This document shows positions 1 through 64,000 of a stretch of DNA of 64,000 nt, in pieces (within the stretch, counting starts at the first letter, position 1; every line of letters starts with the position of its first letter). Location of the stretch: positions 1,772,001 to 1,836,000 of the forward strand of contig NZ_CP023865.1 of the NCBI RefSeq assembly GCF_003711105.1, written 5' to 3'. The stretch is from Actinoplanes teichomyceticus ATCC 31121. Its GTDB lineage: Bacteria; Actinomycetota; Actinomycetes; Mycobacteriales; Micromonosporaceae. The notes beneath the pieces are model-generated. The model was not told the origin of the DNA. It made no database searches and was given only the letters and a program-made list of their open reading frames with translations. Both the position numbers and the translations under genes were made by a program.

Positions 1-663
1 GGTGTCGTCAAGAGGCGCAAGCCTATCCGCGCCGGTCGCCCAACGCAGTAGCAGATCGGCTAGCGCTGGGTTGCGGGAGAGCGCCGGACCGTGCGAATAC
101 GTTCCGATGATCTTGCCCGCCCAGGCGCCCTCGGTCTGGCCGTCGTTGCCGATGCCACCGGTCACCCGGGCCAGCGGCGCGGCGTGCGCGCCCAGGTGGG
201 TGCGACCGCCGTGGTTCTCGAAACCGGTCAGCGGGGGCAGCCCGAGCCGCGGGTCGATGTCCCCGCGCAGCTCGCCGACCGCCCGGGTGTCACCCCGGTC
301 CGAGGTGATGTCGAGCAGGCCGAGACCGGCGCACTTGGTCCCCTTGGCGAAGAACGAGTGACCGAAGAGTTGGTAACCCGCGCAGATCGCCAGCACCGAG
401 GCCCCCTGGTTCACCGCCCGGTGCAGGCCGCCGTCGGCGATCAGCCGCTGGGCGGCCAGCGCCTGCGGCCCGTCCTCGCCGCCGCCGATCAGGTAGATGT
501 CGGCGGTGGTCGGCATCTGCATGTCCGAGCGGATCTCGTAGGTCTCCACCGGGATGCCCCGCGCGGCCGCCCGGTGCGCCAGGATCAGCATGTTGCCCCG
601 GTCGCCGTAGGTGGACAGCAGATCGGGGTAGATCCACACGATGCGCAGGGTGCTGTCGTTCAT
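1..663 (-). CDS. gatD: Lipid II isoglutaminyl synthase, glutamine amidotransferase subunit GatD (C-terminus cut by window edge)
   Basis: This is the amidotransferase half of the MurT/GatD complex, which amidates D-Glu of the lipid II stem peptide to D-isoglutamine in the cytoplasm. The ATG at 663 opens 221 codons that run off the window without a stop. A class I (CobB/CobQ-like) fold is indicated by the early motif YPDLLSTYGDRGNM, an oxyanion-side GGGEDGPQ, the nucleophile Cys94 in AICAGYQ, and His191 in GTYSHGP. It lies 33 bases downstream of murT on the same strand, the usual operon order. Only the last few residues are missing, because GatD proteins are about 240 residues long. Identification is firm. 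Confidence 0.93.
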   Translation of the reverse strand, partial: MNDSTLRIVWIYPDLLSTYGDRGNMLILAHRAAARGIPVETYEIRSDMQMPTTADIYLIGGGEDGPQALAAQRLIADGGLHRAVNQGASVLAICAGYQLFGHSFFAKGTKCAGLGLLDITSDRGDTRAVGELRGDIDPRLGLPPLTGFENHGGRTHLGAHAAPLARVTGGIGNDGQTEGAWAGKIIGTYSHGPALSRNPALADLLLRWATGADRLAPLDDT

Positions 664-696
664 GCCTTCGCCTTCGTCTCGCCGGCGGGGTGGGAC

Positions 697-1917
697 TCAG
701 TTGACACGGTCGAGCTCCGCTCGGATGTCCTGGAACGCCGTGTAGTTGGCGATCACCTCGAGGCGGCCGGGCGGCACCGCGCCCAGCGCCTCGCCGAAAC
801 TGTGTACGTGCCGGAACGGCACCTGGTTCACCTGGAGCCGGACGGCCAGGTCGTAGGCGCGGTCACCGGTGATCAGCACCGGCCGGTCGCGCAGCGGCGA
901 GAAGTCCACGTCCCACAGCCACGAGGTGTCCAGACCGTCGGGGTCCCGCGCGTTGATGGACAGCAGCGTCGGCGCCTGGTCGGCCATGTCGAACGCCTCC
1001 AGCCAGCTGGCCGGGTTCTTGGCCAGCAGCAGCCGGATGTTGCGGCCGTCCCGGTCCACCTGGGCGTAGCGCCCGGCGATCGAGGTCACCCGGGAGAGCC
1101 GGGGCAGCGCCTCGATCGGGCGGACGCCGAACTCGCCCGCGACGGCCAGCGCGGTGGCCGCGTTGCCCAGGTTGACCCGGCCGGGCAGCTGCAGCTTGAC
1201 CAGGTGCCAGTCGCCGCGCGGGTCGATCACGCCGTCCTCCTCGACCACCCACTGCGGGCGGGGCCGGCGCAGCGGGCAGCCGGAGCACCACCAGTCGCCG
1301 TGGGCCCGCTCGATCGGGTGGCCGCTCTCCGGGCAGACGAACGAGTCGTCGTGCCAGCGCTGACCCGCGCTGAACCAGGTCACCTGCGGGCTGACGCCGG
1401 CCGCCCAGACCACCATCGGGTCGTCGGCGTTGGCGACCACCCGGATCTCGGGGTGGCCGGCGAGCGTGGTCTTCCACAGCTGCGCCATCATCGCCACCTC
1501 CTTGGCCCGGTCGAGCTGGTCGCGGGAGAGGTTGAGCAGCGCCACCACCCTGGGGCGGGTGGAGTCGATGACCTGGGGCAGGTAGTGCTCGTCCACCTCC
1601 AGCACGGCGAACGGGGTGTGCCCCTCCTTGGCCAGCGCCGAGGTGTGCCCGGTGGGCATGTTGGCGCCGAACGAGTTGGTGGCGACCCGGCCCAGCACGC
1701 CGACCGCGGCCGCGGTGAACCGGGTGGTGGTGGTCTTGCCGTTGGTCCCGGAGATCAGCGCGACGGCGCGCCCCGAGGAGAGATGGGACAGCAGATCCGG
1801 ATCGATCTTGAGGCCGATCCAGCCGCCGATCACCGAACCGTCGCCGCGTCCCGCGGCCCTGGAGAGCGCGGCCGCAGTCTTCGACGCGGTGGTCGCGACT
1901 ATGGCCCGCAGGGGCAT
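697..1917 (-). CDS. murT: Lipid II isoglutaminyl synthase, Mur-ligase-like subunit MurT
   Basis: MurT activates the D-Glu carboxylate of lipid II with ATP and receives ammonia from GatD. The protein (406 residues from the ATG at 1917) has a Mur-ligase central domain with P-loop GTNGKTTTTR near residues 57-66, a Cys-containing insertion (C-P-E-S-G then C-S-G-C) typical of the MurT zinc ribbon, and a C-terminal DUF1727 domain with KNPASWLEAFD. An in-frame GTG at 1989 would add 24 residues; I prefer 1917 because MPLRAIVATTASK matches the usual MurT beginning. It is transcribed with gatD, divergently from the NlpC/P60 gene. Together with MurE of the DAP type it implies an amidated actinobacterial peptidoglycan. 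Confidence 0.93.
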   Translation of the reverse strand: MPLRAIVATTASKTAAALSRAAGRGDGSVIGGWIGLKIDPDLLSHLSSGRAVALISGTNGKTTTTRFTAAAVGVLGRVATNSFGANMPTGHTSALAKEGHTPFAVLEVDEHYLPQVIDSTRPRVVALLNLSRDQLDRAKEVAMMAQLWKTTLAGHPEIRVVANADDPMVVWAAGVSPQVTWFSAGQRWHDDSFVCPESGHPIERAHGDWWCSGCPLRRPRPQWVVEEDGVIDPRGDWHLVKLQLPGRVNLGNAATALAVAGEFGVRPIEALPRLSRVTSIAGRYAQVDRDGRNIRLLLAKNPASWLEAFDMADQAPTLLSINARDPDGLDTSWLWDVDFSPLRDRPVLITGDRAYDLAVRLQVNQVPFRHVHSFGEALGAVPPGRLEVIANYTAFQDIRAELDRVN

Positions 1918-2088
1918 CTTCCCGTCCGTCACGCCAGCGAGGGTACCGGAACCAAGGGTTACGTCGAGTTGCCGGAAGCCTTGGATCACCGGCCCCCGCC
2001 CGATGGCCCGAACGGCCGACCACGTTTGTGCCGGTGGCCGACGTTCCGAAGTCTCGAACGGGTTACCACCTGAGTTTTTGTGTGTTCT

Positions 2089-2143
2089 GGTTCACGCATT
2101 AATGTGAACCCAAAGTAATTGCTCGACTTCTTTGAGTAATGGC
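2089..2143. promoter_or_regulatory. Inverted repeat and phased direct repeats in the murT / NlpC divergent region
   Basis: The region is clearly more AT-rich than its surroundings. It holds a perfect 7-bp inverted repeat, GGTTCAC-N8-GTGAACC (2089-2110), followed by two direct repeats AGTAATTGC (2114-2122) and AGTAATGGC (2135-2143) offset by 21 bases, or two helical turns. Between the divergent murT and NlpC/P60 genes this is the most likely promoter and operator zone. No regulator can be named from sequence. Confidence 0.45.
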
Positions 2144-2324
2144 ATTTGTCTTGTCGAGGTAACAAAATGGACATGATCCGATATGCCAGTCACTTAGCGT
2201 GACCAAACCGCGCCTGACGATCATGCGGGAAGTCAGGTACCAAGGATTCACCGGCGGCAACCGCTCGCCGGTCGCACCGGACGGCTCACGCCGAGCCCTG
2301 CCCCGGGCCCGAGGGTGCGACGAC

Positions 2325-2495
2325 AGCAGCACCGGATCGACTGACAAGGCATTCGGGGGCAGGGACGGGGGAACCAATCCCGGTCCGCACCGCGCCGAGC
2401 GAACATCGGCGGCGCACTGGTCGGACCTCGGGGTGAAGCCGCTCCGGCGGCCGGGCAACCTTCCCGCCCGAACCCGACAGCTAACCTCGCAGGCG
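2325..2495 (+). promoter_or_regulatory. Cyclic di-AMP riboswitch (ydaO/yuaA type)
   Basis: The leader of the NlpC/P60 gene carries the conserved blocks of the ydaO/yuaA class in the right order: GACGGGGGAACCAATCC near 2366, CGGGGTGAAGCCG near 2430, CCGGGCAACC-TTCCCGCCCGAAC near 2451-2474 and the 3' block CAGCTAACCTCGCAGGCG ending at 2495. In actinobacteria this RNA commonly precedes cell-wall hydrolase genes and switches expression off when c-di-AMP is high. The 3' edge lies about 5 bases before the ribosome binding site GGAGGG at 2500-2505. The 5' boundary is approximate. Confidence 0.88.
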
Positions 2496-2516
2496 TGCCG
2501 GAGGGATTTCCTTACC

Positions 2517-3347
2517 GTGCACGAACACAGTTCGAGCCGGGGCCGCCGCATGTCCGGCGCCGGTACCGTCGCACTGTCCCTGGGTCTCTGCCTCTGCGCC
2601 GGTCAGCTGGTGGCCGCGTCGCCCGCCACGGCGGCCACCACCACGACGCCGGTCACCACCGCCGTCACCACGGCGACGACCAGCGCCGCCGCGAAGGTGA
2701 AGCCCCGGCTGAGCAACAAGTTCAGCACCCGGAAGCTCCCCTGGGGCTCCACTCTCCGGGTGACCGCCAAGGTCATCGACCCGCGAACCGGCAAGATCGC
2801 CAAGGGCACCGTACGGCTCCAGGGCCTGCGCAACGGCAAGTGGGTGACCTGGGACACCGAGACCGTCCGCAACGCCAACGGGACGGTGACCCTCAAGGCC
2901 GCCCCGAAGACCACCGCGTACGTGCGGACCCTCTTCACCGGCGCCGCCTACACCCAGACCGCCACCAAGGGTCTGAAGGTCACGGTGAAGGCGAGCGGCG
3001 CCAAGGTCATCGCCGAGGCCAAGAAGCACAAGGGCGCGCTGTACAAGTTCGCGGCCGCCGGGCCCAAGCGGTTCGACTGCTCCGGCTACACGATGTACGT
3101 CTACAAGAAGGCCGCCGGCAAGAAGCTGCCGCACAAGGCCAACTCCCAGCAGAAGTACGGCAAGGCCGTCAGCAAGGGCAACAAGCGGATCGGTGACCTG
3201 ATCATCTTCCGCTCCGGGTCGTACGGGTACCACGCCGGAATCTACGCCGGCGGCGGCTACATGTACGACTCGCCGCACACCGGCGCCCGGGTCAGCAAGC
3301 GCAAGATTCACGGCAGCAACTACGTCGTGCGCCGCCTGGTCGCCTGA
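2517..3347 (+). CDS. Secreted NlpC/P60 family peptidoglycan endopeptidase
   Basis: The protein probably cleaves peptide stems or cross-bridges of peptidoglycan outside the cell. The GTG at 2517 is chosen because GGAGGG sits 11 bases upstream and a signal peptide follows directly (hydrophobic stretch around residues 16-35, cleavage near ASPATAA). Then come a Thr/Ala linker, an Ig-like beta domain (about residues 60-165) and a C-terminal NlpC/P60 domain with catalytic Cys188 in DCSGY, His239 in YHAGIY and a polar third residue at His254. Its length (276 residues) fits small actinobacterial NlpC/P60 hydrolases. It is a single-gene unit between a c-di-AMP riboswitch and a strong hairpin, so expression is likely tied to wall and osmotic status. 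Confidence 0.9.
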   Translation: MHEHSSSRGRRMSGAGTVALSLGLCLCAGQLVAASPATAATTTTPVTTAVTTATTSAAAKVKPRLSNKFSTRKLPWGSTLRVTAKVIDPRTGKIAKGTVRLQGLRNGKWVTWDTETVRNANGTVTLKAAPKTTAYVRTLFTGAAYTQTATKGLKVTVKASGAKVIAEAKKHKGALYKFAAAGPKRFDCSGYTMYVYKKAAGKKLPHKANSQQKYGKAVSKGNKRIGDLIIFRSGSYGYHAGIYAGGGYMYDSPHTGARVSKRKIHGSNYVVRRLVA

Positions 3348-3375
3348 TGGCGCCAGGTAAGTAAGGAAGCACCCT

Positions 3376-3412
3376 CAGTGGGGCGCGACTCGGTTCGGGT
3401 CGCGCCCCACTG
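3376..3412 (+). terminator. Terminator hairpin after the NlpC/P60 gene
   Basis: A perfect 14-bp stem, CAGTGGGGCGCGAC paired with GTCGCGCCCCACTG, encloses a 9-base loop 28 bases after the stop codon. It has no T-tract, as is common for actinobacterial terminators. Confidence 0.8.
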
Positions 3413-3599
3413 GCGTTCCGGGTGCCGTGACGGGTCGAGGGTCGCTCCACCTGGGTTCCACAGTCTTCCCTCGCCGAGCCGCGGTGCCGCTCCGCGCCTG
3501 CCGTACGGGACCCGGCCATGCCGAACCGGCCCGTGCCGTCGCACCCCGCCGCGCCGCCGGATCGCGCCGTGCCGTGCCACGTTGTGTCGTCGCCGCGCC

Positions 3600-3720
3600 G
3601 GATCGCGCCGCCGCGCCGGATCGCGCCGCCGCGCCGGACCGCGCCGCCGGACCGCGCCGCCGGACCGCGCCGCCGGACCGCGCCGCCGGACCGCGCCGCC
3701 GGACCGCGCCGCCGGGCCGC
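3600..3720. repeat. Non-coding GC-rich minisatellite (18-bp and 13-bp units)
   Basis: Two 18-bp units (GGATCGCGCCGCCGCGCC at 3600-3617 and 3618-3635) are followed by six perfect copies of GGACCGCGCCGCC (3636-3713) and a partial seventh. Since 13 is not a multiple of three, no reading frame is conserved through the array and the long frames crossing it are artefacts. Looser versions of the motif extend back to about 3540. It lies in a 758-base gap between the NlpC terminator and mraZ, in which I see no gene; only the array and the mraZ control region stand out. Confidence 0.85.
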
Positions 3721-3966
3721 GCTGCGGCGCCGGGCCGCGGCGTCCTTCCCGATCGCGCCTCCGCGTCCTCCACTTCCCTCCCCGGCGTCCTCCACCCCGC
3801 CTCCCCGAGGGGTTCACCGGGCTCGATTGCCGGGGCTTTTCCGCCCGCCCCTATCCCATGTCGGAAACCGGACCTGGTGGATCATGCGCTGCCCCTCCAC
3901 TCCGCGCCACCGCCTGTGAACTGGGATTACGTCCGCGAGAACGGCTCGCGAGTGACCGCTTTCGGG

Positions 3967-4009
3967 TTGCAGGTGGAGGGAAGTGGAGTAGAGTGGGGCC
4001 CAGTGGCAG
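3967..4009 (+). promoter_or_regulatory. mraZ promoter with four MraZ-box repeats
   Basis: Four GTGG-core elements start at 3973, 3983, 3993 and 4003 (GTGGAG, GTGGAG, GTGGGG, GTGGCA), exactly 10 bases apart. This is the arrangement of MraZ boxes, TGG(G/N) repeats on one helix face bound by the MraZ ring. A possible promoter, TTGCAG (3967-3972), 16 bases, TAGAGT (3989-3994), overlaps the boxes, which would suit autorepression of the dcw cluster. The boxes are read directly from the sequence; the promoter is inferred. Confidence 0.8.
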
Positions 4010-4105
4010 GACCGAGGAACCCAACCGGGACCTGCCGGCCCGAGTTGACAGGCGGTCCACTCCCTCCGCGAAGGAGCGGCCGTCCCGGCAAGGGGGTAGG
4101 GGCCG

Positions 4106-4537
4106 ATGTTCCTCGGCACGCACACCCCGCGCCTCGACGAGAAGGGCCGGCTGATCCTCCCGGCGAAGTTCCGCGACGAGCTGGCGGGAGGTGTCGTGAT
4201 CACGAAGGGACAGGAGCGCTGTCTTTACGTGTTCCCGATGCCGGAGTTCCAGCGCATCGCGGGTCAGCTGCGCGAGGCGCCGGTAACCAACAAGGCCGCC
4301 CGGGCTTACAGCCGGGTGTTCTTCGCCAGCGCCCACGACGAGGTTCCCGACAAACAGGGCCGGGTCACGATCCCCGCACATCTGCGGGAGTACGCGAGTC
4401 TCGGCCGGGATCTCGTGGTGATCGGGGCCAGCACCCGGGTCGAGATCTGGGACAGACACGCCTGGGACGACTACCTCTCGGCGAGCGAGGAAGAGTTCGC
4501 CGACATCGAGGAGGGGGTGCTGCCCGGCGGACTGTAG
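4106..4537 (+). CDS. mraZ: Transcriptional regulator MraZ
   Basis: MraZ is the first gene of the dcw cluster and a DNA-binding ring protein that represses its own operon. The 143-residue product has two SpoVT-AbrB-like halves: residues 7-50 with [18 protein letters not shown] and residues 80-125 with [17 protein letters not shown], each with the D-x-K/Q-G-R signature. The ATG at 4106 follows an A/G-rich ribosome site (AGGGGG). Four matching operator repeats lie 100-130 bases upstream. The next gene, rsmH, is separated by 235 bases containing a hairpin, so mraZ may also be transcribed alone. Confidence 0.95.
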
Positions 4538-4619
4538 GGCGTGGCACTCGGTGGGCCGCTGGGTATACCGGCCCGGACGCCACTGCTGCCGTACTGCGAG
4601 ATCTCCAGCCGCTCCCGCT

Positions 4620-4645
4620 CCTGGCGCCTCTTCCCCGGCGCCAGG
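4620..4645 (+). terminator. Hairpin between mraZ and rsmH
   Basis: A perfect 9-bp stem, CCTGGCGCC / GGCGCCAGG, with an 8-base loop lies about 80 bases after mraZ. It could be a terminator or attenuator that lowers read-through into the rest of the cluster. It has no T-tract, so function is uncertain. Confidence 0.45.
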
Positions 4646-4772
4646 CGCGTGTCCGGGGCCGGGCACACCGGCACGGGACAGAGCGGATGGGGATCTGGCG
4701 GTACGGAGGGGCGGCCGGGCCGGAACGGACAGCTTCACGTAACAACCGAGTGAGACGCGAACGGGTGGGTCA

Positions 4773-5894
4773 ATGGGGGTCGACATGGGGGAGCCGCGCG
4801 GTGCGCACGTTCCGGTACTTCTGGAGCGCTGCCTCGAGCTGCTCGGTCCGGCTCTCGCCCGGCCCGGAGCGGTGCACGTCGACTTCACGCTGGGCCTGGG
4901 CGGCCACGCCGAGGCGGTCCTGGAGCGGTACCCGGACGTCGTCCTGATCGGACTGGACCGGGACACCGAGGCGCTCGCCCACTCGCGGCACCGTCTGGCC
5001 CGGTTCGCCGAGCGGATCCACCTGGTGCACGCGGTCTACCACGAGCTGCCCCGGGTGCTGTCCGAGCTGGACATCCCGGCCATCCACAGCGGGCTGTTCG
5101 ACCTCGGGGTCTCCTCGTTGCAGCTGGACGAGGCGGACCGCGGTTTCGCGTACGCGCAGGACGCCCCGCTGGACATGCGGATGGACCAGTCCCGAGGGAT
5201 CACCGCGGAAGAGGTCGTCAACTCGTACGAGCCGGGCGAGCTGGTCCGCATCCTCCGGCAGTACGGCGAGGAGAAGTTCGCGCCGCGGATCGTCTCGTCG
5301 ATCGTGCGGGAGCGGGCGAAGTCCCGGATCGTGTCGACCGCCCGGCTGGCCGAGCTGATCAAGGACGCGATCCCGGCCGCCGCGCGCCGAACGGGTGGAA
5401 ATCCCGCCAAAAGGTCCTTCCAGGCACTACGCATTGAGGTCAACGGCGAGCTGGATGTGCTCGAGACCGCCATTCCGGCGGCTTTGGACGCGTTGTCGCC
5501 CGGCGGGCGACTTGTGGTGATGAGTTATCAATCTCTGGAGGACCGGATCGTCAAACGCGCGCTCGCCGCGAGGGCGCGCAGCACCGGGCCGATCGACCTT
5601 CCGGTCGAGCTGCCCGGGACCGGTCCGACGCTGCGGCTGCTGACCCGTGGGTCGGAGCTGCCCAGCGACGCGGAGGTGGCGGAGAACCCGCGGGCGGCTT
5701 CGGTGAAGCTGCGCGCGGTGGAACGGATCGACGAGCGGGAGAACACGGGCAACCAGGCACCACGGGCCGGCCGCGAACGGCCCCGGATGGCGGCTTCCAC
5801 GCGTGGGAGCACCGGGCGACACCGGGATACAACGCACGGGGGACAAGGGCGGATACGCCCGGGGGCGAACCATGAGGGGGAGGGGAAAGCATGA
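4773..5894 (+). CDS. rsmH: 16S rRNA (cytosine(1402)-N(4))-methyltransferase RsmH (MraW)
   Basis: RsmH methylates N4 of C1402 in the decoding centre of 16S rRNA using SAM. The 373-residue protein contains HVPVLLERC, the SAM-binding [45 protein letters not shown] and [11 protein letters not shown], all RsmH signatures. The ATG at 4785 (12 bases later, after GGGGG) is an equally good start. The C-terminal 50 residues are a Gly/Arg-rich extension of low complexity. The stop overlaps the ftsL start by four bases (ATGA), so the two are translationally coupled. Confidence 0.95.
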
Positions 5895-6778
5895 GCGAGC
5901 GAACCGACGCGCCGCGGTCGGGGGGCCGAGCGGCGCAACCGCGTTCCACCGCGGGGGAGCGGGGGCGCGGGGCGAGCCGCGATGCCGGGACCGGAGGAAC
6001 TGGCGCCCGGGGGGCGCGCCAGTTCGCCGCCCGGACCGACACGCGCCGGTCCGGGATGCGGACCGGCGACGGTCGCGGCGACGTACGCGTCGAGGTGGAC
6101 GGGACCGCGGCGAAGCGGCTGGACGTCGGGGAGGCGTCCACGCCGGCCGGGCCTCGTCTGCGGGTCGCGCCGCTGCCGATCCGCGCGCCACGGCCGACGT
6201 TCGCGGCCGGGGTGATCGCGCTGGTGCTGGTCGGTGTGCTCGGCGTCCTGCTGATCAACATCAAGACCATGGAGCAGTCGTTCCGGCTGGACGCGTTGCG
6301 CGAGAACCAGGCCAACCTGAACGAACAGCAGCAGGAGTTGAAGCAGCAGCTGATCCAGGTGTCCGGCCCGGGCAACCTGGCGGCCGCCGCACGCCAGCAG
6401 GGGCTGGTCCCGGCCGGGAAGCCGGCGCGGATCCGGCTGCCGGACGGCAAGATCATCGGCGTGCCGACGCCGGGCAAGGGGCCGACCGCGCCGACCACGG
6501 GGGAGCTGCGGACCGGCGCGGCCGGTGACGGCGGCGCGACCCAGCCCGCCACCGGCGCCGGAGCGGAAACGCAGGCCGGGACCGGGACGCAGACCGCACC
6601 GGGGACGCAGGCGGGGACCGGGACGCAGACCGCACCGGGAACGCAGGCCGGAACCGGGGCGGGCACGCAGGCCGGAACCGGGGCGCAGACGGGAACGGGT
6701 ACCGGCGCACAGACCGGGACCCAGCAGAACGCCGGCCAGCCCGGCACCGATCAGAACGCTGTGGGAACGGGGAAGTAG
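5891..6778 (+). CDS. ftsL: FtsL-like septum protein with TQ/AG-rich tail
   Basis: Position (between rsmH and ftsI) and topology identify this as the actinobacterial FtsL counterpart, a bitopic protein that bridges FtsQ and FtsI/FtsW at the division site. The 295 residues comprise a 100-residue Arg/Gly-rich cytoplasmic segment, one membrane helix (about 104-124), a short Gln/Asn-rich coiled coil (126-155) and an unusual outer tail (about 205-290) built of repeated T-Q-A-G-T-G and T-Q-T-A-P-G blocks. FtsL proteins are usually 100-200 residues, so both ends are expanded. The function assignment rests on context; sequence identity of FtsL is always low. Confidence 0.8.
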
Positions 6779-6781
6779 ACC

Positions 6782-9496
6782 GTGTCGCCGCGAGCCGACG
6801 ACGAGACACCGCGCCGGGGCAATTCGCCCCGGCGCGGTGCGTCCCGTGCCGTCCCCGCCGAGGGACCCGACGAGCCCGAGCGCGCTGAGCGGCGCGGTTT
6901 CTCCAGCATCGGGGAGGCGCGGGCGTACACGCCGCGCGGCCGCACGGTGGCCGAACGCGGTCGCACCCCGCGCACCGGGCGCACCACGGACCCGTTCCGG
7001 CCGGCGTTGCAGGTGGTCGAGGGCGGCGACGGCGGGCCGCGGCCACGTCAGCGCGGTACGCGCACCGATGAGCCGCCGGCCGGCGGCCGCGAACCCCGCG
7101 AGGCGGGAATCCCGGGCCGGGACCGCCGGGAGACGGGCGCTGCGGGCCGGGACCGCCGGGAGGCGGGGGCCGCGGGGCGGGAGGCGGGCGCTGCGAGCCG
7201 GGACCGCCGGGAGGCGGGGACCGCGGGCCGCGAGGCGGGCGCTGCGAGCCGGGAGCGCCGGGAGGCGGGGACCGCGGGCCGCGAGGCGGGCGCTGCGGCC
7301 CGGGAGCGCCGCGAGGCGGGCACCGGGGGCCGGGAGCGGCGGGAGGCGGGGACCGCGGCCCGCGAGACGGGCATTGCGGCCCGTGAACGCCGGGAGTCCG
7401 GGACCGCGGCCCGTGAACGCCGGGAAGCCCGCGGCACGGGCGCGGCCGGCCGGGAGCGCCGCGAGGCCGGGGGCGCCGGGTGGGAGCGCCGGGAGCCGCG
7501 CGAGGCCGCCGGGAAGGACCGGGCGCGGCGGGAGCCGGCCGGTCGCACCCGACAGGCGCGCGAGCGGCGGGCGGACGAGCGTGACCACCCCCGCGTACGC
7601 CGTACGGCCGAGCCGGCCCGGTCGGGCGCCGGCCGTACCGGGAAGCAGGAACCCGGACCACGGCGCCGGGTGACCGATCCGCCCGGTCGTGGGCCGGGCC
7701 GGGAGCCGGCTCGCCGGCCGCGGCCGGTGCCCGCCGAACCACCCCGGCTGGCCAACAGCACCCGCCGGCTGCGGATCGGCACGGTGCTGGCGCTCTCCTT
7801 GTTCGTGATGATCGGGGTACGCCTGGTGGTGTTGCAGGTGGCGACCTCGCCGGCCGAGGTGCAGAGCCTGGTCAAGCTGCGCGAGAAGCGGTTGAGCACG
7901 GTCGAGCTGCCGGCGCCGCGGGGCAGCATCATGGACCGCAACGGCGACATCCTGGCCAACAGCGTCGAGGCGCGCTACATCTACGCCGACCCGGAGAACC
8001 CGGAGCTGCAGCGGAACCTGGCCGCCACGGCCGCGAAACTGGCCCCGCTGCTCGCCGTCCCGGCCTCCGAGCTGGCCGAGAACATGCAGCGTAAGCAGGT
8101 GATGGGCACCTGGCTGCGGTTCCGCTACCTGGCCCGGGGGGTGGACGTCTCGGTCGCCGACAAGATCGAGGACCTGGGTCTGAAGGGCATCTACACGCAC
8201 ATCGACGAGCGGCGGGACGTGCCCGGCAAGGACCTGGCGGCGAACCTGATCGGCTTCACCAGCGGCGACGGCCACGGCCTGGTGGGCCTGGAGGCGCGCT
8301 ACGACGACCTGCTGCACGGCACCGACGGCAAGCGGGTCTTCGAGACCGGCAAGGGAAGCCTGAACAAGCCCATCCCGGGCGGCTACGAGCAGAACACCCC
8401 GGCCAAGCCGGGCAGTTCGCTGAAGCTGACCATCGACCGCTGGGTGCAGTTCAACGCCCAGCGGGTCCTGGACGCCGAGGCGCAGCGCAACCACGCCACG
8501 GTGGCCGGCGCGGTGATCCTCGACGTGCGGACCGGTGAGGTGCTGGCCCAGGCCAGCTACCCGTTCTACAACGCGGCCAAGCCGCTGGACGCCGACCCGT
8601 CCGACCGGATCGACGTGCCGACCAGCGTGGTCACCGACCCGGGCTCCAGCCACAAGGCGTTCGTGCTGGGCGCGGCTCTGCAGGAGGGCATCGTCACGCC
8701 GGAGTCGACGCAGGAGGTCGCGCCGGCGATCGAGCGCGGCGGCACCGTCTTCAAGGACGGCCACCCGCGGAAGAAGGGCACCAAGCTGACGTTGGCCGGG
8801 ATCATGGCCTACTCGTCGAACGTGGGGACCATCCTGATCGGCGAGAAGCTCGGCAAGGAGAAGCTCTACGAGTACCAGAAGAAGTTCGGGCTGGGCCAGG
8901 CGACCGGTGAGGGTATGCCCGGCGAGGCGTCCGGGATGCTGCTGCCGCCGGACAAGTGGAGCGGCTCGGCGTACGGGTCGGTGCCGATCGGGCACAGCGT
9001 GTCCGCGACGCTGGTGCAGATGGCGGCCGGCTACGGCGCGATCGCCAACGACGGCGTCTACATCCAGCCGCACCTGATCAAGTCGACCGTCTCCGGGATC
9101 GACGGCAAGGAGACCCCGGTCGCCGCGCCGAAGACCCACCGGGTGCTGGACGCCGAGGTGGCGTCGCAGCTGCGCACCATGATGGAGGCGGTGGTCGAGG
9201 ACAGGGAGGGCACCGGCACCAAGGCGCAGGTCCCGGACTACCGGGTGGCGGGCAAGACCGGCACCGGCAACATGCTCGTCGACGGGCAGTACACCAGCCA
9301 CAACGCGAGCTCGTTCGTCGGGATGGCGCCGGCCGAGAACCCGCGGTACGTCATCGCGGTGTCGATGGACGTCCCCAAGGGCTCCGGCGGGGAGGTGGCC
9401 GGCCCGGCCTTCGCCCAGATGATGTCCTACACCCTGCTTCACTACTTTGTGCCACCGTCCACCACGAAACCGCCAACCTTCAAGATCCATGGATGA
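6782..9496 (+). CDS. ftsI: Septal penicillin-binding protein FtsI/PBP3 with repeat-rich cytoplasmic extension
   Basis: FtsI is the transpeptidase that cross-links septal peptidoglycan with FtsW. The GTG at 6782 gives 904 residues. A membrane helix lies at about 332-352, followed by the PBP dimerisation domain (EKRLSTVELPAPRGSIMDRNG) and a transpeptidase domain with SxxK (Ser622-Lys625), SxN (Ser678-Asn680) and KTG (825-827), so it should be active. The first 330 residues are extraordinary for FtsI: residues about 100-260 are a run of R-E-R-R-E-A-G-(T/A)-A-like units rich in Arg, Glu, Ala and Gly. The gene starts three bases after ftsL. A shorter start is possible but no good internal site was seen near the helix. 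Confidence 0.93.
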   Translation: MSPRADDETPRRGNSPRRGASRAVPAEGPDEPERAERRGFSSIGEARAYTPRGRTVAERGRTPRTGRTTDPFRPALQVVEGGDGGPRPRQRGTRTDEPPAGGREPREAGIPGRDRRETGAAGRDRREAGAAGREAGAASRDRREAGTAGREAGAASRERREAGTAGREAGAAARERREAGTGGRERREAGTAARETGIAARERRESGTAARERREARGTGAAGRERREAGGAGWERREPREAAGKDRARREPAGRTRQARERRADERDHPRVRRTAEPARSGAGRTGKQEPGPRRRVTDPPGRGPGREPARRPRPVPAEPPRLANSTRRLRIGTVLALSLFVMIGVRLVVLQVATSPAEVQSLVKLREKRLSTVELPAPRGSIMDRNGDILANSVEARYIYADPENPELQRNLAATAAKLAPLLAVPASELAENMQRKQVMGTWLRFRYLARGVDVSVADKIEDLGLKGIYTHIDERRDVPGKDLAANLIGFTSGDGHGLVGLEARYDDLLHGTDGKRVFETGKGSLNKPIPGGYEQNTPAKPGSSLKLTIDRWVQFNAQRVLDAEAQRNHATVAGAVILDVRTGEVLAQASYPFYNAAKPLDADPSDRIDVPTSVVTDPGSSHKAFVLGAALQEGIVTPESTQEVAPAIERGGTVFKDGHPRKKGTKLTLAGIMAYSSNVGTILIGEKLGKEKLYEYQKKFGLGQATGEGMPGEASGMLLPPDKWSGSAYGSVPIGHSVSATLVQMAAGYGAIANDGVYIQPHLIKSTVSGIDGKETPVAAPKTHRVLDAEVASQLRTMMEAVVEDREGTGTKAQVPDYRVAGKTGTGNMLVDGQYTSHNASSFVGMAPAENPRYVIAVSMDVPKGSGGEVAGPAFAQMMSYTLLHYFVPPSTTKPPTFKIHG
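7084..7575 (+). repeat. In-frame repeat region of ftsI encoding R-E-A-G-rich units
   Basis: A partly 51-base periodic repeat (17-residue units, each roughly two copies of R-[ED]-R-R-E-A-G-T-A) lies inside the ftsI coding frame. Its unit length is a multiple of three, unlike the two non-coding arrays in this window, which supports it being translated. Confidence 0.7.
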
Positions 9497-9513
9497 GCCC
9501 GGGGCGCATGGCG

Positions 9514-9553
9514 TTGACAGGAACGTGTGGTCCACCAGGTAGGGTCTGACGCC
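9514..9553 (+). promoter_or_regulatory. Possible internal promoter for murE (leaderless)
   Basis: TTGACA at 9514-9519 and TAGGGT (TANNNT type) at 9540-9545 are 20 bases apart, longer than ideal. The -10-like box ends 8 bases before the GTG at 9554, the spacing expected for a leaderless mRNA. Confidence 0.4.
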
Positions 9554-11059
9554 GTGTCCGGCATTCCCCGACCCGAGACCGTCGCGCCGTCGAAGCTGAC
9601 CCGGCTTGCCGAGCTGCTTCCGGCCGCGCTGCACGGTGGTGACATCGACGTCACCGGGGTCACTCACAGTAGTGGCTCGGTGCGCCCTGGAGATCTTTAC
9701 GCGGCGCTTCCCGGCGCGAACCGGCACGGCGCCGAGTTCATCGCCGCCGCGGCCCGCTCCGGCGCGGTGGCGGTGCTGACCGACCCGGCCGGGCGGGAGG
9801 CCGCGCTCGCCGCCGGGTTGCCGGTGCTGGTCGCCGACGACCCGAGAGCGGTGCTCGGCGCGGCCGCGGCGGCGATCTACGGCGAGCCGTCGCGGCGGAT
9901 CACCATGATCGGCATCACCGGGACGGCCGGGAAGACCTCGACGTCGTACCTGGTCGAGGCCGGGTTGCGGGCGGCCGGCCGGGTCACCGGGCTGGTCGGC
10001 ACGGTGGAGACCCGGCTCGGCGACTTCGTGGTCAAGAGCGTCCGGACCACTCCCGAGGCCACCGACCTGCAGGCGATCCTGGCCGCCGGCGTGGAGCGCG
10101 GAGTGACCGCGGTGGTCATGGAGGTCTCCAGCCACGCGCTGGTGATGGGCCGCGCCGACGGGATCCGGTTCGCCGCCGGCGGATACACCAACTTCGGCCA
10201 GGACCACCTCGACTTCCACCCGACGACCGAGGAGTATTTCGCGGCCAAGGCGCGGCTGTTCGACGGGCGTACCGAGGTCGGCGTGCTCAACCACGACGAT
10301 CCGGCGGTCATGTCGCTGCTGGCGCCCGGCATGGTGACCTACTCGGCGTCCGGCAACACCGAGGCGACCTGGTGGGCCTCCGACGTGCGGCCCTCGGACT
10401 TCGGGCAGCGGTTCGTCGCGCACGGCCCGGGCGGGATCACCGTCGAGACCGGGGTCGCGCTGCCCGGCCTGCACAACGTGGCGAACGCGCTGCTCGCGCT
10501 CGCGCTGCTGGTCGCGGTCGGGATCGACCCGCAGGTGGCGGGAACCGGCGTGCGGGAGTGCCGGGGCGTGCCCGGGCGGTTGGAGCAGGTCGCCGCGCCC
10601 GGCGAGATCCTCGGCGTGGTGGACTACGCGCACAAGCCGAACGCGATCGTGGCCGCCCTGGCCGCGCTGCGCGAACTGGCCTCGGCCCGCGGGGGCCGGC
10701 TGGTCTGCGTGCTCGGCGCCGGCGGGGACCGGGACAGGGGCAAGCGGCCGCTGATGGGCGAGGCCGCGGCGCGGGGCGCCGACTTGGTGATCATCACGGA
10801 CGACAACCCCAGGACCGAGGACCCGGCCGCGGTACGGGCGGCGGTGCGCCGGGGCGCCGAGGAGGCGCACACGGCCGCCAAGGTGCTCGAGGTGGCCGGC
10901 CGCCGAGCGGCGATCGACGAGGCGGTCCGCCTCGCCGCCGCCGGTGACGTGATCGCCGTGCTGGGTAAGGGCAACGAGCAGGGGCAGGAGGTGAACGGCC
11001 AGGTGTTGCCGTTCGACGACCGCATCGAGCTGGCCGCCGCGCTGGGGGGTCGCTCATGA
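9554..11059 (+). CDS. murE: UDP-N-acetylmuramoyl-tripeptide synthetase MurE (DAP-adding type)
   Basis: MurE adds the third residue of the stem peptide to UDP-MurNAc-L-Ala-D-Glu in the cytoplasm. The 501-residue product has P-loop [10 protein letters not shown] (Lys127), the middle-domain motif SSHAL, and Asp417-Asn-Pro-Arg420, the signature that selects meso-diaminopimelate over lysine. I chose the GTG at 9554; the same frame is open from a GTG at 9527. AGGG at 9541 is a weak ribosome site for 9554. Its stop overlaps the murF start by four bases. Confidence 0.94.
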
Positions 11060-12447
11060 TCCGCATGACGCTCGGCGAGATCGCCGGGATCACCGGCGGC
11101 CGGCTGGTCAACAGCGACGGGTCCGCCGAGGTGACCGCGAGTGTCGAGTACGACTCCCGCAAGGTCGTCCCGGGCGGGCTGTTCGTGGCGTTCCCGGGCG
11201 AGCGGGTGGACGGCCACGACTTCGCGTCCGCGGTGGTCGCCGCCGGCGCGGCCGGGGTGCTCGGCACCCGGGACACCGGCGAGCCGGGGGTCGTGGTCGA
11301 GGACTCGCTGCGGGCGGTCGCCACGCTGGCGCACGAGGTGGTCGCCCGGCTGCCCGAGCTGACCGTGGTCGGGCTGACCGGGTCGTCGGGCAAGACCACG
11401 ACCAAGGACTACATCGGCCAGCTGCTGTCGCGGCTGGGCCCGACGGTGGCGCTGCCCGGGTCGCTCAACAACGAGCTCGGCTTTCCGTACACCGTGCTGC
11501 AGGCCGGGGCGGACACCCGGTTCCTGGTGCTGGAGATGGGCGCCCGGGGGGTCGGGCACATCCGGCACCTGACCGGGATCGCCCGGCCGTCGATCGGGGT
11601 GGTGCTCAACATCGGCGCCGCGCACATCGGCGAGTTCGGGTCGGTGGAGGGCACCGCGCTGGCCAAGGGCGAGCTGGTCGAGGCGTTGCCGCAGACCGGC
11701 GTCGCGGTGCTGAACGCGGACGACGCGCTGGTGTCGGCGATGGCTTCGCGGACCGGCGCCCGGGTGGTCACGGTCGGCGAGGCGGCCGGCGCGCAGCTGC
11801 GGGCCGTCGACGTGACGCTGGACCCGGCGGGGCGGGCCTCGTACGTCCTGGAGCACGGCGAGCGGCGCGGGACCGTGCGTCTGCGCGTGGCCGGGCGGCA
11901 TCAGGTGGCCAACTCGCTGTCCGCGGCCGCGGTCGCGCTGACCGCCGGCCTGGCGTTCGACGACCTGGTCACCGCGCTCAGCGAGATGAGCATGGTCTCC
12001 GACCGGCGGATGGACGTGTTCGAGCGCCCGGACGGCGTGACCGTCATCGACGACTCCTACAACGCCAACCCGTCGTCCACCGCCGCGGCGCTGCGAGCGC
12101 TGGCCGCGATGAGCGCCGGCCGGCGCACCACCGCGGTTCTCGGCTACATGGCCGAGCTGGGCGAGTTCGAGGTGTCCGGGCACGCCGAGGTGGGCCGGCT
12201 GGCGGCCGAGCTCGGGGTGGACCGGCTGATCGCGGTGGCGGAGAACGCCCGGCCGATCCTGGACGGCGCGGCGGAGGTGGGCGCGTGGCGGGGCACCGCC
12301 CGGTTCGCCGCCGACCAGGCCGCCGCGATCGAGATTCTGCAGGACGACCTGCGCGCCGACGACGTCGTGCTGGTCAAGGGTTCCCGGTACCGCACATGGG
12401 ACGTCGCCGACTGGCTGCGGCGTTCCGAGGAGGTTCAGCCCACGTGA
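11056..12447 (+). CDS. murF: UDP-N-acetylmuramoyl-tripeptide--D-alanyl-D-alanine ligase
   Basis: MurF adds D-Ala-D-Ala to complete the UDP-MurNAc pentapeptide. The 463 residues show the Mur ligase order: N-terminal UDP-binding domain ([12 protein letters not shown]), P-loop [12 protein letters not shown] with Lys113, the glutamate/histidine motif [12 protein letters not shown], and the C-terminal [15 protein letters not shown]. The ATG at 11056 overlaps the murE stop (ATGA) and the 3' end overlaps mraY, so translation of the three is coupled. Confidence 0.95.
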
Positions 12448-13559
12448 GGGCAGTCATCGTCGCGGCCGCGGTCGCCTTTCTCATCTCGCTCTTCGGCACC
12501 CCGATCGCCATCCGGGTCTTCTCGGCGCTGAAGGCCGGGCAGCCGATCCGCAGCATCGGCCCGCAGACCCACCTGGGCAAGCGGGGCACCCCGACGATGG
12601 GTGGCGTGGCGTTCATCATCGCCACCGTCTTCGCGTACGTCGCCGGGCATGTCGCGCTGACCACGCTGCCGGACCGGCAGATCGCCCAGGAGCGGCCCAC
12701 CATGACCGCGCTGGTGCTGCTCGGTCTGTTCGTGTTCTGCGGCGCGGTCGGCTTCCTCGACGACTTCCTGAAGGTCCGCAAGCGCAACTCCGACGGTCTC
12801 AGCGCCAAGGGCAAGCTGCTCGGCCAGCTGCTGGTCGGCACCGGGTTCGGCGTCGCCGCGCTGTACTTCCCGAGCACCAACGGCGAGACCGTGGCCAGCG
12901 AGCGCATCTCCTTCATCCGGGACGTGAGCTGGCTGGACGTCGGCAAGGTCGGCGCGGTCATGGTCTTCGTCTTCGTGATCATGGCGATGTCCAACGGCGT
13001 GAACCTGACCGACGGCCTGGACGGCCTGGCCACCGGCGCGTCGATCCTGGTCCTCGGGGCGTACTCGCTGATCGGTTTCTGGCAGTACCGGCACTGGTGC
13101 GGCGACAACGACTACCGGCTCACCAACCAGCTCACCGAGCAGCACTGCTACCAGGTCCGTGACCCGCTGGAGATCGCGCTGATCGCGGCGGCGGCGGCCG
13201 CGGCCTGTGTCGGCTTCCTGTGGTGGAACACCAACCCGGCCCGGATCTTCATGGGTGACACCGGCGCGCTCGGCCTGGGCGGCCTGATCGGCGGCCTGGC
13301 GGTGGCCACCCGGACCACGCTGCTCTCGGTGATCATCGGTGGCCTGTTCGTGATCATCACGATGTCCGTGGTGATCCAGATCATCTCGTTCAAGACCACC
13401 GGCAAGCGGGTCTTCCGGATGTCGCCGCTGCAGCACCACTTCGAGCTGGCCGGCTGGAGCGAGGTCAACATCGTGGTGCGGTTCTGGATCATCGCCGGCA
13501 TCTGCGCCGCCATCGGCCTGGGCCTGTTCTACAGCGACCACCTGGCGGTCATGGGCTAA
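12444..13559 (+). CDS. mraY: Phospho-N-acetylmuramoyl-pentapeptide-transferase MraY
   Basis: MraY transfers phospho-MurNAc-pentapeptide to undecaprenyl phosphate, making lipid I at the membrane. The GTG at 12444 overlaps the murF stop and follows GAGGAGG by about 12 bases; longer in-frame openings are not credible. The 371 residues have about ten membrane helices and the family motifs Asp106-Asp107 in [37 protein letters not shown] and [12 protein letters not shown]. The next gene is ftsW, not murD, only a few dozen bases away. Confidence 0.96.
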
Positions 13560-13572
13560 CTCTCACGCGACA

Positions 13573-13598
13573 CGCCATCGGCGTGAACGTCGATGGCG
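13573..13598. repeat. Short inverted repeat at the mraY-ftsW junction
   Basis: CGCCATCG (13573-13580) and CGATGGCG (13591-13598) form a perfect 8-bp inverted repeat with a 10-base loop, exactly where murD is found in most dcw clusters. It may be a weak hairpin in the polycistronic mRNA. Confidence 0.45.
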
Positions 13599-13622
13599 AG
13601 TCGTGCCGACGATGATGGGGGC

Positions 13623-15044
13623 ATGGCGGACGACCGTACCGAGAAGGCCCGCCCGTCACTGAGCCGGCAGCTGCTGCCCGCGGTGCACGGGCTGCTGGCC
13701 CGCCCCCTGTCGTCGTACTACCTGCTGATCGCCGGCTCCGGCCTGCTGCTGCTGATCGGGCTCACCATGGTGTTCTCGGCCAGCAGCGTGAAGGCGTACG
13801 CGACCAACGGCAACGCGTTCTCCGCCATCTCCAGCCAGGCGGTGTTCGCGCTGCTCGGCCTGGTCGCGTTCTGGGTCTGCCAGCGGCTGCCCGCGCTCAC
13901 CCTGCGCACCCTCGGCAAGTACATCCTCGGCGCGGCGATCGCGCTGCTCGGGGTCCTGGACCTGATGAACGCCCTGAACGGCCTCGGCGTGCTGAAGGCG
14001 GCGGCGGACGGCTCGGTGTCGGTCGGCCCGGTCTCGGCCAACCTGCTCTGGCTCTACGTCGGCGGCTTCGGCATCCAGCCGTCCGAGCTGGCCAAGCTGG
14101 GCATGGTGCTGTGGGGCGCGGACGTGATCGCCCGCAAGGGCCCGGCCCTCGCGCACTGGCGTGAGCTGGCGATGCCGCTCTTCCCGGTGGTCGGCCTGCT
14201 GTTCGTCCTGGTCGGCTACAACGACGTGGGCACCATGCTGGTGCTGCTGGCGCTGATCGTCGGCCTGCTCTGGGCCGCCGGGGTGCGGCTGCGGGTGTTC
14301 GGCGCGCTGGGCGTGCTGGGGCTGGCCGGCATCGGCCTGCTGATCGCCGCGGCGTCCCGGGGCGCCGGCTCCGGTTCCGCCGAGGCGGACACCAACTACC
14401 GGGTGGAGCGGCTCACCGCGTTCCTCACCCCGCTGGAGAAGTGCAACCTCGACGGGGCCTGCTACCAGCTGATCCAGGGCCGCTCGGCGATCTTCGAGGG
14501 CGGCTGGTTCGGCGTCGGCCTGGGCAAGGGCGCGCTGAAGTGGGGCTGGGTGCCGGAGGCGGAGAACGACTTCATCTTCTCGATCGTCGCCGAGGAGCTG
14601 GGCGTGGTCGGCTGCGCGGTGGTGCTGGCGCTGTTCTCGGTGCTGGCCTACACCGGGTTCCGGATCGCCCGCCGTTCGGCCGATCCGTTCCGCCGGCTGG
14701 CGGCCGCCTCGATCACCACCTGGCTGGTCGCCCAGGCCGTGATCAACATGGGCGGGGTGGTCGGCGTGCTGCCGATCACCGGGCTTCCGCTACCGTTCAT
14801 CTCCGCGGGTGGCAGCGCCCTGGTCGTGGCCATGGCGGCGATCGGGATCCTGGCCTCGTTCGCCCGGGCCGAACCGGATGCGGCGCGGGCCCTGAACGCC
14901 CGTCCGACTCCTCGATGGGTGCGACTAGTGTGGGCCCCGCTGCCGCCGCTGTCCCCGCCGCGGCGGCCGGGACAACCGCGTCCTCCTGCCCAGAAACAGC
15001 CGGGCACCCGGGCACCGGTGGGCGGGGGGAGGAGCCGTCTCTAG
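13623..15044 (+). CDS. ftsW: Septal peptidoglycan polymerase FtsW (SEDS family)
   Basis: FtsW polymerises lipid II into glycan strands at the septum together with FtsI. From the ATG at 13623 (after ATGATGGGGGC) the protein has 473 residues; an ATG at 13593 would add ten. It has about ten membrane helices and SEDS motifs: VFSASSVKAY, GGFGIQPSELAKLGMVLW, RSAIFEGGWFGVGLGKG, PEAENDFIFSIVAEELG and GLPLPFISAGGSALV. The last 50 residues are a Pro/Arg-rich cytoplasmic tail. The neighbouring order mraY-ftsW-murG-murC is normal apart from the absent murD. Confidence 0.95.
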   Translation: MADDRTEKARPSLSRQLLPAVHGLLARPLSSYYLLIAGSGLLLLIGLTMVFSASSVKAYATNGNAFSAISSQAVFALLGLVAFWVCQRLPALTLRTLGKYILGAAIALLGVLDLMNALNGLGVLKAAADGSVSVGPVSANLLWLYVGGFGIQPSELAKLGMVLWGADVIARKGPALAHWRELAMPLFPVVGLLFVLVGYNDVGTMLVLLALIVGLLWAAGVRLRVFGALGVLGLAGIGLLIAAASRGAGSGSAEADTNYRVERLTAFLTPLEKCNLDGACYQLIQGRSAIFEGGWFGVGLGKGALKWGWVPEAENDFIFSIVAEELGVVGCAVVLALFSVLAYTGFRIARRSADPFRRLAAASITTWLVAQAVINMGGVVGVLPITGLPLPFISAGGSALVVAMAAIGILASFARAEPDAARALNARPTPRWVRLVWAPLPPLSPPRRPGQPRPPAQKQPGTRAPVGGGRSRL

Positions 15045-15093
15045 CCCGCTCTAGGGTGGCGGGCGGGGTGGTCGGATGCGAGAGGAGACGGTG

Positions 15094-16200
15094 ATGGTTC
15101 CGCTGCGGTCGGTCGTGCTCGCCGGGGGAGGCACCGGCGGTCACATCTACCCGCTGCTCGCCTTCGCCGACGCGCTCCGGCGCCACTTCCCGCAGGTCCG
15201 GATCACCACGCTGGGCAGCCCCAAGGGGATGGAGAACCAGCTCATCCCGGCGGCCGGCTACGACCTGCGGGTGATCCCGGCATTCCAGCTGCCCCGCTCG
15301 CTGAACCTGGACCTGCTGCGCACCCCGGACCGGATGTACCGGTCCGCGCAGGCCGCCGGTGAGATCATCGACGAGGTGCGGGCCGAGGTGGTGGTGGGCT
15401 TCGGCGGCTACGTCTCGGTGCCGGCCTACCTGGCCGCCTGGCGGCGCGAGCTGCCGATCGTCATCCACGAGGTGAACGTGCCGGCCGGTGTCGCCAACCG
15501 GATGGGCATGAAGTTCACCAAGCGGGTCGCCGTCGGTTTCCCGCACCAGCTGGAACAGGTCGACGTGCTGCGCAACGCGCGCCTGGTCGGTGTGCCGCTG
15601 CGGACCGGGATCACCCGGATGGACCGCCCGGCGCTGCGCCCGCAGGCGCTCTACCACTTCGGGCTGCGCCCGGACCTGCCGGTGCTGTTCGTCTGCGGCG
15701 GGTCGTCCGGCGCGCGCACGATCAACCTGGCGGTGGCCGCGGCGGCCAAGCCGCTGGCCCACGCCGGGATCCAGGTGCTGCACGTGCAGGGCGGGCGCAA
15801 CGAGCCGTTCGACGTGCCCGCCGACCTGCCCGTGCCGTATGTCGTAGTGCCCTACCTCTCCGACATGCAGCTCGGATACGCTGCCGCCGACCTCATGCTC
15901 TGCCGCGGCGGCGCGATCACGGTGGCCGAGACCACCGCGCTCGGCATGCCGGCGATCTACGTGCCGTACCCGTTCAGCAACCAGGAACAGCGGCGCAACG
16001 CGCTCCCGGTGGTGGAGTCGGGAGGCGGCATGCTGGTGGACAACAGCGAGCTGACACCGGACTGGATCGAGCGGAACATCATCCCGCTGGCCCGGGACCG
16101 GCAGCGGCTGGCTGCCATGGGTCAGGCCGCCGCCCAGTACGGCCGCCGCGACGGCGACGAGCAGCTGGTGCGCTTCGTATGGGAAGCGGTGGGCCGATGA
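15094..16200 (+). CDS. murG: Lipid II-forming GlcNAc transferase MurG
   Basis: MurG transfers GlcNAc from UDP-GlcNAc to lipid I on the inner membrane face, giving lipid II. The ATG at 15094 (368 residues) has GAGGAGA about six bases upstream; an ATG at 15076 is less likely. The N-terminal VVLAGGGTGGHIYP glycine loop, GFGGYVSVPAYLAA, the C-domain HVQGGRNE, and LCRGGAITVAETTALGMPAIYVPYPF are GT28/MurG signatures. It lies 49 bases after ftsW and 31 bases before murC. Confidence 0.95.
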   Translation: MVPLRSVVLAGGGTGGHIYPLLAFADALRRHFPQVRITTLGSPKGMENQLIPAAGYDLRVIPAFQLPRSLNLDLLRTPDRMYRSAQAAGEIIDEVRAEVVVGFGGYVSVPAYLAAWRRELPIVIHEVNVPAGVANRMGMKFTKRVAVGFPHQLEQVDVLRNARLVGVPLRTGITRMDRPALRPQALYHFGLRPDLPVLFVCGGSSGARTINLAVAAAAKPLAHAGIQVLHVQGGRNEPFDVPADLPVPYVVVPYLSDMQLGYAAADLMLCRGGAITVAETTALGMPAIYVPYPFSNQEQRRNALPVVESGGGMLVDNSELTPDWIERNIIPLARDRQRLAAMGQAAAQYGRRDGDEQLVRFVWEAVGR

Positions 16201-16231
16201 GGGCGGCAGGCACAGAGACTGAGGGAGTGAA

Positions 16232-17671
16232 GTGGTGAACACGGCGGAGTTGACGCCGGCCGGTGAGATGACCGCCGAGGACCTGGGCAGCGTGCATCTG
16301 ATCGGGATCGGCGGGGTCGGCATGGCCGGCCTGGCGCGGCTCCTGCTGACCCGGGGCGTCCCGGTCTCCGGCAGCGAGCTGCGGGAGTGGCCCGCGCTGG
16401 CGGCGCTGCGCGCGCTCGGTGGAACGGTGCACATGGCGCACGAGGCGTCGAACCTCGACGGCGTCGACACCGTCGTCTACTCCACCGCGATCCCCGCCGA
16501 CCACGTGGAGCTGGTCGAGGCGCGCCGCCGCGGCCTGCGGGTGCTGCACCGCTCGGAGGCGCTCGCGGCGGCGATGACCGGCCGCAAGACCATCGCGGTG
16601 GCCGGCACCCACGGCAAGACCACCACCACCTCGATCATGACGGTGATCCTGCAGCACGCCGGCCAGGACCCGTCCTTCGTGATCGGCGGCGAGCTGTCCG
16701 CGGCCGGTTCCAACGGCCACCACGGCACCGGCCCGCACTTCGTCGCCGAGGCGGACGAGAGCGACAAGTCGTTCCTGGCCTACCGCCCGCACGTCGCGAT
16801 CATCACCAACATCGAGGGCGACCACCTCAACAACTGGGGTGACCTGGAGACGCTCAAGGCGGGCTTCCTGGAGTTCGGCGAGCTCGCCGACGGTTTCGTG
16901 GTGACCTGCGCGGACGGGCCGGGCACCGAGGAGCTGATCGCCGGGCTGCGGGCCGCGGGCCGGACCGTCTACACGTACGGCGAGTCCGAGGGCGCCGACC
17001 TGCGGATCAGCGACGTGGTGTCGACCGTCAACGGGGTCCGCTACCGCGCCGAGCTGGACGGCAGGCCGCTGGGCGAGTTCAAGCTCGCGCTGCCCGGCCG
17101 GCACATGGGGCTCAACAGCGCCGCCACCGTGCTGACCGCGCTGAAGCTGGGCCTGCCGCTCGACAAGATCGTCGAGGCGCTGGAGTCGTTCCCCGGCGTG
17201 CGCCGCCGCTTCGAGCGCAAGGGCATCGCCGCCGGTGTCCGGGTCTACGACGAGTACGCCTACCACCCGACCTCGGTGCTGGCCGCGCTGCGCACGCTGC
17301 GCGAGGTGGCCGGCGACGGCCGGTTGCTGGTGGTCTTCCAGCCGTACCGGGTGTACCGCACCCGGGACCTGCAGGCCGAGCTGGCCGAGGGGCTGGCGGT
17401 GGCCGACCAGGCGATCGTGATGGAGGTGTTCGGCCCGGGCGAGACCCGCGGGCCGGGCGAGGGCGGTCTCGCCCTGACCGCCGCGATCGACCTGCCCGCC
17501 GACCGCAAGGTCTTCGTCCCGGACTGGGAGGACGTGCCGGCCGAGGTGGTGCGCCGCAGCCGTCCCGGCGACGTGGTGGTGACCATGGGCGCGCCGCCGA
17601 TCTCGCTGATGGGCGACGAGCTGCTGGCCGCGCTCGCCGAGGCGGACCTGCGGCCGGACCTCGCGGGCTGA
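16232..17671 (+). CDS. murC: UDP-N-acetylmuramate--L-alanine ligase
   Basis: MurC adds L-alanine to UDP-MurNAc, the first stem residue. The 479 residues start with IGIGGVGMAGLA (UDP binding), then P-loop GTHGKTTTTS with Lys129, EADESDKSFL, NIEGDHLNNW and, in the C domain, YDEYAYHPTSV. Two adjacent GTG codons (16232 and 16235) follow GAGGGAG; either may be used. The stop precedes ftsQ by three bases. Confidence 0.95.
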   Translation: MVNTAELTPAGEMTAEDLGSVHLIGIGGVGMAGLARLLLTRGVPVSGSELREWPALAALRALGGTVHMAHEASNLDGVDTVVYSTAIPADHVELVEARRRGLRVLHRSEALAAAMTGRKTIAVAGTHGKTTTTSIMTVILQHAGQDPSFVIGGELSAAGSNGHHGTGPHFVAEADESDKSFLAYRPHVAIITNIEGDHLNNWGDLETLKAGFLEFGELADGFVVTCADGPGTEELIAGLRAAGRTVYTYGESEGADLRISDVVSTVNGVRYRAELDGRPLGEFKLALPGRHMGLNSAATVLTALKLGLPLDKIVEALESFPGVRRRFERKGIAAGVRVYDEYAYHPTSVLAALRTLREVAGDGRLLVVFQPYRVYRTRDLQAELAEGLAVADQAIVMEVFGPGETRGPGEGGLALTAAIDLPADRKVFVPDWEDVPAEVVRRSRPGDVVVTMGAPPISLMGDELLAALAEADLRPDLAG

Positions 17672-17674
17672 CCC

Positions 17675-18442
17675 GTGGCGGGCTCGGGCACGCGCAACTG
17701 GCGGCTGGTGCGGGCGGACACCGATGCGGTGCCGCCGTCCGCGCGCCGGTTCATGGCCCGGGCCCGGCAGCGCCGGCTGCGTGCCGCGCTGCCCTGGCTG
17801 GTCGGGGCCGGCGTGCTGCTGGTCGCCGGTGGTCTGCTCTGGCTGGTCTACGGCACCTCGGTGCTCGGCGTGCGCACGGTCGAGGTGGCCGGCGCGCAGA
17901 CGCTCGGCGCGGAACAGGTGCGCGCCGCGGCGGCGGTGCCGGCCGGTCGCCCGCTCGCCCGGGTGGACCTGGACGACGTGGCGGCCCGGGTGCGCGGGCT
18001 GGCCCCGGTGGACCGGGTGGTGGCGAGCCGCGAGTGGCCGTCCACCCTCCGGATCGAGGTGGTCGAGCGGGTCGCGGTGGCCGCGGTGCCGGTCCGCGGC
18101 CAGTTCGAGCTGATCGACGACGACGGCGTGCCCTTCCGGGTGGTCGCCGCGCCGCCGGCCGGCCTCCCGCTGGCCCGGCTGGCGACGCCCGGCCCGGCCG
18201 ACGCGAACACCCACTCGGCGCTGACCGTGCTCGCCGCGCTGAGTGACGACCTGCGGGAGCAGCTCGTGGCGATCTCGGTCACCTCGCCGGTGGCGATCCG
18301 CCTGGAGCTGCGCAAGGACCGGGTGGTCATCTGGGGTGACGACACCGACAGCGAGCAGAAGAGCAAGGTGGCCACGGCGCTGTTGCGGCGCAAGGGCGAC
18401 GAGATCGACGTCAGTGCCCCGACGGTCGTGACGATCCGATAA
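17675..18442 (+). CDS. ftsQ: Cell division protein FtsQ
   Basis: FtsQ is a bitopic scaffold of the divisome with a POTRA domain outside the membrane. The 255 residues show an Arg-rich cytoplasmic start, a membrane helix (about 47-66), the POTRA segment VRTVEVAGAQTLGAEQV, then the conserved REWPSTLRIEVVER and the beta domain. It is coupled to murC by a three-base gap. A 300-base AT-rich region with hairpins follows, separating it from ftsZ. Confidence 0.92.
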   Translation: MAGSGTRNWRLVRADTDAVPPSARRFMARARQRRLRAALPWLVGAGVLLVAGGLLWLVYGTSVLGVRTVEVAGAQTLGAEQVRAAAAVPAGRPLARVDLDDVAARVRGLAPVDRVVASREWPSTLRIEVVERVAVAAVPVRGQFELIDDDGVPFRVVAAPPAGLPLARLATPGPADANTHSALTVLAALSDDLREQLVAISVTSPVAIRLELRKDRVVIWGDDTDSEQKSKVATALLRRKGDEIDVSAPTVVTIR

Positions 18443-18492
18443 TTAAATACCTAAACAGACAAAAACGTACGAACGGAATATAACCGTCGAGG

Positions 18493-18522
18493 TTACGGGT
18501 GAGTCGCATACTCACCTCGTAA
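18493..18522 (+). terminator. Hairpin after ftsQ
   Basis: TTACG-GGTGAGT pairs with ACTCACC-(T)-CGTAA around the loop CGCAT, a 12-bp stem with a single bulge at 18517. It lies 50 bases after ftsQ and could end or attenuate the upstream operon, or act as an operator for ftsZ. There is no T-tract. Confidence 0.5.
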
Positions 18523-18584
18523 GCGGACGCGACACGCCGCCCGGGTTCTTTGGTCGCGGCGCGATGTCCGCATACGTTGCGTCG

Positions 18585-18627
18585 AGAGGTTTGAGTGGTT
18601 GACATAACTCTAAACCTCTAGTAGAGG
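18585..18627 (+). promoter_or_regulatory. ftsZ: ftsZ promoter with AGAGG inverted repeats
   Basis: TTGACA (18599-18604), 17 bases, TAGAGG (18622-18627) makes a good -35/-10 pair. AGAGGTTT (18585-18592) and AAACCTCT (18612-18619) are a perfect 8-bp inverted repeat that brackets the -35 box, and CCTCTA-G-TAGAGG (18615-18627) is a second palindrome over the -10. The region 18443-18740 contains no gene and is the most AT-rich part of the dcw cluster. Confidence 0.6.
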
Positions 18628-18740
18628 GTGAGGGTTTCCTCGCCCTCCCTTGTACGGCAGCGGATGTCGAAGTGCGGTTCCTCCCCGGAGCCGCAGGGGC
18701 CCTCGGCATCCGCCAACCCCGGAAGGGAAGGCTGAGCCCG

Positions 18741-19889
18741 ATGACACCTCCGCACAACTACCTTGCGGTCATCAAGGTCGTCGGCATCGGCGGCGGCGGC
18801 GTGAACGCCGTGAACCGCATGATCGAGGTTGGGCTCAAAGGCGTCGAGTTCATCGCGATCAACACCGATGCCCAGGCTTTGCTGATGAGCGACGCCGACG
18901 TCAAGCTGGACGTCGGCCGGGAACTGACCCGCGGTCTCGGCGCCGGCGCGCAGCCCGACGTCGGCAAGAACGCCGCCGAGGACCACCGCGACGAGATCGA
19001 GGAGGTCCTCAAGGGGGCCGACATGGTCTTCGTGACCTGTGGCGAGGGCGGCGGCACCGGCACCGGCGGCGCGCCCGTGGTGGCGAACATCGCCCGCAAG
19101 CTGGGCGCGCTCACCATCGGCGTGGTGACCCGGCCGTTCTCGTTCGAGGGCAAGCGGCGGCAGGTCCAGGCCGAGGCCGGCATCGACGAGCTGCGCAACC
19201 AGTGCGACACGCTGATCGTGATCCCGAACGACCGGCTCCTGGCGCTCGGCGACCGCGGCATCAGCATGATGGACGCGTTCCGGCAGGCCGACCAGGTGCT
19301 GCTCTCCGGTGTTCAGGGCATCACCGACCTGATCACCACCCCGGGTCTGATCAACCTGGACTTCGCCGACGTCAAGAGCGTGATGAGCAACGCGGGCAGC
19401 GCGCTCATGGGCATCGGTAGCGCGCGGGGCGACAACCGCGCGGTCGAGGCCGCCGAGCGGGCCATCTCCAGCCCCCTGCTGGAGCAGAGCATGGACGGCG
19501 CGCGCGGCGTGCTGCTCTCCATCGCCGGTGGCTCCGACCTCGGCCTGTTCGAGATCAACGACGCGGCGCAGCTGGTCACCGACGCGGCGCACCCGGACGC
19601 GAACATCATCTTCGGTGCGGTGATCGACGACGCGCTCGGCGACGAGGTGCGGGTGACCGTGATCGCGGCCGGATTCGACGGGGGCTCGCCCTCGTACAAG
19701 CCGGCCGAGCCGGTGCGCAAGCAGGTGCCGCCGCCGGCCCAGACGCCGAGCCCGGCCGCCCCGGCCTCGCCGATCACGTCGACGTCGCTGACCACGCACC
19801 AGCAGCCGCCGACGCAGGCCACGCCGACGCCGCGCAAGGTGCTCTTCGACGACGTGGACGTGCCGGACTTCCTGAAGAACGGTTCGTGA
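18741..19889 (+). CDS. ftsZ: Cell division GTPase FtsZ
   Basis: FtsZ polymerises with GTP into the Z-ring that recruits the divisome. The ATG at 18741 follows GGAAGGGAAGG and gives 382 residues. The tubulin signature GGGTGTG lies at 103-109; [15 protein letters not shown] and the T7 loop [15 protein letters not shown] are intact. A Pro/Thr-rich linker (about 315-365) leads to the C-terminal tail [10 protein letters not shown], the docking peptide for SepF and other partners. It has its own promoter region. ftsA is absent, as is usual for actinobacteria. Confidence 0.97.
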
Positions 19890-19917
19890 CCGCGTCCGGT
19901 GGCCGAGGGTTGAAAAG

Positions 19918-20628
19918 TTGAGTGACGACAGGCGGCGGGCCGAGCTCGCCGCCAACCTCCAGCTGGTGCGGGAGCGGATCGAGCGCGCCTGCGTGGCGGC
20001 CGGGCGGTCCCCGGGGTCGGTGACCCTGACCGCGGTGACCAAGACGTACCCGGCGAGTGACGTGCTGTTGCTCGCCGGGCTCGGCGTCACCGACGTCGGG
20101 GAGAACAAGGATCAGGAGGCGGCCGGGAAGGCCGCGCAGGCCCGCGCCGCCGGCGTGCGCCTGCGCTGGCACTTCGTCGGCCAGTTGCAGCGCAACAAGG
20201 CCAGATCGGTTGCCTCGTACGCGGATGTGGTCGAGTCCGTCGACTCGCTGCGCCTGGCCGCCGCGCTGGACCGGGCCGCCCTCGCGGTCCGCGACCGGCC
20301 GCTCGACGTGCTCGTCCAGGTGAGTCTGGACGGCGACCCGGCACGCGGCGGGGCGGCCGGTGACGATCTCTGGCGGGTATCCGACGCGGTGGCCTCTTCG
20401 GACGGTCTGCGTCTGGGCGGCGTGATGGCGGTCGCCCCCCGTGGCTGGGAGCCCGGCCGCGCCTTCGAACGACTTGCCGAACTGGCTGGCCGGATAGTTG
20501 CGACACATCCCGGTGCAACCACCGTCTCCGCGGGTATGAGTGGCGACCTGGAGGAGGCGATCCGGCATGGGGCGACACACGTACGGATCGGTACATCTTT
20601 ACTCGGGATGCGAAACTCGCTGCGGTAG
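19918..20628 (+). CDS. PLP homeostasis protein, YggS/YlmE family
   Basis: This family carries pyridoxal phosphate without known catalysis and affects PLP and amino-acid balance. The 236 residues include the PLP lysine Lys42 in AVTKTYP, GENKDQEA, WHFVGQLQRNKA, and the phosphate-binding end SAGMSGDLEEAIRHGATHVRIG. The likely start is a TTG at 19918 after CGAGGGT. In actinobacteria the gene sits between ftsZ and sepF; here the laccase-domain gene (pgeF/yfiH type) that often stands between ftsZ and ylmE is missing, with only 28 bases in the gap. Confidence 0.92.
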   Translation: MSDDRRRAELAANLQLVRERIERACVAAGRSPGSVTLTAVTKTYPASDVLLLAGLGVTDVGENKDQEAAGKAAQARAAGVRLRWHFVGQLQRNKARSVASYADVVESVDSLRLAAALDRAALAVRDRPLDVLVQVSLDGDPARGGAAGDDLWRVSDAVASSDGLRLGGVMAVAPRGWEPGRAFERLAELAGRIVATHPGATTVSAGMSGDLEEAIRHGATHVRIGTSLLGMRNSLR

Positions 20629-20820
20629 CCTTGCGGCGGGCAGCAAACTACACAGGTGTTGTTTTGCGCGACGTGCCACCGCCCGGCGGCCGTTGCGTCC
20701 GACGACGCAGCGTCGCAGCGGGTCACGGGTCCTGATCGGACTCCGGTGTCCGGCTCGCCAGGGGGGAAGCGGCACGCCAGAGGGGGCGCGGGCCGCAACA
20801 GCGGACGGAGGTGGGGGCAC

Positions 20821-21564
20821 ATGAGTACTTTCCGGAAGGCGGCCGTCTGGCTGGGGCTCGCCGAGGAGGACGACGACCGCGACTACGAGGACCGGGGATA
20901 CCGCGAGAGCTCCTACCGCTCCGCCCGGGACCGTGATCGCGACCGGGACCGCTACTCCGCCGCCGACCGGTACTCCGACGGCTTCGACGACGACGACGTC
21001 GAGGAGGAGCGCGCGGTGCCGCGCACGCGCTCCGACCGGGACCGCTCCGACCGGGTCGAGCGCGCCGGCCGGCTCAGCGAGCGCGTCTCCTCGGTGCGTG
21101 CCGAACTGGACCGGGACGACGACGACCGGATCGAGCGGGCCAGTGTCCGTTCCATCACCCGTCCCTCGGTGGCGCCCGAGCAGCCCTCGGCGCTGACCTA
21201 CTCCACCCGGGAGAACCTGGCGCTCGCCCCGCAGCCGCCGGTCCACCAGCCGCAGGTGCACCAGCGCCCGGTCGAGGACGAGCAGCGGTACCAGATCACC
21301 ACGCTGCACCCGACCACGTACCGGGAGGCCCGGACGATCGGCGAGCATTTCCGCGACGGCGTCCCGGTCATCATCAATCTCACCGAGATGGACGAGTCCG
21401 ACGCCCGCCGTCTCGTGGACTTCGCCGCCGGGCTGGCTTTCGGCCTGCGGGGTACGATCGAGCGCGTGACCAACCGGGTTTTCCTGCTCTCACCGGCGAA
21501 TGTCCAGGTCACCGCGGAGGACAAGGCCAAGATCGCTGAGGGCGGCTTCTTCACCCAGAGTTGA
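20821..21564 (+). CDS. sepF: Cell division protein SepF
   Basis: SepF links FtsZ filaments to the membrane and replaces FtsA in actinobacteria. The ATG at 20821 follows GGAGGTGGGGG; upstream openings have no ribosome site. The 247 residues comprise an N-terminal amphipathic helix ([15 protein letters not shown]), a long Asp/Arg-rich disordered linker (about 20-125), and the conserved domain from about 155 ([54 protein letters not shown]). The linker is longer than average for the family. Confidence 0.93.
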
Positions 21565-21587
21565 CCCGAACGAGGGATCCGCCGGAC

Positions 21588-21881
21588 GTGCTGTCGATCG
21601 TGTTCCAAATCCTCTATCTGTTGGTGTACCTCTTCTTCCTCGTGCTGCTGAGCAGGTTCGTCATGGGGGCGGTCCTCCAGTACGGACGCCGCTGGCAGCC
21701 GAGCCGGGGCGCGTCCGCCGCACTCGAATTGGTGTGGAGCGTCACGGATCCGCCCCTCAAGGCGTTGAGGCGTGTGATCCCACCGCTGCGCATTGGTAAC
21801 GTGAGTTTGGACCTGGCTTCCATCGTGCTGCTGGTTATCCTGTTCGTGCTCATGGAGTTAGTGCTAGTTCGCCTCATCTAG
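21588..21881 (+). CDS. YggT family membrane protein
   Basis: This is a small integral membrane protein of the YggT family, conserved next to sepF and divIVA, whose role is unclear. The GTG at 21588 (97 residues) follows GAGGGA by 10 bases. Two hydrophobic segments (residues 3-24 and 75-96) flank the conserved [19 protein letters not shown]. It lies 23 bases after sepF and 55 bases before divIVA. Confidence 0.88.
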
Positions 21882-21936
21882 ACCTACAGATAGACAGCAG
21901 CCTCAACCGCGGCCGCGACTGACCCGAGGAGTTTCG

Positions 21937-22749
21937 ATGCCGCTGACCCCGGCCGACGTGCATAACGTCGCCTTCAAGAAGCCCCCGATCGGCAAGCGGG
22001 GGTATGACGAGGAGGAGGTCGACGCCTTCCTGGACGAGGTCGAGCGCGAGCTCGCCCGTCTGATCGAGGAGAACAACGAGCTGCGCGCCCAGGTGGAGCG
22101 CGGCGGTCGGGGTGGCGCGCCAGCCGGCCCGGGTGCCGACCCCCGCCTCGCGGCCGAGCTCAACGACCTGAAGGCCCAGCTCGACCGCGTGCAGCGGGAC
22201 AAGTCGGCGGCCGAGCAGGCTGCCCGCCAGATGCAGGCCGAGCTGGAGCAGGTGCGCGCCCAGGGCCCCGGCCCCGGCGCCGGCCCGACCGGCGCCGACG
22301 GCGAGCAGCAGGCTCTCCGGGTGCTGATGATGGCCCAGCGCACCGCCGACGACCACGTGTCCGACGCCCGGCGCGAGGCCGACAAACTCCTGTCCGACGC
22401 CCGCTCCAAGGCGGAGGAGGTCACCCGCGAGGCCCGGGCCAAGGCCGACGCCCTCGAGCGCGACGCGCGTCAGCGGCACCAGGAGGCGATGGGCGGCCTG
22501 GACGCCAAGCGGACCGCGCTGCAGAAGCACATCGAGGAGCTCAAGCAGTTCGAGCGGGAGTACCGCACCCGCCTGAAGGCGTACCTGGAGAGCCAGCTGC
22601 GCGACCTCGACGGCCGTGGCCAGGGCTTGGAGGCCGAGATGGCCCGGGCCGACGCGAGCCGTGCGGTCGGTGGCACCGGTGGTCTCGCCGCGGCCGGCCT
22701 GGCCGGGTCGTACGGCGGCCGGGCCAACGCCATCGAATCGGGTCGCTGA
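21937..22749 (+). CDS. divIVA: Polar growth protein DivIVA/Wag31
   Basis: DivIVA marks the cell poles and directs apical growth in actinobacteria. The 270 residues begin with the membrane-curvature domain ([35 protein letters not shown], seen as conserved blocks over residues 2-36), then a coiled coil (about 37-65), a Gly/Pro-rich spacer, a second coiled coil (75-115), another spacer, and a long C-terminal coiled coil (128-235). CGAGGAG precedes the ATG at 21937. The gene ends the sepF-yggT-divIVA group. Confidence 0.95.
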
Positions 22750-22782
22750 CCACAGCCCGGAGCACCTCGACGAGGATGAGCC

Positions 22783-23886
22783 ATGATTCCTGCTAGTTTC
22801 CCGCTCATCCTCGTCGCGGTGGTGTGCCTCGCGATCGGTCTGATCCGGGGGTCGAGCAGTCTGCTCATAGCGTCGATCGTGGCCAGCCTGCTGGCCGCGG
22901 TCGCTCTCGTCATCGGCGCACGCCAGAACGCCGCTGCTCGCCGCTCCGGCCGCCCGGGCGACACCCCGCCGGGGCCGCGCCGCACCGCCGGGGCGCCCTC
23001 CGCCGCCCACGATTCTGCCCCGGCCGGCGCCACGCCCGCAGCCGATTCCGGGCACCCCGGCGACTCGCCGCACGCCACCCGCGCGCCCCACGCCTCCGAG
23101 TCTCCCGAGCCCGCTGACCTCTCCGCGGCGACGGGACGAACCGACCCGAACGGCTTTCCCGCCGCCACCGCTGATCCGCTATACGAGAATCGGCCCGCAA
23201 CGGATCAGAACGCCGGCGATCTTCCCCGGACGCCCGATCCGGCGCCCGCCGCGGGAACACACCTGCCGGACGAATCGGCCGCCGCCGACTACCACGCCGC
23301 CTCGTCGGTCATCGGCGCGGCCCGCAGCAGCGAGGGCGACGACCAGTCCTGGCGCCGGCCTGCCGCCAAGCCGCCCGCTCCGTCCCCGGAGCCCGCCGGG
23401 ACCCGCCCCGCTCCGGCCGGCGCCGCCACGCATCCGCAGCCCGCGACTGAGCCCGACCATGCCGGGGCCGGGTCCGGCGACCATGCCGACGCCCACCCCG
23501 AGCCGGTGCCGGGCGGGCCCGGCACGGCAGCGCGCGGCTTCTCGGCCCCGCCGTCGGGCGCCGCGCCGGGCCGGTCCGTGCCGGAGGCGTCCGCCGCCGA
23601 CTCCCCGGGCCTGGGCGACGAGTTCGCCGAGCCGGACGCCGACGACCCCGACGACGAGCCGCTGCCCCAGTCGGTCCGCCCCACCGACGCCGTCCAGGTG
23701 GCCCGGCTCGACACCGAGGTCCTCGTGGTCGACAGCCGGCCGCGCTATCACATGGCCGACTGCCCGCACCTGGTCGGCCGCCTGACCGAGCCGCTGCCCG
23801 CCGCCGAAGCCGTCGAGCTGGGCTTCAGCCCTTGCGGGCTGTGCCGGCCGGTCGACCGCCTGCTCGCTGCCGAGGCCCATCACTGA
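22783..23886 (+). CDS. Unknown membrane protein with Ada-like Cys/His C-terminal domain
   Basis: No known full-length family was recognised. The ATG at 22783 follows GAGGATGAG. Two adjacent membrane helices occupy about residues 3-47, then about 250 residues of Pro/Ala-rich disordered sequence, then a compact C-terminal module: H323-x3-C327 (within RYHMADCPH) and C351-x2-C354 (within GFSPCGLCRP). The H-x3-C...C-x2-C layout with E-A-V-E-L-G-F-S-P-C resembles the Ada metal-binding fold seen at the ends of some nucleases. It starts 33 bases after divIVA and is probably co-transcribed. A zinc or iron-sulfur role at the membrane is inference. Confidence 0.7.
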   Translation: MIPASFPLILVAVVCLAIGLIRGSSSLLIASIVASLLAAVALVIGARQNAAARRSGRPGDTPPGPRRTAGAPSAAHDSAPAGATPAADSGHPGDSPHATRAPHASESPEPADLSAATGRTDPNGFPAATADPLYENRPATDQNAGDLPRTPDPAPAAGTHLPDESAAADYHAASSVIGAARSSEGDDQSWRRPAAKPPAPSPEPAGTRPAPAGAATHPQPATEPDHAGAGSGDHADAHPEPVPGGPGTAARGFSAPPSGAAPGRSVPEASAADSPGLGDEFAEPDADDPDDEPLPQSVRPTDAVQVARLDTEVLVVDSRPRYHMADCPHLVGRLTEPLPAAEAVELGFSPCGLCRPVDRLLAAEAHH

Positions 23887-24101
23887 CCGGGCGCCCGGGC
23901 TGCCCGGGGTGGGTGCCCGGCTCGGAGGCGTCGCCGGGCCGGGTCGCGCCGGGTGGATGCCGGCCCCGGGGCCGGTATCGGATCGTGGCGTGACGCCGAC
24001 CGGGCCGGGTCGGCACGAGCGTCGGCCGATGCTTCCGTGAGCGTTATTCTCCGCCGGTGCGGGGTGCGCGGGGTGAGCCGGCGGACGGCACAATGTCGGG
24101 C

Positions 24102-24407
24102 ATGGCCAAGCGGGAGGTGCCCTCCGGGGTCTCGGTGCCGGTGCGGGTCCGGCCGGGCGCAGGCCGGACCCGGGTCGGTGGGCGGTATGCCGGTCCCCAC
24201 GGCCCGGCGCTGATCATCGCGGTGGGCGCGCCCGCGGTGGACGGCAAGGCGACCGAGGCGGTCCGCCGGGCTCTCGCTGACGCGCTCGGCGTGCGCGCCG
24301 CCGACGTGGCGCTGCGGATCGGCGCCACCAGCCGCGACAAGGTCTTCACCGTCGACGCCCCGGCGGCGGATCTCGAAGCTCGCCTCACCCGGCTCCTCGA
24401 CGCCTGA
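24102..24407 (+). CDS. DUF167 (YggU-like) protein
   Basis: The 101-residue product matches the small DUF167/YggU fold: VPVRVRPGAGRTRVGG at the start, the core PAVDGKATEAVRRALADALGV and IGATSRDKVFTV. The family function is unknown. I chose the ATG at 24102 (MAKREV); ATG codons at 24093 and 24057 are in frame. In many bacteria it sits near yggT and divIVA, as here. Confidence 0.85.
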   Translation: MAKREVPSGVSVPVRVRPGAGRTRVGGRYAGPHGPALIIAVGAPAVDGKATEAVRRALADALGVRAADVALRIGATSRDKVFTVDAPAADLEARLTRLLDA

Positions 24408-24468
24408 CCGGCCCTCCACGGGCCTGGCCGGCCGTGCTGTCGCTCGGCCCGACTGACCGGCCGACCGC

Positions 24469-24720
24469 CGCGCGGTCTCTCGGCGGGCTGGACTGCCCGC
24501 GCGGTCTCTCGGCGGGCTGGACTGCCCGCGCGGTCTCTCGGCGGGCTGGACTGCCCGCGCGGTCTCTCGGCGGGCCGGACCGCCCGCGCGGTCCTGTCGG
24601 CCGGATCGCCCGCGCGGTCTCTCGGCGGGCCGGACTGCCCGCGCGGTCTCTCGGCGGGCCGGACTGCCCGCGCGGTCCTGTCGGCCGGATCGCCCGCGCT
24701 GTCCTGTCTCCTGGCCGGAC
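24469..24720. repeat. Non-coding tandem array of 29-bp and 26-bp units
   Basis: Eight units plus a decayed ninth begin with CGCGCGGTC. Six are 29 bases (24469, 24498, 24527, 24556, 24611, 24640) and two are 26 bases (24585, 24669), in the order A-A-A-A-B-A-A-B. Units start CGCGCGGTCTCTCGGCGGGC (A) or CGCGCGGTCCTGTCGGCCGG (B). Both lengths shift the frame, so the array cannot encode a conserved peptide. There are no unique spacers, so it is not a CRISPR. It begins 60 bases after the DUF167 gene. Confidence 0.88.
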
Positions 24721-24807
24721 GCCGGACTGACCGGTCGCCGGCACCGGCCGCGGGTCGTCGCGCCGGCACGGCTCCGGGCGGGTGGGTGAAACGGCCTCAA
24801 GGGGAGA

Positions 24808-24841
24808 GTGACACCGGGTGATGTAGAAGTGACAGCCGGTG
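24808..24841. promoter_or_regulatory. Phased direct repeats, possible operator
   Basis: GTGACACCGGGTG (24808-24820) and GTGACAGCCGGTG (24829-24841) match at 11 of 13 positions and are offset by 21 bases, two helical turns. The inner CACCGG and CCGGTG also form an inverted pair. The site is about 650 bases upstream of the DksA-like gene. Confidence 0.35.
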
Positions 24842-25485
24842 TATCGTCGGGTATCCGATCGACGGCTGGAGCGTTCGTACCGGTTTGTCGGCCGAAGGGG
24901 ACTCGTCGGGTTGTCGGGGCATCCCGCCTTCCGTATCGTTGCCAGCCTCCGGGGTGCGCGGCGCTGTTCCAGCCGCGCCATTTGTGCAGGTGGGGCAAGA
25001 TCTACGGCGGCGGCCGCGGGAGTGGTCGCCGGGCCGGGCACCCGACACCGACCGAGCGCGTGGCGGCCGGAGTCGATCCGGCGAACGACCGGCGGCACGG
25101 CCGGTCCGGTGCGCCGCGCGGGGGCGCGCCAGGCAGGTTCGGGCCCGCACGGACACGACAACCGAAGCGATGCGTAGAGCGGCGAGGCCGCCGCGAAGGC
25201 CCAGCCGGCCGCCGGGCAGAGGGCAACCGGCCGCACGGAGCAACGCCAACCGATCGTCCGGGAGGCGGTGCCCGGGCGGCGGGACAAGGCGGCGCCGGTG
25301 GGCGGTCCGGGCGGCGGGGCAAGGCGTTGCCGGGGCGGTGCCGCAGGGCGGCCCGGGCAGCGGGGCAGGACGGTCCGGGGCGACCCGGGCGGATACGGGG
25401 AAGACAGAGGAACCGGCCGGCCGGTCCGGCGTACCGGTTCCGAGGACCGCTGATCGCCGCGCCGGGCGCGGCCGAGGGAGCGACG
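24842..25485. other. Gene-free stretch upstream of the dksA-like gene
   Basis: No reading frame here has a plausible ribosome site, codon pattern or family motif. The part 25268-25380 is low-complexity and holds three degenerate 30-36-base copies around CGGGCGGCGGG(G/A)CA. ileS, often located between divIVA and lspA in related genomes, is not present. Confidence 0.6.
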
Positions 25486-25908
25486 ATGGCCAAGGCAACC
25501 GACATCCGGACCGCTGCGAGCGGCGCGGCCGCGACCGAGCGGTCCCGAACCGCGGCGGAGACCGAGGAGATCCGGGAGGCTCTGGTGGCGCGGCTCAACG
25601 AGCTGCAGGCCGAGTACGATCAGGCGCTCAGTGCGATCACCGAGCTTTCGCGCGAGCGGCTCGCCGACTCGGCCGGGGACGACCAGGCCGACACCGGCAC
25701 CAAGACGTTCGAGCGGGAGCAGGAGATCACGCTGGCCAACAACCTGCTCGAGCGGATCACACAGGTGGAACGTGCCATCGACCGGCTCGGGTCGGGCAAC
25801 TACGGTTGGTGCGAGCGGTGCGGCAACCAGATCCCGGTCGAGCGACTGGCCGCCTTCCCGTCCGCGACCCTGTGTGTCTCTTGCAAGCAACTGGAGGAAA
25901 GACGCTGA
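25486..25908 (+). CDS. DksA/TraR family C4 zinc-finger protein
   Basis: The 140-residue product is a DksA/TraR-type protein, expected to act on RNA polymerase through its secondary channel. The ATG at 25486 follows GAGGGAG. A predicted helical hairpin spans about residues 22-95, followed by the zinc finger C109-x2-C112 and C130-x2-C133 (WCERCG ... LCVSCK). The coiled-coil tip carries Asp residues (GDDQADTGT), which are usual in DksA-like factors. The stop overlaps the presumed CTG start of lspA, so the two genes are likely translated together, as seen in other actinobacteria. Confidence 0.9.
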   Translation: MAKATDIRTAASGAAATERSRTAAETEEIREALVARLNELQAEYDQALSAITELSRERLADSAGDDQADTGTKTFEREQEITLANNLLERITQVERAIDRLGSGNYGWCERCGNQIPVERLAAFPSATLCVSCKQLEERR

Positions 25909-26492
25909 ACGCCGAAAAGGCCACCCGGTTCGCTCCGCGCGCGGTGGCGGTGCTGGGCGCCACCGCGCTGGTCGCGCTGGCGGTCGACCAGTGGGTGAAA
26001 CACCTCTCCACCGAGAATCTGGACCCGGACGAGCCGGTCCGGATCCTCGGTGGCCTGATCTATCTGTCGCTGCTGCGCAACAGCGGGGCGGCGTTCAGCT
26101 TCGGCAGCGCGTACACCTGGGTGTTCCCGGTGATCACGCTGGTGGTGGTGGGCTGGATCGCCTGGATGGCGAGCCGGCTGCGCTCGGTGCCCTGGGCGGT
26201 GGCGCTCGGGCTGGTGCTCGGCGGCGCGCTGGGCAACCTGACCGACCGGCTGTTCCGGGCGCCCGGCCCGTTCCAGGGGCACGTGGTCGACATGATCAGC
26301 GCGTTCGCGCCGTACGGTGAGCGGTTCGCGGTCTTCAACATCGCGGACAGCTGCCTGACCGTCGGCGTCTGCCTCGCGGTGATCCTGGAGTTGACCGGCC
26401 GGCAGCGCGACGGCAGCCGGTTGCGCAGCACGAGCACGAGCGGGACGGAAGCCGACACCGGCGCCACGACCGGGACGGAGGAGCGGGCATGA
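25905..26492 (+). CDS. lspA: Lipoprotein signal peptidase LspA, probable CTG start
   Basis: LspA removes signal peptides from prolipoproteins in the membrane. Four membrane helices, the motifs [11 protein letters not shown] and [13 protein letters not shown], and the aspartic catalytic pair Asp129 (HVVDMI) and Asp148 (NIADS) identify it. No ATG, GTG or TTG lies at the natural start. A CTG at 25905 has an excellent GGAGGAAA five bases upstream and forms a four-base CTGA overlap with the previous stop, analogous to ATGA. Alternatives are a TTG at 25881 or an internal GTG near 25948 that would clip the first helix. The C-terminal 30 residues are Thr/Ser-rich. Confidence 0.9.
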
Positions 26493-27418
26493 GCGGGACG
26501 CGTTCCCTTCCGGTGCCGGACGGGCTCGACGGGATGCGGCTGGACCAGGCCGTCTCCCGGCTGTTCGGGCTGTCCCGGACGGCCGCGGCGACGCTGGTCG
26601 AGGCCGGTGACGCGCTGGTCGACGGCATCCCCCGGCCGAAGTCGGACAAGGTGACCGCCGGCGCGTGGCTCGAGGTGACCCTGCCCGCCCCGGTCACCGC
26701 GCCGGTGCTGGTGGCCGAGCCGGTGCACGGGATGTCGGTGATCTACAGCGACGACGACATCGTGGTGGTCGACAAGCCGGTCGGCGTGGCCGCGCACCCG
26801 AGCCCCGGCTGGACCGGGCCGACCGTGGTCAGCGGGCTGGCCGCGATGGGGCAGAACGTGGCGACCAGCGGCGCCGCCGAGCGCCAGGGCATCGTGCACC
26901 GCCTGGACGTGGGCACCACCGGACTGATGGTGGTGGCCAAGTCCGAGATGGCGTACAGCGTGCTGAAGCGGGCGTTCAAGGAGCGCGAGGTGGAGAAGCG
27001 CTACCACGCCGTGGTGCAGGGGCACCTGGATCCGCTGCGCGGCACGATCGACGCGCCGATCGACCGGCACCCGACCGCCGACTACAAGTTCGCGGTGATG
27101 AGTGAGGGCAAGCCCAGCGTCACGCACTACGACACGGTGGAGGCGTTCCGCGCGGCCAGCCTGGTCGACGTGCGGCTGGAGACCGGGCGTACGCATCAGA
27201 TCCGGGTGCACTTCTCGGCGCTGCGGCACCCGTGCGTGGGCGACCTCACCTACGGCGCGGACCCCACCCTCGCGGCCCGGGTCCGGTTGAACCGGCAGTG
27301 GCTGCACGCCCGGGAGCTGGCCTTCCTGCACCCACGGACCCACGACGAGGTGCGGTTCGTCAGCGAGTACCCGGACGATCTGAAGTACGCGCTGGACGTC
27401 CTGCAGGACGCCGGCTGA
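26489..27418 (+). CDS. 23S rRNA pseudouridine synthase, RluD/RluC type
   Basis: The 309 residues contain an N-terminal S4 RNA-binding domain ([23 protein letters not shown]), then a RluA-family catalytic domain with [14 protein letters not shown], Asp140 in [19 protein letters not shown] and [15 protein letters not shown]. The family converts uridines of 23S rRNA helix 69 or tRNA to pseudouridine; the exact site cannot be read from sequence. The ATG overlaps the lspA stop by three bases, the common lspA-rluD coupling. Confidence 0.92.
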
Positions 27419-27436
27419 CCATCGGGGAGTGCAACC

Positions 27437-28447
27437 GTGGGCCCCGCGCGTCGTCTGCGAGCGGTCCTCGTCAGGTTCGGCTCCGGCGCGGTCCGGCCGC
27501 CGATCATGACCGGGGTGGCGCTGGCCGCCGTCGCCGCGCTGGCGCTCGCCGTGGTGTGGGCCGGTCGTTCCGGCGTCCCGACCGGTGAGGAGCCGGGCGA
27601 CGTGGTGCGCGTCGGGGTGGTCGAGGGGCAGACCGTCGACGGTTACCTGAACTCCTCCCGGCGCGAGCTGGCCATGCTCACCGCGGCGTCCGGGCCGCCC
27701 GCCGGGGACACCTGGGCGCTGGTCAGCCTGTCCGGCTACGAGACGCCGGGCCGGCTGCCCGCGCTGCTGGCCGGGGCGGCGGTGACCCAGGTGTACGCCC
27801 GGGTGCCGCTGCCGGACGCGCGGACCCAGGTGTCGCTGATCCCGGTGTACCGGTGGCCCGGCGACGTGCCCGCCGGGATGCTCGACGCGGCCGTGGTCCG
27901 CGATCGGGAGCAGGCCGACTATCTGCGGCTGGAGCGGGGGCTGACCGGGGACACCCGGCGGGAGCGGAGCCTGCGGGAGACGTACGGGAAGGCCGCCCGG
28001 ATCGCGGCGCGGGAGGCCGCGGCGTACCGGGCCGGGTGTGCCTGTGTCTTCGCGGCCGTGGTCCGCGCTTCGCCCTCGGCGCTGGACGGCATCGCGTCCC
28101 GGCCCGGGGTCCGGGCCGTCGATCCGGCCCCCGAGGTGCGCGGCCTGGACCGCACCGAGTTCCGGCCGCCGCTGCCGGAGGAGCGCGGCACGGTCTCCGC
28201 CGAGCCGTCGGCGGCGCCGGTGCCGACCACGGTCCCGGAGGTTGCCACCGCCTCCCCGGGACGGTTACCGTCGTCGATCGGGTTCACTGTGAGTTCCACC
28301 TCACCCGCTCGGGGCGTGGTGGGGCTGGCGACCGCCGCCGGGTCGTCACCGCAGCCGCTTGCCGTACCCTCGGATGGCGAGATGAGTGCTGCTCATGACG
28401 GATCCGGGGGATCGTCCGGGCCATCCGGCGTCGGACCCGGCCGTTAG
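27437..28447 (+). CDS. Unknown membrane-anchored extracytoplasmic protein
   Basis: No family was recognised. The GTG at 27437 follows rluD by 18 bases, suggesting one operon. The 336 residues start with a basic stretch and one membrane helix (about 24-43); the rest should lie outside. An alpha/beta-looking region (about 55-235) contains QTVDGYLNSSRRELA, WALVSLSGYETP and an internal Cys pair (GCACVF), then a Pro/Ser/Thr-rich disordered tail of about 90 residues. It is probably a lineage-specific conserved protein. Confidence 0.7.
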   Translation: MGPARRLRAVLVRFGSGAVRPPIMTGVALAAVAALALAVVWAGRSGVPTGEEPGDVVRVGVVEGQTVDGYLNSSRRELAMLTAASGPPAGDTWALVSLSGYETPGRLPALLAGAAVTQVYARVPLPDARTQVSLIPVYRWPGDVPAGMLDAAVVRDREQADYLRLERGLTGDTRRERSLRETYGKAARIAAREAAAYRAGCACVFAAVVRASPSALDGIASRPGVRAVDPAPEVRGLDRTEFRPPLPEERGTVSAEPSAAPVPTTVPEVATASPGRLPSSIGFTVSSTSPARGVVGLATAAGSSPQPLAVPSDGEMSAAHDGSGGSSGPSGVGPGR

Positions 28448-28477
28448 CTTTTCCGGTCCAGGCGACGTTCGGGCGGA

Positions 28478-28487
28478 TGCACGTGCA
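28478..28487. promoter_or_regulatory. Perfect 10-bp palindrome upstream of the ParA-like gene
   Basis: TGCACGTGCA is a perfect palindrome 145 bases before the next start codon, in the 184-base gap between two same-strand genes. It may be an operator; no regulator is identified. Confidence 0.25.
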
Positions 28488-28631
28488 CGACCAGCGTGCC
28501 GCCATGTGATCAAGAACGACAGGGGGATGGGCGCTGGGCCGGTGGCCCGAATAGGGTTCTCGTCCGTAGCCTGTCATGGCGAGACCCCCTCGCCGGAGAA
28601 CGACGTCGGGTAGGCGCAGAAAGGACAAGCC

Positions 28632-30176
28632 GTGGACGGGACCGAGACCGGCTGGGGCCGGCCTGCGGAACCAGCCCCGCGCTGGCGGGCCCTGCTCGAC
28701 CGTGCCCGGCATGGTCACCGCGCCGAGGACGCCGAGGAGCCGCCGGAACCGGCCGCGGTTCCGCAGCAATGGGGCCAGCAGGCGCCTACGCCGGCACGCG
28801 CGGCGGCCCGGCCGGTCAACCCGCTCGATCCCCGGGGATATGACGGCCAGCGCCGCGCCCCCGAGCCGGAGCAGCGTTTCCCGGGCGGCGCGGAGCCGCA
28901 GCGGCCGCTGCCGCAGCGCCCGATCAACCCGCTCGACCCGCGCTGGCAGGCCCGCTCCGAGCAGCAACAGCACAGCTTCTTCGACCCGCCGCCGCGCTCG
29001 CCGCAACCGGCCGCGCCGCCGCCACCGGTCGCGGCGCCGCCACCGGCCGCGCCGCCACCCGCGGCCGCCGCGCCGCCGGCCCGCAGCGTGTACCCGCCGG
29101 CTCCCGGCTACCCGCCGCCCGCGCCGCAGCCCAACGGATACCCGCAGCCCACCGGGTATCCGCATCGGGCGGCCTACCCGCCGGCGTACGCTCCCGCCCC
29201 GGTCTCCCCGCCGGCCACGACGGCGCCGCCCCCGGCCCCGCCGCTTCCGGTCCAGCCGGGCCCGGCCCAGTCGCTCCCGGCCCAACCGCCCACGGCCCAC
29301 GCGGGCCCGGCCGCGCCGTCCTCGCCGGCCGGCGCGCGGATCGAATGGCGGCAGACCCGCACCGACGACGGGCTGGACCGGGCGGTCGCGGTGATGCGGC
29401 GCAAGCTCGGGCAACCCCGGGTGCTGGCCTTCGCCAACCCCAAGGGCGGCGTGCACAAGACCACCGCCACCGTGCTGGCCGCGGCGACCATCGGCAGCGT
29501 CCGCGGGCGTGGCGTGCTGGCCTGGGACGACAACGAGCTGCGCGGCACGCTGGGCCTGCGCGCCGGCAGCGCCCGGCACGCCCGGACCATCAAGCACCTG
29601 CTGGCCGACCTGGCGCGGATCGAGAGCCTGCACGGCGACACGCTGCTGCAGGAGCTCGACGCGTACCTGCGGCACGCCTCCGACGGGTCGTACGACGTGC
29701 TGGCCGGGGAGGAGAACCCGCGCTTCGCCCAGCGGCTGGACCAGGGCACCGTGCGCCGGGTGACCGACCTGCTGCGCCGCACCCACGATGTGATCTGCGT
29801 GGACACCGGCAACAACGTGGAGAGCGTGAACTGGCAGACGGTCATGCGGATGGCCGACCAGCTGGTGATCACCACGGTGCCCCGGGAGGACGCCGCGTTC
29901 ACCGCGGACTGGATGCTCGACGTGCTCGAGGAGAGCGGGATGGGCGACATGGTGGCGAACGCCGTGACGCTGATCTCGTGTCCGTCGCCGGGCGCTCTGC
30001 CGCTGCTGGAGGACTTCAAGAAGCACTTCGCGACGCGGACCCGCGCGGTCGCGGTGGTGCCCTACGACCCGGCGCTGGAGGTCGGTTCCTCGATCGAGTA
30101 CGCCGATCTGCAGCCGGACACCCGGCAGGCGTGGCTGCGGGCGGCGTCGGTGATGCTGGAACCCTTCGCGGAGTAA
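28632..30176 (+). CDS. ParA/MinD-like ATPase with Pro-rich N-terminal extension
   Basis: The GTG at 28632 follows AAAGGA and gives 514 residues. The first 235 are disordered and Pro/Ala-rich, with two copies of R-P-(V/I)-N-P-L-D-P-R. The rest is a deviant-Walker-A ATPase: residues 271-278 read KGGVHKTT, where the usual Gly before the second Lys is replaced by His275. CVDTGNNVES is the Walker A' region and TTVPREDAAF the downstream motif. Such proteins act in chromosome, plasmid or secretion-system positioning. No ParB or parS lies nearby, so a general partition role is unsupported. It sits 35 bases upstream of dnaE. Confidence 0.82.
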   Translation: MDGTETGWGRPAEPAPRWRALLDRARHGHRAEDAEEPPEPAAVPQQWGQQAPTPARAAARPVNPLDPRGYDGQRRAPEPEQRFPGGAEPQRPLPQRPINPLDPRWQARSEQQQHSFFDPPPRSPQPAAPPPPVAAPPPAAPPPAAAAPPARSVYPPAPGYPPPAPQPNGYPQPTGYPHRAAYPPAYAPAPVSPPATTAPPPAPPLPVQPGPAQSLPAQPPTAHAGPAAPSSPAGARIEWRQTRTDDGLDRAVAVMRRKLGQPRVLAFANPKGGVHKTTATVLAAATIGSVRGRGVLAWDDNELRGTLGLRAGSARHARTIKHLLADLARIESLHGDTLLQELDAYLRHASDGSYDVLAGEENPRFAQRLDQGTVRRVTDLLRRTHDVICVDTGNNVESVNWQTVMRMADQLVITTVPREDAAFTADWMLDVLEESGMGDMVANAVTLISCPSPGALPLLEDFKKHFATRTRAVAVVPYDPALEVGSSIEYADLQPDTRQAWLRAASVMLEPFAE

Positions 30177-30211
30177 GCTGATCCGCTCCGCCAACAGAAG
30201 AGGGGGCCCGG

Positions 30212-33200
30212 GTGTCTGACTCCTTCGTGCACCTGCACGTTCACACCGAGTATTCGATGCTCGACGGAGCGGCCCGGGTGAAGGAGCTCATCGCCGAGGC
30301 GAAACGCCTGGGGATGCCCGGCGCGGCGATCACCGACCACGGCAACATGCACGGCGCGTACGACTTCTATACGCAGGCCAAGGCCGCTGACGTGATCCCG
30401 GTGATCGGGGTCGAGGCGTACGTCGCGCCGGAGTCGCGACTGACCAAGAGCCGGATCAAGTGGGGTCGTCCGGAGCAGAAGTCGGACGACATCTCCGGTA
30501 ACGGTGCGTACACGCACATGACCATGTGGGCACGCAACGCGGTCGGTCTGAAGAACCTGTTCCGGCTCAACTCGCGGGCCTCCATCGAGGGTCAGCTCGG
30601 CAAGTACCCGCGCATGGACTTCGACATCATCGCCGAGCACGCCGAGGGCATCATGGGCACCACCGGCTGCCCGTCCGGCGCCGTGCAGACCCGGCTGCGC
30701 CTGGGGCAGTTCGACGAGGCGCTCAAGTCGGCCGCGATGTACCAGGAAGCGCTCGGTAAGGACAACTACTTCCTCGAGATCATGGACCACGGTCTGGACA
30801 TCGAGAAGCGGGTCCGCGACGGGCTCCTGGAGATCAGCAAGAAGCTGAACATCCCGCCGCTGGTCACCAACGACTCGCACTACACCCACGAGGAGCAGGC
30901 CGCGGCGCACGACGTGCTGCTGTGCGTGCAGACCGGCAGCAACGTGGCCGACCCGAACCGGTTCCGGTTCGACGGCTCCGGCTACTTCGTGAAGTCGGCC
31001 GACCAGATGCGCGCCGTCGACTCCTCCGACGCCTGGCAGGCCGGCTGCCGCAACACGCTGCTGGTGGCGGAGAAGGTGGACATCGACGGGATGTTCACCT
31101 TCAAGAACCTGATGCCCCGGTTCCCGATCCCGGACGGCTACACCGAGGAGGAGTACTTCCGGCACGTGGCGTTCGAGGGGCTGCGGCGGCGCTTCCCGGA
31201 CGGGATCCCGGACACCCACGTCCAGCAGGCCGAGTACGAGCTCGGCGTGATCATCCAGATGGGCTTCCCGGCGTACTTCCTGGTGGTCGCCGATTTCATC
31301 CAGTGGGCCAAGAACAACGGCATCGCGGTCGGCCCGGGGCGTGGCTCGGCCGCCGGTTCGCTGGTCGCGTACGCGATGGGCATCACCGACCTGGACCCGA
31401 TCCCGCACGGCCTGATCTTCGAGCGGTTCCTCAACCCCGAGCGGGTCTCGATGCCGGATGTCGACATCGACTTCGACGAGCGTCGGCGCGGTGAGGTGAT
31501 CCGTTACGTGACCGAGAAGTGGGGCGAGGACCGGGTCGCCCAGATCGCGACGTTCGGCACGATCAAGGCGAAGGCGGCGATCAAGGACTCGGCCCGGGTG
31601 CTCGGGTATCCGTTCGCGGTCGGTGACCGGATCACCAAGGCCATGCCGCCGGACGTGATGGGCAAGGGCATCCCGCTCTCCGGCATCTTCGACAAGGAGC
31701 ACAAGCGGTACAACGAGGCCGGGGAGATCCGCTCGCTCTACGAGACCGACCCGGACGTCAAGAAGGTGATCGACACCGCGCGCGGCATCGAGGGCCTGAT
31801 CCGGCAGACCGGTGTGCACGCCGCCGGCGTGATCATGTCCGCCGAGCCGATCATCGACCACATCCCGCTGATGCGCCGGGCCACCGACGGCGTGATCATC
31901 ACGCAGTTCGACTACCCGACCTGCGAGACGCTCGGCCTGCTGAAGATGGACTTCCTGGGCCTGCGGAACCTGACCATCATCGACGACGCGAACAAGAACA
32001 TCGAGCTCAACCACGGCAAGCCGCTGGACCTGCTGGCCCTGCCGCTGGACGACAAGGCGGCGTACGACCTGCTGGCCCGCGGTGACACGCTGGGCGTGTT
32101 CCAGCTCGACGGCGGGCCGATGCGGTCGCTGCTGCGGCTGATGAAACCGGACAACTTCGAGGACATCTCGGCCGTCCTGGCGCTGTACCGGCCCGGCCCG
32201 ATGGGCGTCGACTCGCACACCAACTACGCGCTGCGCAAGAACAAGCTCCAGGAGATCACCCCGATCCACCCGGAGCTGGAGGAGCCGCTGCGGGAGATCC
32301 TCGAACCGACGTACGGCCTGATCGTCTACCAGGAGCAGGTGCAGCGCGCCGCGCAGATCCTCGCCGGTTACTCGCTCGGCCAGGCCGACCTGCTGCGCCG
32401 GGCGATGGGCAAGAAGAAGAAGGAGATCCTCGACAAGGAGTTCATCCCGTTCCGCGACGGCTGCCGCGCGCACGGGTACTCCGACGAGGCGATCCAGGCG
32501 GTGTGGGACGTGCTGGTGCCGTTCGCCGGCTACGCGTTCAACAAGGCGCACTCCGCGGCGTACGGCCTGGTGTCGTACTGGACGGCCTACCTCAAGGCGC
32601 ACTACCCGGCCGAGTACATGGCCGGCCTGCTCACCAGCGTGGGCGACGACAAGGACAAGATGGCGGTGTACCTCGCCGAGTGCCGGCGCATGGGCATCCA
32701 GGTGCTGCCGCCGGACGTGAACCAGTCGGCCGGCCCGTTCACCCCGGTCGGCGACAACATCCGGTTCGGGCTGGGCGCGGTCCGCAACGTCGGCGGCAAC
32801 GTGGTGGAGGCGATCGTCCGCTGCCGCAAGGAGAAGGGCGAGTACACCGACTTCTACGACTTCCTGTCGAAGGTGGACGCGGTGGCCTGCAACAAGCGGA
32901 CCATCGAATCGCTGATCAAGGCGGGCGCGTTCGACTCGATGGGGCACACCCGCAAGGGCCTGCTCGCCGTGCACGCCGAGGCGATCGACGCGTACGCCGG
33001 GGTGAAGCGGAACGAGGCGGCCGGCCAGTTCGACCTGTTCGGCGCGTTCGGCGACACCGCCGGCGGCCCGTCGGCGACGGTGGCGATGCCGACCATCGGC
33101 GACAGCGAGTGGGACAAGCGCGACAAGCTGGTCTTCGAGCGGGAGATGCTCGGCCTCTACGTCTCCGACCACCCGCTGGCCGGCCTGGAGCAGGTGCTGC

Positions 33201-33745
33201 AGAGCAACGCGGACATCAGCATCGCCGCGCTGAGCGAGGACGGCTCGGTGCAGGACGGCCAGGTGGTGACGATCGCCGGCATCCTGACCGGGGTGCAGCG
33301 CCGGATCACCAAGCAGGGCCGGGCGTGGGCCTCGGCCACCGTCGAGGACCTCGCCGGCGGCGTGGAGACGCTGTTCTTCCCGAACACCTACGAGCTGGTC
33401 GGGCAGTACATCGCCGAGGACGCGATCGTGGTGGTCAAGGGCCGGGTGGACCGGCGCGACGACACCCCGCGGATCATGGCGATGGACATGTCCATCCCTG
33501 ACATCTCACACAACCCGGACAGCAAGCCGGTGGTGCTGACCATGCCGTTCACCCGGGTCACCCCGCCGCTGGTCGACGAGCTGAAAGACATCCTGAGCAG
33601 CCACCCCGGCGACACCGAGGTGCACGTCCACCTGCAACGCGGCAAGGCGACCGAGGTCTGGCGGCTGCTCACTCCGCGGGTCGCGGCGACGCCCGCGCTG
33701 CGCGCCGATCTCAAGATGATCCTCGGCCCCGCGGCTGTGGCCTGA
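30212..33745 (+). CDS. dnaE: DNA polymerase III subunit alpha
   Basis: DnaE is the replicative polymerase catalytic subunit. The GTG at 30212 follows AGAGGGGG and encodes 1177 residues. An N-terminal PHP domain ([14 protein letters not shown]) is followed by the palm with catalytic Asp416 and Asp418 in PDVDIDFD, the fingers, [11 protein letters not shown], and the C-terminal helix-hairpin-helix and OB-fold ([20 protein letters not shown]) parts. Length and motifs fit DnaE1 rather than the error-prone DnaE2. Confidence 0.96.
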
Positions 33746-33777
33746 GGCCGCGCCGGCGGATCTGGGAGGATCAGAGG

Positions 33778-34536
33778 GTGCAACCCGAGGAACAGCCGGA
33801 AGTCGTCGAGCAGCCGGCGGCGCCGATCGAGCATCCGGCGGCGCGCCCGCCGTGGTGGCGGCTGCAGCAGGGGCCGCGCCGGCCGTGGCGGCGGGTGCTG
33901 GGCGTCGCGTTCGGCAGCGGCGCGGTGGTCGCCGTGCTCGGCGTCCCGCTCGGGCTGCTGTGGCACGCGCTCGCGCCGGGTGTGCCGGTGATCGACGCCG
34001 GGGACAACGGTCTGGTGGTCAACGACCCGTCGCCGGAGCAGTACATCGCCGCGGACGGCTGGATGACCCTGCTCGGGATCGGCTTCGGCCTGCTCGTGGC
34101 GATCACCGCCTGGCTGGTGCTGCGCCGGGACCGGGGGCCGGCGCTGATGCTCGGTGTGGTGATCGGCGCCGGGGTGGCCGCGCAGGGGGTGGCGGCGCCG
34201 CTCGGCGAGATGTTCGGCCGCGACGCGTACGACCACTGGCGGGCCACCGCCGCGCAGGGCGCGACCTATCTCGCGCCGGCGGAGCTGCACTCGATCGGGC
34301 CGACGCTGGTCCCGGCGTTCGTCGCGGCGATCGTGCTGACCCTGCTGGCCGGCTGGTCGAACGACCCGGATCTCGATCACCCGGGTGCGCAGCCCGGTTA
34401 CGGCCCCAACCACGGGCAGTACGACGACGCCTACCCGGCTTACCACCCGGTCAGTTCGGGCTGGCCGGCCGGGCCAGATCCGACAGCGGCACCGGCACCG
34501 CCCGCACCCGGGCCAGCAGACCGGCCTCGCGGTTGA
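33778..34536 (+). CDS. DUF2567-like four-helix membrane protein
   Basis: The 252 residues have a Pro/Glu-rich cytoplasmic start, about four membrane helices (40-62, 95-117, 121-143, 180-202) and a Tyr/Pro-rich C-terminal tail. The layout and the block LVVNDPSPEQYIAADGWMTLLGI resemble the actinobacterial DUF2567 family of unknown function. The GTG at 33778 follows CAGAGG. The last 86 bases overlap the convergent LON-domain gene. Confidence 0.75.
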   Translation: MQPEEQPEVVEQPAAPIEHPAARPPWWRLQQGPRRPWRRVLGVAFGSGAVVAVLGVPLGLLWHALAPGVPVIDAGDNGLVVNDPSPEQYIAADGWMTLLGIGFGLLVAITAWLVLRRDRGPALMLGVVIGAGVAAQGVAAPLGEMFGRDAYDHWRATAAQGATYLAPAELHSIGPTLVPAFVAAIVLTLLAGWSNDPDLDHPGAQPGYGPNHGQYDDAYPAYHPVSSGWPAGPDPTAAPAPPAPGPADRPRG

Positions 34537-35158
34537 GCAGCCGCAGCTCGGCGCGCAGCCGGGTGGTGGTGTCCGGCGCGGCCAGTAGCAGGTGCCGCTC
34601 CTCCAGGGTGAGCTGGGCGGTCGCCGCGACCAGGTGGGACAGCACGGTGGCGTCGTCGGGCACCTGATCGAGGATCTCCGCGTTCGGCCGGAGCAGCTCC
34701 AGGTAGTGCTGGAACGCGGTGAGCACGCGTGGCTTGAGCAGCTCGGCGGTGGCATCCGGCAGCTGGTCGTCGGGCAGCCACTCGACCCGGGCGGTCAGGT
34801 AGGGCTCCTCGCCCTGCGCGACGTCGAGGATCCGGAAGCGGCGGCGGCCCACCGTCATGATGTCGAACCGGCCGTCCGGCAGCTCGGTCACGTGGCGCAG
34901 CTCGGCGGTGCAGCCGACCTCGAACAGATCGGCGGCGCCGACCGGCGCGGACGCCGGGGCCGGGCCGTCGCCGGGCTCGGGCGCGACCTCGCTGCCGTGC
35001 CGGAGGGTGACCACGCCGAACTCGCTCGGCGGCTCGGCCGGCCGGGCCGCCAGCTCCCGTACCAGAGCGCGGTAACGCTCCTCGAAGATGTGCAGGGGCA
35101 GCACCAGGCCGGGGAAGAGCACCGTGCTCAGCGGGAAGACCGGCAGCCGATCGCTCAC
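34451..35158 (-). CDS. LON peptidase substrate-binding domain protein
   Basis: The 235-residue product carries only the N-terminal (substrate-binding) domain of Lon, with PVFPLSTVLFPGLVLPLHIFEERY at the start (conserved blocks over residues 5-28), GVVTLRHG and GCTAELRHV. There is no AAA or protease domain. Such stand-alone LON proteins are widespread in actinobacteria, with unproven roles in protein quality control. The GTG at 35158 shares a 109-base divergent region with hisD. Confidence 0.9.
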   Translation of the reverse strand: MSDRLPVFPLSTVLFPGLVLPLHIFEERYRALVRELAARPAEPPSEFGVVTLRHGSEVAPEPGDGPAPASAPVGAADLFEVGCTAELRHVTELPDGRFDIMTVGRRRFRILDVAQGEEPYLTARVEWLPDDQLPDATAELLKPRVLTAFQHYLELLRPNAEILDQVPDDATVLSHLVAATAQLTLEERHLLLAAPDTTTRLRAELRLLNREAGLLARVRAVPVPLSDLARPASPN

Positions 35159-35255
35159 GCGTTCAGACTAGCCGTCCGCTGACCTTGGTCAACCCGTCGG
35201 CGTCTCAACGCCTGGGCCCGGGTATCGCGGTGGTCGGACCCTGCGGAGGGCACCC

Positions 35256-35267
35256 TAGACTGGGCAT
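35256..35267 (+). promoter_or_regulatory. Probable leaderless promoter of the his operon
   Basis: TAGACT (35256-35261), a TANNNT -10 box, ends six bases before the hisD GTG at 35268, and no ribosome site is present. This spacing is typical of leaderless transcripts in actinobacteria. Confidence 0.55.
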
Positions 35268-36575
35268 GTGCTGAATCGGATCGACCTGCGCGGCTCCCGC
35301 CGGGACCCGCGCGGTCTGCTGCCCCGTGCCCAGCTCGACGTCTCCGTGGCCGTCGAGAGGATTCGTCCCGTCGTCGAGGCGGTCCATCAGCATGGGTTCA
35401 CCGCGATCCGGGAGGCGACCGAGAGGTTCGACGGGATCCGGCTGGAGCGCCTGCGGGTGCCGGCCGAGGCCATCGCGGCCGCCGCCGAGACGCTCGACCC
35501 GCAGGTCCGCGCCGCCCTGCTGGAAGCGATCAAGCGGGCCCGCAAGGTGCACGCCGACCAGCGCCGCACCGACGTCACCACCCGGGTGGTGGACGGCGGC
35601 ACGGTCACCGAGCGCTGGGTGCCGGTGCGCCGGGTCGGGCTGTACGTGCCCGGCGGCCTCGCCGTCTATCCGTCCACCGTGGTCATGAACGTGGTCCCGG
35701 CCCAGGAGGCCGGCGTCGAGGGCCTGGTGGTGGCCAGCCCGCCGCAGGCGGCGAACGGCGGCCTGCCGGACTCCCGGGTGCTGGCCGCGTGCGCGCTGCT
35801 CGGCGTCACCGAGGTCTACGGGGTCGGCGGCGCCCAGGCGATCGCCATGCTGGGCCACGGCTCCTCCGGCGCTGACGAGACCGACGGCTGCGAGCCGGTC
35901 GACGTGATCACCGGGCCGGGCAACATCTGGGTCACCGCGGCCAAACGGCTGCTGCGCGGCGTGGTCGGCATCGACGCCGAGGCCGGCCCGACCGAGATCG
36001 CCATCCTGGCCGACGAGACCGCCGACCCGCGGCACGTCGCGGCCGACCTGATCAGCCAGGCCGAGCACGACCCGCTGGCCGCCAGCGTGCTGGTCACCGA
36101 CTCGGAGCCGCTCGTCGCGGCGGTCGAGGCCGAGCTGGCCACCCAGGTCCCGGCCACCAAGCACGAGGAGCGGGTGCGTACCGCGCTGACCGGCGAGCAG
36201 TCGGGCGTGGTGCTGGTCGACGACCTGGAGCAGGGGCTCGCGGTGGTCGACGCGTACGCGGCCGAGCACCTGGAGATCCAGACCCGGGACGCGCGGGAGT
36301 GGGCGATGCGGGTGCGCAACGCCGGCGCGATCTTCGTGGGCGCCTGGTCGCCGGTGTCGCTGGGCGACTACGCGGCCGGCTCCAACCACGTGCTGCCGAC
36401 CGGCGGGTGCGCCCGGCACTCGTCCGGGCTGTCGGTGCAGTCGTTCCTGCGCGGCATCCACGTCGTGGAGTACGACGAGGCGGCGCTGCGCGACGTGGCG
36501 GGGCACGTGGTGGCCCTGGCCGACGCGGAGGACCTGCCGGCCCACGGTGACGCGATCAAGGCGAGGTTCCGGTGA
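35268..36575 (+). CDS. hisD: Histidinol dehydrogenase
   Basis: HisD oxidises L-histidinol to L-histidine in two NAD-dependent steps, the last of the pathway. The 435 residues include the family blocks [46 protein letters not shown] and [17 protein letters not shown] with the zinc-binding and catalytic His and Glu residues. It opens a compact his operon (D-C-B-H-small gene-A-F) in which most genes overlap. Confidence 0.97.
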
Positions 36576-37645
36576 CCGCGATCGACGATCTGCCGATCCG
36601 CGACGATCTGCGCGGCAAGTCGCCGTACGGCGCTCCGCAACTCGACGTCGACGTCCGGCTGAACACCAACGAGAACTCGTACCCGGTGCCCGACGACGTG
36701 GTGGAGGCGATCGGCAAGGCCGTCCAGGCCGAGCTGCGCGACCTGAACCGCTACCCGGACCGGGACGCCGTCGCGCTGCGCGCCGAGCTGGCGGGCTACC
36801 TGGGTCACGGGCTGACCACGGCGCAGGTGTGGGCCGCCAACGGGTCGAACGAGGTGCAGCAGCAGCTGCTCCAGGCGTTCGGCGGTCCGGGTCGCACCGC
36901 GCTCGGCTTCGGCCCGTCGTACTCGATGCACCCGCTGCTGGCGCAGGGCACCGGCACCCGCTGGATCGGCGCGCTGCGCGACCCGGACTTCGGCCTGCGC
37001 CCCGAGGCCGCAGTCGCGCAGATCGAGGAGCACGACCCCGACCTGGTCTTCGTCTGCTCGCCGAACAACCCGACCGGCACCGCGCTGGACCCCGCCGTGA
37101 TCGACGCGGTGCTCTCCGCGGCGCGCGGCATGGTGGTCGTCGACGAGGCGTACACCGAGTTCGCCCGGCCCGGCACGGCGAGCGCGCTGACGTGGCTGCC
37201 CGCTCACCCGCGCCTGGTGGTGAGCCGGACGATGAGCAAGGCGTTCGGCTTCGCCGGCGGCCGGCTCGGCTACCTGGCCGCCGACCCGGCCGTGGTGGAC
37301 GCGGTGCAGCTGGTCCGCCTGCCGTACCACCTTTCCACGCTCACCCAGGCCGCGGCGCGCGCGGCGGTCGCACACCGCGACTCGCTGCTCGCCACCGTCG
37401 CGGCGATCAAGGAGCAGCGCGACCGGATCGTCACCACGCTGCGCGGGCGCGGCGTCCGGGTGGCCGATTCGGACGCCAACTTCGTGCTGTTCCGGACCGG
37501 CGACGACCAGCGGGCCGCCTGGCAGGCGTTCCTCGACCGGGGCGTGCTGATCCGGGACGTGGGCCTGGCCGGCTGGCTGCGGGTCACCGCCGGCACCGAG
37601 TCCGAGACTTCCGCATTCCTGAACGCCGCCGAGGAGATCCTGTGA
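36572..37645 (+). CDS. hisC: Histidinol-phosphate aminotransferase
   Basis: HisC transaminates imidazole acetol phosphate with glutamate. This is a 357-residue class I/II fold; the PLP lysine is Lys223 in [28 protein letters not shown] and [13 protein letters not shown] are further signatures. The GTG at 36572 overlaps the hisD stop by four bases and its own stop overlaps hisB. Confidence 0.95.
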
Positions 37646-38253
37646 GCCGGACAGCGCGGATCGAGCGCGTCACCAACGAGACCAAGGTGCTGGTCGAGAT
37701 CGACCTCGACGGCACCGGCAAGGGCGACCTGAGCACCGGGGTCGGCTTCTACGACCACATGCTCAACCAGCTCGCCAAGCACGGCGGGTTCGACCTGACC
37801 GTGCGGACCGAGGGTGACCTGGAGATCGACTCGCACCACACCATGGAGGACACCGCGATCGCTCTCGGTGAGGCGTTCGCCAACGCGCTCGGCGACAAGC
37901 GCGGCATCCGGCGGTACGGCTCGGCCACCATCCCGATGGACGAGGTGCTGGTCCGGGCGGCCGTCGACCTCTCCGGCCGGCCCTACGTGGTGCACGACGA
38001 GCCGCTGCTCACGCCGTACATCGGGCCGGTCTACGCGACCAGCATGACCCGGCACATCTTCGAGGCGTTCGGGCACGCGGCCAAGGTCACCCTGCACGTC
38101 GACGTGCTGCGGGCCTGCCGTCCGGGCGGCCACCCGGACGCCCACCACGTGGTGGAGGCGCAGTTCAAGGCGTTCTCCCGGGCGCTGCGCGAGGCGGTCG
38201 AGATCGAGCAGCGCTTCGCCGGGGCGCTGCCCTCCACCAAGGGCGTGCTCTGA
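37642..38253 (+). CDS. hisB: Imidazoleglycerol-phosphate dehydratase
   Basis: HisB dehydrates imidazole glycerol phosphate in a manganese-dependent reaction. The GTG at 37642 overlaps the hisC stop and gives 203 residues. The metal-binding His-rich blocks [25 protein letters not shown] and [14 protein letters not shown] are intact. It is the single-function form, without the histidinol-phosphatase domain. Confidence 0.96.
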
Positions 38254-38879
38254 TGGCCAAGCGGGTGGTGATCCTCGACTACGGCTCGGGGAACCTGCGC
38301 AGCGCCGAGCGCGCGGTGGCGCGTACCGGGGTGGACGTCACCGTGACGAGCGACCTGGACGCGGCGGCCGCCGCCGACGGCCTGGTCGTGCCCGGCGTCG
38401 GCGCCTACGCCGCGTGCATGGCCGGGATCGAGGAGCTGGGCGCCGGCCCGGTGATCGCCGAGCGGGTCGCCGCGGATCGCCCGGTGCTCGGCATCTGCGT
38501 CGGCATGCAGGTGCTGTTCGAGTCCGGGGTGGAGCACGGCGTGGAGACCAAGGGGCTGGGGCTGCTGCCCGGCTCGGTCACCCGGCTGGACGCGGTCCGG
38601 ATCCCGCACATGGGGTGGAACACCGTCACGGTGCCGGCCGGCTCGCGGCTGCTGGCCGGGCTGGCCGGGGACACCCGGTTCTACTTCGTCCACTCGTACG
38701 CCGCCCAGGACCTGGACGCGCTGGCCGGCGCCGGCGCCCGGGTCACCACCGCGGCGCACGACCGGCCGTTCGCGGCCGCGGTGGAGCTCGGCTCGCTCAG
38801 CGCCGCGCAGTTCCACCCGGAGAAGTCCGCCGACGCCGGGTATGCGCTGCTGAGCAACTGGGCGCACACCCTTCCGTGA
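38253..38879 (+). CDS. hisH: Imidazole glycerol phosphate synthase, glutaminase subunit
   Basis: HisH supplies ammonia from glutamine to HisF. The 208-residue class I amidotransferase shows nucleophile Cys82 in GICVGMQ and His188/Glu190 in QFHPEKS, with LDYGSGNLRSAERA at the N-terminus. The ATG overlaps the hisB stop by one base. Confidence 0.95.
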   Translation: MAKRVVILDYGSGNLRSAERAVARTGVDVTVTSDLDAAAAADGLVVPGVGAYAACMAGIEELGAGPVIAERVAADRPVLGICVGMQVLFESGVEHGVETKGLGLLPGSVTRLDAVRIPHMGWNTVTVPAGSRLLAGLAGDTRFYFVHSYAAQDLDALAGAGARVTTAAHDRPFAAAVELGSLSAAQFHPEKSADAGYALLSNWAHTLP

Positions 38880-39196
38880 GCAAGGAACGCGCGCGACGGC
38901 GAGCCGAACGGCTCGCCGTCCTGGAACGCGAGAAGGCGGCCCGCGCCCGGAAGGTGGCCCGCCGGCAGCGGCGCCGTGCCCTGTTGAAGAAGCTCACGCT
39001 GCCGACCATCGGCAGTCCCGGCCGGCTGTACCGCCGCAGCCGGGCGCAGCGGATCGGCATCGTGGTCGTCCCGCTGCTCGCCGTCGCCGCGGTCTGGGTG
39101 TTCGTCCCGGACCCGGCGCTGCGCGTCCTGCTCACCGCACTGCTCGTCCTCGCCGCGCCGGCCCTGGTCGTCGTGGTGCTGGGCCGCCGCTCATAG
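38876..39196 (+). CDS. Small basic two-helix membrane protein in the his operon
   Basis: The GTG at 38876 overlaps the hisH stop and encodes 106 residues. The first 55 are strongly basic and helical (R-A-R-R-R-A-E-R-L blocks), followed by two membrane helices (about 60-78 and 83-101). No enzyme motif is present. Its tight coupling between hisH and priA shows co-expression, but no histidine-related function can be inferred. Confidence 0.75.
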
Positions 39197-39209
39197 GGAG
39201 AAGATCCAC

Positions 39210-39929
39210 GTGACACTGCAACTGCTGCCCGCCGTCGACGTCGCGGACGGTCAGGCGGTCCGCCTGGTCCAGGGCGCCGCGGGCTCGGAGACCGCCTACG
39301 GAGACCCGCTGGAGGCCGCTCTGGCCTGGCAGAACGACGGCGCCGAGTGGATCCACCTGGTGGACCTGGACGCCGCGTTCGGCCGCGGCTCGAACGCCGA
39401 CCTGCTCGCCCGCGTGGTGGCCCAGCTGGACGTGAAGGTGGAGCTCTCCGGGGGGATCCGCGACGACGAGTCGCTGACCCGGGCGCTGGCCACCGGCGCC
39501 CAGCGGGTGAACATCGGCACCGCCGCGCTGGAGGACCCGCAGTGGTGCGACCGGATCTGCGGCGAGTACGGCGACCGCGTCGCCATCGGCCTGGACGTGC
39601 GCGGCCGCACCCTGTCCGCGCGCGGCTGGACCCGCGACGGCGGCGACCTGTACGAGGTGCTGGCCCGCCTGGACAAAGCCGGCGCGTCTCGGTATGTGGT
39701 CACCGACATCACCAAGGACGGCACCATGCGCGGCCCGAACCTGGACCTGCTGCGTGAGGTGTGCGCCGCCACCGACCGGCCGGTGATCGCCAGCGGTGGC
39801 GTCTCCACCCTGGACGATCTGCGCGCGCTGGCCACCCTGGAGCCGATCGGGGTGGAGGGCGTGATCGCGGGCAAGGCGCTGTACGCCGGCGCCTTCACCG
39901 TCCGCGAGGCCCTCGAGGCGCTGGCATGA
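39210..39929 (+). CDS. priA: Phosphoribosyl isomerase PriA (HisA, probably also TrpF)
   Basis: In actinobacteria this TIM-barrel enzyme isomerises ProFAR for histidine and usually also phosphoribosylanthranilate for tryptophan. The 239 residues contain [18 protein letters not shown] with Asp10, [13 protein letters not shown], and the phosphate-binding [16 protein letters not shown]. No trpF is seen among the trp genes of this window, which agrees with dual use. The GTG at 39210 follows GGGAGAAG; the stop overlaps hisF. Confidence 0.93.
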
Positions 39930-40687
39930 CGGTCGCGGTGCGGGTCATCCCCTGCCTGGACGTGGACGCCGGGCGGGTGGTGAAGGGCGTCAACTTCGTC
40001 GACCTGCGGGACGCCGGCGATCCGGTGGATCTGGCCGCGGCCTACGACGCGGCCGGCGCCGACGAGCTGACCTTCCTCGACGTGACCGCCTCGTCCGACG
40101 ACCGGGGCACCATGCTCGACGTGGTGCGGCGTACCGCCGAGACGGTGTTCATCCCGCTCACCGTGGGCGGCGGGGTGCGCTCGGCGGAGAACGTGGACGT
40201 CCTGCTGCGCGCCGGCGCCGACAAGGTCGGGGTGAACACCGCCGCGATCAACCGGCCGGAGCTGATCCGGGAGATCGCCGAGCGGTTCGGCAACCAGGTG
40301 CTGGTGCTGTCCCTGGACGTGCGCCGGGCGGCGGGGCAGCCGTCCGGCTGGGAGGTCACCACGCACGGTGGGCGGCGCAGCGCCGGGCTGGACGCGGTGG
40401 AGTGGGCGGCCCGGGTCGCCGAGCTGGGCGCCGGCGAGATCCTGCTGAACTCGATGGACGCCGACGGCACCAAGGCCGGTTTCGATCTGGAGCTGATCCG
40501 CGCGGTGCGTGCCGCCGTGGACATCCCGGTGATCGCCAGCGGCGGCGCCGGCGCGGTCGAGCACTTCCCGCCGGCGATCGAGGCGGGCGCGGACGCGGTG
40601 CTGGCGGCCAGCGTGTTCCACTTCGGCGAGCTGACCATCGGCGAGGTCAAGGAAACCCTGCGCGGCGCCGGCCAGCCGGTCCGCTGA
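39926..40687 (+). CDS. hisF: Imidazole glycerol phosphate synthase, cyclase subunit
   Basis: HisF uses HisH-derived ammonia to form imidazole glycerol phosphate and AICAR. The ATG at 39926 overlaps the priA stop and encodes 253 residues: [15 protein letters not shown] with Asp12, [29 protein letters not shown] with the second catalytic Asp, and [12 protein letters not shown]. It is the last gene of the his operon here; hisG and hisE are elsewhere and hisI heads the trp cluster. Confidence 0.96.
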
Positions 40688-40729
40688 CGATTTCCCGTAC
40701 GACCGGCGGAGTCCCGCCCGCAGGCTCGC

Positions 40730-40752
40730 GCCACGCCACGCCACGCCACGCC
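40730..40752. repeat. Short CCACG tandem repeat
   Basis: About four and a half copies of the 5-base unit CCACG lie between hisF and the convergent unknown gene. It is a simple-sequence tract with no visible function. Confidence 0.5.
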
Positions 40753-40798
40753 CCGTGCCGTCCCGCCGGGCCGGGGCGGGCGTACCGGAGCCGCCCGG

Positions 40799-41227
40799 TC
40801 AGCGGCCGTCGGCCAGCCGCAGGCTGTACTCCCGGACGGCGGCCGTGTAGGTGGCCTCGTCCAGGCTCCAATCCGTCCAGCCGGGTTCGGCGGCCCGGTT
40901 GAGCTGCGCCTGCAGGGTCATCACCGCGGACGACAGGCCGCTGAACGGCCGCGTCCGCCACAGCTGCTCACCGGCCGGGGCGACCTCGATCACGTCGTCC
41001 GCCACGGTGATCAGGCCGGCGCCGGCCAGCCGCCGGACCGCCTCCTCGAGGTCGGCGCGGCTCGGCACGCCGTGGTGCAGGAAGTCGGCGGCGGCCAGCA
41101 GATCGGCGAGCGTCGCTCCGGTCATCGGCAACGCGGCGTGCAGCGCGCGGTCGCGCTCCAGTCGCTCGGCGATGACCGCGGAGACGAAGATCCACGCGTC
41201 GTTCCAGTTCCAGTCACCGTCCCCCAT
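40799..41227 (-). CDS. Unknown protein with possible winged-helix fold
   Basis: From the ATG at 41227 (after GGGGGACGG-like sequence) the product has 142 residues; the frame is open further upstream but without plausible content. The sequence is predicted helical (FVSAVIAERLERDRAL, TLADLLAAADFL, RADLEEAVRRLAGAGLITV), with the last part resembling a winged-helix recognition region. A Trp-rich start (GDWNWNDAW) is notable. No family is recognised. Confidence 0.65.
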   Translation of the reverse strand: MGDGDWNWNDAWIFVSAVIAERLERDRALHAALPMTGATLADLLAAADFLHHGVPSRADLEEAVRRLAGAGLITVADDVIEVAPAGEQLWRTRPFSGLSSAVMTLQAQLNRAAEPGWTDWSLDEATYTAAVREYSLRLADGR

Positions 41228-41359
41228 GTCGCCATGATGCCGTGCCGTCGGCACGGCGGGAAGCGATTGTGTCCGGATGATCACCGGCCGATGACGCCTC
41301 GCAAAGCCGGATTCTCCCGCCTTTCCCTGGCATAGCGGACACATCGGGGTTGCTCTGTC

Positions 41360-41983
41360 TCAGCGTGCGGGCACCGCGTCGGCGTGCGGCGGCCGAGCGT
41401 GCGCGGCGACCGTCAACCGGGGCAGGAACAGGTGCGTGAGCGGGCCGATCGCCAGCGCGTACGCGATCGTGCCGACCCCGGCCGTGCCGCCCAGCAGCAT
41501 CCCGGCGCCGAGCACCAGCAGCTCGATCCCGGTCCGGACGACCCGCAGCGGCACCCTCGGGAACCGCGCGGCCAGCCCGGTCATCAGGCCGTCCCGGGGT
41601 CCGGGCCCCATCCGGCTGCCGATGTAGAGCCCCGTCGCGAAACCGTTCAGCAGGATGCCGCCGACCAGGTAGCCGACCCGGGCCGCGATCGTCGTGCCGG
41701 CCGGCAGCGCGGCCAGCGCGACGTCCGCGGTGAGGCCGACGAGCACCAGGTTGGCCACCGTGCCGACGCCGGGCCGCTGCCGCAGCGGGATCCACAGCAG
41801 CAGCACCGGGATGCCGGTCAGCAGCACCACCCAGCCGAAGCTGATCCCGGTCACCTCGGAGAGGCCCTGGTGGAGCACGTCCCACGGGTTGAGGCCGAGC
41901 CCGGACTCCACCATCAGCGCGACGCTGCCGCCGTAGAGGACCAGACCGAGCAGGAGGCGGGTGACGCGTTGAACCAAGATCAT
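41360..41983 (-). CDS. YczE/YitT-like membrane protein
   Basis: The 207 residues form about five membrane helices with LVLYGGSVALMVESGLGLNPWDVL, the typical start of YczE-type proteins (conserved over residues 14-37), and GPGPRDGLMTGLA. This family is known to be genetically linked to MocR regulators of the YczR type, exactly as here: the regulator gene is divergent, 58 bases away. Substrate unknown. Confidence 0.85.
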   Translation of the reverse strand: MILVQRVTRLLLGLVLYGGSVALMVESGLGLNPWDVLHQGLSEVTGISFGWVVLLTGIPVLLLWIPLRQRPGVGTVANLVLVGLTADVALAALPAGTTIAARVGYLVGGILLNGFATGLYIGSRMGPGPRDGLMTGLAARFPRVPLRVVRTGIELLVLGAGMLLGGTAGVGTIAYALAIGPLTHLFLPRLTVAAHARPPHADAVPAR

Positions 41984-41993
41984 GTGGCCACTC

Positions 41994-42026
41994 TTGATGC
42001 CAATTCGGCGGTGTTAAAGTGCCAAT
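41994..42026. promoter_or_regulatory. MocR operator: two TGCCAAT direct repeats
   Basis: TGCCAAT at 41998-42004 and at 42020-42026 are direct repeats 22 bases apart, followed by related GCG/CGCC. Direct repeats on one helix face are usual for MocR dimers. A TAAAGT -10 box (42015-42020) of the regulator promoter lies between them, suggesting autoregulation. Confidence 0.6.
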
Positions 42027-42041
42027 CGCCGGGAGGTGGCT

Positions 42042-43493
42042 ATGACAACGTCGGTTCGTGGGGACCAATTGGCTCGATTGCTCGGCCGGTGGCATTCGCT
42101 GCCGGGCCGGCACCGCAGCCCCGACTACGCCGCGCTCGCCGCCGCGGTGCGCGGGCTGCTCGCCGACGGGCGGCTCGCCCTCGGGGTGCGGCTGCCGGCC
42201 GAACGGGAGCTGGCCGAGTCGCTCGGGGTCAGCCGGACCACGGTGTCCGCGGCGTACCGGGCGCTGCGCGAGACCGGTCACCTGACCAGCCGCCGCGGCG
42301 CCGGCAGCTGGACCACCCTGCCCACCGGGCACCGGGTGGCCACCTCCGGCCTGTGGACCCCGGACGACGACCTCGACATGATCGACATGGGGGTGGCCGC
42401 CTCGGCCGCTCCGGTCGAGCTGGTGCCGGCCGCCCGCGCCGCCGCCGACGACCTGCCACGCTACCTGGGCAGCGCGGGATACCACCCGACCGGCCTGCCG
42501 GAGCTGCGTGACGCGGTGGCGGCCGCCTACACCGCCCGCGGCGTGCCCACCTGCGCCGAGCAGATCCTCGTCACCAGCGGCACCCAGCAGGCCCTCGACC
42601 TGGTGCTGCGGCTCAGTGTCCCGGCCGGCGCGCCGGTGCTCGTGGAGACCCCGACCTACCCGAACGCGCTGGCCGCGCTCTCCGCCCGGCGGGCCCGGAT
42701 CAGCACGCACGGCATGGACACCGCGACCGGCTGGGACGGGGAGATGCTGCTCGGCGCGCTGCGGCAGACCCGGCCGCGGCTGGCATACATGATCCCGGAA
42801 TTCCACAACCCGACCGGCCACCTGATGCCGGCCGAGCTGCGCGAGCGGATGGTGGCCGCCGCGCACGCCGGTGGCACCGAGCTGGTGGTCGACGAGTCCT
42901 TCGTGGACCTGCCGCTGGACGATCCGCAGATGCCGCCGCCGGTGGCGGTCTTCGATCGGCACTCCCGGGTGATGTCGATCGGCGGGATGAGCAAACCGTA
43001 CTGGGGTGGCCTGCGGATCGGCTGGGTGCGCGCGTCGGCACCGATGGTGCAGCGGCTGGCCGCCATCCGGGTCGGTGTGGACATGGCCAGCCCGGTGCTG
43101 GAGCAGCTGGTCGCCGTGCACCTGCTGCGTCTGGCCCCGGAGATCGTCGAGGCCCGCCGCGCGCAGCTGCGGTTCCGCCGCGACGCGCTGGTCACCGCGC
43201 TGCGCGAGCAGCTGCCGGAGTGGCGGTTCTTCGTCCCGGGCGGCGGGGTGACGCTCTGGGTGGAGCTGGACGGGCCGATCTCCAGCGCGCTGTCCAGGGC
43301 CGCGGAGGACGTCGGCGTGCGGCTGGCGCCGGGACCGCGGTTCGGTCTGGACGGCACGCTGGAACGGTTCCTGCGGCTGCCGTTCACCCTGGCCGCCGAC
43401 GACCTCACCGAGGCCGTCCGCCGGATCGCCTCGGTGCGGCATGATCTGGATCGGGCGCCCCGCCCGTGGCGCAGCCCCGCGGTGATCGCCTAG
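42042..43493 (+). CDS. MocR-type PLP-dependent transcriptional regulator (YczR-like)
   Basis: The 483-residue product has a GntR winged helix (residues about 25-95, RLPAERELAESLGVSRTTVSAAYRALRE) fused to an aminotransferase-like domain with PLP lysine Lys318 in GGMSKPYWGGLRIGW. The ATG at 42042 follows GGGAGGT; a GTG at 42036 is in frame. It is divergent from the YczE-like gene and probably its regulator. The last four bases overlap the convergent VOC gene. Confidence 0.92.
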   Translation: MTTSVRGDQLARLLGRWHSLPGRHRSPDYAALAAAVRGLLADGRLALGVRLPAERELAESLGVSRTTVSAAYRALRETGHLTSRRGAGSWTTLPTGHRVATSGLWTPDDDLDMIDMGVAASAAPVELVPAARAAADDLPRYLGSAGYHPTGLPELRDAVAAAYTARGVPTCAEQILVTSGTQQALDLVLRLSVPAGAPVLVETPTYPNALAALSARRARISTHGMDTATGWDGEMLLGALRQTRPRLAYMIPEFHNPTGHLMPAELRERMVAAAHAGGTELVVDESFVDLPLDDPQMPPPVAVFDRHSRVMSIGGMSKPYWGGLRIGWVRASAPMVQRLAAIRVGVDMASPVLEQLVAVHLLRLAPEIVEARRAQLRFRRDALVTALREQLPEWRFFVPGGGVTLWVELDGPISSALSRAAEDVGVRLAPGPRFGLDGTLERFLRLPFTLAADDLTEAVRRIASVRHDLDRAPRPWRSPAVIA

Positions 43494-43828
43494 GGCGCGC
43501 TCTGGAACAGGCCGAGCAGGTTGCCGTCGGCGTCACGCACCGTCGCGGTGAGGGCGCCGCCGCCGACGTCGTGGACCGCGCGCTCCTCGGTGGCGCCGGC
43601 CGCGACCAGGGTGGCCAGCGCGGCGGCGATGTCCTCGACGTGCCAGTAGACGACCGGGCCGGCCGCGACGTCGCCGTGCGGGTCGAGGCCCAGCTCGGGG
43701 CCGCCCTGCGGGCGGAAGCCGACGTAGTACGGCTGGTCGACGTAGGGCGGCGTGGCCAGCAGTTCGGCGTAGAGGGCCTTGGCGGCGTCCAGGTCCTTGA
43801 CCGGGACGGTGATCGTACGGATCGGCAT
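43490..43828 (-). CDS. VOC (glyoxalase/bleomycin-resistance) family protein
   Basis: This 112-residue single-module VOC protein has the beta-alpha-beta-beta-beta pattern: ITVPVKDLDAAKALYAELL, YYVGFRPQGGPELGL and TATVRDADGNLLGLFQ. The family includes metal-dependent lyases, dioxygenases and drug-binding proteins; the substrate cannot be predicted. ATG at 43828. Confidence 0.88.
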   Translation of the reverse strand: MPIRTITVPVKDLDAAKALYAELLATPPYVDQPYYVGFRPQGGPELGLDPHGDVAAGPVVYWHVEDIAAALATLVAAGATEERAVHDVGGGALTATVRDADGNLLGLFQSAP

Positions 43829-43881
43829 GTGCTCAACGTATGACGAGCACTCCCGGTCCGTACCGGAAAACCGGCCGAACG

Positions 43882-43918
43882 CCGGAGAGCCGCCTCCCCA
43901 GGGGCGGCGGCTCTCCGG
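43882..43918 (-). terminator. Terminator hairpin of the acyl-CoA synthetase gene
   Basis: CCGGAGAGCCGCC and GGCGGCTCTCCGG form a perfect 13-bp stem with an 11-base loop, 10 bases beyond the stop codon of the minus-strand gene. Confidence 0.8.
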
Positions 43919-43928
43919 TCGGAATCGG

Positions 43929-45752
43929 TCAGATCTGGGCGAGCGAGCCCTCGTACATCCGGTTGATCTGCTCGGCGAAGTTCGTCTCGACGCTGCGCCG
44001 CTTGATCTTCATGGACGGGGTGATCTCACCGGCCTCGATGCTCAGGTCGCGCGGCAGGATGGTGAACCTCTTGACCGTCTCCCACCGGTTGAGCTTGCTG
44101 TTCAGCTCGGCGAGGTACCCCTCGACCAGCGCGTGCGTCTCCGGGGCGGCGACGATCTCGGCGTAGCTCTTGCCGGCGAGCGGACCGCCGGCCGCCCAGG
44201 CCGCGATGGCGTCCTCGTCCAGCGAGATCAGCATGGTGACGAAGTTGCGGGACTGACCGATCACGATCGCCTGCGACGTGTACGGGCAGACCGCCTTGAA
44301 CGCGCCCTCGATCGCGCTCGGCGCGATGAACTTGCCGCCGGACGTCTTGACCAGGTCCTTCTTGCGATCGGTGATGGTCAGGAAGCCGTCCGCGTCCAGC
44401 TCGCCGATGTCGCCGGTGCGCAGGAAGCCGTCCTCGGTGAACGCCTCCGTGGTGGCCTCCGGCAGGTTGTGGTAGCCACGCATCACCGGCGCGCCGCGCA
44501 TCAGCACCTCGCCGTCGGCGTCGATGCGGACCTCCAGGTCGCCGATCGCCTCACCGACCGTGCCGATCTTGAGGCGGCCGTGGCGGTTGACGAAGTTCGC
44601 CGCGCAGGCCTCGGTCATCCCGTAGCCCTCCAGGATCGGCAGGTTCGCCGCCGCGAAGAACTCGGCGATGTCCCGGCTCAGCGCGGCCGAGCCGCTGACC
44701 AGCACGCGCAACCGGCCGCCCAGCCGGTCCTGCAGCTTCTTGAAGACCAGGCGCTCGGCGACCGCGTAACGCGCCCGCAGCGCCGCGCCGACCGGCTTGC
44801 CGGCCTGCTCCAGCGCGACCTTCTGCTTGCCGGTGGCCACCGCCCACGTGAAGATCTTGGCTTTCAGCCCGCCGCCGGCCAGGCCGCTGGTCACCGTCTT
44901 GTTGTAGACCTTCTCGAAGATCCGCGGGGCGGCGCACATCAGCGTCGGCCGGACCGACCCGAGCTTGTCGACCAGCTTGTCCACCCGGCCGTCGACGTAG
45001 GTCGGGACGCCGACGTGCAGGATGCCGCAGAGCAGCGTCTTGCCGAAGGCGTGCGACATCGGCAGCCACAGGTAGTGCAGGTCGGTGGGGGAGAACAGCC
45101 CCAGGTGGTCCTGGGCCACGCCCTCCCAGGTCCAGCCGCGGTGCAGCAGCTCGACGCCCTTGGGCCGGCCGGTGGTGCCGGAGGTGTAGATCAGCGTGGC
45201 GACGTGCTCCGGACCGAGCTGGGCCACCACGTCGTCGATCAGGCTCGGGGTGCGCCGCAGCGCGGCGGCGCCCAGCTCCTCCAGCTCGGCCAGGGTGATC
45301 TGCGGCGGGGTGGCGCCGGCATCGGCCGGGCCGTCGATCAGCACCACCTTGGTCACGCTGGTCTCCGCGCCGGCGATCTTCAACGCCTGCTTCGGGTTCT
45401 CCGCGATCAGCACCTTCGACCCGGAGTCGGCCACGATGAACGTGGTGTCCTCCGGCTCGGTCGTCGGGTAGACCGTGGTGGCGGCGGCGCCGGCCACGTT
45501 GATGCCGAGATCGGCCAGCACCCACTCCAGCCGGGTGCCGGACAGGATGGCCACCCGGTCCTCCAGGCCGACGCCGAGCTCGCGCAGCCCGGCCCCGATG
45601 GCTGTGGCCCGCTCACCCACCTGGCGCCAGGTCAACCAGTCCATGCCGGTGTCGGTGGCGTCGGGGCCCGCGAACGCCGGCGCGTCCGGGGTCTTCGCCA
45701 CCCGCTGGAAGAGCATGTCCGGGATCGACCGGTAGGGAACCTCTAGAGCCAT
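43929..45752 (-). CDS. Long-chain fatty-acid--CoA ligase (AMP-binding)
   Basis: The enzyme activates fatty acids to acyl-AMP and then acyl-CoA. The ATG at 45752 gives 607 residues; the frame is open 31 codons upstream but MALEVPYRSIPDMLFQRVA is the natural beginning. Motifs: YTSGTTGRPKGVE (ATP loop), LEGYGMTEACAANF, TGDIGELDADGFLTITDRKKDLVKTSGGK and the C-terminal PSAIEGAFKAVCPYTSQAIV. It matches the FACL15/FadD15-like group common in actinobacteria. It is divergent from the PfkB gene. Confidence 0.93.
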   Translation of the reverse strand: MALEVPYRSIPDMLFQRVAKTPDAPAFAGPDATDTGMDWLTWRQVGERATAIGAGLRELGVGLEDRVAILSGTRLEWVLADLGINVAGAAATTVYPTTEPEDTTFIVADSGSKVLIAENPKQALKIAGAETSVTKVVLIDGPADAGATPPQITLAELEELGAAALRRTPSLIDDVVAQLGPEHVATLIYTSGTTGRPKGVELLHRGWTWEGVAQDHLGLFSPTDLHYLWLPMSHAFGKTLLCGILHVGVPTYVDGRVDKLVDKLGSVRPTLMCAAPRIFEKVYNKTVTSGLAGGGLKAKIFTWAVATGKQKVALEQAGKPVGAALRARYAVAERLVFKKLQDRLGGRLRVLVSGSAALSRDIAEFFAAANLPILEGYGMTEACAANFVNRHGRLKIGTVGEAIGDLEVRIDADGEVLMRGAPVMRGYHNLPEATTEAFTEDGFLRTGDIGELDADGFLTITDRKKDLVKTSGGKFIAPSAIEGAFKAVCPYTSQAIVIGQSRNFVTMLISLDEDAIAAWAAGGPLAGKSYAEIVAAPETHALVEGYLAELNSKLNRWETVKRFTILPRDLSIEAGEITPSMKIKRRSVETNFAEQINRMYEGSLAQI

Positions 45753-45783
45753 CAGGCGCCGCCTTAAACCTGAACGGGGGGAC

Positions 45784-45799
45784 GTAACGTCAGTGTTAC
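45784..45799. promoter_or_regulatory. Operator-like inverted repeat upstream of the acyl-CoA ligase
   Basis: GTAAC-GTCAGT-GTTAC is a 5-6-5 inverted repeat 32-47 bases upstream of the ligase start codon. TetR- or GntR-type repressors of fatty-acid genes bind sites of this form, but no regulator gene is adjacent. Confidence 0.35.
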
Positions 45800-45877
45800 C
45801 GCAGAGTAATGCGCGGGCGGTGACACGGCTAGAGTGCCCCGACAACTGGCGTCAATCCTAGTCGTTACCTTGTCGGC

Positions 45878-46756
45878 ATGACTTTCGTGGTGATCGGCGG
45901 GACCGGTGTCGACACCGTGGTACCGGTGGCCGGCCTGCCGGTGACCGGCGCCGACTCGGCCCGCCCGCGCGGCCCGATCGAGGACCGTGTCGCGCACACC
46001 GGCGTCTGCGTCGCGCTCGGGCTGCGCGCGCTGGGCGAATCGGTGGTGGTCGTCGACACGGTCGGGGACGACGAGCCGGGCCGGCGGGTGACCGCGGCGT
46101 TCCGCGAGTGGGGCATCCCGCTGCGGGCCGCGCCGGCCCCGGCCGGGACCCGGCGGGCGGTCAACCTGATGAGCCCGGACGGGCGGCGGCTGTCCCTGTA
46201 CGACGGCCGGGACGTCCCCGGCTACCGGCTTGCGCGGCGGTGGTACACACCGCTGCCGCCCGGGACCCGCCACGTGCACGTCACCATCATGGACTGGGCC
46301 CGGCACCTGCTGCCCGAGCTGCGCGCGGCGGGCGTGACGGTCTCCACCGACCTGCACGACTGGGACGGGGAAAATCCGTACCACCGGGACTTCGCCCTCG
46401 GCGCCGACCTGGTGTTCGTCAGCGCGGTGCAGCTCGCCCCCGGCGCGGCCGGCCGGATCCTCGCCGAGGGGGTGGCCTCGCGGGTCGTGGTGACGCACGG
46501 CGCCGGTGGGGCGGACCTGGTCACCCGGGACGGCACGGCGCACCGGGACGCGGTGGACCCGGGAGCGCCGATCGTGGACACCAACGGGGCCGGGGACGCG
46601 TTCGCCGCCGCCTTCCTGGCCGCCTGGACGGCCGGGCGCGGCGACGGCGACTGTCTCACCGACGGGGTGATCGCCGGGGGGTACGCCTGCACCCGACCGG
46701 TCGGCGCGGACTCCTTCGTCACCCGGGCGGAACTTCTCAGCCGGCGCCCCCGCTGA
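45878..46756 (+). CDS. PfkB family carbohydrate/nucleoside kinase
   Basis: The 292-residue protein has the ribokinase fold with the N-terminal VVIGGTGVDTVVPV, GVCVALGLRALGESVVVVDTVGDD and the C-terminal PfkB signature DTNGAGDAFAAAF with catalytic Asp240. The sugar substrate cannot be told from sequence. The ATG at 45878 has no ribosome site, but TACCTT (45866-45871) ends six bases before it, so the mRNA may be leaderless. The last 20 bases overlap the convergent repeat-peptide gene. Confidence 0.9.
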   Translation: MTFVVIGGTGVDTVVPVAGLPVTGADSARPRGPIEDRVAHTGVCVALGLRALGESVVVVDTVGDDEPGRRVTAAFREWGIPLRAAPAPAGTRRAVNLMSPDGRRLSLYDGRDVPGYRLARRWYTPLPPGTRHVHVTIMDWARHLLPELRAAGVTVSTDLHDWDGENPYHRDFALGADLVFVSAVQLAPGAAGRILAEGVASRVVVTHGAGGADLVTRDGTAHRDAVDPGAPIVDTNGAGDAFAAAFLAAWTAGRGDGDCLTDGVIAGGYACTRPVGADSFVTRAELLSRRPR

Positions 46757-47006
46757 GCAGCGCGACGCCGCTGCCCGGGGTCAGCAGCGACACGCCGCTG
46801 CCGGGCTCCAGCAGGGACACGCCGCTGCCGGGCTCCAGCAGGGACACGCCGCCGCCGGGGTTCAGCAGCGAGACGCCGCCCGGATGTGGCCGGGACGCCT
46901 CGGGGCCCTTGGCCGCGGCCGCCGCCGGGCCGGCCGCCAGGAATGCGGCGCCCGCCGCCACGGCCAGCACCACCGCTGCCCGGAATCCACCACGCCGGAT
47001 CGCCAT
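46737..47006 (-). CDS. Small secreted protein with five GVSLL-type nonapeptide repeats
   Basis: The ATG at 47006 follows GGAGGAGATC and encodes 89 residues: a signal peptide (about residues 1-31, basic start then a hydrophobic Ala/Val-rich core, cut near AAAAA-KGPEA), a short spacer, and five tandem units of nine residues: GVSLLNPGG, GVSLLEPGS twice, GVSLLTPGS and a degenerate GVALLSGGA. The DNA repeat is 27 bases. No Cys, no sortase signal and no known domain is present. It is divergent from a MocR-type regulator with 96 bases between them. A structural, adhesive or signalling peptide is conceivable but unproven. No matching family comes to mind. Confidence 0.8.
   Translation of the reverse strand: MAIRRGGFRAAVVLAVAAGAAFLAAGPAAAAAKGPEASRPHPGGVSLLNPGGGVSLLEPGSGVSLLEPGSGVSLLTPGSGVALLSGGAG
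46744..46872 (-). repeat. 27-bp in-frame tandem repeat in the secreted peptide gene
   Basis: Four near-identical 27-base units plus a diverged fifth encode the GVSLL-x-PG-x repeats. Conservation at protein level, with substitutions N, E, E, T at the sixth position, suggests selection on the peptide. Confidence 0.75.
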
Positions 47007-47072
47007 GCCGATCTCCTCCGCTCCCCGCTGAATGCTCCGGCCTGAGCGTAAGCGCACGGTCACGAGCTCCGG

Positions 47073-47095
47073 CTATATCGGATTGTCTATACCGT
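47073..47095. promoter_or_regulatory. Promoter/operator of the second MocR gene
   Basis: CTATATCGG (47073-47081) and CTATACCGT (47087-47095) are direct repeats 14 bases apart. TACCGT (47090-47095) fits a TANNNT -10 box ending seven bases before the GTG at 47103, so the regulator may be leaderless and autoregulated; the divergent peptide gene shares the region. Confidence 0.45.
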
Positions 47096-47102
47096 CGGGG
47101 CC

Positions 47103-48491
47103 GTGGATCTGGTGATCGAGGCCGGCGCGGGCTCCGGCGGGACGACGGCGGCGGTGTACCGGGCGTTGCGGGCGGCCATCGTGGACGGGCGGCTGCCGGC
47201 CGGGCACCGGTTGCCGGCCAGCCGGGCGCTCGCCGCCGACCTGGGCGTGTCGCGCGGCAGCGTGGCCGGGGCGTACGAGCGGCTGGTGGCCGAGGGGCAC
47301 CTGACCGCCCGGGTCGGCGCCGGGACGTTCGTGGCCCCGACCCGCTCGCCGCGGCAGGCGCCGCGATCGGTTCCGGACCCGCTGCGCCCGCGCGCCGGGT
47401 GGACCTTCGCGCCGGTGCCGACCAGCGGGGCGCAGCCGCCGCCACGGTACGACTTCCGGGTCGGCATCCCGGACGCGCGGCTGTTCCCGTTCGACACCTG
47501 GCGCCGGATGGTCACGGCGGAGCTGCGGCTGCGTGCCCACGGCCCGGGGACGTACGCCGATCCGTACGGCCATCCGGCCCTGCGCGCCGCGATCGCCCGC
47601 TACCTGGGCTACGCCCGCTCACTGCCGGCCACCGCCGACGACGTGCTGGTCACCAACAGCGCCCAGCACGCGCTCGACCTGATCGGCCGGGTGCTGCTGC
47701 GCCCCGGCGACGTGGTGGCGGTCGAGGAGCCCGGCTACCCGCCGGCCCGTGACCTGTTTCTGTCGCTCGGCGCCCGGGTGACCGGGGTGCCGGTGGACGA
47801 GCACGGCCTGGTCGTGGACCGGCTGCCGGCACACGCCCGGATCGTCTACGTCACCCCGTCGCACCAGTTCCCGCTCGGCCCGGTGCTCAGCCTGGACCGG
47901 CGCCGGCAGCTGCTGGACTGGGCGCGGCGGCGGCAGAGCGCGATCGTCGAGGACGACTACGACAGCGAGTTCCGGTTCGGCGCCCGGCCGCTGGAGCCGC
48001 TGCGCGCGCTGGACCGCTGCGGGCGGGTGCTCTACGTGGGGACGTTTTCCAAGATCATGCTGCCGGCCGTCCGTACCGGCTTCCTGCTCACCCCGCCCGC
48101 GCTGCGCCCGGCGCTGGCCGCGGCCCGGCAGCTCGGCGACGGACACGGCCACCTGGCGACGCAGGCCGCCCTGGCCCGGTTCATCGACGAGGGCCAGCTG
48201 GCCCGGCACGTGCGCCGGGCCCGCCGGGAGTACGCCGCCCGGCACGCCCGGATCGTCGCCGCCCTGCGCCGGATGCCGCGGCTGACGGTGCTGCCCTCGG
48301 CGGCCGGGCTGCACGTGACCGCGCTGCTGCGCGGACCCGCCGACATCTTCGCCGAGGCCACGGCGCGTGGCCTAGCGATCGAGGACCTGCCCCGGTACGG
48401 CGGCGACCGGCCGGGTATCGTCCTGGGCTTCGGGGCGGTCGATCCGGTCACCGTCGACGAGGGGCTGGCGGTCCTGGCCGGGCTCCTCTGA
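47103..48491 (+). CDS. MocR-type PLP-dependent transcriptional regulator (second)
   Basis: The 462 residues comprise a GntR winged helix (about residues 14-80; LPASRALAADLGVSRGSVAGAYERL) and an aminotransferase-like domain with AVEEPGYPPARDLF, IVEDDYDSEFRF and PLP lysine Lys317 in VGTFSKIMLPAVRTG. It stands between the divergent secreted repeat peptide and the convergent amino-acid permease, with which it overlaps over 120 bases, and could control either. Many MocR proteins govern amino-acid or vitamin B6 genes. Confidence 0.92.
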   Translation: MDLVIEAGAGSGGTTAAVYRALRAAIVDGRLPAGHRLPASRALAADLGVSRGSVAGAYERLVAEGHLTARVGAGTFVAPTRSPRQAPRSVPDPLRPRAGWTFAPVPTSGAQPPPRYDFRVGIPDARLFPFDTWRRMVTAELRLRAHGPGTYADPYGHPALRAAIARYLGYARSLPATADDVLVTNSAQHALDLIGRVLLRPGDVVAVEEPGYPPARDLFLSLGARVTGVPVDEHGLVVDRLPAHARIVYVTPSHQFPLGPVLSLDRRRQLLDWARRRQSAIVEDDYDSEFRFGARPLEPLRALDRCGRVLYVGTFSKIMLPAVRTGFLLTPPALRPALAAARQLGDGHGHLATQAALARFIDEGQLARHVRRARREYAARHARIVAALRRMPRLTVLPSAAGLHVTALLRGPADIFAEATARGLAIEDLPRYGGDRPGIVLGFGAVDPVTVDEGLAVLAGLL

Positions 48492-49715
48492 CGCCGCCCG
48501 GCGGTTCCGGCCCGGCCGCTTCGACACCGCCTGGTAGATCAGCGCGCCGGCGGCGAAGACCAGGCTCAGCAGCGCCGGCGGCCCGTTCAGCCAGAGCAGC
48601 ACGCTGACCGCCACGAACGCCACCCCGGCCACCACCCGCGACCAGCCGCGCGGCAGCAGGCGCAGGGCCGCCGCCGTGCCCAGCACGTAGACCAGCGTGA
48701 AGCAGCCGGTCACCAGCAGCGTCGAGGTGTGCAGGCCGATCGGCAGCAGCGCGCACCCGATGCTGGCGGCGAAGATGAAGCTGAGGGAGCGGCGCCGGCC
48801 CCCGAACACCCGGGCCGGCAGCGCGCCGTCCCGGGCCAGCGCCGCCCCGAGCCGGCTGGCCCCGGCGAAGTACGCGTTCACCGCGCCGAGCGTGAGCACC
48901 ACCGCGACCACCGCGGTGAGCGTGCGGACCGGACCGCCCAGGCCGATCGCCAGCAGGTCGGCCAGCGGCGCCCGGCTGCCGGCCAGCGCCGGGCCCAGGG
49001 CGAGCACGCTGACCGCGGCCACCGCCAGATAGAGGACACCGACCACGGCGACCGCGATCAGCGTGGCGCGGGGCACGTCCCGGCGCGGGTCGCGGTACTC
49101 CGCCGACAGCGAGGAGAGCGCCTCCCAGCCGGCGAACCCCCAGACCAGGATGGCCGCCGCGGCGCCCACCCCGGACCAGCCGTGCGGGGCGAACGGGGTC
49201 AGGTTGGCCCGGTCCAGGTGCGGCAGCGCGGCCAGCACGGTCAGCACCAGCAGGGCGGCCAGGGCGCCGGTGAGCACCAGCTGGACCCGGCCGGAGACGC
49301 GCAGGCCGAACCAGTTCATCGCGTACGCCACCGCGACGACGGCGAGGAAGGTGAGCAGTTCGGCGGCGCGGCCGCCGCCGAACGCGTCCGCGACGTACCC
49401 GCCGGTGAACGCGGCGGCGACCGGCGCGCCCAGCGGCACCGCGAAGTAGAAGCACCAGCCGACCGCGGCGGCGGCCCGCCGGCCGAAGGCCATTCCGGCG
49501 TACGTGGCCACCCCGCCGCCGTCCGGGTACCGCGCGCCGAGCGCGGCGAACGTCCAGGCCAGCGGCGCGGAGAGCAGGATCAGGGCGAGCCAGGCGAGCA
49601 GCGCGGCCGGGCCGGCGGCCGCGGCGGCCAGCGCGGGCATGGAGATCAGGCCGGTGCCCAGGACGGCGCCGATGGAGAGCGCGGCGCCCTGGGCGATGGA
49701 GAGTCGGGCGGTCAT
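48372..49715 (-). CDS. APC superfamily amino-acid permease
   Basis: The 447-residue membrane protein has about twelve helices. The first carries GAVLGTGLISMP, the substrate-binding glycine motif of amino-acid/polyamine transporters, and GWEALSSLSAEYRDPRRDVPRA follows helix 6 (conserved blocks over residues 202-223). Substrate unknown. The cytoplasmic C-terminal 40 residues (charged) are encoded antisense to the end of the MocR gene. The ATG at 49715 lies about 40 bases from a palindromic operator. Confidence 0.92.
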   Translation of the reverse strand: MTARLSIAQGAALSIGAVLGTGLISMPALAAAAAGPAALLAWLALILLSAPLAWTFAALGARYPDGGGVATYAGMAFGRRAAAAVGWCFYFAVPLGAPVAAAFTGGYVADAFGGGRAAELLTFLAVVAVAYAMNWFGLRVSGRVQLVLTGALAALLVLTVLAALPHLDRANLTPFAPHGWSGVGAAAAILVWGFAGWEALSSLSAEYRDPRRDVPRATLIAVAVVGVLYLAVAAVSVLALGPALAGSRAPLADLLAIGLGGPVRTLTAVVAVVLTLGAVNAYFAGASRLGAALARDGALPARVFGGRRRSLSFIFAASIGCALLPIGLHTSTLLVTGCFTLVYVLGTAAALRLLPRGWSRVVAGVAFVAVSVLLWLNGPPALLSLVFAAGALIYQAVSKRPGRNRRAASEEPGQDRQPLVDGDRIDRPEAQDDTRPVAAVPGQVLDR

Positions 49716-49755
49716 GACACCGAACCCTAGATCGACAATGGCCCGGGCGTCCGGT

Positions 49756-49788
49756 CCAATCCGGCCCGGATTGGCTGGTCCAATCCGG
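49756..49788. promoter_or_regulatory. Palindromic operator with three CCAATCCGG half-sites
   Basis: CCAATCCGG-C-CCGGATTGG (49756-49774) is a perfect 9-bp palindrome and a third CCAATCCGG lies at 49780-49788. It sits 41-73 bases upstream of the permease start. The half-site read on the other strand, CCGGATTGG(A)CC, resembles ATTGG-containing MocR sites, so the adjacent MocR regulator is the first candidate. Confidence 0.6.
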
Positions 49789-49822
49789 GCCGCCGGGCAA
49801 CCTCCGGCCGGACCGTCGGAAA

Positions 49823-49968
49823 CCCAGGTCGGCGCCGCGCCGCCGTTCGGTCACCGCCGAGTCGTCAAAAACCCAGCTTGGCGCCGCGCCGCCGTTCGGT
49901 CACCGCCGGGTCGTCAAAAACCCAGCTTGGCGCCGCGCAGCCGCTCGGTCACCGCCGGGTCGCCGTCG
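49823..49968. repeat. 49-bp tandem triplication of a gene's 3' end
   Basis: Three copies starting at 49823, 49872 and 49921 share CCCAGCTTGGCGCCGCGC-type sequence and the following CGGTCACCGCC(G/A)(G)GTCG. The third copy contains the last codons and stop of the TIGR03085-like gene; the other two lie beyond its stop as non-coding copies. Copy 1 is the most diverged. Confidence 0.85.
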
Positions 49969-50540
49969 ATCCGCACCCGGGCGGCCCGCTGCCGGCCGGA
50001 GAAGAACAGCACCAGTTCCCCGGCGTCGCCGGTGATCCGCACCTGCGGCGCCGGGCCGGTGCGCACCGGCGGGAAGCCGGTCGCGGTCACCTCGCCGGGC
50101 ACGCCGAGCCGGCGCAGCGCCAGCCGGGAGGTCAGCCGGGCGCTGCGCCACAGCGCGGCCTGGTGCCCGGCCGCCAGCACCCGTGGCTCCCACCGCTGGG
50201 CGGCGCGCCGCACGTCCTCGTGGTGGATGAAGAACTCCATGGTGTTGGCCAGCCCGTCGAACAGCGGGTTGCTCACCGGGCTCCACACCGGAGGCCGGCG
50301 CACCTGATCGATCAGCTCCGGGTACGGCAGCGCCGCCCGGGCCAGCCGCACCCGCTCGCCGTAGGCGTGCAGCGCGGGAACGAACATGCCGGCCGCCGCG
50401 TCCGGGCGGCGCTCCCGGATCACCAGGTGGGCGGCCAGGTCCCGGGTGGTCCAGCCGGCACACAGCGTCGGCGCGTCCGGACCCTCGCTCAGCAGCAGGT
50501 CGGCGAGCGACTGGCGCTCCCGGCGGGCGTAGTCGTTCAT
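49914..50540 (-). CDS. TIGR03085-like metal-binding protein (DinB/maleylpyruvate isomerase fold)
   Basis: The ATG at 50540 gives 208 residues; upstream in-frame codons lack a ribosome site. The four-helix region with CAGWTTRDLAAHLVIRERRPDA and TMEFFIHHEDVRRAAQRW matches the actinobacterial TIGR03085 family, related to mycothiol-dependent maleylpyruvate isomerases, with His ligands in AHL and FIHHED. The exact reaction is unknown. Its final 16 or so codons are the unit that has been tandemly copied downstream. Confidence 0.85.
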   Translation of the reverse strand: MNDYARRERQSLADLLLSEGPDAPTLCAGWTTRDLAAHLVIRERRPDAAAGMFVPALHAYGERVRLARAALPYPELIDQVRRPPVWSPVSNPLFDGLANTMEFFIHHEDVRRAAQRWEPRVLAAGHQAALWRSARLTSRLALRRLGVPGEVTATGFPPVRTGPAPQVRITGDAGELVLFFSGRQRAARVRIDGDPAVTERLRGAKLGF

Positions 50541-50826
50541 CGCCCGATGGTATGCAGGATCACCGGCTCCCGGTAACCGGCGCGAGCGCGCGTCGCGCCC
50601 CGCCCGGCACCGTGCCGCTCGCGGCCGCGCCCCGCTCATCGATCGTCATGCGGCGGGCAGCCTAGCCGCCCGGACCCGGATCCGCTGTCCGATTCCCGCG
50701 CCGGCGCCCGCGTCCGCGGTGTAATCGTGACCACAAGGTAAACAGTGGGGCGGACGGCCATCGGTTCGGCAGGATGGACCGGTAAGGCCGGACCCACCGG
50801 CTAACACTTACCAGTCAGGTAGGAAT
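50541..50826. promoter_or_regulatory. Divergent control region before the ABC exporter
   Basis: The 286 bases hold no gene. Near the exporter start, TTACC-AGTCA-GGTA (about 50806-50819) is a small imperfect inverted repeat adjoining the AGG ribosome site, and related GGTAA motifs occur at about 50739 and 50783. A local repressor could bind here; none is encoded next door. Confidence 0.3.
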
Positions 50827-52599
50827 GTGAGCAGCAGGGCCAGCCGCGACGTGCTGGGACGCGGTCTGCGGGTGCTCGGCCACGCGATCCGCACGGAGCC
50901 ACGCCTCTTCACCGTGGGCGCGATCGGCAGCAGCCTCTTCGGCCTGCTGATCATTGCGAACTCGTACGTCGTGGGGTGGGTCGTCGGCCACGTCGTCGAG
51001 CCGGCGTTCGCCTCGCGGCGGGTCGATGCCGCCGACCTCGCGCTGGTCGCCGCCACCTTCCTGGGGATCAGCGGCCTGCGCGTCGCGAGCATCTTCGGCC
51101 GGCGCCTCGGCGCCGGGTTCATGCAGTTCCGGCTCCAGGCGCGGTACCGCAGCGCGGTCACCCGGCGCTACCTCTCGCTCCCGCCGGCCTGGCACCAGCG
51201 GCACGCCACCGGCACCCTGCTCTCCAACGCGAACTCCGACGTGGAGGCCACCTGGGTGCCGATCGCCCCGCTGCCGTTCGCGGTGGGCACCATCGTGATG
51301 CTGATCGCCGCGCTGGTCTCGCTGTTCGTCACCGACTGGGTGCTCGGACTCGTCGGCGCCACCCTGTTCCCGGCGCTGTTCGGGCTCAACCTGGTCTACT
51401 CGCGCCGGATGTCGCCGCGGCAGATCCGGGCGCAGCAGACCCGGGCCAAGGTCAGCGCGGTCGCGCACGAGAGCTTCGACGGCGCGCTGGTGGTCAAGAC
51501 GATGGGCCGGGAGGCCGACGAGTCACGCCGCTTCCGGGTCTTCGTCGACGAGCTGCGCGACTCGCTGGTCGCGGTGGGCCGGCTGCGCGGCCTGTTCGAC
51601 CCGCTGATGGACAGCCTGCCCAGCCTCGGCACCCTGGCCGTGCTGCTGCTCGGCGCCTGGCGGCTGCGCAACGGCGCGATCGAGGTGGCCGACCTGGTCA
51701 GCGTGGCGTTCCTGTTCACCGTGCTGGCCTTCCCGGTGCGCGCGATCGGCTGGGTGGTCGCCGAGCTGCCGCGCAGCGTGGCCGGCTGGGACCGGGTGCA
51801 GGCGGTGCTCGGCGCCGAGGGCGAGCTCGCCTACGGCGAGGGCACGCTGCCCGGCGCCGGGCCGGCCGAGCTGCGCTTCGACCGGGTCTGCTACCGGTAC
51901 GCCGAGGGCCCGCAGGTCCTGCAGGACGTCAGCTTCACCGTGCCGGCCGGCCGGACCGTGGCCCTGGTCGGCGCGACCGGCTCGGGCAAGTCGACCATCG
52001 CCTCGCTCGCCGTCCGCCTGGTCGACCCGGAGTCCGGCACGGTCGGCGTGGACGGCGTGAAACTGCCCGACCTGTCGCTCGCCGCGCTGGCCGGAGCGAC
52101 CGCGCTGGTCCCGCAGGTGCCGTTCGTCTTCGACGACACGATCCGCGGCAACATCGCCCTGGACCGGCCGGGCATCGACGACGGCGCGGTCCGCGCGGCG
52201 CTCGCCCTGGCCCAGGCCGACCGGTTCGTCGACGGCCTGCCGGACGGCCTGGACACCGCGGTCGGCGAGCGCGGCACCTCGCTCTCCGGCGGGCAGCGCC
52301 AGCGGCTCACCCTGGCCCGGGCGCTGGCCGGCCGGCCCCGGCTGCTGGTGCTCGACGACGCCACCAGCGCGGTGGACCCGCGCGTGGAGGCGGCCATCCT
52401 GGGCGCGCTGCGCGGGGCGGACGCCGGAGCGTCGGTCCTGGTGGTGGCGTACCGGCGGGCCACCATCGCGCTCGCCGACGAGGTGGTCTACCTGGAACGC
52501 GGGCGGGTCGCGGCGACCGGCACGCACACCGAGCTGATGGCCACCCAGCCGGGTTACCGGGACCTGGTCACGGCGTACGAGAAGGCGGAGCACGGATGA
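50827..52599 (+). CDS. ABC exporter subunit A (TMD-NBD) with degenerate ATP site
   Basis: The 590-residue half-transporter fuses six membrane helices (residues about 1-320) to an ATPase. Walker A GATGSGKST has Lys388 and the signature LSGGQRQR is perfect, but the catalytic Glu after Walker B is Asp511 (LDDATSAVD) and the switch His is Tyr542 (VAYRRAT). That pattern marks the non-hydrolytic half of a heterodimer. The GTG at 50827 follows AGGTAGGAAT. The stop overlaps the partner start (ATGA). Substrate unknown; drug or peptide export is typical. Confidence 0.92.
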   Translation: MSSRASRDVLGRGLRVLGHAIRTEPRLFTVGAIGSSLFGLLIIANSYVVGWVVGHVVEPAFASRRVDAADLALVAATFLGISGLRVASIFGRRLGAGFMQFRLQARYRSAVTRRYLSLPPAWHQRHATGTLLSNANSDVEATWVPIAPLPFAVGTIVMLIAALVSLFVTDWVLGLVGATLFPALFGLNLVYSRRMSPRQIRAQQTRAKVSAVAHESFDGALVVKTMGREADESRRFRVFVDELRDSLVAVGRLRGLFDPLMDSLPSLGTLAVLLLGAWRLRNGAIEVADLVSVAFLFTVLAFPVRAIGWVVAELPRSVAGWDRVQAVLGAEGELAYGEGTLPGAGPAELRFDRVCYRYAEGPQVLQDVSFTVPAGRTVALVGATGSGKSTIASLAVRLVDPESGTVGVDGVKLPDLSLAALAGATALVPQVPFVFDDTIRGNIALDRPGIDDGAVRAALALAQADRFVDGLPDGLDTAVGERGTSLSGGQRQRLTLARALAGRPRLLVLDDATSAVDPRVEAAILGALRGADAGASVLVVAYRRATIALADEVVYLERGRVAATGTHTELMATQPGYRDLVTAYEKAEHG

Positions 52600-54359
52600 G
52601 TGGCGACGGCACCCTGGCCACCATCCGGCGCGGGCTGGCGCTCTCCCCGGAGCTGCGCGCCGGGCTGGGCGGCACGATCGTGCTGGCCGTGCTGCAGATG
52701 GCCGGCCGGGTCGCCGTGCCGATCGCCGTGCAGCAGGGCATCGACCACGGCATCCGGGCGGCCGGCGGCCCGGACCTGGGCGTGGTGCTGCGGATCGTCG
52801 CGGTCACCCTGTGCGCGCTGCTGATCTCCACCCTGTGCGGCTACCTGATGACCCGCCGGCTGTTCACGGTCAGCGAGACCGCGCTGGGCGGGCTGCGGTC
52901 ACGGACCTTCCGGCACATCCACGACCTGTCCATGCTGCACCAGCAGTCCGAGCGGCGCGGCTCGATGGTGTCCCGGGTGACCAGCGACGTCGACCAGATA
53001 TCGCAGTTCCTGCAGACCGGCGGCGTGCAGCTGCTGCTCGCCTCCGGCCAGCTGCTGGTCTCGGCCGCGGTGATGTTCGTCTACTCCTGGCAGCTGGCGC
53101 TGGTGGTGCTGATCGCGTTCGGCCCGGCGGTCGGGGTGATCCGGCTGTTCCAGAAGCGGCTGGCGGCGGTCTACCGGGCGGTCCGCGAACGCACCGGGGT
53201 GATGCTGGGCGCCATCGCGGAGAGCGTGGTCGGCGCCACGGTGATCCGGTCGTACGGGGTGGCCGGGCGTACCCAGGCCCGGCTGGACACCTCGATCCAG
53301 GATCTGCGGGTGGCCCAGCAGCGGGCCCTGCGGACCAGCGTGACCAGCTTCTCCAGCGGCGAGATCGGCGCCGGGCTGGCGATGGCCGGAGTGGTGGTGG
53401 CCGGGGTCTGGCTGGGCGCCGGCGGCGGGCTCACCGTCGGCCGGCTGACCGCGTTCCTGTTCCTGGTCACCCTCTTCATCCAGCCGGTGCAGATCGCCAC
53501 CGACATGCTCAACGAGGCGCAGAACGCGGTGGCCGGCTGGCGCCGGATCCTCGACGTGCTGGACGTCGAGCCGGACGTCGCCGACCCCGACGAGCGTGGC
53601 GTGCCGCTGCCCGAGGGGCCGCTGTCGGTGCGCTTCGCCGACGTGTCGTTCCGCTATCCGGGTGGCCCGGTCGTGCTCTCCGGGGTCGACCTGACGCTCG
53701 CGGCCCGGCGCAGGTATGCGGTGGTGGGCGAGACCGGCAGCGGCAAGACCACCTTCGCCAAGCTGCTCACCCGGCTGATGGACCCGGTCCACGGTGAGGT
53801 GCTGCTGTCGGGCACGCCGCTGACCTCGGTGCGGTTCTCCTCGCTGCGGTCGCGGGTGGTGATGGTGCCGCAGGACGGTTTCCTGTTCGACGCCACGGTG
53901 GCGGAGAACATCCGTTTCGCCGAGCCGTCGCTCACCGACGAGCAGCTGCTGGCGGCGTTCGCCGAGCTGGGACTGGCGGACTGGCTGGCCGGCCTGCCGG
54001 CGGGGCCGCAGACCCCGGTGGGGGAGCGCGGGGAGGCGCTCAGCGTGGGCGAGCGGCAGCTGGTGGCGCTGGTCCGGGCGTACGTCGCCGACCCCGACCT
54101 GCTGGTGCTCGACGAGGCGACCAGCGCGGTCGACCCGGCCACCGAGGTGCGCCTGCAGCACGCGCTGGACCTGGTCACCCGCGGCCGGACCACGGTCGCG
54201 ATCGCGCACCGGCTGTCCACCGCGCAGTCCGCGGACGAGGTGATCGTGGTCGACGCGGGCCGCGTCGTGCAACGCGGCCCGCACGCCGAGCTCGTCGCGC
54301 AGGAGGGTTCGGTCTACGCCCGGCTCTACGCCAGCTGGCTGGAGCAGACCAGGAGCTGA
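52596..54359 (+). CDS. ABC exporter subunit B (TMD-NBD) with catalytic ATP site
   Basis: The 587-residue partner has six membrane helices and an ATPase with Lys384 in GETGSGKTT, catalytic Glu507 (LLVLDEATSAVD) and switch His538 (IAHRLS). Its signature is altered to LSVGERQL. With subunit A this yields one canonical site (Walker motifs of B with LSGGQ of A) and one degenerate site. The intact EAQNAVAGWRRILDVL linker and six-helix layout are usual. The gene ends four bases before the convergent rpsD stop. Confidence 0.93.
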   Translation: MSGDGTLATIRRGLALSPELRAGLGGTIVLAVLQMAGRVAVPIAVQQGIDHGIRAAGGPDLGVVLRIVAVTLCALLISTLCGYLMTRRLFTVSETALGGLRSRTFRHIHDLSMLHQQSERRGSMVSRVTSDVDQISQFLQTGGVQLLLASGQLLVSAAVMFVYSWQLALVVLIAFGPAVGVIRLFQKRLAAVYRAVRERTGVMLGAIAESVVGATVIRSYGVAGRTQARLDTSIQDLRVAQQRALRTSVTSFSSGEIGAGLAMAGVVVAGVWLGAGGGLTVGRLTAFLFLVTLFIQPVQIATDMLNEAQNAVAGWRRILDVLDVEPDVADPDERGVPLPEGPLSVRFADVSFRYPGGPVVLSGVDLTLAARRRYAVVGETGSGKTTFAKLLTRLMDPVHGEVLLSGTPLTSVRFSSLRSRVVMVPQDGFLFDATVAENIRFAEPSLTDEQLLAAFAELGLADWLAGLPAGPQTPVGERGEALSVGERQLVALVRAYVADPDLLVLDEATSAVDPATEVRLQHALDLVTRGRTTVAIAHRLSTAQSADEVIVVDAGRVVQRGPHAELVAQEGSVYARLYASWLEQTRS

Positions 54360-54362
54360 GGA

Positions 54363-54971
54363 CTACCGCGCGTAGAACTCGACGACCAGCTGTTCGTCGC
54401 AGAGCACCGGGATCTCGGAGCGCTGCGGGGCCCGCAGCACGGTGGTGCGCAGCTCTTCGAGCGCGGTGGACAGGTACGGCGCGGTCGGCCCGTCGACGTG
54501 CGCGCCGGTCGCCGCGATCTGGAACGGCGGCTTCTGCCGGCTCGACTCGCGCACCTCGACGACCTGGCCCGGCTTGAGCTTGTAGCCGGGCCGGTCCACC
54601 TTCTTGCCGTCCACCGTGAAGTGACCGTGGACGACGAGCTGGCGGGCCTGGTAGATGGTGCGGGCCAGCCCGGCACGGAACACCGTCGCGTCCAGACGCC
54701 GCTCCAGCAGCGCCACCATGGTCTCGCCGGTCTTGCCCTCGGCCTGGTGGGCGGCGTCGTACGCGGCCCGCATCTGGACCTCGCTGATGTTGTACTGGTG
54801 CCGCAGGCGCTGCTTCTCCAGCAGCCGGACCTGGTAGTCCGAGGTCTTGCGCCGGCCACGGCCGTGCACGCCGGGTGGGAACGGCCGCCGCTCGAAGTAC
54901 TTCACGCACTTGCGGGTCAGCGGGATGCCGAGCGCCCGGGAGAGCTTGGCCTTGGGTCGCGAGTTGTTCAC
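54363..54971 (-). CDS. rpsD: Ribosomal protein S4, zinc-free form
   Basis: S4 nucleates 30S assembly and binds 16S rRNA. The GTG at 54971, with AGGAGA about seven bases upstream, gives 202 residues. [33 protein letters not shown], the S4 domain ([18 protein letters not shown]) and the terminal [11 protein letters not shown] are conserved (positions about 24-56, 95-112 and 192-202). The N-terminal four-Cys zinc site of other S4 forms is absent. The gene stands alone instead of in the rpoA operon, so it may be a paralogue. Two iron-box sequences lie directly upstream of its ribosome site. Confidence 0.93.
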
Positions 54972-54985
54972 GCTGGATCTCCTGT

Positions 54986-55024
54986 TACGGTTAGCCTTGC
55001 CTAACTTAGGTAAGCCTAACCGGT
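54986..55024. promoter_or_regulatory. Two adjacent IdeR/DtxR iron boxes
   Basis: TTAGGTAAGCCTAACCGGT (55006-55024) matches the 19-bp iron box TTAGGTTAGGCTAACCTAA closely, and on the minus strand TTAGGCAAGGCTAACCGTA (55004-54986) is a second, slightly weaker copy. Centres are 20 bases apart. They fill the 70-base gap between divergent rpsD and the DUF2470 gene, so an iron-activated repressor of the IdeR/DmdR type probably controls one or both. Confidence 0.75.
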
Positions 55025-55041
55025 GCCCGGAGGTGCTCATC

Positions 55042-55764
55042 ATGCAACCCAGTCCCGCCGAGATCGCGCGTACTCTCGCCGCCGGTCACCTGCCCGCCGT
55101 CGCCCACATCGCCTGCCACCCCGGGCCGCTCCCGGTCCGGCACGTCACCGACGCGCAGGGCCGCCCGCTGCTGCTCGTGCCGGTCGAGGCCGCCCTGTCC
55201 ACGGCGCTGCGCCCGCAGGCCGGCAACGACGACACCGCGCTGGTGCTGGACATCCGGGACGTTCCGCCGATGTCCTCGTCGCCGTCGCTGGGCCGGGTCT
55301 GGGTCTCCGGCTGGGCGACCCGGTTGACCGGCGACCAGGCGCGTGCCGCCGCGCTCGACTACGCCGACACCGACGCGTGCGGTGACCTGCTCGACGTCGG
55401 CGACAGCCAGGCGCTGTACCGGATGGACGTCGCCGAGGTCCGCTTCGAGCGCACCGAGAACCTCGTCGAGATCGACCCGGACGACTACGCCGAGGCCACC
55501 CCGGACCCGCTGCGCGCCGTGGAGTTCGACCTCATCGCCGACCTGGCCGACCACCACGTGGCGCAGATGAGCGACTACGTGCGCCGCCAGCTCGGCCCGG
55601 CCGCCCGTCCGGACGACGACCCGCGCGTGGTCCGCCTGGACCGGTACGGCTTCGTGGTCCGGATGGGCGCCCGCAGCGCCCGCCTGGCGTTCCCCCGGCC
55701 GGTGCGTGACCGCCACGATCTGGCGCACCTGCTGCACCCGATCCTCTGCCGCCGCTGCGCCTGA
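55042..55764 (+). CDS. DUF2470 domain protein, probably iron/heme related
   Basis: The ATG at 55042, seven bases after GGAGG, encodes 240 residues. An N-terminal split-barrel-like part (residues 1-145, with [25 protein letters not shown]) is followed by a DUF2470 domain (about 155-235; [18 protein letters not shown]). The combination resembles the HugZ/heme-oxygenase-like group, and the iron boxes in its promoter suggest derepression in iron starvation. The role in heme handling is inferred from family and regulation. Confidence 0.82.
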
Positions 55765-55793
55765 GGGCCGGGCCGGCTGCGCTTCGCGCCACG

Positions 55794-55821
55794 GCAGAAC
55801 GCCCGGTGACCGGCGTTCTGC
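55794..55821 (+). terminator. Hairpin after the DUF2470 gene
   Basis: GCAGAACGCC pairs with GGCGTTCTGC around an 8-base loop, 29 bases after the stop codon, a good terminator stem without T-tract. Confidence 0.65.
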
Positions 55822-55956
55822 GGGGTGAAGGGCTCCGTGGCGGTTCGACTTCCGCGCGGTCCGATCTCGGGGCTCCCGCTCCCTCCTTCTGCCGCCGTCG
55901 GGTGAGGGAGCCCCGTCCGCCCTGCTTGCCGGTGCCGCGGTGAGCGGGGCAGCGAC

Positions 55957-55994
55957 GAGGGCGGGCGGCCCCGTGCCGGGGGCCGCCCGCCCTC
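55957..55994 (-). terminator. Strong 16-bp hairpin after the Pro/Ala-rich gene
   Basis: GAGGGCGGGCGGCCCC and GGGGCCGCCCGCCCTC form a perfect 16-bp stem with a 6-base loop. It lies 16 bases past the minus-strand stop and may end transcription from both directions. Confidence 0.8.
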
Positions 55995-56009
55995 TGTCGT
56001 GTCCGGCGG

Positions 56010-57923
56010 TTACAGCGAGAGGATCCGCTCCAGGAATTCGCGGTACCCGCGCATCGCCATCCGCATGCTCTCGGTGTCCGGCGTGTCGGTGCCGCGCAGC
56101 GGGTCGAGCTCGTCCCGCTCCGCCAGCAGCACCTCGGTGAGCTCGTTCACCGCGTCGGTGAGCAGGTCGTGCGCCCGGGTCAGGGCGGTCACCGGGTCGT
56201 CGACGAACTCCGCCTTCACCTCGTGCCAGGCGGCCCGGAAGTGCCGGGCGGCGTCCTCGTCCCAGACGGTGGCCCGGATGATCGGCTCGTCCTCGCCGGA
56301 CGCGGCCGGCGCGGCGCCGGACTCGGCGTCGTCCACGTCCACGGCCCGCCGGCCCGGCCGGCGGGCCGGCTCGGCGTCCTCCAGGCTGGCCGAGCGGCGG
56401 CCCGCCGTGCGCTGTTCCTCCTCCGGCAGGCCGCGCCGGCCGGTGTTGCCCACCGAGACGCCGGTCAGGCCGGACTCCGGGTACGGCTGGAAGTCCAGCG
56501 GCGGCGGCGTGACCGAGGCGGCCTGCGGCGCGGCCGGGGTCACCGACGCGACCCCGTAGGCATCACCGGAGCGGCCCAGGCTGTACCCGGTGGTGGCCGG
56601 CGAGCCGAAGGCGAAACCGGTGTCCGGGGCGGGCGGCGGGTCGGACGGCATCCGGGTGGCCGGGATCTGGCCGACGGCCGAGGGCATCGCCGGGAACGGC
56701 AGCTCCGGCCCGGCGCCGGCCGGCGGGGCCGGGATCGCCGCCGAGCCGGTGGCCGGGGCCGCGGGCTGGGCGGGGGAGACCGGCGCGGCGGACCCGGCCG
56801 GATCCGCGGGCTGCTCGGGCGCCTGTTCGGGCCGGCCGGGGGCGGGCTCCAGGGTGGCCGCCGGGTGGTCCGGGGTGAAGTCGGTGGGCAGGTACGGCGC
56901 CGGCGCGTACCCGGGCGACACCGGAGCGCCGGAGACCGGGCCGGTCGGGCCGGTCGGCTGCGCCGGCACGGAAGCCCAGCCCGCGGCCGGCCGGGCCTCG
57001 GCAGCCGCCTCGTCCGCCTCGTCGGGCGGGCCGTCCGCCGCGGGCGCCTCGTCCGGGCCCGGCGGGTCGCCCGCCTGTGCGTACCCGGGGGCTCCTGCCC
57101 GTCCGTTCATGTCCTCACGTCCGTTCTCGTCGCGTGGTTCCGCCGCCTCGGCGGCGTCCTGCCCGGCCTCCGGCGACGTGGCGTCCGCCGGTTCGCCCGC
57201 CGGTGTCGCACCGGTGGGCTCCTCGTCGGCCGGGGGTCCGGCGACCTGAGCGTCGCCGGGACCGGCGACCCCGGTCGTGTCCGCGGCCGATGTCTCCGCT
57301 GCGGTGGCGTGCCCGTTGACGCCGGGGTGCGGGCGCGGCGCGGCGCGGCCACCGAAGAGGAAGCGCCCGGTGCCACCGAGCCGGAATCCCCCGAACGGGG
57401 GCTCCGGGACCGGTGATGCGGCCTCGGGCTCCTGGGACTCTACGTCCTGGCCGGGCCGGGCCTCGCGGTCCGCGGGGATCGAGTGATCAGAATCGCCGTG
57501 CCGGCCCCGAGCCGGTGGCCGGACGCCCTGGTCACCGCCGGTGGGAGAGGCTCCGCGGCCGGCCGCGCGGCGCAGGCCGAACGGGTCGCCCGGCGGTGGC
57601 TCCCCCGGCGCGCCGGAGAACCGGTCCGGCTCGCCGGGGCCGTGCGGCCGGCTCGCCGAGGCGACCGGGGTGAACGGCGGCCCCGGTCGCGGGCCGAACG
57701 CCAGCGACGACCCGGTCAGCAGGTCGGTGGGCAGCGGCGGCAGCGCCTGCTCCGGCGGCTCGGCGACCCGGCGGGAGCCGAGCGACACCATCTGGGTCTC
57801 CGGCTCCCCGGCGGCCGGGGACCGGTCCGTGCCCACTTCGGGGTCGGCGTCCGGACGGACCTGCCAGAAGCGGGCGGGTCCGGGCGTGGGCCGGGCGTTG
57901 TCGGAACTGGACGTCGGCTCCAT
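56010..57923 (-). CDS. Large Pro/Ala/Gly-rich protein with conserved C-terminal helical domain
   Basis: The ATG at 57923 follows GGGAG and encodes 637 residues. About 540 residues are disordered, dominated by Pro, Ala, Gly, Glu and Asp. Only the last 95 look folded: [52 protein letters not shown] and [14 protein letters not shown] form three or four helices (residues about 540-637). This end resembles an actinobacterial conserved domain of unknown function found after long disordered regions. No signal peptide or membrane helix is present. It is divergent from hisI. Confidence 0.78.
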
Positions 57924-58027
57924 CGGTAAACCACTCCCGTCGCGAGGCGCGCCCACCGGGGCCGGCTGCGGCAGCGCAGCGGCACCGGCGCCGCGCCGGG
58001 CATCTCAGGCAGGTACGGCGCCCCGCC

Positions 58028-58039
58028 GACGGTACCGTC
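58028..58039. promoter_or_regulatory. Perfect 12-bp palindrome in the hisI divergent region
   Basis: GACGGTACCGTC lies 90-101 bases upstream of the hisI start and about 105 bases from the divergent Pro/Ala-rich gene. It may be an operator for either. Confidence 0.3.
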
Positions 58040-58128
58040 CCGATCGGTCCGGCACATCCCCTGTGACCGGATCGTGGGCCCTTCCCAGGCCCCGCAAATG
58101 TTCCGCAACGATGCGAGAGAATCGGGGC

Positions 58129-58497
58129 GTGCCAGTATCAGATGCCCAGACCTCCCTCGACGCGGCGATCGCCGCCCGGCTCAAGCGCACCCCCGACGGC
58201 CTGGTCGCCGCGATCGTCCAGGAGCACGGCACCGGGGAGGTGCTGATGCTCGCCTGGATGGACGCCGAGGCGCTGCACCGCACGCTGACCACCGGCCGTG
58301 CCACCTACTGGTCCCGCAGCCGCCAGGAGTACTGGGTCAAGGGCGCCACGTCCGGCCACCACCAGCGGGTCCGGAAGGTGGCGCTGGACTGCGACGGCGA
58401 CGCGCTGCTGGTCACCGTCGAGCAGACCGGGGCGGCCTGCCACACCGGCACGCACACCTGCTTCAGCCACGAGCTCCCCCTGGAGGCCGGCCAGTGA
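58129..58497 (+). CDS. hisI: Phosphoribosyl-AMP cyclohydrolase
   Basis: HisI opens the adenine ring of PR-AMP in step three of histidine synthesis. The 122 residues (GTG at 58129; an ATG at 58111 is in frame) contain [23 protein letters not shown], the metal-binding LDCDGDALL and the zinc motif CHTGTHTCF. The pyrophosphohydrolase HisE is not fused. The stop overlaps the trpE GTG by four bases, tying histidine and tryptophan genes in one transcript. Confidence 0.95.
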
Positions 58498-60002
58498 CCA
58501 GCGGAGTCGTCACCCCGGACGAGGCCACGTTCGTCGCGTCGCGCCGGCGGATCGTCCCGGTCACCCGCAAGCTGCTCGCCGACGGCGAGACCCCGGTCGG
58601 GGTCTACACCAAGCTGGCCGGCGGACCGGGCACCTTCCTGCTGGAGTCCGCGGAGCAGGGCATCGCCTGGTCGCGGTACTCGTTCATCGGCGTACGCAGC
58701 GTGGCGACCCTGATCGAGCGGGACGGCGAGGCGGCCTGGCTGGGCGCCCCGCCGGTCGGGGTGCCGCTCGGCGGCGACCCGGTCGAGGCGCTGCGGCAGA
58801 CCGTGGCCGCGCTCGCCGACGGGCCGGCCACCGGCGGCGACCTGCCCCCGCTGACCGGTGGCATGGTCGGCTACCTGAGTTACGACCTGGTCCGCCGCTT
58901 CGAGCGGCTGCCCGCCACCGCCGACGACGACCTGCCGCTGCCCGAGCTGGGCATGATGCTCGCCACCGACCTGGTGGTGCTGGACCACCACGACGGCTCC
59001 GCGCTGCTGGTGGCCAACGCGGTGCTGGCCGAGGGCGCCGACGAGGCGGCCCGCCGGGCGGCCTACCACCAGGCGGTCGGCCGGCTGGACGCGATGACCA
59101 CCGCGCTGTCCCGGCCCACCCCGCCGATGGTGTCCACGGTGGAGCGGCGGCCGGCCGGCGACCCGGTCAGCCGCACCGCTCCCGGCGACTACCAGAAGGC
59201 GGTGGAGCAGGCCAAGGAGGCGATCCGGGCCGGCGAGTGCTTCCAGATCGTGGTCGCCCAGCGGTTCGAGCGGTCGACCGACGCGAACGCGCTGGACATC
59301 TACCGGGTACTGCGGGCCACCAACCCCAGCCCGTACATGTACCTGCTGCGCTTCGACGACTTCGACATCGTCGGCTCGTCGCCGGAGGCGCACCTCAAGG
59401 TCAGTGCCAACCGGACCGCGCTGCTGCACCCGATCGCCGGCACCCGCTGGCGCGGCGCCACCCCGGAGCAGGACGCCGCGCTCGCCGCCGAGCTGCTGGC
59501 CGACCCGAAGGAGCGCGCCGAGCACGTCATGCTGGTCGACCTGGGCCGCAACGACCTGGGCCGGGTGTGCGAGCCGGGCAGCGTGGAGGTGCCGGAGTTC
59601 GCCCGGATCGAGCGGTACAGCCACGTCATGCACATCGTGTCCACGGTGGTCGGCCGGCTCCGCGCGGACCGGACCGCGTTCGACGCGCTCGCCGCGACGT
59701 TCCCGGCGGGCACGCTGTCCGGCGCGCCCAAGGTCCGGGCCATGGAGATCATCGAGGAGTTGGAGCCGACCCGGCGCGGCCTCTACGGCGGCACGGTCGG
59801 CTACTTCGGCTTCGCCGGCGACATGGACATGGCGATCGCGATCCGGACCGCGCTGGTCAAGGACGGTGTCGCGTACGTCGGAGCGGGCGCCGGCATCGTC
59901 GCCGACTCGGACCCGGCGGCCGAGGAGCAGGAGACCCGCAACAAGGCCGCCGCCGTGCTGGCCGCCATCGCCGCCGCCGAGACGCTGCGCGCCGCGCGAT
60001 GA
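58494..60002 (+). CDS. trpE: Anthranilate synthase component I
   Basis: TrpE converts chorismate to anthranilate with ammonia from TrpG. The 502-residue product has [13 protein letters not shown] N-terminal motifs ([12 protein letters not shown]) of the feedback-binding domain, then [51 protein letters not shown] and [17 protein letters not shown]. It lacks a fused glutaminase domain; trpG is not in the window. Confidence 0.96.
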
Positions 60003-60556
60003 GCCGCCGGACCCACCTCGCCGCCATCCTGGCCTGCCTGGCCGGGTCCGGGCTGACCCTCTACGCGGTCACCCGGACGTGGTCGCTGGCCGTCGAGCAC
60101 CGCACCGGGCTGTCCGACCTGAGCACCGCGCGCACCGGCGCGGACCAGCAGCCGTGGCTCGTCGGGCTGGCCGTGGTCGCGCTGGCCGGGACCGGCGCGC
60201 TGCTGGCCACCCGGGGGGTGGCCCGGCGCCTGCTGGGCGGGCTGCTGGCGCTGGCCGGGGCCGGTGTGGTGGCCGGCGCGATCCTGGCCCGCTCCGGCCT
60301 GGACGCCGGATCGGCCGGCGCCGGCGCGGCGCTCTGGCCGGCCGCCTGCGTGCTGGGCGGCGTGGCGATCGCGGCCGGCGGGATGCTCGCCGCGCGGCAC
60401 GGCCACCGGTGGGCGGCGATGTCGGCCCGGTACGAACGGGCTCCCGCCGCCCGGCCGGCCTCGGCCCCGGCCGCCCGGCCGGCCTCCGCCGTGGAGCCGG
60501 CCGACAACCGGGCCGCGTGGGACGCGCTGGACCGCGGGGACGATCCGACCGCGTGA
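59999..60556 (+). CDS. Trp biosynthesis-associated membrane protein (TIGR02234-like)
   Basis: The ATG at 59999 overlaps the trpE stop. The 185 residues include four membrane helices (about 7-26, 52-70, 75-94, 106-126) and an Ala/Pro-rich cytoplasmic tail. Position and topology match the actinobacterial family always found between trpE and trpC, TIGR02234, whose function is unknown. Confidence 0.85.
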   Translation: MSRRTHLAAILACLAGSGLTLYAVTRTWSLAVEHRTGLSDLSTARTGADQQPWLVGLAVVALAGTGALLATRGVARRLLGGLLALAGAGVVAGAILARSGLDAGSAGAGAALWPAACVLGGVAIAAGGMLAARHGHRWAAMSARYERAPAARPASAPAARPASAVEPADNRAAWDALDRGDDPTA

Positions 60557-60592
60557 GGCGGTTGAGGCCGCCGCGGCGGGGTATTGCGAAGG

Positions 60593-60883
60593 TCAGCCGC
60601 GCACCGTCGCGGCCACCGGACGAGCCCGGCGGGGCCCGGCGGCGACCGTCCGGCGCGGGCCGGTGGCGACGATCGCGGCGACCGCCCGGCTGGTCGCGGC
60701 GCGGGCCTCGGCCCGGGCCCGGTCGGCCTGGATCGCGGACCACGCGTTGTCCCGTGCGGTCCGCACGTTGCCCGGTCCCACCATCGCCCGCTGGACGCCG
60801 GTCACGACCTCAGCGGCGATGGCGACGAGGGCTCGCGAGACCTCGGCGAAACCCGCGGCCGGAAGGGTCTGATCTGTGGCCAT
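60593..60883 (-). CDS. Small Ala/Arg-rich protein of unknown function
   Basis: The ATG at 60883, after GGAG, encodes 96 residues. The first 65 look like a long amphipathic helix (FAEVSRALVAIAAEVV, SAIQADRARAEARAATSR), the rest is basic and disordered. It runs against the trp genes and has no recognised relatives. The codon pattern is compatible with a real gene, but it could be spurious. Confidence 0.55.
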   Translation of the reverse strand: MATDQTLPAAGFAEVSRALVAIAAEVVTGVQRAMVGPGNVRTARDNAWSAIQADRARAEARAATSRAVAAIVATGPRRTVAAGPRRARPVAATVRG

Positions 60884-60967
60884 TGGTCGACTCCGCATCA
60901 TCGTCCGGGTGGGCGGCATCATCCGGGTGGCGGCGCCCTCGGCGCCGTGGACAAGTCTGCCCGAGTC

Positions 60968-60987
60968 ATACGATGCCGGAGTCGTAT
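60968..60987. promoter_or_regulatory. Inverted repeat upstream of trpC
   Basis: ATACGA-N8-TCGTAT lies within the 337-base gene-free region 60884-61220 before trpC. Further down, GGAGG-CCGGTGACCGG-N5-CCTCC (61155-61180) can form a hairpin. No Trp-rich leader peptide and no T-box were found, so a protein operator is more likely than attenuation. Confidence 0.4.
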
Positions 60988-61220
60988 TTCCGCACGGTGA
61001 CACGCGGGTCAACGCACGGTGGTGTCGGCCGTTCGGGGGAAGTGTCGCAGCGCAAGCGTGCGATGCCCGTCGGCGCGATGTGAGGGAGAAGACAGTCGGG
61101 CGGGGCAGCCTGGCATTATGCCCCAGCCCACCTCGTGAGGCGCGCCATACCCCGGGAGGCCGGTGACCGGCTCGACCTCCTAGCATCGGGCGGAGGACAC
61201 CCGGAGAGGGGAGTCATTAC

Positions 61221-62078
61221 GTGACATCCGATCAGGCGCAAGCGGGCAGTGGCGGCCCCGCGCGACCGCAGAACGTACTCGAGGAGATCCTCGCCGGTGT
61301 GCGCGAGGACGTAGCGGCACGGCAGGCGAAGACGCCGCTGGAGCAGGTGCGCGAGCTCGCCGCGGCGGCGCCGCCGGCGATCGATGCGTACGCGGCGCTG
61401 CGCAAGCCGGGCGTGGCGGTGATCGCCGAGGTGAAGCGGTCGTCGCCGTCCAAGGGCGCGCTCGCCGACATCCCCGATCCGGCCGAGCTCGCCGGTGAGT
61501 ACGCGGCGGGCGGCGCCCGGTGCATCAGCGTGCTCACCGAGGGCCGGTGGTTCGGCGGCTCGCTCGACGACCTGGTGGCGGTGCGCGCCGCGGTCAAGGT
61601 GCCGGTGCTGCGCAAGGACTTCGTGGTCTCCAGCTACCAGGTGCACGAGGCCCGGGCGCACGGCGCCGACCTGGTGCTGCTGATCGTCGCCGCGCTGGAG
61701 CAGAACGCGCTCGTCGGGCTCCTGGAGCGGATCGAGTCGCTGGGCATGACCGCCCTCGTCGAGGTGCACAACGAGGAGGAGGCCGACCGGGCGCTGGAGG
61801 CGAACGCGAAGGTCATCGGGGTCAACGCCCGTGACCTGCGCACCCTGGAGGTGGACCGGTCGGTGTTCGAGCGGATCGCCCCGGGCCTGCCGAACAACGT
61901 CGTGAAGATCGCCGAGTCCGGTGTCCGCGGCCCGCACGACCTGATCCGGTACGCCTCGGCCGGCGCCGACGCGGTGCTGGTCGGCGAGGGCCTGGTGACG
62001 CAGAAGTCGCCCCGCGACGCGGTGGCCGAGCTGGTCAACGCCGGCAACCACCCGGCGACCCCGAGGCCGGTCCGATGA
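61221..62078 (+). CDS. trpC: Indole-3-glycerol-phosphate synthase
   Basis: TrpC closes the indole ring from CdRP. The 285-residue TIM barrel has [17 protein letters not shown], the catalytic [41 protein letters not shown] and [11 protein letters not shown]. The GTG at 61221 follows GAGAGGGGAG. It is the stand-alone form without a TrpF domain, consistent with PriA serving that step. Confidence 0.96.
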
Positions 62079-63316
62079 GCACGCCGACGATGCCCGATCT
62101 GGCCGGCCACTTCGGACGGTTCGGCGGCCGGTTCGTCCCGGAAGCGCTGATCAAGGCGCTGGACGAGCTGGAGGCGGCGTACCGGTCGGCCAAGACCGAC
62201 CCGGAGTTCCAGGCGCGTTTCCAGGATCTGCTGCTCAACTACGCCGGCACGCCCTCCCTGCTCTACCGGGCGGAGCGGCTGTCCGCGGCGCTCGGCGCGG
62301 AGATCCTGCTCAAGCGGGAGGACCTGAACCACACCGGCGCCCACAAGGTACGCAACGTGCTGGGCCAGGCGCTGCTCGCCAAGCGGATGGGCAAGCCCCG
62401 GGTGATCGCCGAGACCGGCGCCGGTCAGCACGGCGTGGCCAGCGCGACCGCGGCCGCCCTGCTGGACCTCGAGTGCGTGGTCTACATGGGCGAGACCGAC
62501 ACCGAGCGGCAGGCGCTCAACGTGGCCCGGATGCGGATGCTCGGCGCCACCGTCGTGCCGGTGACGAACGGGTCGCGCACCCTCAAGGACGCCCTGAACG
62601 AGGCGCTGCGCGACTGGGTCTCCAGCGTGGAGACCACCCACTACCTGCTGGGCACGGCGGCCGGTCCGCACCCGTTCCCGGAGATCGTCCGGGACTTCGT
62701 GGGCGGCATCGGGATCGAGGCCCGGCAGCAGTGCCTGGACCAGCTCGGCCGGCTGCCGGACGCGGTCGCGGCCTGCGTCGGCGGCGGCTCCAACGCGATC
62801 GGCATCTTCCACGCCTTCGTCCCGGACTCCTCGGTCCGGCTGTACGGCTTCGAGGCCGGCGGTGACGGCGTGGAGACCGGCCGGCACGCCGCCTCGATCA
62901 CCGGCGGCTCGGTCGGCGTGCTGCACGGCAACCGCACCTACCTGCTGCAGGACGAGGACGGGCAGACCATCGAGTCGCACTCGATCTCGGCCGGCCTGGA
63001 CTACCCGGGTGTCGGCCCGGAGCACGCCTGGTTGCACGACACCGGCCGGGCGGTGTACGAGCCGATCACCGACGCCGAGGCGATGGCCGCGTTCCAGCTG
63101 CTCTGCCGCACCGAGGGGATCATCCCGGCGATCGAGAGCTCGCACGCGCTGGCCGGCGCCGCGAAGATCGCCCCGCGGCTGCGCGAGGAGCTGGGCCGCA
63201 CCCCGACCATCGTGGTGAACCTGTCCGGCCGCGGTGACAAGGACGTGCACACCGCGGGCGCGTACTTCGGCATCCTGGACCCGGTCGAGCCGGTCGTCCC
63301 GGGGGAGAACACATGA
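62075..63316 (+). CDS. trpB: Tryptophan synthase beta subunit
   Basis: TrpB condenses indole with serine using PLP. The 413 residues contain [13 protein letters not shown], the PLP lysine Lys91 in [23 protein letters not shown] and the phosphate loop [10 protein letters not shown]. The ATG overlaps the trpC stop and its stop overlaps trpA, giving tight coupling. Confidence 0.97.
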
Positions 63317-64000
63317 GTATCGCGGAGACCTTCGCCAAGGCGAGAGCCGAGAACCGCGCGGTCCTGGTGGGCTGCATGCCGGCCGGCTTCCCGACGATCG
63401 ACCACAGCATCGAGCAGATGATCGCGATGCACGAGTCCGGCTGCGACGTGATCGAGGTCGAGCTTCCGTACTCCGATCCGGTGATGGACGGCCCGGTCAT
63501 CCAGAAGGCCAGCGACATCGCGCTGGCGGGCGGGGTCCGTACCCGGGACACCCTGAAGATCATCGAGGCGGTGGCGTCGGCCGGCGCCACGGTCGTGCTG
63601 ATGACCTACTGGAACCCGATCGAGAAGTACGGCGTCGACGCGTTCGCCCGCGACCTCGCCGCCGCCGGGGCCACCGGGCTGATCACACCCGACCTGATCC
63701 CGGACGAGGCGCAGGAGTGGATCGCCGCCGCCGACCGGCACCGGATCGACCGGACGTTCCTGGTCGCGCCGAGCTCCACCGACGAGCGGATCGCGATGAC
63801 CGTGGCCAACTGCCGCGGCTTCGTCTACGCCACCGCGCTGATGGGCGTCACCGGCGCCCGCACCACGGTCTCCTCGCAGGCGCCCGAGCTGGTCGCCCGG
63901 ATCCGCGGCATCGACCCGGACATGCCGGTCGGGGTCGGGCTGGGCGTCGGCAACGGCGCACAGGCCGCCGAGGTCGCGGCGTTCGCCGACGGGGTGATCG
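63313..64000 (+). CDS. trpA: Tryptophan synthase alpha subunit (3' end beyond window)
   Basis: TrpA cleaves indole glycerol phosphate and channels indole to TrpB. The ATG at 63313 overlaps the trpB stop; 229 complete codons are visible of about 265 expected. Catalytic Glu48 ([12 protein letters not shown]) and Asp59 (VMDGPVIQ) are present, as are [24 protein letters not shown] and the phosphate-binding [11 protein letters not shown]. The gene runs off the right edge. Confidence 0.96.

Follow-up and report, generated by a model that had tools for sequence, protein, structure and literature searches.

Chaplins and similar coat peptides of filamentous actinomycetes are short, exported and hydrophobic, and the yeast alpha-factor precursor consists of a signal peptide followed by a repeated conserved core. 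Regulators of the MocR type are frequently self-repressors that switch on a divergent target, as described in the available portion of PMC5320631, and GabR uses direct repeats of ATACCA, as given in the available portion of PMC4494728. In this study, we analyzed a stretch of 64,000 nucleotides of Actinoplanes teichomyceticus ATCC 31121 (contig NZ_CP023865.1, positions 1,772,001 to 1,836,000; hereafter the window), in which a gene for a short VSLL-repeat peptide (46737..47006, minus strand) lies divergent from mocR (47103..48491, plus strand), encoding a PdxR-like GntR/aminotransferase regulator of 462 amino acids. As in the MocR/GabR/PdxR divergons, the regulator is divergent from its presumed target and ATACC-like direct-repeat boxes are present (compared with the GabR boxes in the available portion of PMC4494728), and the window regulator scores above the NCBIfam cut-off for PdxR (NF052282; 398.8 bits, cut-off 320). 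Unlike in those systems, the presumed target is a short orphan peptide, and no vitamin B6, GABA or taurine gene was seen among the neighbors read (pfkB, fadD, permease). The N7-spaced repeat of the locus was set against the GabR motif, a comparison that covers part of the published MocR motifs.

The peptide gene comprises 89 codons plus a stop codon, and 96 bases lie between its ATG (47006) and the GTG (47103) of mocR, as a preceding sequence-only reading of the window had stated for the shared control region. A ribosome-binding site, GGAGGAG (47013..47019, minus strand), is located upstream of the ATG. The product reads MAIRRGGFRAAVVLAVAAGAAFLAAGPAAAAAKGPEASRPHPG followed by five nine-residue units with VSLL or VALL (46743..46877, minus strand; from the translation and the tandem array), in the order GVSLLNPGG, GVSLLEPGS, GVSLLEPGS, GVSLLTPGS and GVALLSGGA, and a closing G. 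At the DNA level, Tandem Repeats Finder detected a 27-base array of 4.6 copies at 46756-46879. The N-terminus opens with an n-region (MAIRRGGFR), continues with a hydrophobic stretch and ends in an Ala-rich c-region before the units. This signal-peptide-like start covers about residues 1-32 (46911..47006, minus strand), with extent and cleavage site set by eye, and an AlphaFold model has one N-terminal helix (residues 6-30) followed by coil (mean pLDDT 55.9). The 89-residue frame with ribosome site, signal-like start and five in-frame units was thereby recovered as first read. Elsewhere in the window, a 29-base tandem array of 8.3 copies (90% matches) is found at 24468-24703, and clustered GC-rich arrays with periods of 30, 51 and 81 bases at 7113-7514.

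Searches with the window peptide gave no Pfam match up to E 1 and no NCBIfam match to E 0.001; the sole PHROGs match (E 0.34) was obtained for its relative P0002, and the sole match among PDB sequences had E 0.81. Accordingly, no membership in a family described in these collections was found, in line with the earlier statement that no described family has this repeat, and among the titles listed by a literature search, none concerns the peptide. The product is probably exported, on the evidence of signal-peptide-like starts judged by eye. The Tat substrate consensus [ST]RRx[FLI] had no match in the ten members, and the G078 member also has no RR pair.

The peptide gene was detected in ten of 67 genus genomes, in each of them divergent from mocR, and was recognized in no further genome among 354 of the family. 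In these ten genomes MocR identity is also highest, at 81% or above (for G032 over part of mocR). All ten proteins begin with M-x-[IM]-R-[RP]-G and their genes have a purine-rich ribosome site before the start, the nine homologues of the window peptide have a hydrophobic signal-like start, and the gap to mocR is 93-103 bases in the nine genomes with intact mocR (for G014 measured from the second ATG). In order of length, the members have 89 amino acids with five VSLL or VALL units (window), 72 with four (G014), 63 with four (G016), 51 with three (G066 and G032), 41 with two (G081), 40 with three (G023) and 34 with one (G073, G010 and G078). Both questions raised in the sequence-only reading were thereby answered: the repeat number varies from five units to one, and mocR stays adjacent in 10/10 genomes. 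The nine-residue five-fold array, in turn, did not hold as the defining trait, as three members carry a single VSLL in 34 residues and the spacing is inconstant.

In the genus, the profile search (up to 88 candidates scored per genome) returned the ten loci, with the next best match no better than E 5.8e-4. In the 354 family genomes, where the best 16 first-look candidates per genome were scored, the ten known loci were accompanied by 20 weaker matches (E 6e-6 to 1e-4), all in open frames of at least 289 residues. Ten of these were read by eye and rejected: seven resemble the twin-arginine-type N-terminus of a single longer protein, one resembles the N-terminus of a trypsin-like protein, and the remaining two are located within another longer protein of secreted type. 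A pattern scan of the genome contigs gave 14 stretches, three of them relatives; three orthologous loci belong to A. palleronii, A. liguriensis and A. regularis. No second VSLL array was seen by matched letters in the ten peptide genomes with a narrow pattern that failed to pick up the known arrays in G014, G032 and G081, and a search of plasmids gave no match. A collection of 5.8 billion proteins returned one of the nine orthologues, from Actinoplanes sp. L3-i22; three unreturned ones are within the allowed length range and five shorter ones outside it. With the 40-residue G023 member as query, nothing was returned from this collection. Very short exported peptides are easily overlooked by such searches. 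The gene was found in one clade only.

Downstream, the peptide gene is convergent with a neighbor outside the unit, a pfkB-type kinase gene (45878..46756, plus strand), and the two frames overlap by 20 bases (46737-46756). High-GC DNA is rich in long chance frames, and the peptide frame might accordingly have no product and merely lie antisense to the pfkB end. This we consider hardly credible: the frame is conserved in ten genomes and has a codon-position pattern of its own, the overlap is confined to the 20 bases, and in the fadD-mocR interval of G066 (L082) only two pfkB scraps of 15-16 residues were found, beside an intact peptide gene, which speaks against a mere pfkB antisense frame. The chance frame without homologues, named in the first reading as the outcome that would count against it, thereby gives way to nine homologues and to a peptide that outlives pfkB. 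ORF 46737-47006 is very likely a real gene. We also weighed a role as attenuator or leader and dismissed it, since fadD, which follows next on this strand, lies on the far side of pfkB. On the other side, an amino-acid permease ORF (48372..49715, minus strand) is convergent with mocR. This neighbor, noted earlier beyond mocR, was seen in 8/10 peptide genomes within the stretches fetched, so its presence stood, but not a constant partnership, as in G014 the stretch of about 4.2 kb that follows mocR yielded no permease. Just upstream of the permease ORF, at 49820-49962, a 49-base unit is repeated 2.9 times with 94% matches.

Across the ten genomes, 27 units were compared. V and both L residues occur in 27/27 units and S in 25/27 (A in two), and the codons vary silently (GTG/GTC/GTT for V; TCG/TCC/TCA, once AGC, for S; CTG/CTA/CTT/TTG and CTG/CTC for the two L). 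Comparison of all pairs gave pS 0.443 and pN 0.041, for units picked by the pattern V[SA]LL and hence biased towards conservation. Between units of one genome, at least 22 silent changes were counted vs two replacement changes (binomial 3.3e-9, assuming that two thirds of changes are replacing), and no decayed unit copies were found by eye in the ten sequences. With start, ribosome site and VSLL kept in ten genomes, these counts agree with the earlier suggestion of a translated and selected product. Within the window peptide, changes do cluster at a single position, as first read (N, E, E, T, S), but between species the entire linker varies and may be lacking altogether. Linkers are 5, 4 or 0 residues long, giving unit spacings of 9, 8 or 4, and read NPGG, EPGS, TPGS, TNPA or GSPA, or are absent (VSLLVSLL). 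Since VSLL is conserved among variable linkers, the selected element is VSLL and not the nonapeptide. Judged from these alignments, VSLL is under selection and its copy number has changed within the clade. The signal region of six genomes (15 pairs) had a pooled pS of 0.34 and pN of 0.17, with one pair at a pN/pS of 1.87, and in the three 34-residue members, which differ by few changes, pN/pS lay between about 0.5 and 1.4, with no clear selection; constraint on the signal region thus appears milder than on the units.

One explanation for the peptide is a surface fibre, adhesive or amyloid-like coat, in which VSLL strands joined by Pro/Gly/Asn turns would self-assemble on the wall in the manner of chaplins. 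The VSLL peptide resembles chaplins in being short, probably exported and hydrophobic, and the signal-like start, the hydrophobic units and the turn-forming linkers (PG, NP, SP, GG) of the longer members would suit such a coat. Furthermore, Actinoplanes makes cell-wall-anchored hydrophobic and spore-surface proteins, according to the available portions of PMC13251363 and PMC13293333. The residues themselves point elsewhere. A mere strand would tolerate exchange of I, V and L, whereas V and L of the units differ in 0/1053 pairs; for the h-region, compared in six members, 66/122 of the pairs that include a V, L or I differ. More than hydrophobicity is therefore kept in the units. Unlike in chaplins, the units are tetrapeptides with variable spacing and the peptide is without a Pfam match at E 1 or below. 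The inconstant spacing and the members with a single unit weigh against a regular fibre, and the spacings of 9, 8 and 4 speak for units acting singly. The ten members contain neither the sortase motif L[PA]xTG nor any cysteine, and hence no lipobox, and the AlphaFold model consists of one helix and coil. We therefore regard a coat as unlikely. The identity of VSLL, its loose spacing and its occurrence in one to five copies would better fit a short linear motif than a register-bound fibre.

The preferred reading, a secreted peptide with VSLL as recognition motif, also has to be set against an uncleaved membrane mini-protein, whose start would be a transmembrane helix and whose VSLL would form a re-entrant or exposed tail binding a membrane partner. 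By eye, a single hydrophobic helix makes up nearly all of each 34-residue member; VSLL stands towards the end of this helix, and no evident signal-peptidase site is close to it. The six members with the longest signal (window, G014, G016, G066, G032 and G081), on the other hand, have by eye an Ala-rich c-region like those found at signal peptidase I sites, and we judge the mini-protein improbable. As for a ligand released from a precursor, the VSLL peptide shares with multi-copy signal precursors such as that of alpha-factor a signal peptide followed by variable copies of a conserved core. It differs from them in that no conserved processing site and no dibasic site between copies was found by eye in the linkers, and some copies abut. 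VSLL forms the C-terminus of five members; the other five terminate in GGAG, GGVA or GGAA. Given these mixed C-termini and linkers without a constant processing site, a pheromone cut out of the peptide is not directly supported. A C-terminal PDZ-type ligand, for which an S-x-L end is the motif, was discarded, as this end fits five of ten members only.

The product of mocR matches both PF00392 (61.3 bits) and PF00155 (80.5 bits), the combination that marks MocR proteins. In G032 (L075), the front part of mocR is interrupted by a stretch of N, which adjoins a sequence with the look of a transposase adaptor and is probably an assembly fault. Between the two genes of the window, a direct repeat, TATATCG-N7-TATACCG (47074..47094, plus strand), is the proposed MocR operator, and TACGCT (47045..47050, minus strand) the proposed -10 box of the divergent promoter, both predicted from sequence. 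The peptide locus thereby shows two sequence features of a MocR divergon, a divergent target and an intervening direct repeat. Among the 67 genus genomes, 56 have MocR orthologues at E 1e-100 and 11 have no match there. The slot upstream of mocR was analyzed in 52 of the 56, leaving out G025, G026, G029 and G090 (MocR identity 57% or less), and the repeat in 51 (L073 is too short). YATAYYG-N7-YATA with at most one mismatch precedes mocR in 10/10 peptide loci, 13/13 S8 subtilase loci, 5/8 divergent MFS loci and 0/20 other arrangements (fadD adjacent in 6, pfkB abutting in 3, upstream gene unassigned in 11); as the motif was derived from the promoters in which it was counted, these counts are descriptive and not a test. 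Mononucleotide shuffles reached the motif in 19/10,000 cases. When offsets of 15-32 were searched, a TANNNT box was found 22-24 bases beyond the repeat in 28/28 repeat-bearing promoters. Allowing up to three mismatches, the 21-base repeat form occurs once per peptide genome, with one extra three-mismatch site in G010, and in the window at 47074-47094 only. We infer that MocR uses the repeat as its operator and has, besides mocR, no other evident target than the peptide gene. A strict sigma-70 scan detected no promoter at the locus, which fits, without proving, a promoter lacking a -35 element. The single terminator-like hit of the scan lies on the plus strand and shares bases with the proposed operator; we took it for chance.

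The same promoter architecture stands before other genes in the genus. A secreted-type S8 subtilase with I9 propeptide occupies the slot at 13 loci (L057, L058, L060, L062, L066-L071, L074, L101 and L102), with the same repeat and -10 spacing, and five MFS transporter loci have this repeat and spacing before the transporter. The three MFS rows without repeat (L064, L072 and L100) were put in this class by reading, L100 by the look of its antisense frame only. Pfam searches were run with one subtilase (PF00082 with I9, 386 amino acids) and one MFS protein (PF05977, PF07690); the remaining assignments rest on similarity or reading. Position, orientation, repeat, -10 distance and a signal-like start are common to peptide and subtilase, but the latter is a 386-residue enzyme (in the one of 13 tested) and has no demonstrable sequence relation to the peptide. 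In a MocR tree of 49 rows with midpoint root (L073, L075 and L076 left out), nine peptide genomes (G032 left out) form one group with 100/100 support. In the group nearest to it, fadD or pfkB adjoins mocR and the repeat is missing; the tree places the protease and MFS genomes in the half that does not hold the peptide clade. We read this as one MocR operator-promoter whose output gene may have been exchanged: peptide, S8 protease or MFS transporter.

Shared slot and promoter architecture also raise the question of a leftover, in which the S8 protease was lost, its signal-peptide stub stayed and a neutral 27-base minisatellite grew in the stub. Short tandem arrays are indeed common in the window (41 overlapping rows), and at E 1e-140 the subtilase is unmatched in 9/10 peptide genomes, the tenth holding a 71% relative, vs matched in 43/57 other genus genomes (37/57 at 76% identity or more; 44/67 overall at this E or better). 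Such a loss would not be peculiar to the clade, however, as the protease is unmatched in 14/57 other genomes too, and the nearest clade has no repeat and keeps the protease, where found, at another place. When nine peptide starts (G032 left out) were compared with eleven protease signal peptides, 4 to 29 of 105 background starts scored equal or higher. Neutral growth is also at variance with the silent-to-replacement ratio in VSLL, with start, ribosome site and frame intact in 10/10 genomes, and with G066, which lost pfkB yet keeps the peptide. A leftover seems to us a doubtful explanation, well down the scale of likelihood.

Taken together, the gene, its conservation, the selection on VSLL and the common promoter architecture are supported by the sequences compared. 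Our leading explanation, held tentatively and a little short of probable, is that the peptide is an exported, dedicated target of the divergent MocR and that VSLL is read outside the cell by a specific partner. The PLP-binding MocR, presumably a sensor of amino-acid type, would bind the direct repeat at 47074-47094, repress its own promoter from there and, with ligand, activate the peptide promoter, which would have a -10 box and no recognizable -35. The peptide would exit via Sec by its signal peptide, and VSLL might be read by a receptor, a peptidase or an envelope protein. If each VSLL copy acts alone, copy number and linkers would be free and VSLL fixed. MocR binding and activation, export and the role of VSLL as ligand or signal are what we infer beyond the comparisons. 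We favor a secreted ligand or signal that is recognized through VSLL, and rank signal or ligand before coat peptide and coat peptide before membrane mini-protein. The wider proposal of an exchangeable output of a PLP-type regulator, being a protease, a transporter or, in one clade, an exported VSLL signal or pseudo-substrate ligand, is conceivable, if somewhat unlikely.

If the exchange of output genes behind one promoter is true, the locus would be a clean case of regulatory rewiring. If the VSLL units are a signal or pseudo-substrate, an amino-acid-sensing switch would be wired to an extracellular peptide message. The peptide is paired with a regulator of its own, its selected motif can be counted, and variants of one to five copies exist in nature, so that the role of the peptide and the ligand of MocR are directly testable.
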